A stretch of DNA of 40,786 nt from Acidimicrobiaceae bacterium (GTDB taxonomy: Bacteria; Actinomycetota; Acidimicrobiia; Acidimicrobiales; RAAP-2). The DNA is taken from assembly GCA_003168075.1 (NCBI GenBank), contig PMTL01000089.1, positions 26,115-66,900 on the forward strand, read 5' to 3'. The notes under the pieces are model-generated. The model was not told the origin of the DNA. It ran no database searches and saw only the letters and a list, made by a program, of their open reading frames with translations. Every line of letters starts with the position of its first letter. Position 1 is the first letter of the stretch. The translations under genes and the position numbers were made by a program. This document shows positions 1 through 40,786 of this stretch, piece by piece.

Positions 1-182
1 GGCTCGACGAGGACGATTCGCCTCACATTTCTGCGAGAGAAATGTGCCAGTTCCTCGCGACGACTTTTCAATTGTGGCGACGAGCGTGCGTAGAATGACG
101 CCTGTGCTCCAGCACTTCGCAGTCGATTTGCGGGTATCTCCATGCTGAGTGAAGACCCGTCGCGTGGCGACGTAAACCACTC
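1..182. other. Leader region of the FGGY kinase gene, no gene seen
   Basis: No convincing coding sequence is visible. The stretch holds a 23-bp perfect palindrome (24-46, listed separately) and then about 135 bp of upstream sequence before the GTG start at 183. No clear Shine-Dalgarno sequence precedes that GTG, so the exact start of the kinase is supported mainly by the immediate N-terminal nucleotide-binding motif. Confidence 0.6.
24..46. promoter_or_regulatory. Palindromic operator candidate, site 1
   Basis: Two perfect 9-bp arms, CACATTTCT and AGAAATGTG, flank the spacer GCGAG. The core is ATTTC-N7-GAAAT centred on base 35, 148 bp upstream of the FGGY kinase start. The same core geometry recurs at 5119-5135 and 7523-7545 in intergenic regions of the same catabolic cluster. 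A 23-bp two-fold symmetric site with about 12 bp between half-site centres is typical of dimeric helix-turn-helix regulators. It is not followed by a T tract, so a terminator is less likely. The regulator is not in the window. Confidence 0.6.
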
Positions 183-1658
183 GTGACGACGTATCTCGGA
201 ATTGACGTTGGAACGTCCGCCACGCGAGTGGTGCTACTCGGTGACGACGGTTCAATCATCGCGACGACGTCGGGTTCGTACGAGACCGTGCGCGCGGCGT
301 CCGGCGTCGTCGAACAGAACCCGACAGACTGGACCGACGCACTGGCCCACGCGCTGGCGTCGATGCCGGAACTGGCGTCACACCCTCCCACCGCTATTGG
401 TTTATGCGGTCAGACGCCCACGGTGGTCGCGGTGGATGACCGGGGCCGACCCACCCGAAACGCTCTGACGTGGCAAGACGGTCGCGCCTCAGCCGAGGCC
501 CTCGAGTTAGCGGAGCGCTTCGGCGACCCGGCGTCATTGGTCGGCACCGAACTCCCGTGGTCGGCGGCCAACATGCCCGCCAAGCTCCTGTGGTTGACTC
601 GTCACGAGCCCGAACTGCGGGCCCAGACACGTACGATTCTCCAGCCCAAGGACTACATCGGTCTGGAGCTCACGGGCAGTTTGCTGTCGGACCCCTGGTC
701 GTCCAAGGGACTTTGCCGTGTCACCGACGGCGCTCCCCTGGCTGACGTACTGGACGCCTGCGGATGGCCAACGGCTGTGTGTCCGCCCACGGCACCACCT
801 TGGGCACTGCGCGGGATCGTCAGCGTGACGGCGGCCGAGCGTTACGGCCTGCGCGAGGGGACTCCCGTCACCGTCGGGGCCAGCGACGCGCTCTCCGAGA
901 TGATTGCATCGGGCAGCTTCGCTCGATCGAGTGCCTTCGTCTTCAGCGGCACGTCGTCGATCGTCGGAACGACAGTTGACGACGATCGTGTTCGGGTCAC
1001 GGGGCTCTTCAGCGTGCCCACAACGTGCGCGCCGACGCCCCTTCTCTACGGTCCGACGCAGTCTGGGGGGGCAGCCCTCATGTGGGTCGCGCGATTGCTC
1101 GGGTGCGAGGTTGACGAAGTCCTGGCTTTGGCGGCTGCGTCGGGCCCTTCGTGGCCGATGTTCGTACCGTATCTCGCAGGGGAACGCGCGCCGCTGTGGG
1201 ACCTCGACGTTCGCGCTCTCTTCCTCGGTGTTGACGAGAACCACGGTCGAGCCGAGATCGCGATGTCCGTCGTCACGGGCGTCTTTTTGGCGGCGCGACA
1301 CGTGCTGACCCTCATCGAAGAAGCCACTCATCGAGAACTGAGCGACGTCGAAGTTGTCGGACGCGGCGTGCGCAATCACGACTGGGAGACGGTAGCGCGT
1401 CAAACACTTGGTCTAACGTTGCGACTCCACGATGACTCCGACATGTCGGCGCGCGGTGCGGCCATGCTGGCTCTGGCCTTGGACGGGACAACCGTCGTCG
1501 ACGCGAGTCGTCGACTCAGCGCCGAGAGCCGACTGGTGCGCCCTCAATCGCGCGAAGTGGAATCGGCGCGACGGTTGCTCGAGCGTTACCGCCAAGCGAG
1601 CGACCAGGGAGTGCAGTGGCGCCACTACGAGTCGGAGTCACCGCACTCAGTCTCATAA
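183..1658 (+). CDS. FGGY-family carbohydrate kinase, xylulokinase-like
   Basis: A 491-residue sugar kinase of the FGGY (hexokinase/Hsp70/actin fold) superfamily, which phosphorylates an open-chain sugar or polyol with ATP in the cytoplasm. The N-terminal phosphate-binding loop GIDVGTS is at residues 6-12, GLCGQ at 73-77 and TWQDGRA at 96-102 match XylB-like sugar-binding positions, and GASDALSE at 232-239 carries the likely catalytic base Asp235. YLAGERAPLW follows near residue 335. Length is normal for xylulokinases (about 480-500). GTG start, no clear ribosome binding site. It is convergent with the FAH-family gene, with a 31-bp gap, and sits at the edge of a sugar-acid cluster, with a palindromic operator candidate upstream. 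Substrate (xylulose, ribulose, gluconate-like) cannot be decided from sequence alone. Confidence 0.85.
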   Translation: MTTYLGIDVGTSATRVVLLGDDGSIIATTSGSYETVRAASGVVEQNPTDWTDALAHALASMPELASHPPTAIGLCGQTPTVVAVDDRGRPTRNALTWQDGRASAEALELAERFGDPASLVGTELPWSAANMPAKLLWLTRHEPELRAQTRTILQPKDYIGLELTGSLLSDPWSSKGLCRVTDGAPLADVLDACGWPTAVCPPTAPPWALRGIVSVTAAERYGLREGTPVTVGASDALSEMIASGSFARSSAFVFSGTSSIVGTTVDDDRVRVTGLFSVPTTCAPTPLLYGPTQSGGAALMWVARLLGCEVDEVLALAAASGPSWPMFVPYLAGERAPLWDLDVRALFLGVDENHGRAEIAMSVVTGVFLAARHVLTLIEEATHRELSDVEVVGRGVRNHDWETVARQTLGLTLRLHDDSDMSARGAAMLALALDGTTVVDASRRLSAESRLVRPQSREVESARRLLERYRQASDQGVQWRHYESESPHSVS

Positions 1659-1689
1659 CAACTCTCGTCACTCGTGAGCGCCGAGAATT

Positions 1690-2571
1690 CTACGACGCCA
1701 CAACGAGATTGGTCAGTTCACCGATGGCGTCGATGGACACCGTCATGGTGTCGCCGTCCTTCAAGTAGATCGGTGGTTTCATGCCCAACGCGACTCCCGA
1801 CGGGGTCCCAGTGGCGATGATGTCACCGGGTTCGAGCGTGATCGCCGCGGAGATATGAGCAATCAATTCCGCTACCGGTGTGATCATCAGGGAGCATGAC
1901 GCGTCTTGGCGCAGTTCGCCATTGACGTACGTGCGAATCGTCATCGACTCAATGGGCGGCGCCGAGTGCGCATCGAGCACGACGGGACCGAGAGGAGCGA
2001 ACGTGTCGAGTGACTTCCCGCGAATCCACTGAGCCTCGGCGATTTGTAGGTCCCGGGCTGACACGTCATTGATCACCGTAAATCCTCCAATAGCCGATAG
2101 TGCATCGTCGGCACCCACGCCCGAGGTGCGCCGCCCGATGACGACGGCGAGTTCCCCCTCGTAATCGAGTTCTTTCGTGATCGACGGGAGCCGCACGGCT
2201 TCGCGATGTCCAACGAGACAGTTGGGAAATTTCGCGAAGAGCACGATGCGCTCAGGGCGTGTGCCACCACTCTCGGTGATGTGATCCATGTAATTCAGCC
2301 CGACACAGACGATCTTGCTGGGGCGACGAACCGGTGGAGCGAAGCGAGCCTCTTCATTCACAATCGAGGTCTGCGCGTCAGGCGACAGTTCGCGCAGGTC
2401 GTCCAGGGCCCCGCCACCGAGGGCGTACAGCTCGCCGACGTCACGTAATCCTTCGAGGTGAGAAAGCCCCGCGGATCGTGCGAGTGCGTCCACCGACGCG
2501 AAGCCGTCGGACGTCTGGAGATGTAACGCGCTATCGTCACCCTGTCCAACGCGCAATGCCGCCAATCTCAT
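1690..2571 (-). CDS. Fumarylacetoacetate hydrolase (FAH) family protein
   Basis: A 293-residue protein of the FAH superfamily, whose members hydrolyse or dehydrate 2,4-diketo or 2-keto-3-deoxy acids using a divalent metal. The N-terminal third is the small accessory domain; the catalytic core begins near VCVGLNYMDH (about residue 88) and continues through LDYEGELAVVIGRR (metal-ligand glutamates, about 137-150), DVSARDLQ and GTPSGV near 260. A purine-rich Shine-Dalgarno (AGGAGA) lies 7-8 nt before ATG 2571. Last gene of the leftward unit with mannonate dehydratase and an epimerase. In known L-rhamnose and L-fucose non-phosphorylating routes such a protein cleaves 2,4-diketo-3-deoxy-aldonates to pyruvate and a hydroxyacid; other relatives are 2-keto-3-deoxy-arabinonate dehydratases or ureidoglycolate-lyase-like proteins. 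Family certain, substrate inferred. Confidence 0.85.
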   Translation of the reverse strand: MRLAALRVGQGDDSALHLQTSDGFASVDALARSAGLSHLEGLRDVGELYALGGGALDDLRELSPDAQTSIVNEEARFAPPVRRPSKIVCVGLNYMDHITESGGTRPERIVLFAKFPNCLVGHREAVRLPSITKELDYEGELAVVIGRRTSGVGADDALSAIGGFTVINDVSARDLQIAEAQWIRGKSLDTFAPLGPVVLDAHSAPPIESMTIRTYVNGELRQDASCSLMITPVAELIAHISAAITLEPGDIIATGTPSGVALGMKPPIYLKDGDTMTVSIDAIGELTNLVVAS

Positions 2572-2652
2572 GTACTCTTCTCCTTCTCGTCTCGGATAAC
2601 GACGACGCTCAACACCGCGGCGATGCCGTCCAATAACCCCTCAGACTCTCGT

Positions 2653-3690
2653 TTACTGATACGCCGCCTCGCGCAACCCGGTCATGTAACCAATGGCGTA
2701 CAACCGACCCAGCGTCGAGTAGCCGAACGACGAGTTCGAGTCCCCCTCGAGGGCGGGCACGTGGTCGGGACGAATCACACCTTCGAATCCGATGTCGGCG
2801 TACGCGCGCATGCATTCGAGCATGTCGGTCGGTCCCTCATCGTGAAACGTCTCCACGAACTTCTCGCGCGTCCCGCGAACGTCACGGAAATGCGCAAAGA
2901 AGATGCGTCCGTCGCGTCCGAGTCGACGAATGAGTGTCGGCACGTCGTCAGTCATCAACGCGAAGTTGCCCTGGCAAAAGGTGATGCCACTCTGAGAACT
3001 GGGCACGATGTCCAACATTCTCTCGTACGCTTCGGGACTGCCCATAATGCGCGGCACGCCACGAACATAGGGAATGGGAGGGTCGTCGGGGTGAAGCGCG
3101 AGGCGTACACCCGCTTCTTCGGCCACCGGCACGACCGCGCGGAGGAAGTATTCGAGTCCCTCCCACAGTTGTTCGTGAGTGACCGAGCCTTCTTCAATCA
3201 TCTTGGGGGCGGCCAACATGACGTCATTGTCGTAACCCGACGTCAACGCACCTCCGCGCAGGACCTCGTTGTTCGAGGTGCGGGCCCACGGGATAATGGC
3301 GACCCAGTTGTAGCACAAGGTTCCAATCCCCAGGCGCCCCATGGCCCGAATCTGGTCCGTGACCCATTCAATGGCTTCGTCACGACCGGGTCCGTTGAGG
3401 CGAATGGCGTCCATCGGCGCAGTGTCCTCCAACACCGACAGTTCGAGTCCGTAGTCGCGGTACTTCTCCTGCATCCACGTCAGAGCGGGCAGGTCCCACG
3501 GGCGTTCACCCTCCGGGGCCACCTCGTAGGGCGTCGGGGTGTAGACCTGCGAACCTTCACTCTTGGGCCAGCGCCACTGCTGTTCAGCCCCGTCGAGCAA
3601 GCTCACCACTTCATCGACACCCGCCTGCTTGACCAGCCGCCACAGGGGTGACGGCGTCGGCTCCAGCAGTTCTGAGATGTTCAACATCAT
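2653..3690 (-). CDS. uxuA: Mannonate dehydratase
   Basis: A 345-residue TIM-barrel enzyme of the UxuA type, which dehydrates D-mannonate to 2-keto-3-deoxy-D-gluconate with Mn(II). The family signatures are visible in order: LALHPDDPP (His200), TFCQGNFA (Cys239), FFAHFRDVRG (His267), ETFHDEGPTDM and VIRPDHVP (Asp309), which together supply the metal site. Slightly shorter than the 390-residue E. coli enzyme but near the shorter Gram-positive form. Two consecutive ATG codons (3690 and 3687) follow AAAGGAG; the second has the better spacing. It lies between the epimerase and the FAH protein on the same strand, gaps about 70-80 bp. The product fits the PfkB-type (KDG-kinase-like) gene at the far end of the cluster. 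A different related substrate cannot be excluded. Confidence 0.9.
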   Translation of the reverse strand: MMLNISELLEPTPSPLWRLVKQAGVDEVVSLLDGAEQQWRWPKSEGSQVYTPTPYEVAPEGERPWDLPALTWMQEKYRDYGLELSVLEDTAPMDAIRLNGPGRDEAIEWVTDQIRAMGRLGIGTLCYNWVAIIPWARTSNNEVLRGGALTSGYDNDVMLAAPKMIEEGSVTHEQLWEGLEYFLRAVVPVAEEAGVRLALHPDDPPIPYVRGVPRIMGSPEAYERMLDIVPSSQSGITFCQGNFALMTDDVPTLIRRLGRDGRIFFAHFRDVRGTREKFVETFHDEGPTDMLECMRAYADIGFEGVIRPDHVPALEGDSNSSFGYSTLGRLYAIGYMTGLREAAYQ

Positions 3691-3760
3691 CTTTCTCCTT
3701 TCGAGGTGACGGGCTGAGGACGCAACCCGCCAGTCATTACGAGTCGAAATCTTTCCTGCA

Positions 3761-4747
3761 TCACGACGGCGACGAGCTCAAGACACCATCGGCCACGGCG
3801 CGACGGAAGTGTTCGATAGTGGCCCCCACACCATCTTCGAGAGAGGTGTTAGCCACCGGACCAATGACGTCGCCAAGAGCCGGCGACGAAAGCAGGGCCG
3901 GCGCCGAAATGGGTTTGGTCTCCCAGCTCAGCAATCCCGCGGCCTCGGGCAGTAATTTTTCGATGAGGGCGACCAGTTGGGCCACGCCGACGCGACGACC
4001 GGGGACATTGAGCACGAGGGCGTCGCCCGAACCGGCCGCAGCTCGTGCTGACTCGATGAATGCTCTCGCACAATCTGGAGCGTAGGTCAGCAGCATGTTG
4101 CCGCCAAACTTGAATTTGAAGGGTTCGCCTTGGACGGCCGCCAAGATCGCCTTGGTGGCGTCTGACGTCATTCCCTGGTCGCGACCAGGCCCGTAGACGA
4201 TGAAAGGACGAAGGCCGATGGAGCCGATGCCGTTGTTCAGCGAATAGACCCGAGCCGTACCCTCGTTCGCCACCTTGTACACGCCATAGTGCGTATCGGG
4301 CATCACCGGCGAGACGTCTCCGACAACTCCACCGGAGTAGGCCGAACTGGCCCCGAACACCGCCGCGCTACTGGCGTAGGCCAAACCGATGCGTCGGTCG
4401 GCGGCGCGCACGGCGTCAAAGACATTGACGTTGCCCACGACGTTCACCATCGCCCCGAGTGGGGGATTGGCGGCGCAGAAGGGGACCTGCAATCCGGCCA
4501 GGTGAACGATGTGGGTGATGTCGAACTCTTGCACAATGCGCGCAACTTCGGTCGTCGCGGTCACGTCGAGGGGAACGAAGCTCACCTCATCAGTGTGCGG
4601 ATGTGACAACAGGCGAAAGCGCCGAAGATCCTCGCTGACGTCACTGGCAATGACGTCAACACCCTCATCGAGTAGTAAACGAATGGACCAGGCACCGATG
4701 CAGCCCGCCGCACCAGTCACCAGGAATCGTTCCTTTTCTTCATTCAT
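3761..4747 (-). CDS. NAD-dependent epimerase/dehydratase (extended SDR)
   Basis: A 328-residue extended short-chain dehydrogenase with the Rossmann motif TGAAGCIG at residues 11-18 and the catalytic Ser127, Tyr154 and Lys158 (SSAAV, YGVYK). ATG 4747 is preferred because GAGGAG lies 5 nt upstream; a GTG six bases earlier overlaps that ribosome binding site. It is first in the leftward unit with mannonate dehydratase and the FAH protein. Families of this type include uronate dehydrogenases, sugar-nucleotide epimerases and sugar dehydrogenases. Next to uxuA, oxidation or epimerisation of a free sugar or uronate is the likely role rather than nucleotide-sugar synthesis, but this is inference from context. 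Confidence 0.8.
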   Translation of the reverse strand: MNEEKERFLVTGAAGCIGAWSIRLLLDEGVDVIASDVSEDLRRFRLLSHPHTDEVSFVPLDVTATTEVARIVQEFDITHIVHLAGLQVPFCAANPPLGAMVNVVGNVNVFDAVRAADRRIGLAYASSAAVFGASSAYSGGVVGDVSPVMPDTHYGVYKVANEGTARVYSLNNGIGSIGLRPFIVYGPGRDQGMTSDATKAILAAVQGEPFKFKFGGNMLLTYAPDCARAFIESARAAAGSGDALVLNVPGRRVGVAQLVALIEKLLPEAAGLLSWETKPISAPALLSSPALGDVIGPVANTSLEDGVGATIEHFRRAVADGVLSSSPS

Positions 4748-5643
4748 TGACACTCCTCTTTACTTGCTGATCCGTGCGCGGCCAATAAAGTTGATCGCAG
4801 TCCGCGACTCTCGTGTCGAGGATGCGCCGGGGTCACTGGTGCTGATCCTGAGGTCACCCGGGACCCGGCCGAGAATTGATTCATCTCGGACGTCGTCTCG
4901 TCATTGCGGTTCAGGTTGAGTCCCGCGGATCCTCGCGAGAAATGCGAATTACTCTGGCGCACGACCTCACGCACCTAGAAATATCGACGCAATACTTACG
5001 GTGAAAAATAAATCGACCCACGCGGGGACCAACTCTCCCGCGACGGTCTCGTCAGCCGCCTCCCCTGCCGCCCCACAAATCACTATGCCCCCCATAGATT
5101 CACAACAACACGTACCGGATTTCACTTCACGAAATTATTATTCGCTCTAGCAGTACGCTATTTCATTCATCATAACACGGTGGACGAATCGCATCCATTG
5201 CTTCGCCCCAATCAAATTTTCGATGGTACCACGTTGCATGATCACACCACACCTCGCGTCAGGCCGAAGAAAAAGAGTGTCTGGCCATCTCGCGGAGGGC
5301 CATCGCGATTCATCACTGCGCCACCTGACGTCGCCTCCGTTCGAGTTCGACGAGAGAGTAGTCATCGTTATAAATGGATTCGTGAAAGTGAGTGACTGAT
5401 CCATCGCGCAAGAATCGTCTTTGGGGGCTCGGAGCCACGAGCAACCTGGAGAATGGGAGGTACACAGGATGCTCATGGCCCCGAGAGAGGTGAGAGCCCT
5501 CGCGTGCGGGCTCTGCGATCGTCGTCAATAGTCCCGGTAGAACTGTCTGACCAGAACTCGTGGCGCGTATATGAGCGCCGAGCGAGTGCTCGAGCACTAA
5601 CGGGCCGGAGAGGAATTGTCGGACTCAGCACGAGTTTTGCCTT
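4748..5643. other. 890-bp intergenic region upstream of the uxuA unit
   Basis: No ORF here looks coding: the short frames lack family motifs, ribosome binding sites and consistent codon bias. The region includes the palindrome at 5119-5135, an AT-richer patch at about 4975-5020 (promoter-like for the leftward unit), and a small inverted repeat, CCGAGA and TCTCGG, at 4869-4889. The remainder (about 5180-5640) shows nothing I can assign; it may be a decayed gene or long regulatory DNA. Confidence 0.5.
5119..5135. promoter_or_regulatory. Palindromic operator candidate, site 2
   Basis: ATTTC and GAAAT arms are separated by the 7-nt spacer ACTTCAC, the same core and spacing as sites at 24-46 and 7523-7545. 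It lies about 380 bp upstream of the epimerase start, in the only long intergenic region feeding the leftward uxuA unit. The symmetric part is shorter than at the other two sites (17 against 23 bp), so this is the weakest of the three. Confidence 0.45.
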
Positions 5644-6459
5644 CTACGCTGAATCGCTTGATGCACTGGGGGCGACCAAGGAGATGCCCGCCAGAGCACC
5701 GCCGTCGACTCGTAGGTCCGCCCCGGTAACGAACGAGGACAAGGTGCTCACCAAGAACAGAATCGAATCGGCAATCTCGCGAGGCTCACCGACACGACCC
5801 AGTGGATGGCCCATCCCCCACTCAGCAATGACCCGATCAGGATTGTCGGGATCAATGCTGCGGGCCGACTCTCTAAGCATCGGTGTGTCGACGGATCCCG
5901 GACAAACGGAGTTAACACGAATATTCTCGGCGGCGTAATCGACCGCCATCGCTCTAGTCATCGCGACGATAGCGCCCTTGCTGGCGGTATAGGCCACGAC
6001 GTTTTTCTGACTCGCAATTGCCTGGCCGGACGACACGTTCACGATTGAACCACCGCCGTTGATGCGCATCAGTGGTACTGCGTGTTTGACCGCCAAGAAC
6101 ATGCCCCGAAGATTGACGTTGAGCACCTCGTCCCACGTCTGCACCGACGTCGTCTCGGCGGTACCGTACCGTTGGATTCCCACTGAGTTAACCAACGCAC
6201 TCAGCCGACCTCGACGTCGCGACACATCATCAAAGAACTTCTTGACCTCCTCGGGATTCGCGACGTCGACCGTGGACCCGCGGACGTCATATCCCCGATC
6301 AACCAACTCTTTGGCCACGGCATCGTTGGCACTCGAGTCCACCGAGAAGAACTCAACGATTGAGCCGTTTTCGGCGAAGCACTCGACGACCGCTCGACCG
6401 ATTCCAGAACTGCCACCGGCGACGACGGTCACTGCGCCACTGACTAGCTGATTGGACAT
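5644..6459 (-). CDS. Short-chain dehydrogenase/reductase (classical SDR)
   Basis: A 271-residue classical SDR that oxidises or reduces a hydroxyl/keto group with NAD(P). The cofactor motif GGSSGIGR is near residues 15-22, NSVG replaces the usual NNAG, and the catalytic Ser and YTASK motif follow near residues 145-162; a PGSVDTPM segment and a C-terminal VDGGALAG are typical. The start at 6459 is chosen because GGAGG lies 4 nt upstream; an in-frame ATG at 6474 overlaps the stop of the preceding hydratase (ATGA), so translation is probably coupled either way. In sugar-acid clusters such SDRs often oxidise 2-keto-3-deoxy acids at C4 or act on the free sugar. Substrate not determined. Confidence 0.85.
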   Translation of the reverse strand: MSNQLVSGAVTVVAGGSSGIGRAVVECFAENGSIVEFFSVDSSANDAVAKELVDRGYDVRGSTVDVANPEEVKKFFDDVSRRRGRLSALVNSVGIQRYGTAETTSVQTWDEVLNVNLRGMFLAVKHAVPLMRINGGGSIVNVSSGQAIASQKNVVAYTASKGAIVAMTRAMAVDYAAENIRVNSVCPGSVDTPMLRESARSIDPDNPDRVIAEWGMGHPLGRVGEPREIADSILFLVSTLSSFVTGADLRVDGGALAGISLVAPSASSDSA

Positions 6460-6470
6460 GTTTCCTCCGC

Positions 6471-7346
6471 TCATTGAAACTCCACTTGAACAAATCCGAG
6501 AGCTCCAAAATCCGCGCTCACCACGTCACCCGGAGCCGCGAAGCAGTGGCCCGTGCAGGTACCGGTGCTGACGACCTCGCCCGCGGCCACGGACCGGTCA
6601 TGCGACCGAGCCCAATTGATCATCCACGTGAGGCTCGTGACGGGATGACCCATCGCCGCGCTTCCCCGGCCCGACTTGATATAGAACTCATTGAGGTATA
6701 AGTCCATTCCCGCGTGTATGAGATCTATGGAACGCCACTCACTGATCTTCGTTCCTTCGATGAACGCAGCGCCGCCTCCATTGTCCAGGCAGGAGCCGTA
6801 GTATCCGCTCGCTCCGTACCAATCGAGAAAGACGGTGTCGCCAATCTCCAGGGCCGGGAAGAGCGATTCAATCCCGTCGGCGACTTCGGACTGCGAGTAG
6901 GGCTCATCGCGGACAGCAAAATCACGACCCAATTGGAAGGCGAACTCGCACTCGACGTTGCGAAAGTTGATGAAGAACTCCGGCCCGAGAGCGACGCCAT
7001 TAGCGAAGATCGTGTCACGATAGAACCGTCCCGGAGAGGGACTCGGAAGACCCTCGGCGCGGCGAATTTCATCGCTCGCGGCTCCGACCTTCCATCCGGC
7101 CCCTTCTCGACCCAGTCTCTCGTCGAGTCCAAGGATCACCTTCTCGACGGAGGACCAGTCACGAGTCCTGATTGCCTCGGGGAGATCAACCGCGCGGCGC
7201 AGCAAGCGACCAGCCGCGATGATGTCGACCACCTGATCAATTTCGCTGGCGGTCAGGGGCGTCATCCTCTTGCACGAAAGAGCGCCCGATGGTGGCGTCT
7301 CTCCGTACAGGAAGCGCCCGCGCACTCCCAAATTGCTCGACGTCAT
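6471..7346 (-). CDS. 2-keto-4-pentenoate hydratase (MhpD) family protein
   Basis: The FAH-fold catalytic part resembles MhpD/4-oxalocrotonate decarboxylase proteins: GWKVGAASDE, FRNVECEFAFQLGRD (metal-binding glutamates), SLFPALEIGD and a C-terminal GEVVSTGTCTGHCF. These enzymes hydrate or decarboxylate 2-keto acids with a divalent metal. Family-like sequence starts only at an ATG at 7265 (MTPLTASE), where AAGAGG abuts the codon too closely; the ATG at 7346 has GAGG with good spacing and is used here. An in-frame ATG at 7406 is also possible. It overlaps the SDR gene by 4 bp and is therefore co-translated with it. A palindromic operator candidate lies about 180 bp upstream. Its occurrence in a sugar-acid cluster rather than an aromatic meta-cleavage pathway is unusual. 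Confidence 0.75.
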   Translation of the reverse strand: MTSSNLGVRGRFLYGETPPSGALSCKRMTPLTASEIDQVVDIIAAGRLLRRAVDLPEAIRTRDWSSVEKVILGLDERLGREGAGWKVGAASDEIRRAEGLPSPSPGRFYRDTIFANGVALGPEFFINFRNVECEFAFQLGRDFAVRDEPYSQSEVADGIESLFPALEIGDTVFLDWYGASGYYGSCLDNGGGAAFIEGTKISEWRSIDLIHAGMDLYLNEFYIKSGRGSAAMGHPVTSLTWMINWARSHDRSVAAGEVVSTGTCTGHCFAAPGDVVSADFGALGFVQVEFQ

Positions 7347-7754
7347 TCCACCCTCGCGCTGGAGTGTCGCGCGCACCTCATCAACTCGTGAGGACCGTGT
7401 TGACATCACGCCCCACTTCTCTCGAGACGTGCGATGACGCCACACATCGAACTGCACGTGAGGCCGCTCGCCCCAAGTCCCACGATCACTGCGCCCCCCA
7501 TCGGTTGAAATCTATCTGCGTCATTGTTTCTTATAAAGAAACAATTATTTTACTCAGACATATATCATTTCAATTTCAAGTGAAAGTAGCACAGCCACCC
7601 GAACCGCGCAAGAGCCATCGGGGATTCACCCGAACGCTGCTGGGGACGTCGACGACGATTCTGCCGTGGCGTGTCACCGCCAGTACTTCGCACGTCGTGA
7701 CGTCGTCACTGTGATGGTGTTGAACTCGACGATCTCAGGCGCATCAACAAATTG
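7347..7754. other. Intergenic region upstream of the hydratase-SDR pair
   Basis: No independent gene seen. It is conspicuously AT-rich at 7520-7590 and contains the palindrome 7523-7545, which overlaps a leftward TATAAG -10-like hexamer. A second imperfect symmetric element, TTTCA-AG-TGAAA, is at about 7573-7586. The part nearest 7755 lies downstream of the next gene and shows no clear terminator. Confidence 0.5.
7523..7545. promoter_or_regulatory. Palindromic operator candidate, site 3
   Basis: Perfect 10-bp arms ATTGTTTCTT and AAGAAACAAT surround the spacer ATA; the core GTTTC-N7-GAAAC has the same geometry as sites 24-46 and 5119-5135, and sites 1 and 3 share TTTCT-N5-AGAAA exactly. On the leftward strand it overlaps TATAAG, a plausible -10 hexamer, so binding would block transcription of the hydratase-SDR pair. 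Confidence 0.65.
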
Positions 7755-8579
7755 TTAGCGAGTACTGAAGGACGCACTGACGTCTCCCAACATGTCGTTG
7801 TGCACGACAACAACGTCGCCAGAATCTACCCACTGGGTCTGGACCACCGAACCCAAGAGCACGATGTCTCCGGCTAGCACCGGTGTGCCCAGCACGGCGC
7901 AATTGTTCACCAACCACGCGAGGGCGACGAGCGGATGTCCGAGGATGTCCGATCCTCTCCCGTGGCCGACGTCCACGCCGTTAATGGACATCGACGCCGT
8001 GGCGTCTCCCAGTTCGTGCGGATCCCGTGACTCATCCTCAACGCCGAGCACGCAACCGTAGTGAAAAAAATCGTCGGCAACCAGCGTGGGAATATCGAGG
8101 GCGCGGTAGTCGATGTACCGGTCCTGCACCACCTCAATCGCGGCCATGACTGCCGACACCGCGTCAGCGACGTCGCCGGTCGAATACGGCTGACCACCAC
8201 CGGGAAGGTCGTCACCGAGGCGAACGGCTATCTCACACTCGACCCCTAAAACGCACGGAGGCGCGACGGCAAAGCGATGTTGGCCGTGCCACATACTGTG
8301 ACGGAACATGGCACCCGACACGGGAGACTCGACACCAAGAAACTCCTGCATGACCGACGTGGTGCAGCCGATCTTCCAGCCACCGTGTCGACCAAAACCC
8401 GAATGCGAGAGCACGTCACGCGCCACTCGTTGCACGAGGTAGCCGTCTTCGACGGTGCGCGGGCGCACCTGCACCGGAAGAGAACTGAACTGGCGTCCCG
8501 CAAGCCTCGACGCGACCAGTAACTCGGCCGCGAGCAAGGCCAGTTTCTCGGAGTACTCCTCGTGCGACTCCATCGTCAT
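7755..8579 (-). CDS. Second 2-keto-4-pentenoate hydratase-like protein
   Basis: A 274-residue member of the same MhpD-like family as the gene at 6471, but clearly diverged from it. Recognisable segments are GGWKIGCTT near residue 66, LGVECEIAVRLGDDL (metal-site glutamates) near 113, a conserved AAIEVVQDRY near 146, and DIVLLGSVVQTQWV near the C-terminus. ATG 8579 is chosen because GGGGAGGA lies 5-6 nt upstream; a longer frame reaches 8627. It lies 179 bp downstream of the iron-containing dehydrogenase on the same strand. It could hydrate or decarboxylate a 2-keto acid produced by the cluster. Whether it forms a hetero-oligomer with its paralogue, as hydratase/decarboxylase pairs do in meta-cleavage pathways, is speculation. 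Confidence 0.75.
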   Translation of the reverse strand: MTMESHEEYSEKLALLAAELLVASRLAGRQFSSLPVQVRPRTVEDGYLVQRVARDVLSHSGFGRHGGWKIGCTTSVMQEFLGVESPVSGAMFRHSMWHGQHRFAVAPPCVLGVECEIAVRLGDDLPGGGQPYSTGDVADAVSAVMAAIEVVQDRYIDYRALDIPTLVADDFFHYGCVLGVEDESRDPHELGDATASMSINGVDVGHGRGSDILGHPLVALAWLVNNCAVLGTPVLAGDIVLLGSVVQTQWVDSGDVVVVHNDMLGDVSASFSTR

Positions 8580-8758
8580 TACGTCCTCCCCACTACAGGT
8601 AGTGGCCCCCACAGCGCGCCACTTCATTCACACACACGTGCGACGGTCACTTCAAGTTCAACAGAATTCCGCATTTCCACGAAGATTCTTGGCCCCTCGT
8701 CCCAGTAGAACCTCTGACCGTGACGATGAGGCGCCATGTCGTCGCGTCAGCACCGTCG

Positions 8759-10015
8759 TCATGGGGTCGAGTCCGGATCGACCCCGGGAACGTAGTCGAG
8801 TGCTGCGCGTAACACTTCGGTCAGCGCAACGTCATCGACGGGCCTCGGGTTGTTGCTGACGAGCCTCGTGATGCGGCCACCGGCAGCGGCCAGCGAAGGA
8901 AGGTCGTCGTCCTTGACCCCGAGGGACCTCAAGTTCGGCGTAATACCGACCGCGAGCGCCAAATTGGCGAGTATGTCCGGTAGCTCGGAGGCGGCCTCGG
9001 AGTCAGCACGGGCCAGTGATCCAAGAAGCCGTGCTACCTGAGCAGCTTCTGATTGTCGCACTGACAAGTTGAAACGAACCGCCGACGGCAGTAAGACCGC
9101 ATTGCCGAGACCGTGAGCCGTCTTGGTCAATGCCCCGAGCGGATACTGCAGTGCGTGGACAATTGCGGTTCCCGCTGAGGCGAATGCCATACCCGCGAGC
9201 AGGCTCCCGAGGGCCATATCCGTTCGAGCCAGCAAATCTTCGCCCGACCAGACCGCCGTCACGAGACTTCGCCCGATGAGGGTAATGGCCTCCTTCGCGA
9301 GAGCGTCGCTGACCGGGTTCTTGCCGACGAAGGCCTGGTCGAAGTACTTCTGCGTCGCCTTGTCCTCAAAACTGATAGCGGTAAAGGACTCGATGGCGTG
9401 AGTGAGCGCGTCCATACCGGAATACGCGGTCACCCTCGAAGGACACGACAGGGTCAGGGCCGGATCGACCAGCACCGCTCGAGGAAGCAGGACCCGACTT
9501 TGGAATCCCACCTTCGTGTGATGAAGCTCGTCAGTCAACACTGCAATAGGTGTCACTTCAGATCCAGTCCCCGCCGTCGTCGGCAGCGCCACGACGGGTA
9601 AGGCGGTGGCAGGAACACCCTCGGTGGTCCAACTCGAAATTCGACGGGTGTCTCCGAGCCGCGCGGCGACCACCTTGGCCAGATCCAAGTTGCTGCCGCC
9701 GCCAATGCCGACCACCACGGTCGGGGCAAAATCCATCACCCGCGCGACGCATACCTCCGCACCTTCAAAACCGATCTCGGCTTGGCCCTCGTCATAGACG
9801 AGAACTTCCAACCCGGGCAGTGAACGAAGAGCTGTCGCAATTGGCTCAATGACGCCAGCCCTCACCAGATTTGCGTCCGTGCAGATGAGCACCCGATGGC
9901 CAAGATCTGCGACGACTTCCGGCAAGAATCTGCTGCAACCCACGCCGAAGCTCACTCGACCCGCGGTCGAAAAGCTCCACCACGGTGCCTCGCCATCAGG
10001 GGGGGAAGTGCTCAT
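8759..10015 (-). CDS. Iron-containing alcohol dehydrogenase
   Basis: A 418-residue group III (Fe-dependent) alcohol dehydrogenase using NAD(P). GIGGGSNLDLAK at about 104-114 binds the cofactor, PTTAGTGSEVTP at 145-156 is the family signature, and the metal ligands are Asp202 and His206 (MDALTHAIES), His287 (VHALQYPLG) and His301 (TAHGLGNA). The length and an insertion with GKNPVSD near 231 resemble the hydroxyacid-oxoacid transhydrogenase branch more than the 350-residue maleylacetate reductases. GAGGTGATCAG before ATG 10015 is a good ribosome binding site. The gap to the Ldh2-type gene is 16 bp, so they are co-transcribed. Likely reduces or oxidises a short hydroxyacid or aldehyde released in the pathway, such as lactaldehyde or glycolaldehyde; substrate is inferred. 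Confidence 0.85.
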   Translation of the reverse strand: MSTSPPDGEAPWWSFSTAGRVSFGVGCSRFLPEVVADLGHRVLICTDANLVRAGVIEPIATALRSLPGLEVLVYDEGQAEIGFEGAEVCVARVMDFAPTVVVGIGGGSNLDLAKVVAARLGDTRRISSWTTEGVPATALPVVALPTTAGTGSEVTPIAVLTDELHHTKVGFQSRVLLPRAVLVDPALTLSCPSRVTAYSGMDALTHAIESFTAISFEDKATQKYFDQAFVGKNPVSDALAKEAITLIGRSLVTAVWSGEDLLARTDMALGSLLAGMAFASAGTAIVHALQYPLGALTKTAHGLGNAVLLPSAVRFNLSVRQSEAAQVARLLGSLARADSEAASELPDILANLALAVGITPNLRSLGVKDDDLPSLAAAGGRITRLVSNNPRPVDDVALTEVLRAALDYVPGVDPDSTP

Positions 10016-10031
10016 CTGATCACCTCATCTC

Positions 10032-11126
10032 TCACGATCCGGGGCTCTGGTCCCGAACGACAAAGCTGCCGAGGGGATCGAGATTCATGCCGCTCGCGTC
10101 CACGCCACCCGCCAAGTCGACGGCGGCCTCCCAACTGGTGAGAGCCACCTCGACTCCCGACGTTGTGCGTCTCGCCCGCTCGCTCGCGGCGCGCTCCCCC
10201 GGGATCCTCACGCCCGCCGAGCCGGCTACCGCCGGCGTCGAGCGAACGTCGTTCAAATACTTCGATACCTCGTCGCTACGCGGCACTCCCGTGACGACGG
10301 TCTGATCGATGCAGACGAACACGTCGCCCTTGTTACAGACCTCCTCGGCGTCCAGGGTGCCGTGAACGTCTCTTCCGAGGGCCGAATTCGTCAATGACCC
10401 CACCAAGACCTCGAATGCAAGGCCGAGCGCGAATCCCTTCGGACCACCAAATGGGGAGATCGACCCACCGAGTGCCGCTTGCGGGTCAGTGGTGGGCTCA
10501 CCTTCGCCGTCGACGGCCCACCCCGGTTCCAGGGACCGTCCGATCTGTGAATAGTGGATGATCTTGCCCATCGAAATCTGACCGGTCGCCATGTCCAACA
10601 CGAACGGTGAAGGGTCGGCGGGCACCGCTATCGCCAATGGGTTCGTGCCGACCATTGCGTCTCGACCACCCCACGGGTGCACCAGCGCCTCGCTGGTCGT
10701 GAGCGCGATGCATATTAAGCCCTTCGCGGCCACGTTCTCCACGTAGGGCGCGAGAATACCCAAATGGTTCGAGTTGGAAATAGCGATCAAGGCAATCCCG
10801 GTCGTTTGTGCGCGAGTGGCGCCAATCTCCAGTGCCTGTTGCGCCACCACGGGCCCGAAACCACGCGCACCGTCGACTGACAAGACCGAGTCGCGTCGCC
10901 AGTTCATCGTCGCAACGGCGTCGGGCACGAGAAGTCCGGCCTGGATGCGAGCGACGAGCATCGGAAGGCGAGCGATGCCGTGCGAACTCTGTCCGCGCAA
11001 ATCTGCCTCGACCAACCAGCTCGCCTGAACGACTGCCGGCTCCCGAGAGGCACCGTGTCGTTGCAGTACCGCCGCGATCACGTCGCGCTCTTGGTCCGCA
11101 TCCACCAGGACCGTTGGCTCCGTCAT
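10032..11126 (-). CDS. Ldh2/malate-dehydrogenase family oxidoreductase
   Basis: A 364-residue protein of the NAD(P)-dependent Ldh2 family (malate/L-sulfolactate/ureidoglycolate/2,3-diketogulonate reductases), a fold unrelated to classical lactate dehydrogenase. ADLRGQSSHG with His49 and the conserved SNSNHLG with His121 are the hallmark active-site elements; GTNPLAIAVP near 176 and ISPFGGPKGFALGLAFE near 240 complete the pattern. GGGGGGTGACGG precedes ATG 11126. It is placed between IlvD/Edd and the iron-dependent dehydrogenase in one leftward unit. In sugar-acid clusters such enzymes oxidise or reduce keto-aldonates. The exact substrate cannot be read from the sequence. Confidence 0.85.
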   Translation of the reverse strand: MTEPTVLVDADQERDVIAAVLQRHGASREPAVVQASWLVEADLRGQSSHGIARLPMLVARIQAGLLVPDAVATMNWRRDSVLSVDGARGFGPVVAQQALEIGATRAQTTGIALIAISNSNHLGILAPYVENVAAKGLICIALTTSEALVHPWGGRDAMVGTNPLAIAVPADPSPFVLDMATGQISMGKIIHYSQIGRSLEPGWAVDGEGEPTTDPQAALGGSISPFGGPKGFALGLAFEVLVGSLTNSALGRDVHGTLDAEEVCNKGDVFVCIDQTVVTGVPRSDEVSKYLNDVRSTPAVAGSAGVRIPGERAASERARRTTSGVEVALTSWEAAVDLAGGVDASGMNLDPLGSFVVRDQSPGS

Positions 11127-11272
11127 CCGTCACCCCCCGTGGCCATCGTCATAACTCGCGCCGTCTCACCCGAAAAAAATCGCGATGGCGCCGCCCGTCT
11201 CCACGGTAAACCCCGCACGCGCGTGCTGGGCCCTGCTTCACGAGTGCCGTCGGTGCGCACGATTCTCGACCC

Positions 11273-13027
11273 CTACGACATCGCGTCGAGGGGCGTATCA
11301 GCTTCGCCATGTGAATGCGAGTTCTCCACCTCATCGTCCCGAGAATCCAGGCCCGCCAACACTGCTCCGTGCGACGCAGAGCCGACGAGTAGTGCGTAGT
11401 GCGCCAGTGCGCCAGTTCGCACGTATGGTTCGTGCGTCGTCGACGGACGGCTCTCGAGGTCCACGCCGACGACATTGATACTCCTCCCGGGAACATCGAT
11501 CTCAATCATGTCGCCCTCGCGAAGCTTGCCGATCGGACCGCCGACGGCCGCTTCGGGGCATACGTGACCCACCATCAATCCCCTCGTCGCACCCGAGAAT
11601 CTGCCGTCGGTCACCAGCGCGACGCTGTCACCGAGTCCCTCGCCCATGATTGCCGAGGTCACTTGCAACATCTCGCGCATTCCGGGACCGCCCCGGGGCC
11701 CCTCGTGTCGAACGACTACCACGTCGCCGGGCACGATTCGCCGATTGAGGACCGCACTGATGGCGTCCTCTTCACACTCAAAGATCCGAGCGGGACCGCT
11801 GTGGGCCACCAGTCCGTGGTGGGCGATCTTGGTCACCGAGCCCTCGGGCGCCAGGTTGCCCCACAGCACCGCCAGACTTCCGCCGGTGGAGAATGGCACG
11901 GCAATCGTGGAGACAACACGTTGGTCGGGTCGCTCGACGGCCGATTGACAGGCTTCGGCCAACGACTGGCCCGTGATAGTGAGGGCCGAGCCGTCCATAT
12001 GGCCACTCTCAATGAGACGCCGCAGAACGATGGCCGTCCCACCAGCCTCGTGCAGGGCGTTTGCGGCGTACCTCCCACTGGGCTTGAGATCGCAGATGAG
12101 CGGAGTCCGTCGTGAGATGGCGTCGAAATCCGAGAGCGAGAAGTCGATGCGCGCCTCGTGCGCCATAGCCAAGAGATGCAGCACCGCATTGGTCGAACCA
12201 CCCGAGGCCGCCACCGCCGCGGTGGCATTCTCGAAGGCGGGTCGGGTCAGGATCTTGCTCGGTCGCCTGTCGGCCGCGAGCGCGTCCAACGCGATCGAAC
12301 CCAGTTCCTGGGACAACGTGACTTTAGTGGGATCCATTGCGGGAACGCTGTTGAAGCCGACGGGCGAAAGACCAATAGCCTCGAGCACCATCGACATGGT
12401 GTTGGCGGTGTACTGACCCCCGCACGCACCCGCTCCCGGGCACGCGACCTCTTCGAGCAACTCCAATTCCTCCAGGGTCATGGTCCCACCGGCCACTTTT
12501 CCCACGGCTTCGTAGATGTCCCCGGAAGCGACGTCGTTACCCCGAAAGCAACCGGGAAGTACTGTTCCGCTGTAGGCGAGTACGGCCGGGCGATCCAGGC
12601 GGGCGACCGCCATTGCCGCTGCGGGACTGGTTTTGTCACAGCCGGTGATACATATCATCGCGTCGAAATAGTGCCCGCGCGCCACGAGCTCAATGGAGTC
12701 AGCAATCACCTCGCGACTGATCAGCGAGGCACGCATTCCCGCAGTCCCCATGACGATGCCATCGGCGATAGCGATGGTCCCGAATTCCATGGGCGTGCCG
12801 CCGCTGCGCGAGACACCTTTCTTGGCCGCCGCCGCGAGATCACGATGATTCAAATTACAGGGAGACGTATCCGTCCAACAATGCGCGACACCAATAATCG
12901 GGCGGTTGAGGTCCTCTTGGGAGTAGCCGATATTACGAAGATACGACCGAGCGGGCGCCCGCTCCATGCCTTCAAGAAGTGTCCGACTGACCCGCCGTGC
13001 GTGTTCCGGATCCGCATTCTCCGCCAC
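11273..13027 (-). CDS. IlvD/Edd family dehydratase (dihydroxy-acid or sugar-acid)
   Basis: A 584-residue Fe-S dehydratase. The three cluster cysteines are Cys57 ([10 protein letters not shown]), Cys130 ([10 protein letters not shown]) and Cys202 ([14 protein letters not shown]), as in the [2Fe-2S] members; [12 protein letters not shown] and [11 protein letters not shown] near 265 are family signatures. GTG start at 13027 with GGGGG 4-5 nt upstream. The sequence strongly resembles IlvD, which makes branched-chain keto acids, and it carries IlvD-like CNxN/H and CGG motifs. Its position between a PfkB-type kinase and an Ldh2 oxidoreductase makes a role as aldonate dehydratase (gluconate, galactonate, pentonate) more plausible, yielding 2-keto-3-deoxy acids. 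No other ilv gene is nearby. Family certain, substrate open. Confidence 0.85.
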
Positions 13028-13261
13028 AATGCCCCCAATTCAGACCAAAAAATTCCATTAAAAGAAAAAACTATTCCGCTCATCCATAGTCATTTTCATT
13101 TTTTTTCGACCCTACCACCCACGTCGCGTATCCGCAAGCAGACACCCGACCCGTACGGATCGATCGACCATGCAACGGACCCGGAGCATCACGTGAATCA
13201 CTATTCGTATCGGCATCGATCACGACCTGGCGGCAATTTCACGTGGCCGGCAACACCAACG
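13028..13261. other. Intergenic region upstream of the IlvD/Edd gene
   Basis: No gene seen. The first 80 bp are AT-rich and include a degenerate copy (13052-13068, ATTCC-N7-GAAAA) of the cluster palindrome, matching 8 of 10 core positions but in an A-rich context, so weak. The rest holds no repeat or terminator that I can support. Confidence 0.35.
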
Positions 13262-14203
13262 TCAGCGAAGAGTGGTGCCTGATTCGCGAGACAGTAATTC
13301 GAGGTCGTCGCGTCGTGGCAAGCATTCCCAATCTCCGAAACGGCTCGCGGCGAAGGCACCAGTGACGCAACCCATTTTCAAGCGACCCGCGGAATCCTCT
13401 CCGTCGAGGGCGGCCACTAAATACCCCGCGACGAAGGCGTCGCCCGCACCGACGGGATCGACGGCACGAACACTGACGGCGGGTTCGTCGAGAATCCCCG
13501 AGGACGTGATCGACGTCGCGCCTCGTAATCCTCGTTTGATGACGACTTCGCGTCGTCCGTCGTCAGCCAGTGCCGTGACATCTCTCATTTCGTCATTTCC
13601 CAAGACAAAGAGCTCATCCTCACCTGCGAAGATGATGTCTGCGAGATGAGCCAGGGGTCGAATCACGGACGCGGCCTCTTCCTCGGACCACAGGCGCGAA
13701 CGGAAGTTGAAATCTAGCGAGACGATGACGCCCGACGCCCGAGCGATCTGCACTGCGTGATGAACCGCAGACCTCGCGGTGTCGCTGAGCGCCAAAGTGA
13801 TTCCCGTGACGTGCAAGATGCGCGACGACTCAATGAGTTTCGCATCCAGATCTTCGGGACAGAGCGCGGAGCCGGCGTAGCCGCTGCGGTAGTAGCTGAC
13901 ACGCACCATGTTCTCGGCACTTCTTTCCTTGAACATCAGGGCCGTTTGTCGCGTCTCGTCAACGACAGAACTCGCTACGTCAACTCCCTCGGCTCGGAGA
14001 GTCTTGAGAATCAATTGACCAAACTCGTCGTCGCCAATCCGTCCTATCCAGGAGCTGCTTCGTCCCAACCGGCAAAATCCGATGCCAACATTGGATTCGG
14101 CTCCGGCAATAGAGACTTCGAGATTTCTCATGTCGCGAAGTCGTCCAACGAACGGTGTCGAAAAAAGTGCAGTGGTCTCACCGATTGTCACTAGGTCACT
14201 CAA
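13262..14203 (-). CDS. PfkB-family carbohydrate kinase, KDG-kinase-like
   Basis: A 313-residue ribokinase-fold kinase. The N-terminal GAESNVGIGFCRLG (substrate-binding and PfkB signature 1) and the C-terminal AVDPVGAGDAFVAGYL (signature 2, catalytic Asp near residue 255) are clear, and SLDFNFRSRLW resembles the 2-keto-3-deoxygluconate kinase motif with DxNxR. I place the start at TTG 14203 because AAAGGAA lies 7 nt upstream; an in-frame GTG at 14224 would precede that ribosome binding site. ATP-dependent phosphorylation of KDG, the mannonate dehydratase product, fits the context; fructokinase-like specificity is the alternative. The corresponding KDPG aldolase is not in the window. Confidence 0.8.
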   Translation of the reverse strand: MSDLVTIGETTALFSTPFVGRLRDMRNLEVSIAGAESNVGIGFCRLGRSSSWIGRIGDDEFGQLILKTLRAEGVDVASSVVDETRQTALMFKERSAENMVRVSYYRSGYAGSALCPEDLDAKLIESSRILHVTGITLALSDTARSAVHHAVQIARASGVIVSLDFNFRSRLWSEEEAASVIRPLAHLADIIFAGEDELFVLGNDEMRDVTALADDGRREVVIKRGLRGATSITSSGILDEPAVSVRAVDPVGAGDAFVAGYLVAALDGEDSAGRLKMGCVTGAFAASRFGDWECLPRRDDLELLSRESGTTLR

Positions 14204-14546
14204 GGTGCTTTTCCTTTCAGGCACAAATTCCGAAGCGAACTACATTTTGCCCGCGCCGTCGACCAAATATTGCCACTCAGTCGCTCGACGCCCTGGTGGG
14301 TACCCACTCGAGCCACTGCTGGTGACGGTCTATCACCTCCCTCAGTGTCTCGAGCGAAGATCGATGTCCCTGTCGGCGGTTCGACAGCGAATCGTCACGC
14401 CCTTATTGAATTGCTGAAACGCCATCCGCGTCGAAGAGCGAGGCCGACGACCACGGGACTACGGAGGGCTACTCGCTCCGACCCGTCACGACACGCAGAG
14501 GGGAGTTGAAGTAACTCTCAGCACTGGAGACAGTGATTTTCTCTCG
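14204..14546. other. Intergenic region between the cytochrome b and PfkB genes
   Basis: No gene supported: overlapping short frames on both strands lack motifs and ribosome binding sites. The AAAGGAA ribosome binding site of the kinase lies at its left edge. GAGTT and AACTC arms at 14503-14517 form a small hairpin just past the end of the leftward cytochrome b gene, a weak terminator candidate without a T run. Nothing else recognised. Confidence 0.45.
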
Positions 14547-15179
14547 CTACTTGGCCGGCAACTCCTCGTCGGCCCACTCCCGGGCGTTCTTCTCGGCCCA
14601 CTCCTCGCTCACTTTGCCGTTCAGCATCGACACCATTGCGTCTCGGTGCGACAGGGCCATCACGACATGCCCGGCCACGATGATGAAGAACGCGAAGGCG
14701 AAGAAGTCGTGCGTCACTGTCGCTCCCTCGCGCCAGGACACCGGGAAGAAGCGGAACCACTGCAGGATGTAGCCCGTCGCCCACATGATGATGATGCCCG
14801 CGCCGACGAAGAGGGCATTGGCCTTCTGGCCAGGGTTGAACTTGTCGAAGTTGATCCTCTCGCGGCCAAAGGTCCGCAGCCAGCGCAACTCGGATCTGGT
14901 CCAGTAGCTACAGCGATGCAGATCCTGTCGCATCCGATGGCCCCACGGACCTAACAACGACACCAGGATCGGCAGCGGGACAAAAATTCCCGACCAGAGG
15001 TGAATCTCTTGGATCACGTGGCGCGGGAAGAGCACTCCGAAGAACGAACCGAAGTAGAGGGGTATTCCGGTGAACATCAACACACCGAACATGAGTGCAT
15101 TTATCCAATGGACGAAGCGCTGCACCGCGTCGAATCGCAGCAAACGAACCACCGGCGCGGTAGCAATGCGTGTACTCAC
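14547..15179 (-). CDS. Cytochrome b/b6-type membrane subunit (cytb561/FDH-gamma family)
   Basis: A 210-residue integral membrane protein with about four hydrophobic helices: FVHWINALMFGVLMFTGIPL near residues 22-41, a second around IQEIHLWSGIFVPLPILVSLLG, a third NALFVGAGIIIMWATGYI, and a fourth HDFFAFAFFIIVAGHVVMAL. Histidines in helices 1, 2 and 4 are likely haem ligands, as in formate dehydrogenase gamma and thiosulfate reductase cytochrome b. Starts with GTG 15179, overlapping the stop of the molybdoenzyme gene (GTGA), so translation is coupled. It is the predicted membrane electron donor or acceptor for the exported molybdopterin enzyme. Confidence 0.8.
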   Translation of the reverse strand: MSTRIATAPVVRLLRFDAVQRFVHWINALMFGVLMFTGIPLYFGSFFGVLFPRHVIQEIHLWSGIFVPLPILVSLLGPWGHRMRQDLHRCSYWTRSELRWLRTFGRERINFDKFNPGQKANALFVGAGIIIMWATGYILQWFRFFPVSWREGATVTHDFFAFAFFIIVAGHVVMALSHRDAMVSMLNGKVSEEWAEKNAREWADEELPAK

Positions 15180-15889
15180 GACAAGTTCGGACTCGGATTG
15201 GTGAGGCCGGTCGATCCGTCGAGCCACCCGTTCACCGGATAGCCATTCTGCTCCCAGTAACCCACCAGTTGCTCATCCATGACGCGAATGCCCGAGAGCC
15301 ACTTGAGTGACTTGTAGCCGTACATCTCGGGGACCACGAGACGCACCGGACCACCGTGCTCTCGTGACACCGTCGCGCCGTACATCTCGTAGGCGACGAT
15401 GACGTCAGCTAGATGGGCCTGATCGATCGACAGACTCTCAGTATCGGCACCGTCGTACGAGTCAAAGCTCACCGCCACTGCGCCGCTGTGCGCTCCAACC
15501 ATCTGCAAAATGTGGCTCAGCGGCACACCTTTCCAATGGACGTTGGGCACGCGCCAGCCGGTGACGCACTGAAAGGCCTTCACAATTTCAATCGACGGCA
15601 GCGCCTGAAGATCGGCGTAGGACAGTGTCATTGGTTGGTCGACGAGACCGCTGACCTTCAGTCGATACTTCGTCGTGCTGATCGACGGATAGGTACCGGT
15701 AATCGAATAGATACGAAAGTGATCCCCGCCGGGAAGAAGTGAGGCGAGGCCCGATCCCAATTTGTTGCCCACAAAATTCTGTACGCTCGCGCCAAACGCC
15801 ACGCCCGCCGCTCCTAAGGCGAGAAGTCCTAGAAACATTCGTCGCCCGACGGGAGTCTTGGTGCCATTCACCGCGAACTCATCGACCAT
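15176..15889 (-). CDS. Tat-exported molybdopterin-dependent oxidoreductase (sulfite oxidase/MsrP fold)
   Basis: A 237-residue protein with a twin-arginine signal (GRRMFLGLLALGAAGVAFGAS, Arg16-Arg17) followed by the oxidoreductase molybdopterin-binding domain. KAFQCVTGW at 105-112 supplies the Mo-ligand Cys108, and REHGGPVRLVVPEMYGYKSLKWL is the conserved C-terminal motif. ATG 15889 is chosen because GGAGG lies 5 nt upstream; the frame extends further but without support. The size, signal and coupled cytochrome b gene resemble the periplasmic MsrP (YedY) and its haem partner, which repair oxidised methionine, but the cytochrome here looks more like a cytb561 than MsrQ, so another S- or N-oxide substrate is possible. 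A tatA gene lies 9 kb to the right. Confidence 0.85.
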   Translation of the reverse strand: MVDEFAVNGTKTPVGRRMFLGLLALGAAGVAFGASVQNFVGNKLGSGLASLLPGGDHFRIYSITGTYPSISTTKYRLKVSGLVDQPMTLSYADLQALPSIEIVKAFQCVTGWRVPNVHWKGVPLSHILQMVGAHSGAVAVSFDSYDGADTESLSIDQAHLADVIVAYEMYGATVSREHGGPVRLVVPEMYGYKSLKWLSGIRVMDEQLVGYWEQNGYPVNGWLDGSTGLTNPSPNLS

Positions 15890-16178
15890 GGGACCTCCAG
15901 TTCCTTGACAAATTGTCCTCGCAGAATCGCTGGCGTTACAACAATCTTGGGATTTTTTTCCCCGATCCCCCCACGTTACGGGGGCGCTCTCAAATCTGAA
16001 CAAAATCGAGGTCAATCGATTCGCCCTCACTTCACGCATCACCGCGCGCACGTGGACCCGCCACCGCGAGAATCAACGACCCTGCGCGAATCACGGCGAG
16101 ACTGCGTGCAGTGGTCAGTATCCTCATAGTACTATTTCAAGTAGTACTATGAGGATACTGATCAGCAAAGGGACATCC
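15890..16178. other. Divergent intergenic region with large palindrome
   Basis: Separates the leftward molybdoenzyme operon from the rightward DUF4232 gene. Apart from the palindrome at 16115-16161 it shows a short T-run and C-run around 15955-15972 and no gene. Both transcription units probably start here. Confidence 0.6.
16115..16161. promoter_or_regulatory. 47-bp near-perfect palindrome, divergent operator candidate
   Basis: Two perfect 20-bp arms flank the 7-nt spacer TTTCAAG. Each arm ends next to the spacer in TAGTACTA, itself a palindrome, so the element contains two tandem small dyads inside one large dyad. TACTAT, a -10-like hexamer, appears on both strands. The right arm ends 17 nt before the GTG of the DUF4232 gene; the molybdoenzyme start is about 225 bp to the left. 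In RNA it would form a very stable hairpin, but no T tract follows in either direction, so I favour an operator covering divergent promoters, or an RNA element in the leader. Confidence 0.6.
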
Positions 16179-16913
16179 GTGACGTGGACGCCGACGAGGG
16201 ACGAATTGAACACCAAGATGTCTGACCCTACGGAATTGCTCATCAAGGAGGCCCGCCAGAACGCTCTGCGTCGACGCCTTCGTGTTGCGTCGATCACTAT
16301 CGTCGCACTCCTCGTCATCACCCTGGCCACTGCGTACGGCTTCGACGCCACGCGAGGCTCGATAGCCACCCGTGTTGCACAAGACGCCTCTTCCTCACGT
16401 CGCACCATCGCGCCTTGCACCACGGCAAAACTGCGTCTGACCGACTACGGGACGGATGTGCACGCTGGCTCGTGGGACATGCTGTGGCAACTCACGAACG
16501 TGGGAGCCCACGCGTGTTCAATGGTCGGTTATCCCAAGGTCGCCTTAATGACCAGCCAGGGTCTTTCGCGCTCACTGGTGACCTATCACTTCAAGGATCA
16601 AGTGGACCCGAAGTTTGGCGACTTGAAGGGCGGTCATCTCCCGACCACGGTGTTGTCAGCCCAAAGTGCAGGGGCGTCCTTCTGGATTGCCGGCGCCGAC
16701 ACCCCGTCGCGCAGCGACCCCGTCGTCCTGATGGCCACCGAAGTCCTCGTGACACCTCCCGGAGCGAAAAAGGCGCTGGTATATCGCACGTCGGATGACG
16801 CGACCTTCGCGTGGTCACAAAATGCGATCGACCTGTTTCCCATAGTTTCTGGCACGTCGGGAGACCTCCCGGCAGAGCCACTGAACTCCTACGGACTCGA
16901 ACGTGCCAACTAG
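16179..16913 (+). CDS. Membrane-anchored DUF4232-domain protein
   Basis: A 244-residue protein with a short cytoplasmic N-terminus rich in Arg, one membrane helix (VASITIVALLVITLATAYGF, about residues 40-60) and an extracytoplasmic domain. CTTAKLRLTDYG followed by LWQLTNVGAHACSMVGYPKVALM matches the DUF4232 pattern of two cysteines around a beta-sandwich, common in actinobacterial lipoproteins and secreted proteins; the two cysteines may form a disulfide. GTG 16179 is chosen because AAAGGGA lies 5 nt upstream; an ATG at 16149 inside the palindrome and one at 16218 have no ribosome binding site. Function unknown. It shares its upstream region with the molybdoenzyme operon. Confidence 0.75.
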   Translation: MTWTPTRDELNTKMSDPTELLIKEARQNALRRRLRVASITIVALLVITLATAYGFDATRGSIATRVAQDASSSRRTIAPCTTAKLRLTDYGTDVHAGSWDMLWQLTNVGAHACSMVGYPKVALMTSQGLSRSLVTYHFKDQVDPKFGDLKGGHLPTTVLSAQSAGASFWIAGADTPSRSDPVVLMATEVLVTPPGAKKALVYRTSDDATFAWSQNAIDLFPIVSGTSGDLPAEPLNSYGLERAN

Positions 16914-16920
16914 CCTCGTT

Positions 16921-16936
16921 CCAGGCATTTGCCTGG
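16921..16936. terminator. Short inverted repeat after the DUF4232 gene
   Basis: CCAGGCA and TGCCTGG arms separated by two bases directly follow the DUF4232 stop codon (16913). A hairpin of five to six pairs could form. No T tract follows, so terminator activity is uncertain. Confidence 0.4.
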
Positions 16937-17013
16937 CTGGCGGCACCCAAGATTTGGTGCGTACTCGGGGAATTTGCCCCATTGAATGACCCGCCCGTAG
17001 GCTCGCCAACGCC

Positions 17014-17523
17014 ATGGAGATACGCCTCATACACGCCGACGAGAGCGGTGATCTCGGACGCATCACCGTTGAGGCGTACCGCAATCTACGCGGCACTCAG
17101 CCGATCGGGCCCTACGAGAAAGAACTTCGCAATGTCGAGGCGCGCCGCATCGACAGTGAGGTCTACGTCGCCCTCGACGAGGACGGCCAACTAATGGGAG
17201 GGGTGACCTACGTGCGCGACCCCAGTCACGAAATGGCCGAATTTGAGGACCCCGACGCCTGCGGCATTCGCATGCTCGCAGTCGATCCGCGCTTCCAGGG
17301 TCGAGGAGCTGGACGCTCTCTGGTGGAAGCGTGCATTGCGCGAGCACGCGAGCACGGTCGTGAACGCATCATCCTGCACTCGACGCCCTCGATGACCCTC
17401 GCCCAGGCGATGTACGCGAGATTAGGTTTCGATCGCGCGCCCGAACTCGACGAATGGATCGACGAGGCTCGCGACGACGATGGCCAGCCGCTGCACTTGA
17501 AGGCGTTCACCTACAGTCTCTGA
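17014..17523 (+). CDS. GNAT-family N-acetyltransferase
   Basis: A 169-residue GCN5-related acetyltransferase that moves an acetyl group from acetyl-CoA to an amine. The acetyl-CoA-binding motif A is present as MLAVDPRFQGRGAGRSLVEACIARA (about residues 87-111) with the Q/R-x-x-G-x-G/A core, followed by the ILHSTPSMTLAQAMYARLGF motif B region. Length is that of a single-domain GNAT. A TAGGCT hexamer lies 10 nt before the ATG and there is no good Shine-Dalgarno, so a very short or absent 5' leader is possible. Flanked by unrelated genes; substrate unknown. Confidence 0.85.
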   Translation: MEIRLIHADESGDLGRITVEAYRNLRGTQPIGPYEKELRNVEARRIDSEVYVALDEDGQLMGGVTYVRDPSHEMAEFEDPDACGIRMLAVDPRFQGRGAGRSLVEACIARAREHGRERIILHSTPSMTLAQAMYARLGFDRAPELDEWIDEARDDDGQPLHLKAFTYSL

Positions 17524-17608
17524 CGTACACACATCGCCCGACTCGGGTGACCATGAGCAACAGGTCTCAGGTTGAGCCAGAGTGGTCGACGTGGTCTCGG
17601 CGACGACG

Positions 17609-18631
17609 TCACACGTCTTGGTTCGCGGCGTCGAGCAGATCGCGAAGGATACGACGAAGTTCGACCGTCGTCTTGTCGGCCTTGACGTGCACTTCGCACG
17701 TGATGTCGAGCGGCAACGCGAGGTCGTGGTAGCGCGATTGCAGTGCCAAGTCCTCGTTCACTACCGCGACCTCGAAGTCGACGGCGTCACGTAAGCGCTC
17801 CTCGGACCCTTCGAGGTCGTCGCGCCAAATGCTCGAGTAAATGGTGACCGTCTCATTATCTAGGGGAACGAGGAAGAAACCAATCACGTTGGTGCCACCC
17901 GAGTCGAGGAAATTGAGGGCCAACTCCAAGTGATACGGCGCGACGTAGCGATACGTCAATCGACGCCGCTGCACGAGTGGCCGGATACCTTCCGCCACGC
18001 CCGGGTCCTCGCGGTTGGCGAAGTCGTGTTCGTAGACGGCGGTAAACGCGTACCCCTCACGCTCGAGGCTGTAGTTCCCCACTTCGGTTGCTTCACCCGC
18101 GCCGAAGGTGCCGGTATGGATGAAGGCGAAGTGCGCCATGTCGAGAAAATTGTCCGCGAGCAGCCCCGCGTTCGCCCTCGTCGTGATGGGCTCGAGGTCA
18201 CCGCGCACGAACGCGGAATCGTCATCGGCACCCAGCGACGGTAGTGGAGTGAGCGGTGACTCGGGAGCAACAAAGACCATCCCGTGCGACTCGGCCACGG
18301 CGAAGGGGCCACGAAGCTCCGCTCGTGGCGGCAAGGTGGCGTCGGGACCCAGGGAAGGGATTTCGACGCATTTCCCATCCTGGTCAAAGACCCACCCGTG
18401 ATAGGCGCATCGCAACGACTCGCCTTCGCACTTTCCGAGCGAGAGCGGAGCAAAACGGTGCGGGCAGCGATCGTAGAAGACGCGCAGTTCGCCATCGGGT
18501 GAGCGGTAAACGACGAAGCGCTCTTGCATGAGCGTGAAAGACCGTGGTTGGCGGGTGGCTTCACTCGAACGACACAGCGGGTGCCAGGCCCGGCGAAGGG
18601 CCGCGTCGACGTTGCGAAGGTGCAGAGACAT
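17609..18631 (-). CDS. Rieske-type aromatic ring-hydroxylating / O-demethylase oxygenase
   Basis: A 340-residue Rieske non-haem iron oxygenase alpha subunit. The N-terminal Rieske [2Fe-2S] domain has Cys56-x-His58 (DRCPHR) and Cys75-x2-His78 (CAYHGW). The catalytic domain has NFLDMAHFAFIH, with bridging Asp164 and iron ligands His167 and His172. The length and domain order resemble vanillate O-demethylase and related single-component-oxygenase subunits. No reductase or ferredoxin gene is adjacent, so electrons must come from elsewhere. A TACGAT hexamer ends 6 nt before ATG 18631 with no Shine-Dalgarno, indicating a leaderless transcript. Substrate unknown; an aromatic or steroid-like compound is plausible. 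Confidence 0.88.
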   Translation of the reverse strand: MSLHLRNVDAALRRAWHPLCRSSEATRQPRSFTLMQERFVVYRSPDGELRVFYDRCPHRFAPLSLGKCEGESLRCAYHGWVFDQDGKCVEIPSLGPDATLPPRAELRGPFAVAESHGMVFVAPESPLTPLPSLGADDDSAFVRGDLEPITTRANAGLLADNFLDMAHFAFIHTGTFGAGEATEVGNYSLEREGYAFTAVYEHDFANREDPGVAEGIRPLVQRRRLTYRYVAPYHLELALNFLDSGGTNVIGFFLVPLDNETVTIYSSIWRDDLEGSEERLRDAVDFEVAVVNEDLALQSRYHDLALPLDITCEVHVKADKTTVELRRILRDLLDAANQDV

Positions 18632-18643
18632 CAGAGCATCGTA
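18632..18643 (-). promoter_or_regulatory. Leaderless-type -10 element of the Rieske oxygenase gene
   Basis: On the minus strand TACGAT is followed by exactly six bases and the ATG. This TANNNT-N6-ATG arrangement is the known signature of leaderless actinobacterial transcripts. The -35 region is not clear. Confidence 0.55.
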
Positions 18644-18701
18644 CCGGCCTCGCGGGTCGAGCGGTTGAACCCGCCGTCACTCGTGATGATGGTGCCAGCG
18701 A

Positions 18702-19316
18702 TCAGTCGTTCTCGACCGTGAACTCCCACGTCACCACGGGGTGACCCGCGGGTGCCCAGCGAATGCTTCCCGATCCAATGGCCATGAATTCTCTGACCCG
18801 TACTGACACCGCGACGTCCGACGCGACCGTGACACTGCGCTGGCCCCCCACGAAGGTCGCGGGAAAGTACCTCGTCCCGTTTCCGTCAATGATTGCGAAG
18901 TCCTGCGCGCGCAGTGGCACGTCACCCGATGTGCTGCGCAGTGCAATGGTGAGGGTGCACGTCGTATAGGGAGGAGGCGGAGCGACGAAGGGTGGAACCT
19001 GCGGGCCGGTCATCGTTGCCCACGTCGTGCCCGTGAGCAGCGCGACTTTGACGACATCACCCTCGATGCCTAGTTGCGGATGCGCGGGACTGGCGACGAG
19101 GACCTTGTTGGTGGTTGGCGACGTCTGGGGCAACCAGCTGGGCAAACCTCCGTAGGGGTAGTGAACAATCGCCGGCGCCGGTGCCGTTGATGCCACGGCG
19201 CGGTCGACGACCACGCCAACCAGTACCGTCGCGCAGAGAAGCAACGCGAGAAGCCAACGGAGGCCGGGCGTAGCCCGACCCCCATTGGCGCGCGCAACCC
19301 TCAGTTCACTGGTCAC
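18702..19316 (-). CDS. Small exported/membrane-anchored protein, unknown function
   Basis: A 204-residue protein not recognised with certainty. It has an N-terminal hydrophobic segment (WLLALLLCATVLVGVVVDRAVA, about residues 21-42) after Arg residues, so a signal peptide or anchor, a Pro-rich linker (VPPFVAPPPPYTTC), and a C-terminal beta-rich part (TIALRSTSGDVPLRAQDFAIID... WEFTVEND) that resembles immunoglobulin-like DUF4352 domains in pattern. GTG start, 26 bp downstream of the phosphoesterase gene on the same strand, so co-transcribed with it. A chaperone, binding or immunity role for the secreted phosphoesterase is only a guess. Confidence 0.7.
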   Translation of the reverse strand: MTSELRVARANGGRATPGLRWLLALLLCATVLVGVVVDRAVASTAPAPAIVHYPYGGLPSWLPQTSPTTNKVLVASPAHPQLGIEGDVVKVALLTGTTWATMTGPQVPPFVAPPPPYTTCTLTIALRSTSGDVPLRAQDFAIIDGNGTRYFPATFVGGQRSVTVASDVAVSVRVREFMAIGSGSIRWAPAGHPVVTWEFTVEND

Positions 19317-19342
19317 TGGTCTGACTCGTCGTCCTCACCCCT

Positions 19343-21205
19343 CTACCGACGGCAGTCGTCGTCACAGTAGTTATTGAAGACGTCGCTGCCAAAGGACTTG
19401 AGTCCGGGCTGCGCCGCGAAGCCAATGTGGCCCTTTCCGTCAAGACCCGGTGACGCCGAAGCCACGTGAAAGATATCCTCCATGGAACGCAGCCAGCTGT
19501 AGTGGTTGTAGAAGGTGGCGTCGGTCGAACCGGGCTTGATGAACTTACTGATGAGCACCGAACCCACGTCACCACCACCGTTGGTGGCACTGGTGGCGTT
19601 GTAGAGCGGATCGGTCGTCAATGTCTCACCGGCGAGGGTGATGCTGGTAACCGGTCCGGTCGGCGACGTCGCCACGCCGTTGACATAGAGCTGGAACGTA
19701 CTGTGCACCGCACAGGAGTTCGAGCAACCGGCTCCGTTGGGCGACGTTGCGACGTCGGGAGTGTTGTACACGGGGCCGACCGTCGCGCCGGCCGGGATGT
19801 TGGTGCCAGTGACACCGCGTCCCTCGTCGATGATGGAGATCGCCGGGTCGCTGATGTATGAAGAGCCCGCCGCTCCGCTGACCGCGTCGGTACGGAGTCC
19901 CGGCGTCGTTCCCGCACCGCCCATGACGAGGCCGGGAATGGCCGGGTTGCGGTCGACGTAGGCGTTGTCGCCCGGTCCGGGCAGCAACTGGTCACCTGAT
20001 GCGTCCGTGGCGAGCGGCGTGTTGGGACCCGTGGGCTCGTAGTGCACGTTCTTGCCGAAAAGATTCTCACCGGCCGTGTCCGAGGCGACCGAAGTGGCTG
20101 CGGTTGCCGGGTCGGAGGTCGAGTTGGCGAAGCTGTTGGCGGTGAACGTGAAGGCCGGGAAACCTTCGTCGAAGGAAACGTCGATCAGGCCATTGTCCTT
20201 AAAGGCCGGTGACGCCTCGATCTCGGGGATGACGTGCTGGAGGAACAGGTCCGACGCGTAGAGCCCGCCGGTGTAGTTGATCGGCGCATTCGGCGTGTTG
20301 GGGTCGGAGAATCCGCCCGACAGGTTGTTCCCGTGGCACACGGCGTCGTGAGCATCGGAGCAGTTGTTCGGCGAGATCCAACTGAACTCGGGTGTCGTCG
20401 CTTCGTTCTGTAAGTCGGCGTACAGGCCGTTGGTCGAGTTGAAGAGGTTCGCGACGTGGGTCGACGTGCACATCGTCGATGAGTTGTCGATGATGGAATG
20501 GAACCACGGCAGGGGGAAGTGCTTGGGAACGTACTGATCCGTTGCGTTGGCACTACCGGGGTTGGTCACCGGATTCGTCGTCGGGTTCAGACTCGGCGCG
20601 CCGCACGCGCTAAGCGCGTGGGTCTGTCCGGTGCCGTCACTGTTGCCGAGGTCCTGGGCGTAGGCCTTCCACGTGACACCCGCGGACGTCAACTGGTTGA
20701 ACAGTGTCGGTACATTCGATGGGTAGACGCAGCCCTCACCCGAAGCGTAGGGCGTGCCCGCCGCCACGAATTGTCCGTAGTTGGCGCTCGAGGGGTTGGT
20801 GTCCACTGCGCCGCCCATGTCCTTATAGACGGGGCAGTCATTTTGAGTATCGACCTCGGGAGCCTGACCCGACGCCAGGGCGACGTAGTTGTCCAGGCTG
20901 AAGTGGCCGGTGCCGTAGTAGTTGGTGAGCAGCGTGCCCTGAGAGGGCAGCGTCTGCCACAAGTAAGTGTTGTTGTTCAGCCCTGTGAACGTCGCGTCGT
21001 AGGACTTGTTCTCCAGGATGATGAACCAGACGTGCTTGATCGGCGGTAACGATGAATGGACCTCGTTCCTCGAGGAGGAAGCGACAGCCGAAGGAATCCC
21101 AGTCATCAACAACAAGACTGTGGCCAGAGCCAAACTGACGGTAATTAGAGAACGGCGACGCTTCACCGTTGGAACGGACTGTGCGGATCGGGTGGTTGTG
21201 GTCAT
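19343..21205 (-). CDS. Secreted phosphoesterase (AcpA / phospholipase C superfamily)
   Basis: A 620-residue secreted enzyme of the phosphoesterase family that includes acid phosphatase AcpA and bacterial phospholipases C. A signal peptide (RRRSLITVSLALATVLLLMTGIPSAVA) is followed by KHVWFIILENKSYDATF, which carries the metal-site Glu-Asn typical of the family, then YGTGHFSLDNYVALASGQ, SWISPNNCSDAHD, and a C-terminal DVSFDEGF. The low-complexity region rich in Gly, Ala, Thr and Pro (about 350-520) is an insertion not needed for catalysis. ATG 21205 is chosen; a TTG six bases upstream is possible. No Shine-Dalgarno precedes it, but TACTAA lies 9 nt upstream, suggesting a very short leader. Likely releases phosphate from organic esters outside the cell. 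Confidence 0.85.
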   Translation of the reverse strand: MTTTTRSAQSVPTVKRRRSLITVSLALATVLLLMTGIPSAVASSSRNEVHSSLPPIKHVWFIILENKSYDATFTGLNNNTYLWQTLPSQGTLLTNYYGTGHFSLDNYVALASGQAPEVDTQNDCPVYKDMGGAVDTNPSSANYGQFVAAGTPYASGEGCVYPSNVPTLFNQLTSAGVTWKAYAQDLGNSDGTGQTHALSACGAPSLNPTTNPVTNPGSANATDQYVPKHFPLPWFHSIIDNSSTMCTSTHVANLFNSTNGLYADLQNEATTPEFSWISPNNCSDAHDAVCHGNNLSGGFSDPNTPNAPINYTGGLYASDLFLQHVIPEIEASPAFKDNGLIDVSFDEGFPAFTFTANSFANSTSDPATAATSVASDTAGENLFGKNVHYEPTGPNTPLATDASGDQLLPGPGDNAYVDRNPAIPGLVMGGAGTTPGLRTDAVSGAAGSSYISDPAISIIDEGRGVTGTNIPAGATVGPVYNTPDVATSPNGAGCSNSCAVHSTFQLYVNGVATSPTGPVTSITLAGETLTTDPLYNATSATNGGGDVGSVLISKFIKPGSTDATFYNHYSWLRSMEDIFHVASASPGLDGKGHIGFAAQPGLKSFGSDVFNNYCDDDCRR

Positions 21206-21495
21206 GTTCAATTTTTAGTAAGGCAAAGTTAAGAACCGCCTACTGGAACGTGATGGTCGTGCAACTCTCTTGCACCAATTGTGGGGAGTCCGAGACCCGA
21301 ACCTTTCTGCCCGCCCATTCAGTGACGACGAGGCGAGACTCACAGACTTTTCACAAGTTGTACGCCGTTGTGGGCACTCTCTCGGCGCGGCGCACCAACG
21401 TGACCAATCAGTTTTAGGTTGTTCTTAGTCGGGCGCTAACCCACCTTCACCATCGCCGCCCATAATGAAATCAGTTACGCTGTGTAGGAGGTTCC
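21206..21495. other. Divergent intergenic region
   Basis: Lies between the leftward phosphoesterase and rightward protease genes. It holds a small perfect inverted repeat, GTGCAA-N5-TTGCAC at 21259-21275, a possible regulator site. GTAGGAGG at about 21485-21492 is the protease ribosome binding site. No gene seen. Confidence 0.5.
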
Positions 21496-22812
21496 ATGGA
21501 CTGGACCACGCAATACGAAGATCACAATGGCGACGAGGAGCAAAACCCCGAGTCGCCGCAAATCCCGCGCGCTACGTCCTCGCGTGGCGGCGCGCGTCGA
21601 ACGGCGGTACTGCTCGTCGGCGGTCTTGTTCTCGTCGCGGCAATCGGTGGCTCGGGCTTCATCATTGGACACTACGCGGGCAACACATCGACACCCTCGG
21701 CCATCGGCCGGACCTTCCCGCGCAACGGCAACTCCTCGGGGGGATTCGGTAACTTCTTCCCCGGTGGAAACTCCGGTTCAACGGTGACACCGACGACGCC
21801 AACGACGCTGCCGGCCAACGCGCCGTCAACTTCCGCGGCCGCAAAGATCGCCGCTAAGGTCGACGGCGGCGTCGTCGATATCACAACGCAGTCGTCGTAC
21901 TCGTCCTCGAGTGCCGCGGGAACGGGCATGATTCTCTCGTCGAATGGACTCATCCTTACCAACAACCACGTGATCGACGGAGCCACGTCGATCAGTGTGC
22001 GCATCGTCTCCACCGACACGACCTACACGGCGTCGGTACTGGGCTACAGCATTACGAGTGACGTCGCGCTGCTGCAACTCAAGGGCGCCTCGGGTCTGAC
22101 TCCGGTGACCACCGCCAACTCGAACGCGGTGAAGTCCGCTGAGGCCGTAGTGGGTGTGGGTAACGCCGGCGGCGTCGGCGGTACTCCGAGCTACGCACCG
22201 GGCGCTGTCGTCGCCACCAACCAGTCCCTCACGGCGTCGGACCCCGACAACCTCACCGGTGCCGAAAAACTGACCGGCATGATCCAAATCGCGGCCAGTA
22301 TCCAGCCCGGCGATTCGGGTGGTCCGTTGGTCAACACCGATGGACAGGTCATCGGCATGGACACCGCCGGTTCCGCCAGCGGCTCGGGCTATGGCTTTAG
22401 CGACAACACCTCTACTAACACTCAGGGCTACGCAATCCCGATTAATACGGCTCTGGCCATCGCTCGCACCATCGAGAGTGGTACGTCCACGTCGAGCGTG
22501 CACGTCGGGGCTACGCCGATCCTCGGCATCGAGATCAGCCCCACGCTCTCGGGATACGGCGGATTCGGCTCCACGCCCGTCACGGGAGTGCAAATCTCCG
22601 GCCTCGCCACCGGCACCTCCGCGGCCTCGTCGGCGCTCACCGCCGGTGACGTCATCACGGCGTTAAACGGCCAATCGGTCACCACCACCACGCAACTCTC
22701 GACAATCGTGCAAAAGCTCGCGCCGGGCGCCGTCGTCAAGGTGAGTTACACCACTTCCTCCGGTACCTCCGGAACGACTAACATCACCCTCGTCGCGGGA
22801 CCGGCTCTGTAG
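21496..22812 (+). CDS. HtrA/DegP-like serine protease with PDZ domain
   Basis: A 438-residue membrane-anchored trypsin-like protease. A hydrophilic N-terminus is followed by one membrane helix (AVLLVGGLVLVAAIGGSGFIIGHYA, about 37-61), a Gly/Thr/Pro linker, the protease domain with catalytic His158 (TNNHVI), Asp189 (TSDVALL) and Ser274 (PGDSGGPL), and a C-terminal PDZ domain (about 345-430, GVQISGLATGTSAASSALTAGDVITALNGQ). This order matches actinobacterial HtrA/PepD proteins, which degrade or process misfolded envelope proteins. The ribosome binding site GTAGGAGG is excellent. It precedes an ECF sigma/anti-sigma pair by 320 bp; in other actinobacteria HtrA genes are often controlled by envelope-stress sigma factors, but the hairpin at 22861 suggests separate transcription. 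Confidence 0.9.
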   Translation: MDWTTQYEDHNGDEEQNPESPQIPRATSSRGGARRTAVLLVGGLVLVAAIGGSGFIIGHYAGNTSTPSAIGRTFPRNGNSSGGFGNFFPGGNSGSTVTPTTPTTLPANAPSTSAAAKIAAKVDGGVVDITTQSSYSSSSAAGTGMILSSNGLILTNNHVIDGATSISVRIVSTDTTYTASVLGYSITSDVALLQLKGASGLTPVTTANSNAVKSAEAVVGVGNAGGVGGTPSYAPGAVVATNQSLTASDPDNLTGAEKLTGMIQIAASIQPGDSGGPLVNTDGQVIGMDTAGSASGSGYGFSDNTSTNTQGYAIPINTALAIARTIESGTSTSSVHVGATPILGIEISPTLSGYGGFGSTPVTGVQISGLATGTSAASSALTAGDVITALNGQSVTTTTQLSTIVQKLAPGAVVKVSYTTSSGTSGTTNITLVAGPAL

Positions 22813-23133
22813 TCGCGAACCGCCCGACGATCCGCACGCGGGCGCAATCGGATTACCACACCAATGGCGGGGGCTTGCGCCTCCGCCATTGGCCACTCAC
22901 TACGACGGAGGTCCAGTGACTCGTAGTGTCGCCCCCTTGAACTGGTGAATCAAGCAGGAGTGGTGATACTCGACCCGCTTCTGGGGAGCGCGGAACGTCG
23001 TGGTCTCATTGGGCCAATCCGTCGCGTGGAGAATTGCCCGTAGCCGCCAACGTGACCTCGCGTGATGGCGGCCACAACTTCGGTCATCTGCGCGAGTGGG
23101 CGGCGTCGAATAATCTCTTGAAACGGGGGTCCG
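22813..23133 (+). other. Intergenic region upstream of the ECF sigma gene
   Basis: No gene supported; a leftward frame over the start of the sigma gene is a shadow. The hairpin 22861-22892 lies near its start. An open inverted repeat GCCGCC...GGCGGC spans about 23043-23072. GGGGG about 5 nt before the GTG at 23134 is the likely ribosome binding site for the sigma factor. Confidence 0.5.
22861..22892 (+). terminator. Strong hairpin after the HtrA-like gene
   Basis: Arms CCAATGGCGG and CCGCCATTGG pair perfectly, extended by GGGC/GCCT across a TTGC loop, giving a stem of about 13-14 pairs 48 bp after the protease stop. The T tract is absent, so it may act as a non-canonical terminator or mRNA-stabilising hairpin. 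Confidence 0.6.
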
Positions 23134-23712
23134 GTGGAACAACGCGAAGACGCAAGCGATGCCCAATTGGTGACCCTCATTGGTCGCTACAACGAATCCG
23201 CCCTCGCTGAGGTGTACCGGCGCCACGGCGGTGCGGTTTTCGGACTAGCGCGCAAAATCTTGAACAACCCCAATGAAGCCGACGACGTCACCCAGGAAGT
23301 CTTCCTCCGACTCTGGAACAACCCCGACCGTTTCGACCCGGCGCGCGGTTCGCTGCGTTCGTTCCTCCTCAATGATTCGCACGGCCGTTCGGTCGATCTC
23401 GTGCGCTCGCTGAACGCGCGCCGCGCTCGTGAGGTGAAGGACGCCAATCGGTCGCCGGTCGCCACCTACGATCTGCAGCACCAAGTCTGGGACCTGGCGG
23501 TCGCCGAGGAAGTGAAGCGCGCACTCGCCACGTTGCCCCCCGAAGAACGTCGAGCGATCGAACTGGCCTATTTCCAGTGCCACTCGTACGTCAAGGTGGC
23601 CGAGATCCTCGGCCAACCCGAAGGCACCATAAAGAGTCGCATCCGCAACGGCATGCGACGGATGCGTTCGTCGCTCGTCGAAGCCGGCATCCAAGGAGCA
23701 GACCGACAATGA
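23134..23712 (+). CDS. ECF-type RNA polymerase sigma factor, SigK-like
   Basis: A 192-residue ECF sigma-70 factor. Region 2 is seen as YNESALAEVYRRHGGAVFGLARKILNNPNEADDVTQEVFLRLW (about 15-57), the -10 recognition part; region 4 as LATLPPEERRAIELAYFQCHSYVKVAEILGQPEGTIKSRIRNGMRRMRSSL near the C-terminus, the helix-turn-helix for -35 recognition. GTG start with GGGGG upstream. The stop overlaps the ATG of the anti-sigma factor (ATGA), a classical coupled sigma/anti-sigma pair. The type and partner resemble SigK/RskA of actinobacteria, which control secreted or envelope proteins. The regulon is unknown; the adjacent protease is a candidate. Confidence 0.92.
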   Translation: MEQREDASDAQLVTLIGRYNESALAEVYRRHGGAVFGLARKILNNPNEADDVTQEVFLRLWNNPDRFDPARGSLRSFLLNDSHGRSVDLVRSLNARRAREVKDANRSPVATYDLQHQVWDLAVAEEVKRALATLPPEERRAIELAYFQCHSYVKVAEILGQPEGTIKSRIRNGMRRMRSSLVEAGIQGADRQ

Positions 23713-24485
23713 CCCACGAAGAAGCCCGGGAGCTCTTGGCGGTCTACGCTCTCCACGCCGTCGATGGCCCTGAGCGCACCGAACTCGAGCTCCACGTTGA
23801 TGACTGCGTGCGGTGCTCGAACGAGCTCGACGCTCTACGTGGTGTCGCGACCGCCATGGGAAACGTCGGCGAGCCGGCGTCCGCTGAGTTGTGGCAACGC
23901 ATCTCGGAGCGCCTATACGACGACGTCGATTCCGCCGGTGTGCCACCTATTCGCGCCCTCGAACTACCGAGTGCCGTCGTGGCACCGATCACCATCCACC
24001 GCAACGCAATGTCGCGGCGCACCAAGTTCGCGGCTGGCACCTTTGCGGTCGCCGCCGCGGTGCTGGTGGGCGTCTTGAGCATCAATCTGGTGCGGGCCGA
24101 CCATCACGTGACGCAGTTGAGCACCGCACTCATTGTCGCGAGTCACCGCGCCGTCGAAGCGGCGCTCGAGACACCCGGCCACGTCAACGTCACCCTCAAC
24201 GCGAACCACCACTCAGACGTTGCCCAGTTCGTCCTCGTCCACGGACACGGCTACCTGGTGTCGTCGACCTTGGCCACGTTGTCATCGGCGAAGACCTACC
24301 AACTCTGGGGCATCATCGCCGGTAAGCCGATCTCCATTGGCCTGATGGGCACGGCGCCTTCCAACGTCACCTTCACGGTGGCCGGATCACCGCAACCCAC
24401 TGAGCTCGCCGTCACGATTGAGCCGGCCGGTGGCAGCGTGACTCCCACGACGCCGATCGTGGCGTCGGGCACGCTCACCGCCTAA
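23709..24485 (+). CDS. RskA-type membrane anti-sigma factor
   Basis: A 258-residue transmembrane anti-sigma factor. The N-terminal zinc-binding anti-sigma (ZAS) motif HxxxCxxC is present as HVDDCVRC (about residues 28-35), one membrane helix (FAAGTFAVAAAVLVGVLSINLV, about 100-121) follows, then a periplasmic RskA domain with TYQLWGIIAGKPISIGLMG. The ATG at 23709 overlaps the sigma gene stop; a longer in-frame extension lies inside the sigma gene and is rejected. It would hold the sigma factor inactive until regulated proteolysis of the anti-sigma releases it. Confidence 0.9.
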   Translation: MTHEEARELLAVYALHAVDGPERTELELHVDDCVRCSNELDALRGVATAMGNVGEPASAELWQRISERLYDDVDSAGVPPIRALELPSAVVAPITIHRNAMSRRTKFAAGTFAVAAAVLVGVLSINLVRADHHVTQLSTALIVASHRAVEAALETPGHVNVTLNANHHSDVAQFVLVHGHGYLVSSTLATLSSAKTYQLWGIIAGKPISIGLMGTAPSNVTFTVAGSPQPTELAVTIEPAGGSVTPTTPIVASGTLTA

Positions 24486-24681
24486 CGACACGGGCCGTCA
24501 TGTCGCATCTCGCGTCGTGACTGCTAGCGCAACGTCCACGAGACGCCACGATCGGCGTCGCGGTGGAGTCACAATTCTTCTTCGGCGCTGGCGCGTTCAT
24601 GGATGAGAGGAATTCGTCATCCGCTCGGCCAAGGGCACCGAATACTTATCGTCACACCTGAACGACGAAAGTGAGATCATC

Positions 24682-24867
24682 ATGGTCGGAGAGATATTTG
24701 GAATGGACGGATTCATTGTCCTCATCGCGGTCGTTGCTCTGCTGTTTGGCGGCACGGCAATTCCCAAGCTGGCTCGCAGTCTGGGTTCGGCGAAGAACGA
24801 ATTCGAAAAGGGGCTGAGCGAGACAAAGCCCGTCGAACCCACCGCGCACGTCGTCGATTCCCAGTAG
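24682..24867 (+). CDS. tatA: Twin-arginine translocase subunit TatA
   Basis: A 61-residue TatA-family protein: an N-terminal hydrophobic helix (FIVLIAVVALLFGGTAIPKLA) ending in the FGG-x-x-IPKLARSLG hinge, then an amphipathic helix GSAKNEFEKGLSE and a polar tail. TatA forms the protein-conducting assembly of the Tat pathway in the inner membrane. No tatB or tatC is adjacent. Convergent with the phosphoribosyltransferase gene, 17 bp apart. The Tat-exported molybdoenzyme at 15.2-15.9 kb would be a client. Confidence 0.93.
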   Translation: MVGEIFGMDGFIVLIAVVALLFGGTAIPKLARSLGSAKNEFEKGLSETKPVEPTAHVVDSQ

Positions 24868-24884
24868 CGCCTCGCCGGCGCAGG

Positions 24885-25373
24885 TCAGTGGGCGAGTCCA
24901 CCGTTCTTGGTGACCGGTCCGTCGCAGGACCAAGGGAAATCGATCCACTTATCGGTCTTCTTCCACGAGTAGTCCGGACGAATCACCGTTTCTGGCTTCT
25001 CGTAGAGAACGACCGATCGTACTTCGTGAACGGTCTCGGCACAGAACTCGGTCACCATCTTGAGGGTGTGACCCGAGTCGGCGACGTCGTCGGCGATCAG
25101 GACCACCGCACCCGACAGGTCCACCTTGCTCGGTACCGGCGGGAGAACGACCGGCATCTCGAGGCGCTCGTTGATGCCGGTGTAGAACTCCACGGACATA
25201 ACGAAGGCGTTCTTCACGCCCAACGCGTAGCCCAGTCCAGCACCGAGGAAGAATCCTCCGCGCGCAATGCTCAGCACGATATCGGGAGCGAAGCCCGAAT
25301 CGCAGATCTCCTGGGCCAGTTCGCGTGTAGCGCGACCAAAGTCGTCGTAGGTCAACCGTTCACGAGGGGCCAT
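24885..25373 (-). CDS. Phosphoribosyltransferase (xanthine/hypoxanthine type)
   Basis: A 162-residue type I phosphoribosyltransferase. The PRPP-binding motif VLIADDVADSGHTL is at residues 91-104 with the acidic pair Asp95-Asp96, and the N-terminal LSIARGG (34-40) contributes to the pyrophosphate loop. The compact form and C-terminal DKWIDFPW element resemble Gpt-like purine salvage enzymes found as stand-alone genes in actinobacteria and archaea. A TAGCGT hexamer ends 6 nt before ATG 25373 and no ribosome binding site is present, so the transcript is probably leaderless. Base specificity is not decided. Confidence 0.88.
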   Translation of the reverse strand: MAPRERLTYDDFGRATRELAQEICDSGFAPDIVLSIARGGFFLGAGLGYALGVKNAFVMSVEFYTGINERLEMPVVLPPVPSKVDLSGAVVLIADDVADSGHTLKMVTEFCAETVHEVRSVVLYEKPETVIRPDYSWKKTDKWIDFPWSCDGPVTKNGGLAH

Positions 25374-25385
25374 CTAAAAACGCTA
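25374..25385 (-). promoter_or_regulatory. Leaderless-type -10 element of the phosphoribosyltransferase gene
   Basis: Minus-strand TAGCGT, then six bases, then ATG: the TANNNT-N6-ATG pattern seen also at the Rieske oxygenase and aldo/keto reductase genes. No good -35 hexamer at 17 bp. Confidence 0.45.
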
Positions 25386-25444
25386 GACGATTTGCCACCC
25401 GTACGGGCGACGTATAGCAACGAGCCTCCGAGCCCCGCACGGTG

Positions 25445-25479
25445 TTCACTCCCGGTACCGCGGTGGATAGATTGCCATC
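25445..25479 (+). promoter_or_regulatory. Promoter of a leaderless aldo/keto reductase transcript
   Basis: TTCACT (25445-25450, -35-like) and TAGATT (25468-25473, -10) are separated by exactly 17 bp, and the ATG follows six bases after the -10 hexamer, so transcription would start at or very near the A of the start codon. No Shine-Dalgarno is present. Confidence 0.6.
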
Positions 25480-26451
25480 ATGGACTACATCACTCTGGGC
25501 CACACCGGCCTCAAGGTTTCACGCATCACTCTGGGTTGCATGAGTTACGGCGCAACGGATCGCGGACGTCAGACCTGGTCGATAGACCGCGACGACGCAT
25601 TCCCCTTCTTTCGCCAGGCCCTCGACGCCGGCATCAATTTCTTCGACACTGCCAACGTCTACTCCGACGGCACGTCTGAAGAGATAACCGGGGCCGCCCT
25701 ATTATCCATGGTCCCGCGCGAGGAAGTGGTCATCGCTACCAAGGTGAATGGTCGGATGCACCCCGGCGCCAACGGTCAGGGGCTGTCGCGCAAATCTATC
25801 TTGAGCGAGATCGACAACAGTCTGCGCCGCCTCGGAACGGACTATGTCGACTTGTACCAGATACACCGGTGGGACAACGAGACGCCAATCGAGGAGACAC
25901 TCGAAGCGCTGCACGACGTCGTCCGCGCGGGTAAGGCGCGCTACATCGGAGCGTCGTCGATGTACGCGTGGCAATTCGCTCAGGCCCTGTACGTCGCGGA
26001 ATTGCACGGATGGACTCGTTTCGTCTCAATGCAGAACTATTACAACCTCCTCTACCGCGAGGAAGAGCGCGAGATGCTCCCTCTTTGCGTCGACCAGGGC
26101 ATCGGCGTCATACCGTGGAGTCCCCTCGCGCGGGGGCGCCTCACGCGCCCCTGGGACTCGTCGACACCGCGATCGGACAGCGACGACTTCGGTCGCGCTT
26201 TATATGGCGACGTGGACAAGCCCGTAGTGGACGCAGTCCTTCGCGTCGCCAGCGCCCGTGGCGTAGCCCCGGCCCAGATCGCCCTGGCATGGGTGCTCTC
26301 GAAGTCGGTGATCACCAGTCCCATCGTCGGCGCCACCAAGGTCCATCACCTCGACGACGCGGTGGGCGCCTTGAAGATCCATCTCGACGACGCGGAAATC
26401 ACTGCGCTCGAGGAATCGTACCGTCCTCACTCCGTCGTGGGATTTCAGTAG
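25480..26451 (+). CDS. Aldo/keto reductase
   Basis: A 323-residue TIM-barrel NAD(P)H-dependent reductase of the AKR superfamily. The catalytic tetrad is visible: Asp56 (FFDTANVYSDG), Tyr61, Lys88 (VVIATKVNG) and His129 (DLYQIHRWD). The C-terminal ITSPIVGATKVHHLDDAVGAL is the NADP-binding region. The type resembles YajO/Tas-like general aldehyde reductases. Leaderless promoter, divergent from the phosphoribosyltransferase gene. Forty bases separate it from the LLM oxidoreductase gene, which has its own promoter-like hexamers. Physiological substrate unknown. Confidence 0.92.
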   Translation: MDYITLGHTGLKVSRITLGCMSYGATDRGRQTWSIDRDDAFPFFRQALDAGINFFDTANVYSDGTSEEITGAALLSMVPREEVVIATKVNGRMHPGANGQGLSRKSILSEIDNSLRRLGTDYVDLYQIHRWDNETPIEETLEALHDVVRAGKARYIGASSMYAWQFAQALYVAELHGWTRFVSMQNYYNLLYREEEREMLPLCVDQGIGVIPWSPLARGRLTRPWDSSTPRSDSDDFGRALYGDVDKPVVDAVLRVASARGVAPAQIALAWVLSKSVITSPIVGATKVHHLDDAVGALKIHLDDAEITALEESYRPHSVVGFQ

Positions 26452-26455
26452 GAGC

Positions 26456-26483
26456 GTGACAACGTCACCGCGGTGCCTAAAGT
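26456..26483 (+). promoter_or_regulatory. Promoter candidate for the LLM oxidoreductase gene
   Basis: GTGACA (5 of 6 to TTGACA) and TAAAGT are separated by 16 bp, with nine bases between TAAAGT and the ATG at 26493. This predicts a leader of only a few bases and agrees with the lack of a Shine-Dalgarno. Confidence 0.45.
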
Positions 26484-26492
26484 GACTGCGCC

Positions 26493-27527
26493 ATGATTCC
26501 CCTCTCTGTTCTCGACCTGGCCACCGTGTCGTCGGGGTCCACGCCGGCCGACGCGCTGCGTGACACGACGGCAATGGCGGTCTTCGCCGAAGCGCTGGGG
26601 TATCGACGCTTCTGGGTCGCCGAACACCACGCGATGGCGGCGGTCGCTTCGTCGGCGCCGGCGGTCCTGATCGCTCACCTCGCGAACGCGACCACGACAA
26701 TTCGCCTCGGGTCGGGTGGCGTGATGCTGCCCAACCACGCGCCACTGGTCATCGCCGAGCAGTTCGCCACCCTCGAAGCGCTGCACCCGGGGCGAATTGA
26801 CTTAGGACTCGGACGCGCGCCGGGTACCGATCACGTCACCGCGCGGGCCCTGCGCCGCGCGGCCGACTTGCGGGCCACGTCATTCCCCCACGACGTCGTG
26901 GAGCTCATTTCCTACCTGGTGCCCCAGGAGTCGCCTCCGCACCCAGCCCCGACGCCCGGATCGGGCTACCTTCCAGAGATCTGGCTTCTGGGATCCTCGA
27001 CGTTTAGTGCGCAGCTCGCCGGACAACTTGGTCTGCCCTTCTCATTTGCGTATCATTTCGCACCCGCGCTGCTCGATCAGGCCGTCGCCACGTACCGCGC
27101 CCACTTCGAGCCGTCGCGATTCCTCGACGCGCCGTATTTGATGGTGGCGGCCTCAGTAGTTTGTGCGCCCGACATTGACGAGGCCCGCTGGCTCTCGGGT
27201 TCGGGTGCGCTCAACATTTTGCAGCGTGCTCAGGGCCGACCCGGACCGCTACCCTCACCCGAAGAGGCCGCGGCCTACGTCATGAGTGACGCCGAGGCGG
27301 CCCTGGTGAGCGAGACGCAGTCCTCCCACCTGGTCGGCTCACCCGAGCACGTCGCCGACGGCTTGCGCCAGCTCGCGGTGCGAACGGGAGCTGACGAGTT
27401 AATGGTGTCCACCCGCGTTCACTCCCTCGCCGCGCGACGCGCCTCGTTGAGCCTGCTCGCAACGCAGTGGGCCCGGTCGGACAGCGGCGCCGTGTCCGCG
27501 CAGAAAGGAGCCACTGATGTGTCGTAA
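26493..27527 (+). CDS. LLM-class flavin-dependent oxidoreductase
   Basis: A 344-residue luciferase-like monooxygenase-family protein (MsnO0/YhbW subgroup). [11 protein letters not shown] at the N-terminus, [10 protein letters not shown] near 38-47, [42 protein letters not shown] (about 74-115) and WLLGSS near 165 are typical FMN-binding and dimer elements. Such proteins use reduced FMN or F420 with or without oxygen; here FMN is more likely by subgroup. It overlaps the downstream DUF2277 gene by 11 bp, so the two are translated together. Substrate unknown. Confidence 0.9.
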
Positions 27528-27783
27528 CATCACCGTCCTACGAGGCATAGAACCCCCCGCCACCGCGCAGGAGATCCAAGACGCCGCGCGACAGTTCGTG
27601 CGCAAAGTCGCCGGACTGCAGTCGCCCACTCAGATGGCCCGTGGTGACGTCACCTCGGCGATCGAACAGATCGCATTGGTCACCCGTGGTCTCCTCGACT
27701 CATTGCCGCCGCGGCGCAGCGTGCCCGTCGGACCGCCAGGACGCTGGCGCACGGAGAACTCCGAGAACACGCAAAAGAAATAG
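27517..27783 (+). CDS. DUF2277 family protein
   Basis: An 88-residue protein with the family opening MCRNI followed by L...PPAT..EI..AA.QFVRKV.G and a C-terminal [11 protein letters not shown], as in DUF2277. Family function is not established; the fixed N-terminal Cys-Arg-Asn is suggestive of a reactive or metal-binding cysteine. It starts inside the last codons of the LLM oxidoreductase gene with AGAAAGGAG as ribosome binding site. It ends 8 bp before the metal-responsive operator. Confidence 0.85.
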
Positions 27784-27791
27784 CAGAACAG

Positions 27792-27808
27792 ATACTCCCG
27801 GGGGGTAT
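27792..27808. promoter_or_regulatory. CsoR-type operator candidate with embedded -10
   Basis: ATAC and GTAT arms surround a C/G-run centre; the 17-bp element is symmetric at 7 of 8 positions per side (ATACTCCC / GGGGGTAT). Known CsoR sites are pseudo-palindromes of TAC-C-run/G-run-GTA form, so this fits well. TATACT (27806-27811), a good -10 hexamer, overlaps its right edge. The csoR gene itself lies 415 bp downstream in the same unit, predicting autorepression relieved by metal. Confidence 0.7.
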
Positions 27809-27837
27809 ACTGGAGTCATTGAAGGAAAGGGGTGCTC

Positions 27838-28149
27838 ATGCCAATGCGATTTCGACCCGGTGGATTTAACCCAGGCTTCGGCGGTCACGGCTTTGGTTTG
27901 TTCGGTATCTTGCTGATGATCGTCTTCTGGGCGGTCGTCGTTCTCCTGGTCTTTACCTTGGTCCGCAACTACCACCGCGGTCCTCACCACTCGCACGATC
28001 ACGGCCACGGATCCGGCCACGGTCCCGGACCCTCAGACGCTCATACCAACATGAATCCCGCGATTGACATCTTGAAGGAGCGCTTCGCCAAAGGTGAAGT
28101 CTCTGAGGAAGAATTCACGCGGCGCCTGGTCCTGCTCAAAGAGAGCTAA
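27838..28149 (+). CDS. His-rich SHOCT-domain membrane protein
   Basis: A 103-residue protein. A Gly/Phe-rich N-terminus is followed by one membrane helix (GILLMIVFWAVVVLLVFTLV, about 23-42), a His/Gly-rich stretch (HHSHDHGHGSGHGPG) well suited to binding Cu or Ni, and a C-terminal SHOCT domain (PAIDILKERFAKGEVSEEEFTRRLVLLKES). ATG 27838 follows GAAAGGGG. First gene of the metal unit, directly behind the CsoR-type operator. SHOCT domains are found as oligomerisation tails on membrane proteins; a metal-buffering or sensing role is inferred. Confidence 0.8.
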   Translation: MPMRFRPGGFNPGFGGHGFGLFGILLMIVFWAVVVLLVFTLVRNYHRGPHHSHDHGHGSGHGPGPSDAHTNMNPAIDILKERFAKGEVSEEEFTRRLVLLKES

Positions 28150-28222
28150 GCCGACAGAGACGGCCCGTCACCTCCGAGCGACGGTCCCGCGTTCGCAGAG
28201 ACGACGCCGACAAGGGAGAAAT

Positions 28223-28510
28223 ATGACGCAGCCTGGCTACAGCGATGACAAGAGCGCCGTCCTCGTGCGACTCAAGCGCATCGAGGGACAAGCACGCGGT
28301 ATCCACAAGATGGTCGAAGACGATCGCTACTGCGTCGACGTCTTGCAGCAGATCTCCGCGGTCACTCGCGCGCTGCAGGGTGTGGCCCTTCACCTCCTGG
28401 ACGAGCACTTAAGTCACTGCGTCGCCCACGCCGTGGAGGCCGGTGGTGACGAGAAGGACGCCAAGCTTCGCGAAGCGTCAGCCGCGATCGCACGCCTCGT
28501 GAAGTCGTAG
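28223..28510 (+). CDS. CsoR-family metal-responsive repressor
   Basis: A 95-residue all-helical DUF156/CsoR regulator. The Cu(I) ligand triad is conserved: Cys37 (YCVDVL), His62 and Cys66 (EHLSHCV), the spacing of mycobacterial CsoR. RLKRIEGQARGIHKM at 16-30 is the family N-terminal DNA-facing helix. ATG 28223 is chosen because GGGAG lies 6-7 nt upstream; the frame is open further left inside the SHOCT gene. The conserved C-H-C triad predicts Cu(I) sensing, although nickel-sensing relatives (RcnR/InrS) keep some of these residues plus an extra histidine. Predicted to bind the operator at 27792. Confidence 0.93.
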   Translation: MTQPGYSDDKSAVLVRLKRIEGQARGIHKMVEDDRYCVDVLQQISAVTRALQGVALHLLDEHLSHCVAHAVEAGGDEKDAKLREASAAIARLVKS

Positions 28511-28522
28511 GTCGACGGCGCC

Positions 28523-29989
28523 GTGGAACACGTCGTCATCGAAATCGCACGGTCGCTACGCAAGAGCGGATTCATGCTCTGGGAGACGTTGTGGGCGCTC
28601 ATCGTAGGTTTCAGCCTGTCGGGCGCGGTGCAGGCCTTCGTCTCCAAGGATCAGATGCAGTCGCGATTGGGCGACCACCGTCCGCGCACCGTGGCGCGTG
28701 CCGCGGGTTACGGCATGGTCTCATCAAGTTGCTCCTACGCGGCGTCGGCGATGTCCAAGTCCCTCTTCGCCCGCGGCGCCGACTTCACGAGCGCCATGAT
28801 CTTCATGATTGCGTCGACCAATCTCGTCGTTGAACTCGGCGTCGTCCTCCTGGTCCTGCTCGGCTGGCAGTTCGCCGTCGCCGAGTTCGTCGGCGGACCG
28901 ATCATGATCGTTCTGCTCTCGCTCGTCGGCGCCAGCGTCTTCTCTGCTGCGCTGGTCAGCCGCGCTCGACAGCGCGTTCTCGCGATGTCACCCGATCATG
29001 GTGTCACACACGATGACACAGCCTCGTCACCCGAGCATTCAGCGCGCACTCTCACCGGGTGGTCCAACGCCTCGACGTACGCCGTCGCCGACGCGACCAT
29101 GCTGCGTCGCGAGCTCCTCATCGGCTACGTGGTGGCAGGATTCTTGGCAGTTCTCGTTCCCACGTCGTGGTGGGGCGACGTTTTCCTTCGCGGGCACGGC
29201 AACTGGACGAGCGTGGAGAATGCCCTCGTTGGACCGCTCATTGCGGTCGTCAGTTGGGTGTGCTCGGTGGGTAACGTTCCCCTCGCTGCCGCTCTGTGGC
29301 ACGGTGGCATCTCCTTCGGCGGCGTCATCGCGTTCATCTTCGCTGATTTGATCGCCATGCCACTAATACTCATCTACCGCAAGTTTTACGGAGACGCCTT
29401 GACGCTACGCATCGTTGGAGTGTTCTACGCCGTGATGGTAGTGGCCGGACTCACCACCGAGATGCTCTTTCGATCGACGGGACTCATACCCACCAGTCGA
29501 ATCCTGCACGTTAGCGCCGAGCGACTGTCGTGGAACTACACGACGTATCTCAATATCGTGGCGTTCGTCGTGGCCGCGGCGGTGTGGTCCCTCGCTCGGC
29601 GCGGACGACATCTGCGCGAGGCGTCGGGGTACGCGATCGATCCGGTCTGCCAGATGCAGGTACGTATCGCCGACGCACCAGCTCGAGCGAGCGTTCATGG
29701 CCAGAGCTATTACTTTTGTTCCGACCGGTGTCGCGAACGCTTTATCGCGGACCACGCGGACGGTGACGAGTCGGCGCCAACAGTGATATCTCCGAGCACG
29801 ATGGTTGAGCGCACCCACGGCACCGCGGCGGCCACTAGTGAACCGAAATCGGACTTCATCGATCCGATTTGTGGAATGAGTCTAACGCCCGACACCAGCA
29901 CTGACCAGCGCCCGAGCGGCGGTGTTCCCGTGTATTTTTGCTCGTCACAATGCGCCAAAGAATTCGACGCACGCGATCGCGCGCACTAG
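28523..29989 (+). CDS. Permease (ArsP/DUF318-like) with two C-terminal YHS domains
   Basis: A 488-residue polytopic membrane protein. About eight hydrophobic helices carry the internally repeated permease pattern, with Cys-Ser motifs MVSSSCSYAASAM near 69-81 and VSWVCSVGNVPLAAAL near 248-263, as in the ArsP/YraQ permease family. Two YHS metal-binding domains follow: IDPVCQMQV...YYFCSDRCRERF (about 371-410) and IDPICGMSL...VYFCSSQCAKEF (about 446-485). GTG start 12 bp after csoR. YHS domains occur on copper and heavy-metal transport proteins, where the cysteines accept metal. Having two YHS units fused to this permease is unusual. Predicted metal efflux or uptake, substrate most likely Cu given the CsoR triad. 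Confidence 0.82.
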   Translation: MEHVVIEIARSLRKSGFMLWETLWALIVGFSLSGAVQAFVSKDQMQSRLGDHRPRTVARAAGYGMVSSSCSYAASAMSKSLFARGADFTSAMIFMIASTNLVVELGVVLLVLLGWQFAVAEFVGGPIMIVLLSLVGASVFSAALVSRARQRVLAMSPDHGVTHDDTASSPEHSARTLTGWSNASTYAVADATMLRRELLIGYVVAGFLAVLVPTSWWGDVFLRGHGNWTSVENALVGPLIAVVSWVCSVGNVPLAAALWHGGISFGGVIAFIFADLIAMPLILIYRKFYGDALTLRIVGVFYAVMVVAGLTTEMLFRSTGLIPTSRILHVSAERLSWNYTTYLNIVAFVVAAAVWSLARRGRHLREASGYAIDPVCQMQVRIADAPARASVHGQSYYFCSDRCRERFIADHADGDESAPTVISPSTMVERTHGTAAATSEPKSDFIDPICGMSLTPDTSTDQRPSGGVPVYFCSSQCAKEFDARDRAH

Positions 29990-30067
29990 AAACTGCGTCA
30001 ATCACACGGTCGAAAGTCACGCAAGATATCCTGGCTTATTGAAACACCCTCCTACTAAGGTGGCGCC

Positions 30068-31261
30068 ATGACGACCTTGTCACCGGTTGCAACACGACGC
30101 GAAAGAGTACGATCGTCCTTCTCTCCCAGTGAGTGGAAGCGACTGTTCGGCATGTTCGGCTTCATCGTGTTCTTGCACGTGCTGGGTTTTGGACTCTTGG
30201 TCTACGCTTCCACCCTCCACTACGGACTGGGGTCGCACCAGTCACTCGGCATCGGCACCGGTATTCTCGCCTACACGCTCGGTATGCGCCACGCTTTCGA
30301 CGCGGACCACATTGCTGCCATCGACAACACCACTCGAAAGTTCATGTCCGAGGGGAAGCGACCGATGTCGACTGGCTTCTTTTTCTCGCTCGGACACTCG
30401 TCCGTCGTCTTCCTCCTCACGCTGATTCTGGGCCTGGGAGTGCGCGCCGTGGGTGGTCAGATTCGCAACTCGGGATCATCACTGCACCACTACGGAGGGT
30501 TGATCGGCACGTTAGTGTCGGGGAGTTTCTTGTACCTGATTGCGATTCTCAACTTGATCATCCTGGTGGGGATCGTGCGCCTCTTCATCCAGATGCGACA
30601 GGGCACTTTCAATGACGCGGAGCTTGACAAGCATCTCGACGCCCGCGGCTTCATGATGCGTTTCTTCGGTCGTTTTGCCCGCAGCATCGATGCCCCCTGG
30701 AAGATGTACCCCATCGGATTCCTCTTCGGTCTCGGATTCGACACTGCCACCGAGGTCGCGTTCTTGGTGCTGGCCGGTACCAGCGTGGCGGCCGGTCTAC
30801 CACTCTGGGCGCTGCTGAGCTTGCCCCTGCTCTTCGCCGCCGGCATGAGCCTGCTCGACACCATCGATGGGTCGTTCATGAACTTCGCCTACGGCTGGGC
30901 GTTCTCCAAGCCGGTGCGCAAGGTCTATTACAACATCGCCATCACCGGACTCAGCGTCTTCGTAGCCCTCTACATTGGCACCCTCGAGTTAATGCAGGTC
31001 CTCACCAGTCAACTCCAACTGCACGGCGGCCTGTGGAACTTCGCGGCCAGTTTCAACATCAATTCCGCTGGTTTCGCGATCGTGGGTATCTTCGTCGGCA
31101 TCTGGACCTTCGCGCTCCTGTACTGGCGCTACGGCAAGGTCGAGGAACGCTGGGAGCGAGCGGCAATTCGCGCCCAAGAGGCACGAGGGGAACGACCGAA
31201 TCTCCACTCGGCGGGCATCACCCTCGGTAAAGTGCACCGCCCCTTCACCATCGACGAGTAG
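30068..31261 (+). CDS. NiCoT nickel/cobalt transporter (HoxN/NixA family)
   Basis: A 397-residue permease of the nickel/cobalt transporter family with about eight membrane helices. The signature RHAFDADHIAAIDN (residues 74-87, His75, Asp78-80, His81) in helix 2 is the metal-selectivity motif, and GLGFDTATEVAF near 221-232 is the second family signature. High-affinity secondary uptake of Ni(II) or Co(II). AAGGTGG precedes ATG 30068. The gap to the YHS permease is 78 bp, without a clear terminator, so it may be part of the CsoR unit or have its own promoter. Users of nickel such as urease or hydrogenase are not in the window. Confidence 0.93.
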   Translation: MTTLSPVATRRERVRSSFSPSEWKRLFGMFGFIVFLHVLGFGLLVYASTLHYGLGSHQSLGIGTGILAYTLGMRHAFDADHIAAIDNTTRKFMSEGKRPMSTGFFFSLGHSSVVFLLTLILGLGVRAVGGQIRNSGSSLHHYGGLIGTLVSGSFLYLIAILNLIILVGIVRLFIQMRQGTFNDAELDKHLDARGFMMRFFGRFARSIDAPWKMYPIGFLFGLGFDTATEVAFLVLAGTSVAAGLPLWALLSLPLLFAAGMSLLDTIDGSFMNFAYGWAFSKPVRKVYYNIAITGLSVFVALYIGTLELMQVLTSQLQLHGGLWNFAASFNINSAGFAIVGIFVGIWTFALLYWRYGKVEERWERAAIRAQEARGERPNLHSAGITLGKVHRPFTIDE

Positions 31262-31343
31262 CGACCCTCTCGCCGACGCCATATCGCAGACGTGCCTAGA
31301 ATTCAACGGGGGTTGCGACGACGTCGCACACCAGGAAGGTCGC

Positions 31344-32996
31344 GTGGCGCGTCAGGACTCACGAGGTTTCGGGCAGATTTCTTACGTGGTGATCAGCGCT
31401 TTTCTGCTGGTCGCCGTCTCCTCGGTCGTGTCGTACAAGGTCGTGAACGCTCCCTATCCGCCCGGTCCGCCCACTACGACCACGACCATACCGGCCCTGA
31501 GTCTCGGGGCCGACGGCGTGCAGTCGCGTGCCGTCATCGAAGAAAATCTCAAGCCCGGCACGAGCAACTGGCGGATCACGCCAGGCACGTCGCCCACCGC
31601 AATTCAAGGCTACGCAACCGCGACCAACGCCCAGGTTGGCCAGAGTGTCAATATCTACGTCAACACTCAATTCCCGTCGTTCCACATCGAGGCGTATCGC
31701 ATGGGGTACTACCAGGGCAAGGGAGCGCGCCTCATCTGGACGTCGCCGTCCGAGAAAGGCATCAGCCAGCCCGTGTGCCCCCTCGACACTTCGATCAACA
31801 TGGTGGCGTGCTGGAACTGGAAGATGTCGGCGACTATGCAGGTCACGTCAGACTTCGTACCCGGAGATTACCTACTCAAACTGGTGGCGGGCGCCAAGGC
31901 GGCGAGCTATATCTTGTTGACCGTCTGGGATCCCTCGAGCACCGCCACCTACCTCGTCGTGAACCGCTCACTCGTCGAACAGGGCTGGAACGCCTACGGT
32001 GGATACTCCTTCTACGCCGGACTCGGCGCCTGCATCATCGACAACACCTCGTACCCCAAGTGCAACCGCGCGCGGGTAGTCTCCTTTGACCGCCCCTACG
32101 ACACCGGATTCGGCTCGTCGGACTTTCTCACCAATGAATACCCGCTCGTCGAGTTGATGGAGAAGGAGGGTCTGGACGTCACGTACATGACCGATATCAC
32201 CCTCTCGGTCTACCCGAACTTATTGTCGGACCATAAGGTGTTGATCACGCTCGACCACGACGAGTCCTGGACGTACGGCGAACGCCTCGCACTGTTGCAC
32301 GCCCAAGCCGACGGGCTCAACGCCATTTTCTTCGGCGCCGCCGCGATGGTCCGTCATGTCCGTCTCGAACCCTCGATCTTGGGGCTCAATCGCCAAGAAG
32401 TCGACTACCGAAACTCCGGCGAGGACCCGCTCAACGCGAAGGGCACCGACCCGATGAACGTCACTGGTAACACCTGGGAGGATCCGCCGTCGAGCTGGTC
32501 ACCGATCTCGCAGATCGGCGAGGAGTACAGCGGCTACTTGAGCCCTGATGTCTTCGTGCCCATGGTCATCTCCGATGGCAACTCCTGGGTCTTCAAAGGC
32601 ACCGGACTCGCTAACGGCTCCTCGATAGCCGATGTCGTCGCATCGGACTTCGACCACGTCATCCCTTCCCCCGCGGAGCCGGCCAACGTCGATGTTCTCG
32701 CCCACTCGCCGATACCTCTGAGTGAAGGAACTGCGGGCGGCACCGTGTGGAACGGAGTGAGTTACTCCGACATGGTCTACTTCACCAACCCGGTGTCGCA
32801 CGCCGGCACCATCGACACCGGCAATAACGTCTGGGTCGGCGACCTGGCGAGTTGCACCGGCGCCGATCCGCACTGCCCCGCACCCACGCTCACGGCCATC
32901 ACCAACAACATCCTTCACGTCTTCGGACAAGGACCGGCGGGGCTGATCGATCCGGCGACGTCAAACTTAGCTTCGATCGTCCCCGCGGGGTCCTGA
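31344..32996 (+). CDS. Membrane-anchored protein related to N,N-dimethylformamidase large subunit
   Basis: A 550-residue protein. An N-terminal membrane helix or uncleaved signal (ISYVVISAFLLVAVSSVVSYKVV, about 12-34) leads to a Pro/Thr linker and a large extracytoplasmic region. VNIYVNTQFPSFHIEAYRMGYYQGKGARLI, YLLKLV, VSFDRPYD, EYPLVELMEKEGLDVTYMTD and LITLDHDESWTYGERLAL follow the pattern of the N,N-dimethylformamidase beta-subunit C-terminal domain family found widely in exported actinobacterial proteins of unknown role. GTG start with AGGAAGG 4-5 nt upstream. No small-subunit gene is adjacent. An amidase activity is not demonstrated by the sequence. It sits 358 bp before pstS. Confidence 0.75.
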   Translation: MARQDSRGFGQISYVVISAFLLVAVSSVVSYKVVNAPYPPGPPTTTTTIPALSLGADGVQSRAVIEENLKPGTSNWRITPGTSPTAIQGYATATNAQVGQSVNIYVNTQFPSFHIEAYRMGYYQGKGARLIWTSPSEKGISQPVCPLDTSINMVACWNWKMSATMQVTSDFVPGDYLLKLVAGAKAASYILLTVWDPSSTATYLVVNRSLVEQGWNAYGGYSFYAGLGACIIDNTSYPKCNRARVVSFDRPYDTGFGSSDFLTNEYPLVELMEKEGLDVTYMTDITLSVYPNLLSDHKVLITLDHDESWTYGERLALLHAQADGLNAIFFGAAAMVRHVRLEPSILGLNRQEVDYRNSGEDPLNAKGTDPMNVTGNTWEDPPSSWSPISQIGEEYSGYLSPDVFVPMVISDGNSWVFKGTGLANGSSIADVVASDFDHVIPSPAEPANVDVLAHSPIPLSEGTAGGTVWNGVSYSDMVYFTNPVSHAGTIDTGNNVWVGDLASCTGADPHCPAPTLTAITNNILHVFGQGPAGLIDPATSNLASIVPAGS

Positions 32997-33354
32997 GGGT
33001 CCGAGGACCGCGACCACCCTCGCACGACTGCCTTTGGGCAATGTAGTCGACGCCACTGTCGATCCCTGAGTTCCCGTCGCCGCGAACAGCGATGCTGCGA
33101 GGCACACACAGGTTTCCTCGAGTGGCTGGCCAAAAATATGGCGACGACCGTGAATTGCTGCGAGTACGTCGTCGGCAATGTGAATTTCACGTGTCAATGC
33201 CGTACCCATGAAATAACGCTGCGGTCGCCCAGAGAACCACCATTCCTCACACTTTGGTTACCTGCGTTCTCTAACTTGTGCCAGGACCGCTCCAACCGGG
33301 GCGGTTTCGACTGTCCAGTTATGCCCCCCAACAAGTTCCTGAGGAGGAATGAGT
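32997..33354 (+). other. Intergenic region upstream of pstS
   Basis: No gene seen. GGTCC-GA-GGACC at about 32998-33010 is a weak terminator-like repeat after the preceding gene. A hairpin at 33286-33305 lies in the predicted pstS leader. TTTGGTTACC to CTAACTTG (33254-33279) is promoter-like but does not give a convincing Pho box of either the actinobacterial GTTCACC or the enterobacterial type. Confidence 0.45.
33286..33305 (+). promoter_or_regulatory. Hairpin in the pstS leader
   Basis: ACCGCTCC and GGGGCGGT pair (eight pairs, one T-G) across an AACC loop, followed by TTTC, 50 bp before the pstS start. It could be an attenuator-like or mRNA-protecting hairpin. Confidence 0.4.
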
Positions 33355-34593
33355 ATGTTAAAGAATCTTCGAGTCACCCTTGGTGTCTCGACTGCGATGA
33401 TGGCTCTCGTAGCCACGGTGGCTGTGCCGGCGGGCGCTGCCTCATCCACGACGGACCCGAGCCTCGCAACCGACACCACTATCAGCGGTCCAGCCACCAT
33501 CTCGGGCGGAGGTTCCACCTTCGACGCCCCGCTGATGAACGCGGCCGAGGCGATTTACGACGCTCGCAATCCCAACGCGACGATTTCCTCGTACTTGTCG
33601 GTGGGTTCGGGCGCCGGTCAGACTGACATCGCCACTGGCCTCGTGAACTATGGAGCTTCCGACGTTCCCATGACCCAGACCAACCTGTCGGCCATGTCAC
33701 ACCTCGGGGCCGGTGAGAAGTCAATCTCGAACTACATTCAGGTTCCCGTCGCCCTCGGCGGAATCGCCATGGGCTACAACTTGCCCTCGATCTCGAAGAA
33801 CAAGGTGTTCTCGAAGATCGGCGTACATCTGACGGGGGTCATCATCGCGAAGATCTATCGCGGCGTCATCACCAAATGGAATGACAAGGCGATCTGCAAC
33901 GTCAACCCGTTGCTGGCGATTATCAAGCGAAACGCCAAGCACAAGATCATCTCCAAGACATGCGCCCTGCCTAACCACACGATCACCGTGGTCGCTCGCT
34001 CCGATGGTTCAGGCACGACCTACGCGTTCACTAACTACTTGAACACCGTGGTTCCCAATCTGTGGCTGACCGTGTCGAAGTCCGAGATCGCGTTGCCGTC
34101 CAACGGCGTCAACGAGCCGGGCAACGCGGGCGTGGCCGCTGAGGTCGCCAACAACGGGTACACGCTCGGATACATCGAGTACTCCTACTTGTTGCTGAAC
34201 CAGGGCATCACCGCGGCGTACGTGCAGAATGCCAATGGCCTCTACATCCAGCCGTCGGTCGCGACGGTCGCAGCCGCTGCCGCCCAGAAGCCGAACATCT
34301 CGTGGACGAACTTCTCCATCGTGGACGAGCCGGGCAAGAGCTCCTACCCAATCTCCACCTACAGTTGGGCGATCGTGCGCAAGGAGCAGCAGGGTGTCGC
34401 CTCGAGCAGTCTGCAGGCAACGCTACTGGTCAAGTACCTAGACTGGCTGTCGCACTCCAGCGGCGTCACTGGCGTCCTCGCGGGCCAGGATGTTGCCGCC
34501 GAGCAGGCCTACGTTCCGCTGCCCACCAACATTCAGGCTCTGGCCCACGCGCAGTTGTTGAAGGTAACCTACGGCGGCACGCCCTTACTGTAA
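33355..34593 (+). CDS. pstS: Phosphate ABC transporter substrate-binding protein PstS
   Basis: A 412-residue exported phosphate-binding protein. Signal peptide residues 1-29 (VSTAMMALVATVAVPAGA, no lipobox cysteine), then ISGGGSTFDAPLMN (about 50-62) and ARSDGSGTTYAF (about 218-229), both phosphate-contacting PstS loops, and GYIEYSYLL. ATG 33355 is preferred over ATG 33349 because GAGGAGG ends 7 nt upstream of it. Delivers inorganic phosphate to PstC-PstA. First gene of pstSCAB, 31 bp before pstC. The absence of a lipobox means that it may be free or anchored through other means. Usually induced by phosphate limitation. Confidence 0.93.
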   Translation: MLKNLRVTLGVSTAMMALVATVAVPAGAASSTTDPSLATDTTISGPATISGGGSTFDAPLMNAAEAIYDARNPNATISSYLSVGSGAGQTDIATGLVNYGASDVPMTQTNLSAMSHLGAGEKSISNYIQVPVALGGIAMGYNLPSISKNKVFSKIGVHLTGVIIAKIYRGVITKWNDKAICNVNPLLAIIKRNAKHKIISKTCALPNHTITVVARSDGSGTTYAFTNYLNTVVPNLWLTVSKSEIALPSNGVNEPGNAGVAAEVANNGYTLGYIEYSYLLLNQGITAAYVQNANGLYIQPSVATVAAAAAQKPNISWTNFSIVDEPGKSSYPISTYSWAIVRKEQQGVASSSLQATLLVKYLDWLSHSSGVTGVLAGQDVAAEQAYVPLPTNIQALAHAQLLKVTYGGTPLL

Positions 34594-34624
34594 GGGCTGA
34601 CGTTCAGTCGAAAGCTAGTTAGCA

Positions 34625-35596
34625 ATGAACCAGTCGACTCAGAGATTCTTCTCTCGTCGCAACGCATCTGACTCGCCCCAGGGCCTACGGGCTCGGGGCG
34701 GGTCAGATCGCTTTTACGTCTGGACGCTTCGCGGCGTTGCGATGTTATTTTCCGCGATTCTTCTGGAGTTCGTGTACAGCATCGTGCACCAATCCTGGCC
34801 CGCGTGGACCCACGAGGGCATCACCCTCCTCACGGGAACGACCTGGAACCCGGCGGCCTCGGTATACGGCGCCCTTCCCCTCATTCTTGACACCGTAATC
34901 AGCACCCTCGTCGCTCTTCTCTTTGCGGTCCCGATCGGACTGGGCACCGCGCTCGTCCTCATTTTCGTTCTCCCGCGGCGACTGCAGGCCATCGCCTCGG
35001 CTCTCGTGGAGCTTCTCGCGGCAATTCCCTCCGTCGTCTACGGGCTGTGGGGTCTCTACGTTCTTGTTCCGTGGATGTCCGCCACCGTCCAGCCATGGCT
35101 GGCGAGCCTCACCGGCGGACGCTGGCCCTTTAGCGGTGACAACCTCGGTGCGGGCATCATGTTGGCCAGCGTGGTTCTCGCGGTCATGATCCTGCCCACC
35201 ATCGTCGCGATTTCTCGTGACGTCATCGCGGCGCTGCCCAAGGACCTCAATGAAGGTGCGCTGTCTCTCGGGGCCTCCAAGAGTCAGGTACTTCGTAAGG
35301 TGATCTTGCCGAGCGCCAAATCGGGAATCCTGGGTGCCATCTCGTTGGGCGCCGGTCGCGCCCTGGGCGAGACGATCGCCGTGCTCATGGTCATCGGGGG
35401 AAACGCGCAGATGCCACGCTCGCTCTTTTCGGTGGGAGCGACCCTCGCCTCCACCATCGCCACGGAGTACACCGAAGCGTCACCCCAGAATCTCGCGGCC
35501 CTCGGAGCCCTCGCGGTCATCCTGATGGCCCTCACCGCCGGAGTCAATGTACTCGCGCGTCGACTCGTAAATCGATCAAGTGGACTCAGTTCATGA
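34625..35596 (+). CDS. pstC: Phosphate ABC transporter permease PstC
   Basis: A 323-residue inner-membrane permease with about six helices. A hydrophilic N-terminal tail of some 30 residues is followed by FYVWTLRGVAMLFSAILLEFVY, and the ABC permease EAA loop is clear: AALPKDLNEGALSLGASKSQVLRKVILPSAKSGILGAISLGAGRALGET (about 204-252). Pairs with PstA to form the channel. Its stop overlaps the pstA start by 4 bp (ATGA), so translation is coupled. Confidence 0.94.
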   Translation: MNQSTQRFFSRRNASDSPQGLRARGGSDRFYVWTLRGVAMLFSAILLEFVYSIVHQSWPAWTHEGITLLTGTTWNPAASVYGALPLILDTVISTLVALLFAVPIGLGTALVLIFVLPRRLQAIASALVELLAAIPSVVYGLWGLYVLVPWMSATVQPWLASLTGGRWPFSGDNLGAGIMLASVVLAVMILPTIVAISRDVIAALPKDLNEGALSLGASKSQVLRKVILPSAKSGILGAISLGAGRALGETIAVLMVIGGNAQMPRSLFSVGATLASTIATEYTEASPQNLAALGALAVILMALTAGVNVLARRLVNRSSGLSS

Positions 35597-36528
35597 CCGA
35601 CACTTTGAACTCTCTGCCCCCCGACCCCATCTACGATCGCCGCGAGCAGATTCGCGCCATCACCGCCAAGACGCTGCGGCGACGTTCGCGCATGTCCCAA
35701 TTGTTCACGTGGGCGCTCTCGATGTCCCTCGTCATTGCGCTCATTCCGCTGGTGCTCGTTCTGTTCACCATCGTGCAGCGCGGTGGAAGTGACCTGAGCG
35801 CCGCGTTTGTCACCAAGCTTCCCCAGGTGCCCACCATCGGTCAGCAGAATGCCATTGGTGGCATTGCCAACGCCATTATCGGAACCTTAATTGTGGCCGC
35901 CATGGCGGCCGCCATGGCGGTTCCACTCAGCCTGGTCCTCGGGCTGTACCTCGTCGAGATGGATACACGACTGTCGAGAATCTTCCGAGCGAGTGTCGAG
36001 ATACTCTCCGGCATCCCGTCGATTCTTTTGGGTGTCTTTGCCTACATCTTCATCGTCCTGCCCGAGCACCATTTCTCCGCCTTCGCGGCCTCAGTGGCCC
36101 TGGCTCTCCTCATGACTCCAGTCATCACCAAGTCCGTGGAAACGGCAATTCGGGGAGTCCCCGACACCGTGACCGAGGCGGGCCTGGCCCTGGGGGCACG
36201 TCGCTCCGTCGTGGCGCGGCGCGTGGTGCTTCCTGCGGCGCGTGCGGGTATCATCACCGGCACCCTGCTGGCCCTCGCGCGCGCCATGGGCGAGACGGCG
36301 CCTCTCCTGTTGGTTATCGGGGCCACTTTTTCTCAGACCTGGGACTTCAATCCCTTCCACGCCATGTCGGCACTGCCGCTCCTGACGTACTCCTACTCGG
36401 GGTCGGCGTTCCCCAGTCAACATCGTGCGGCGTGGGGAGTGGCCCTCGTCCTCGTCCTGCTAGTTCTCATACTGAACCTTACGAGTCGATTCATCTCGGC
36501 ACGACTCAGCAGAAAGGCCCAGATGTGA
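35593..36528 (+). CDS. pstA: Phosphate ABC transporter permease PstA
   Basis: A 311-residue permease with about six helices and the EAA loop IRGVPDTVTEAGLALGARRSVVARRVVLPAARAGIITGTLLALARAMGETAPLL (about 188-240), diagnostic of PstA. It starts within the pstC stop and ends within the pstB start, giving tight translational coupling on both sides. Together with PstC it forms the phosphate channel energised by PstB. Confidence 0.94.
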   Translation: MTDTLNSLPPDPIYDRREQIRAITAKTLRRRSRMSQLFTWALSMSLVIALIPLVLVLFTIVQRGGSDLSAAFVTKLPQVPTIGQQNAIGGIANAIIGTLIVAAMAAAMAVPLSLVLGLYLVEMDTRLSRIFRASVEILSGIPSILLGVFAYIFIVLPEHHFSAFAASVALALLMTPVITKSVETAIRGVPDTVTEAGLALGARRSVVARRVVLPAARAGIITGTLLALARAMGETAPLLLVIGATFSQTWDFNPFHAMSALPLLTYSYSGSAFPSQHRAAWGVALVLVLLVLILNLTSRFISARLSRKAQM

Positions 36529-37355
36529 GCGACGGTCACGACGCTGTTGGCAACAACCCGGGGGTGCTCAAAGAATCCTCCATCACTCCCGTACTCCAGT
36601 TGCGGCGAGTGAACGTCTCGTTCTCGGGCCGAGTTGCCGTGCGCGACGTGTCCTTTGACGTCGCCCCCAACAAGATCACCTCGCTCATCGGTCCCTCGGG
36701 TTCAGGCAAGACCACTATTCTGCGGTCGCTCAACCGCCTGCATGATTTGACCAAGGGGGCGAAGGTCGACGGCGACCTCCTCTTGGACGGCGTCGACATC
36801 TACAAGGGCGGCATCGCGACGATGTTGTTGCGCAGTCGTATCGGCATGGTCTTTCAACGTCCGAATCCTTTTCCCACTCTCAGCATTTACGACAACGTAG
36901 TCTCGGGCCTTCGCTTCAACGGTGTGCGCAAGAAGTCGTTGCTCGACGAAGCGGCTGAATCCGCTTTGATTTCCGCCGCCCTCTGGGACAGCGTCTCGTC
37001 GCGTATGAAGGTCCACGCGTCAACCCTGTCGGGTGGCGAGCAACAACGATTGTGCATCGCACGGGCATTAGCGGTGGAGCCGGAGATTCTCTTGATGGAT
37101 GAACCCACCTCATCGCTCGACCCCGTTTCGACGCAACGTATCGAAGAATTGATGACGGAGCTCAAAAACCGCGTGACCATGGTGATCGTGACACACAACA
37201 TGCAACAAGCCGCGCGGGTGTCCGACGACTGCGCGTTCTTGCTGATGGCCGACGACCGGGCCGGTGAGCTCATTGAATTCGGTCCAACGGACAAGATCTT
37301 TCACGACCCCTCAGATGCACGTACCTTGGACTACGTCCACGGTCGCTTCGGCTGA
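36525..37355 (+). CDS. pstB: Phosphate ABC transporter ATP-binding protein PstB
   Basis: A 276-residue ABC ATPase. Walker A GPSGSGKT at 56-63, Q-loop VFQRPNPFP at 109-117 (PstB-typical), ABC signature LSGGEQQRLCIARAL at 168-182, Walker B EILLMDEPTSSLDP at 187-200 with catalytic Glu193, and the H-loop VTHNMQQAAR. I place the start at GTG 36525, overlapping the pstA stop, because AAAGG lies 8 nt upstream; the frame is open 93 bases further. No phoU follows; instead a 475-bp gap leads to a PAS/GAF/EAL protein. Confidence 0.94.
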   Translation: MSDGHDAVGNNPGVLKESSITPVLQLRRVNVSFSGRVAVRDVSFDVAPNKITSLIGPSGSGKTTILRSLNRLHDLTKGAKVDGDLLLDGVDIYKGGIATMLLRSRIGMVFQRPNPFPTLSIYDNVVSGLRFNGVRKKSLLDEAAESALISAALWDSVSSRMKVHASTLSGGEQQRLCIARALAVEPEILLMDEPTSSLDPVSTQRIEELMTELKNRVTMVIVTHNMQQAARVSDDCAFLLMADDRAGELIEFGPTDKIFHDPSDARTLDYVHGRFG

Positions 37356-37830
37356 GTCACGAGACAACGTCGTCAGTTGGAGCCCACTGGCGGTTCTGAT
37401 GTCGTCGCTCCACAACAAGAATCTCACTAAGTGACGCATCGCTATGTTCGGCGCAGTGCCACGATCGCCCATAATCGTCACCCTAGGGGCGCCTCGACGA
37501 GGCTCGCGGAGACAGAATCCTTGTGGATGAACCAGTCAGGGCTTAGAGTCAAGTCACGAGGACTATTTGTCGGCTACCTCAATTGGGGATGAGAATGTTG
37601 GTGCCTTGGCACAAAGTTCACTCGAGCCATTCACCTCTTATCTGCCGCCACCGCCCTCATGATGGCGATGGGCACCTGCTGAGTTCCTGGTCCGAGCCAC
37701 GGGCAACCTTCGCCTTATCGTGGCATTCCACTCATCCGTCACGCGCGCTTCACCTTTGTCGTGTGCCCCGAATCTCTTTCCAAGGGCGGATATCGGGTCG
37801 TCGTGACGGCCAGTGTCGCAGCGGCTCAAG
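37356..37830. other. 475-bp intergenic region between pstB and the PAS/EAL gene
   Basis: No gene with motif support. Short rightward frames (such as one at about 37583) lack ribosome binding sites and the codon usage of neighbours. No convincing terminator for pst or promoter for the sensor gene could be assigned. Confidence 0.5.
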
Positions 37831-40786
37831 ATGACCGCGCGTCAAAATGCCGATCATCGCTTCGTGAACACGGTCTCGCACGCCAACGAATTAATCGTGC
37901 AGATCACGCTCGACGGATCAATAGTGTGGGTGTCATCGGCGCTATCCGAGTTGTTGGGTTGGGACTCCAGTGACGCCGTGGGTCACCCTGCTAGCAAATT
38001 CATTTGGAGGAGCGAGGGCGGAGCGAGGGCGTGGGAGAGCGCACACCTCGCCGCGCGCGAGACTCTCGAAGGACGACTCTGCCTGCGCCACCACGATGGA
38101 TCTACGCGCGATTGTCGTGCAACCATGCACCCGATGGTCGGCGCCGATGGCACGGTCGATACCGTGATCGTCGCCATGCGCGGCTTCACGTCAACGTCGA
38201 CGACGAGCGGCGACATGGGCGATCTCGACTTGTACCAATTGCTTGCCGAAAACATCTCTGACGTCGTCTCGATGACCGAGGGGGAAGGACAGATCTCGTG
38301 GGTCTCGCCAAGTGTTGAGACTCTGTTGGGTTGGCCGGCCGGGGAGGTGATCAGCCACCAGTTTCGCGACTACATCGTGCCCGAGGATCTCAACATCCTT
38401 GAGGACTCGCTGGCGAGAATCCTTCTTGGCGAGACGGTCCAATTTGAACTGCGCATGGTCCGTCGCGATGGCAATGTCCGTTGGACCGAGATCGTGTCTC
38501 ACCAAGTGGACCTTCCCGGCCGTGACCGCGCTCGCATCGCCGTGTGGCGCGACGTGAACGACGCCGTGGAGGCACGCATTTCTCTCGAGCAGTCGCGCCA
38601 AGATTTCCAACGAGTCGCCGAGAACGCGTCGGACGTGGTCATTCAGACTGACGCCAGAGGCCGAATCGATTGGGTGGCTCCTTCGGTCACCGCGGTGCTG
38701 GGTTGGCGATCTGTTGACGTACTCGGCAAGAGCGTTCTTGAGTTCATTGCCCCCAGCGACGCGGCGCGGGCCGAGGCCTGGCAGTCGCTTGTTCTGACGG
38801 GAGAACGCGTTCGTTCCGCGCAGATGAGGTACCGCACCGCATCGGGCGGATCGCGCTGGCTGGCGGTGCGCGCTCAGCCGCTCATCGAAGGCCATTCCGC
38901 TCGCGGCGTCATCATGTCCTTGCGGGACTGTCACGAGGAGGTCATTGCTCGCCGTGCCCTCAACACCCTCTCCGCCGCCAGCCGCGCGCTCACCCGAAGC
39001 GAAGACGAGCAAGAGTTACTCAATACCATGTGTCAGGCCGCGGTCAACGAGGGCGGTTACCTCCTGTGCTGGTACGCGCGTCCCGCACAAGAGAAGGCGA
39101 ACTACTTCACGTGTGTCGCCTCGAGTTTCGAGCACCGCTTTTACGCCGAGTCCAGCGAACTCGCGTGGAGTGACGACCCCGACGGTCAAAATCCCGCCGG
39201 GGCTGCGTGGCGCACTGGCCAGACGGTCGTCGTCAATGATCGTTTCCACGACCACCGCTTCAGCGACCTCGACACCGAGGCGCAAGTTCGGGGTTTTCGA
39301 GCCACAATTGCCCTGCCCGTTCGTTGCGCCCGAGTACTCGACGGGGTCCTGATCGTCGATGCTCCCGAAGTAGGCGCTTTCGATGTCTCGGTCACCAGCG
39401 TCCTGGAGGAGCTTGCAGCGCAGATCGGATTCGGGATCCAGCGACTGCGCGACCGCGACCTCCTGCTGCAGTCGCTATCGGAGCAACAACTCCTCAGCGC
39501 CGCCGTCACCCAATCCGGTGAGTCGATCGTGGTCACCGATTCTCACGCGCACCTCGTGTACGCGAACCCGGCGGCCCTGCGCTCGAGCGGCTACGAGCTC
39601 GACGAGCTCGTCGGACAGAATCCCCGAATCTTTCAGAGCGGATTGCAGAACCAAGCGTTCTTCGAGGACATGTGGCAACAATTGACCAACGGATTGACGT
39701 GGCGCGGCGTCCTCGTGAACCGGCGTAAGGACGGCGAACTCTACGAGGAAGAGACCACCATCTCACCGATTCACGACGATCGCGGACGTGTCAGCGCCTA
39801 CATCGCCGTGAAGCGCGACCTCACAATTGAACGCCACCTCCAAGCCAATCTCACGAGCGACGACAATGACCGCAGCACCATTCTCGAAATTATGCGCGAA
39901 ATGCGTCCGGTGAGTTCCCTCGAAGCGATGGCGAATCTCTTTTGCCACCTCGTGACCCGCCTCGACGGTATCGATACTTCGACTTTCTTGATTCTGCACC
40001 TCAACGACACGCTGACGGTGATGGGTCAACACGGACCCGCGCTGTTCGCGACGTCGCCACCGCCCTCGTTTCCGGCGTCGCTCGTCGCCGATCAGGTACA
40101 CCGCGGGCACCCCGCGGCGGTCCTGTCTCTGGAGGACAAACAATGGAACGACTACCCCGAGATCCGCGACGCGATTCAGAGTTCCGAGGTCGCCGGCGCC
40201 GTGGTGTCGCCGCTTCGATGGAACGACTCGGCGATCGGCGTCCTTGTCCTGGCCACTCGCGACGAGGCAATTGCCACGAATCTGACGCGTCGGCTCGCCG
40301 CCTTCGACCAGCTCGGTTCGTACGCCGGCTCGTTCTTTGGAGCCCAGCTCGAGATTCAGCGACACCGTGAGTCACTTCGTGCGCAGATCCAAGAGATCCT
40401 CGACCAACAGGCCTTCACTCCCAATTTTCAACCCTTCGTCGAGCTCGCTACCGGCAAGGTCGTAGGGTACGAGGCGCTGACCCGGTTCAAGAACGGCCGA
40501 CGACCGGACCTCTGCATCATTGACGCCCACCTCGTGGGCTTAGGCCCTGAACTTGAAGCCGCCTGCGCCAGCGCTTCGATCGAGGCCGCCCGCGCTCTCA
40601 GCCCCGAACTCTGGCTCAGCCTCAACTTCTCACCCTCAGCGCTTCTCGGCCACTACGTTGAACCGGTACTCGCCCGGGCGAATCGGAAAATCGTTCTCGA
40701 AATCACCGAGCATGAACCAATCGAGGATTACGCCGCAATTCGCAGCGTCGTTGCCGCGATTCCCAACTGCAGTGTGGCCGTCGACG
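37831..40786 (+). CDS. Multi-PAS/GAF sensor with EAL phosphodiesterase domain (3' truncated)
   Basis: The frame stays open to the window edge, giving at least 985 residues. Domains in order: PAS 1 (about 10-120, IVWVSSALSELLGW), PAS 2 (131-255, ISWVSPSVETLLGW), PAS 3 (265-385, IDWVAPSVTAVLGW), GAF 1 (390-530), PAS 4 (550-670, LVYANPAALRSSGY and GQNPRIFQSGLQ), GAF 2 (685-845) and an EAL domain starting near 855 (FTPNFQPFVELATGKVVGYEALTRF). No GGDEF domain is present between GAF 2 and EAL. No signal or membrane helix, so cytoplasmic. It should hydrolyse c-di-GMP in response to ligands of PAS/GAF domains. ATG 37831 is used; GTG 37813 is possible and neither has a good ribosome binding site. An in-frame stop at 37804 limits the N-terminus. 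Confidence 0.88.
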   Translation, partial: MTARQNADHRFVNTVSHANELIVQITLDGSIVWVSSALSELLGWDSSDAVGHPASKFIWRSEGGARAWESAHLAARETLEGRLCLRHHDGSTRDCRATMHPMVGADGTVDTVIVAMRGFTSTSTTSGDMGDLDLYQLLAENISDVVSMTEGEGQISWVSPSVETLLGWPAGEVISHQFRDYIVPEDLNILEDSLARILLGETVQFELRMVRRDGNVRWTEIVSHQVDLPGRDRARIAVWRDVNDAVEARISLEQSRQDFQRVAENASDVVIQTDARGRIDWVAPSVTAVLGWRSVDVLGKSVLEFIAPSDAARAEAWQSLVLTGERVRSAQMRYRTASGGSRWLAVRAQPLIEGHSARGVIMSLRDCHEEVIARRALNTLSAASRALTRSEDEQELLNTMCQAAVNEGGYLLCWYARPAQEKANYFTCVASSFEHRFYAESSELAWSDDPDGQNPAGAAWRTGQTVVVNDRFHDHRFSDLDTEAQVRGFRATIALPVRCARVLDGVLIVDAPEVGAFDVSVTSVLEELAAQIGFGIQRLRDRDLLLQSLSEQQLLSAAVTQSGESIVVTDSHAHLVYANPAALRSSGYELDELVGQNPRIFQSGLQNQAFFEDMWQQLTNGLTWRGVLVNRRKDGELYEEETTISPIHDDRGRVSAYIAVKRDLTIERHLQANLTSDDNDRSTILEIMREMRPVSSLEAMANLFCHLVTRLDGIDTSTFLILHLNDTLTVMGQHGPALFATSPPPSFPASLVADQVHRGHPAAVLSLEDKQWNDYPEIRDAIQSSEVAGAVVSPLRWNDSAIGVLVLATRDEAIATNLTRRLAAFDQLGSYAGSFFGAQLEIQRHRESLRAQIQEILDQQAFTPNFQPFVELATGKVVGYEALTRFKNGRRPDLCIIDAHLVGLGPELEAACASASIEAARALSPELWLSLNFSPSALLGHYVEPVLARANRKIVLEITEHEPIEDYAAIRSVVAAIPNCSVAVD

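Follow-up and report, generated by a model that had tools for sequence, protein, structure and literature searches.

The IclR family of regulators offers the closest described parallels to the locus reported here. In the parts of the survey by Suvorova and Gelfand (2021; PMC8222616) drawn on here, operators of group 1 follow the consensus WTTYCRYW3RYGRAAW, in which the half-sites are swapped relative to those of the KdgR-type group 2. The same parts of the survey propose two dimer arrangements for the family, give three-box sites for PcaU and for 32 predicted orthologous groups, and report sugar-acid genes as frequent in GTT-11-AAC regulons and under-represented in WTT-11-AAW regulons. The palindromes that we analyzed in a sugar-acid gene cluster are most likely a fresh example of this known kind of control, an IclR-family regulator with group 1 operators at sugar-acid genes. 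Judging from the sequence, we put at about 0.8 the probability that they are operators of an IclR-family repressor which is encoded on the same contig and controls the sugar-acid breakdown genes. A sugar-acid cluster of uncultured actinobacteria would thereby gain a likely regulator, operator and regulon; our literature search found no paper combining Acidimicrobi-, IclR and regulon.

The window, a stretch of 40,786 bases, lies on a 69 kb contig (C27) of the 2.98 Mb source genome (G000). Pfam matches place a FGGY-family carbohydrate kinase on the plus strand (183..1658) and, on the minus strand, the UxuA-family mannonate dehydratase UxuA1 (2653..3690; also NCBIfam NF003027, 209 bits against a cutoff of 191), a NAD-dependent epimerase/dehydratase-family gene (3761..4753), a short-chain dehydrogenase (SDR; 5644..6474), a FAA-hydrolase-family gene (FAH2; 6471..7457, with a likelier start, from the sequence, at the ATG at 7406) and a dihydroxy-acid/sugar-acid dehydratase of the IlvD/EDD family (11273..13027; also NCBIfam). 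A minus-strand PfkB-family kinase (13262..14224) has as its top NCBIfam match a 2-keto-3-deoxy-sugar-acid kinase, below the cutoff. The initial annotation had reported three intergenic sites in this cluster with a shared core and a 7-nt spacing, each upstream of a different unit, and our scan bears this out. Site 1 (24..46, core 27-43, ATTTC-N7-GAAAT) precedes the start of the FGGY kinase gene by 148 nt. Site 2 (5119..5135, ATTTC-N7-GAAAT) lies 374 nt upstream of the epimerase-family gene, a distance at which operators are very rare in the survey data used here (PMC8222616), and site 3 (7523..7545, core 7526-7542, GTTTC-N7-GAAAC) is upstream of the FAH2-SDR operon. Sites 1 and 3 had been described as perfect 23-bp palindromes; in fact only 9/11 and 10/11 of their positions pair (5/11 in site 2). 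That there are only three sites is true of the exact TTTC-N7-GAAA, whose only occurrences in the window are at 28-42, 5120-5134 and 7527-7541, but not of the core in its more fitting form, TTYC-N7-GRAA. A fourth operator-like site (13052..13068, ATTCC-N7-GAAAA) is found 93 nt ahead of the start of the dihydroxy-acid/sugar-acid dehydratase gene; it had been missed because its left half reads TTCC.

In their TTYC-N7-GRAA core, their odd length and their placement ahead of both catabolic genes and the regulator gene, these sites resemble the IclR group 1 operators as the survey presents them (PMC8222616). The initial annotation rightly saw them as inside-out relative to KdgR sites and as no match to the KdgR box; they look so because the half-sites of group 1 are swapped with respect to group 2, and the arrangement is a published one rather than an unknown type. 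The gamma-proteobacterial KdgR, itself an IclR-family protein of group 2, shares with this system the pathway area and a similar half-site sequence but has the half-sites in the reverse order. Searching for the KdgR box (main palindrome TGRAACA-N1-2-TGTTYCA) as GRAA-Nk-TTYC gave 0-2 matches at every k in G000 and, in the relatives, 0-1 at each k except for 4 at k=6. Unlike the WTT-11-AAW regulons, which are poor in sugar-acid genes in the data given by the survey (PMC8222616), most sites here are of the WTT type and stand at sugar-acid genes. Fit to the inner part of the consensus, RYW3RY, is partial and the inner bases are asymmetric, with column counts of R 13, Y 15, W 13, W 6, W 16, R 15 and Y 12 among 19 sites selected by the TTYC-N7-GRAA core (two one-mismatch sites were excluded). 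The outer flanks are A, T or G on the left and A, T or C on the right in 19/19 of these core-selected sites, some of which lack matching left and right flanks.

Exact copies of the core are well above chance in the window, where TTTC-N7-GAAA occurs 3 times against a mean of 0.29, a count reached in 0/100 dinucleotide shuffles. This holds for exact matches only, because a search for RTTTC-N7-GAAAY with one mismatch allowed, which returns the same three window sites and no others, already expects 2.82. Across 18 intergenic regions of the G000 cluster there are 7 TTYC-N7-GRAA sites against 0.35 expected from shuffles, lying 63, 77, 93, 148, 156, 158 and 374 nt from predicted starts, and each of the other spacings from 1 to 15 gives 0-1 matches. 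Genome-wide, where a scan had been suggested as a check, the motif is concentrated in the cluster but not confined to it: TTTC-N7-GAAA has 31 copies against 13 for the reversed control, six of them on C27 and all of these intergenic, while the 25 off-contig copies divide into 16 within predicted genes and 9 between them, as assigned by a purpose-written codon-based gene caller. The three exact copies of TTTCT-N5-AGAAA in the 2.98 Mb genome all fall inside about 10 kb of C27; with one mismatch this longer motif is not enriched in the whole genome (33 against 32 for the reversed control). WTTYC-N7-GRAAW occurs at 28 places in G000 against 8 for the reversed control, and 7 of the 28 are on C27; C18 1884, the one off-cluster place inspected for gene content, adjoins a putative PHA synthase gene, judged by eye, and was set aside as a regulon member. 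With a scoring matrix trained on core-selected sites of relatives (chance level from 20 simulated contigs), the ten best positions on C27 are all between genes and include the fourth site (rank 1), site 2 (rank 4), site 1 (rank 5) and site 3 (rank 10), although the core score is not independent, since the training sites were chosen by their core. Rank 3, C27 8582, lies downstream of iclR with no assigned target, and single sites such as this could be of chance origin.

A GntR, IclR or LacI gene had been predicted to the left of the window, and an IclR-family gene is present there, 16.5 kb away on the minus strand (C27 8720-9616; 298 aa; Pfam HTH_IclR E 9e-10, IclR_C E 1e-25). Of the dimeric repressor earlier proposed to be encoded outside the window, the regulon and the external IclR gene thus stand, while repression is inferred from promoter geometry. 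Identification of the protein as KdgR or BhcR fails, with 115 bits against an NCBIfam cutoff of 275 and 140.7 bits against one of 350, respectively. In G000 and in its nearest relative G108 alike, a TTYC-N7-GRAA copy precedes the predicted iclR start by 63 nt, which suggests that iclR regulates itself.

The initial annotation had called for a scan of related genomes, and the motif does recur in orthologous clusters. In 41 intergenic regions chosen from four other genomes with IclR orthologues there are 12 TTYC-N7-GRAA sites against 0.41 expected, and every other spacing from 1 to 15 gives 0-2 matches. These regions were hand-chosen from homology maps, with the intergenic stretches of L047, L054 and L058 incompletely included and L057 excluded; the L058 site was counted as intergenic from the homology map, on which iclR matches in two pieces, whereas the gene caller placed it within a long frame. 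Sites lie upstream of iclR in G000, in both G108 clusters and in L054, downstream of it in L058, and on both sides of the paralogous iclR' of G108. In G108, site 1 has a TTYC-N7-GRAA counterpart 159 nt ahead of the orthologous gene, site 3 has one ahead of its own orthologous gene, and the dehydratase gene is preceded by a one-mismatch counterpart of the fourth site; the region orthologous to that of site 2 has no site. The two IclR-bearing clusters of G108 hold 4/7 of its genomic TTTC-N7-GAAA copies and 3/3 of its WTTYC-N7-GRAAW copies, for which the reversed control also gives 3. In G074, WTTYC-N7-GRAAW has 6 matches at 5 places against 0 for the control, and the cluster has only TTYC-N7-GRAA sites and none of the 4 genomic copies of strict TTTC-N7-GAAA. 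WTTYC-N7-GRAAW is absent from G525, a genome that carries both IclR and FAH2 and whose FAH2 contig, L167, showed no site. In the 10 kb examined of L057 (IclR 56%) there is neither a cluster gene nor a convincing site; the one core match, 6 kb away from iclR, scores low. IclR orthologues of at least 56% were found only in draft actinobacterial genomes, and within the family, searches of 150 and 172 genomes found IclR and UxuA1 in the same three. We sought enzyme clusters lacking a C27-type IclR, but UxuA1 and FAH2 matches came only from genomes also having IclR, so there is no negative-control cluster; matches from the order-level genome samples did not include G108 and G074, which presumably were not drawn.

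Where a promoter can be proposed, its position relative to the operator suits a repressor. Minus-strand promoter-like elements end 2 nt ahead, on the gene strand, of the first half-site at site 2 (ATGAAA-N18-AATAAT, 5137..5166) and site 3 (TTGAAA-N18-AATAAT, 7544..7573), and 2 nt ahead of the fourth site (ATGAAA-N18-AATAGT, 13070..13099; coordinates hand-converted from the contig). In a set of 21 sites, which includes the two one-mismatch sites, both elements occur in this register at 6, one of them a one-mismatch site. Only the position of these elements is notable, because the scan for promoters returned 3 sites where 2.2 are expected. An IclR dimer would bind TTYC-N7-GRAA and, at several enzyme operons, would cover the transcription start, so that RNA polymerase would be blocked; an intermediate of sugar-acid breakdown may then release the protein from its operator.

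The same IclR-family protein could act at the same operators as an activator, or in a dual role set by site position. IclR-family members are able to activate, one solved relative carries the name transcriptional activator, and the sites of the FGGY and KDPG-aldolase genes stand well upstream and, like the iclR site, lack the 2-nt register. The operators that begin directly after a -10-like element fit blocking better, and we consider activation unlikely. Still less probable is a different dimeric regulator encoded elsewhere, whether of LysR, GntR or LacI type or another IclR paralogue. LysR-type sites have the shape T-N11-A, which TTC-N7-GAA fits as well, and G000 has four further IclR-family matches, the three listed being at 25-28%. 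Against such a regulator, the 50 C27 proteins scanned (61 genes are predicted on the contig) contain no LysR, GntR or LacI domain, and the LysR reading was dropped because no LysR-type gene is among them; the sites recur with the C27-type IclR in the second G108 cluster, L058 and G074; and the core is that of the group 1 consensus as given in the survey (PMC8222616). Chance palindromes in A+T-rich intergenic DNA would account for the fairly common lone copies of TTTC-N7-GAAA, many of them coding, and for one-mismatch copies that do not exceed expectation, but for the cluster as a whole this reading is already contradicted by the excess over shuffled intergenic regions in both G000 and its relatives and by recurrence ahead of orthologous genes, which leaves it a negligible probability.

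Under the preferred reading, repression by the linked IclR-family protein, some operators may be more elaborate than a single palindrome. An extra TTYC box (at least 3/4 bases) lies at N6 on one side of 10/19 sites; 15 offsets were compared, k=1, 5 and 7 giving 6 each, and the N6 offset stood out in the data before it was compared with the published spacing. At site 2 the possible box is TTCG (5141..5144; 3/4 bases of TTYC), six nt past the site and overlapping the -10-like element. Such sites resemble three-box IclR sites in that N6 is a spacing allowed by group 2 in the survey (PMC8222616), and differ from them in that the extra box overlaps a -10-like element at several sites. Because of this overlap the third box may be promoter sequence, and box and promoter register are indistinguishable in these data. 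It is conceivable, if doubtful, that these operators are compound: the group 1 palindrome directly following the -10 would be joined by a third box that covers the -10 (GRAA-N6-TTYC) and by a GRAA half-site located at -35, whose distance from its matching half is 41 bp, roughly four turns of the DNA. In that case a tetramer, by using the two dimer arrangements that have been proposed for IclR proteins, could hold the promoter all the way from -35 to the transcription start. With a possible third box coinciding with a -10-like element at several of its sites, the set forms a small natural test of the published two-arrangement idea for IclR proteins.

Comparison of sequences and gene content suggests that the palindromes of the sugar-acid cluster are most likely operators of an IclR-family repressor that was inherited along with its enzymes. 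The cluster lies on contig C27 of the source genome (G000), where the window spans 26115-66900, and it contains an FGGY kinase gene, three FAA-hydrolase-family genes, two UxuA-family genes, epimerase-family, SDR, Ldh2-type and iron-type dehydrogenases, an IlvD/EDD dehydratase and a PfkB kinase; its part left of the window encodes KDPG aldolase, CoA transferases and an ABC transporter. The initial annotation had proposed looking left of the window for a regulator of one of three families, and an IclR-family gene with HTH_IclR and IclR_C domains is indeed present there (C27 8720-9616); its product falls below the NCBIfam cutoffs for KdgR, BhcR, PcaR/PcaU and IclR proper. Orthologues are rare among the genomes searched: among the matches listed from 150 family genomes, those with at least 60% identity come solely from G000, G074 and G108, the last with two copies; a search of 397 genomes of the order (E <= 1e-30) listed IclR matches only in G000 and G525; and of 80 loci kept from a GTDB scan, six (five genomes) reached at least 56% identity, the others at most 36%. 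Within the family, 3 of 172 genomes encode UxuA1, and precisely these three carry this IclR among the 150 searched, which suggests that IclR and operators were inherited jointly with the enzymes.

The window holds three copies of TTTC-N7-GAAA (at 28, 5120 and 7527) compared to 0.29 expected, and with one mismatch allowed the motif shows no excess there. The whole draft genome (2.98 Mb) has 31 copies compared to 13 in a reversed control; six lie on the 69 kb C27, all intergenic, and the 25 elsewhere divide into 16 inside predicted genes and 9 between genes. The shared pattern proposed as a regulon signature is real and local, but it is not exclusive to the cluster. In exact form TTTCT-N5-AGAAA is present three times in G000 (C27 23606, 26142 and 33641), its one-mismatch copies showing no enrichment in the genome. 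Sites 1 (24-46) and 3 (7523-7545) had been described as perfect 23-bp palindromes, yet only 9 of 11 and 10 of 11 pairs match.

The motif is of an already known type, as described in Suvorova and Gelfand 2021 (PMC8222616), where the published group 1 arrangement of the IclR family matches the orientation previously noted as inside-out relative to KdgR sites. With the core TTYC-N7-GRAA we find seven intergenic sites in the G000 cluster, preceding iclR, KDPG aldolase, CoA transferase/UxuA2, FGGY, epimerase, FAH2 and EDD; an eighth, high-scoring intergenic site (C27 8582; 8582-8596 of the left-hand stretch L012) lies downstream of iclR without a clear target, and one copy is coding (C27 47180). 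The EDD site (13052-13068), the fourth in the window, had been overlooked because its left half is TTCC. Compared to what that paper reports, the fit is poorer on two points: sites 374 nt upstream of the gene, as is site 2 (5119-5135), are very rare among published ones, and sugar-acid genes are under-represented in the WTT-11-AAW regulons but frequent in the GTT-11-AAC regulons (PMC8222616).

The sites recur in orthologous clusters, a check raised in the initial annotation. We selected 41 intergenic regions, 7,308 bp in all, from G108 contigs C1 and C19, G074, and the IclR loci L054 (in G525) and L058; they hold 12 TTYC-N7-GRAA sites compared to 0.41 in shuffles, with 0 to 2 for other spacings from 1 to 15; the observed count was reached per 1000 shuffles by 0 for C1, 6 for C19, 5 for G074 and 0 for L054 plus L058. 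A matrix built from these 12 foreign sites has its top ten C27 positions all between genes, the EDD site ranking 1st, site 2 4th, site 1 5th and site 3 10th. On G108 C1 the cluster has its G000 gene order, with sites preceding iclR (two), KDPG aldolase, CoA transferase, FGGY and FAH2, a one-mismatch site upstream of EDD and no site found upstream of the epimerase gene. A second, smaller G108 cluster (L047 9806-16869) has its own paralogous iclR', flanked by one site per side, and the G108 clusters hold 4 of 7 genomic TTTC-N7-GAAA sites and all 3 WTTYC-N7-GRAAW sites. The G074 cluster holds none of that genome's 4 TTTC-N7-GAAA sites and 2 of its 5 WTTYC-N7-GRAAW places, two overlapping matches being taken as one. 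G525 has zero WTTYC-N7-GRAAW copies and, upstream of iclR on its contig L054, one TTYC-N7-GRAA site with differing flanks. Counting against a regulon are the G525 contig with FAH2, where no site was found, and the IclR locus L057, with a low-scoring core match alone, far from iclR. Overall, the sequence evidence argues strongly for a regulon.

It argues moderately for repression. A promoter scan of the first 8.7 kb gave three sigma-70-like promoters, not above chance, two of which adjoin sites 2 and 3. Of 21 sites, two of these one-mismatch, 8 have a -10-like NANNNT that stops exactly 2 nt short of the operator, and 7 have WTGRAA, found once in other registers tested, 18 nt ahead of NANNNT; both occur at 6, namely G000 CoA transferase, epimerase, FAH2 and EDD and G108 FAH2 and EDD. 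The iclR, FGGY and KDPG-aldolase sites are without this register. An operator so placed would cover the transcription start, which fits repression; the effector might be a 2-keto-3-deoxy sugar acid, a guess from the pathway. A further TTYC box (at least 3 of 4 bases) lies six bases off on one side at 10 of 19 sites (compared to 3.2 expected from shuffled flanks, p 0.0008), a weak hint of a three-box operator; published three-box sites likewise have such a box, but here it overlaps the -10-like element.

At a -35-like element, 41 bp from site 2, is a weak second site (window 5160-5176, matrix rank 12); another stands equally far from the CoA-transferase site, at 9646-9662 of L013, a stretch left of the window (rank 9), likewise at a -35-like element. 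Near-identical one-mismatch TTTC-N7-GAAC sites (L013 4663-4677 in G000, L045 13353-13367 in G108) sit in the ECH / CoA-transferase III intergenic stretch of both genomes. Directly before the window start are two unknown bases with the same nine bases on either side (L013 12104-12123, the last nine being window 1-9), as though two contigs that overlap had been merged. The probable start codon of FAH2 is ATG 7406 on the minus strand; its A also belongs to the stop codon of a short leader frame of 27 to 31 codons (7406-7501, minus). This frame has a G run close to its start, and a comparable ATGGGGGGC stretch comes after site 2 at about 5080-5095.
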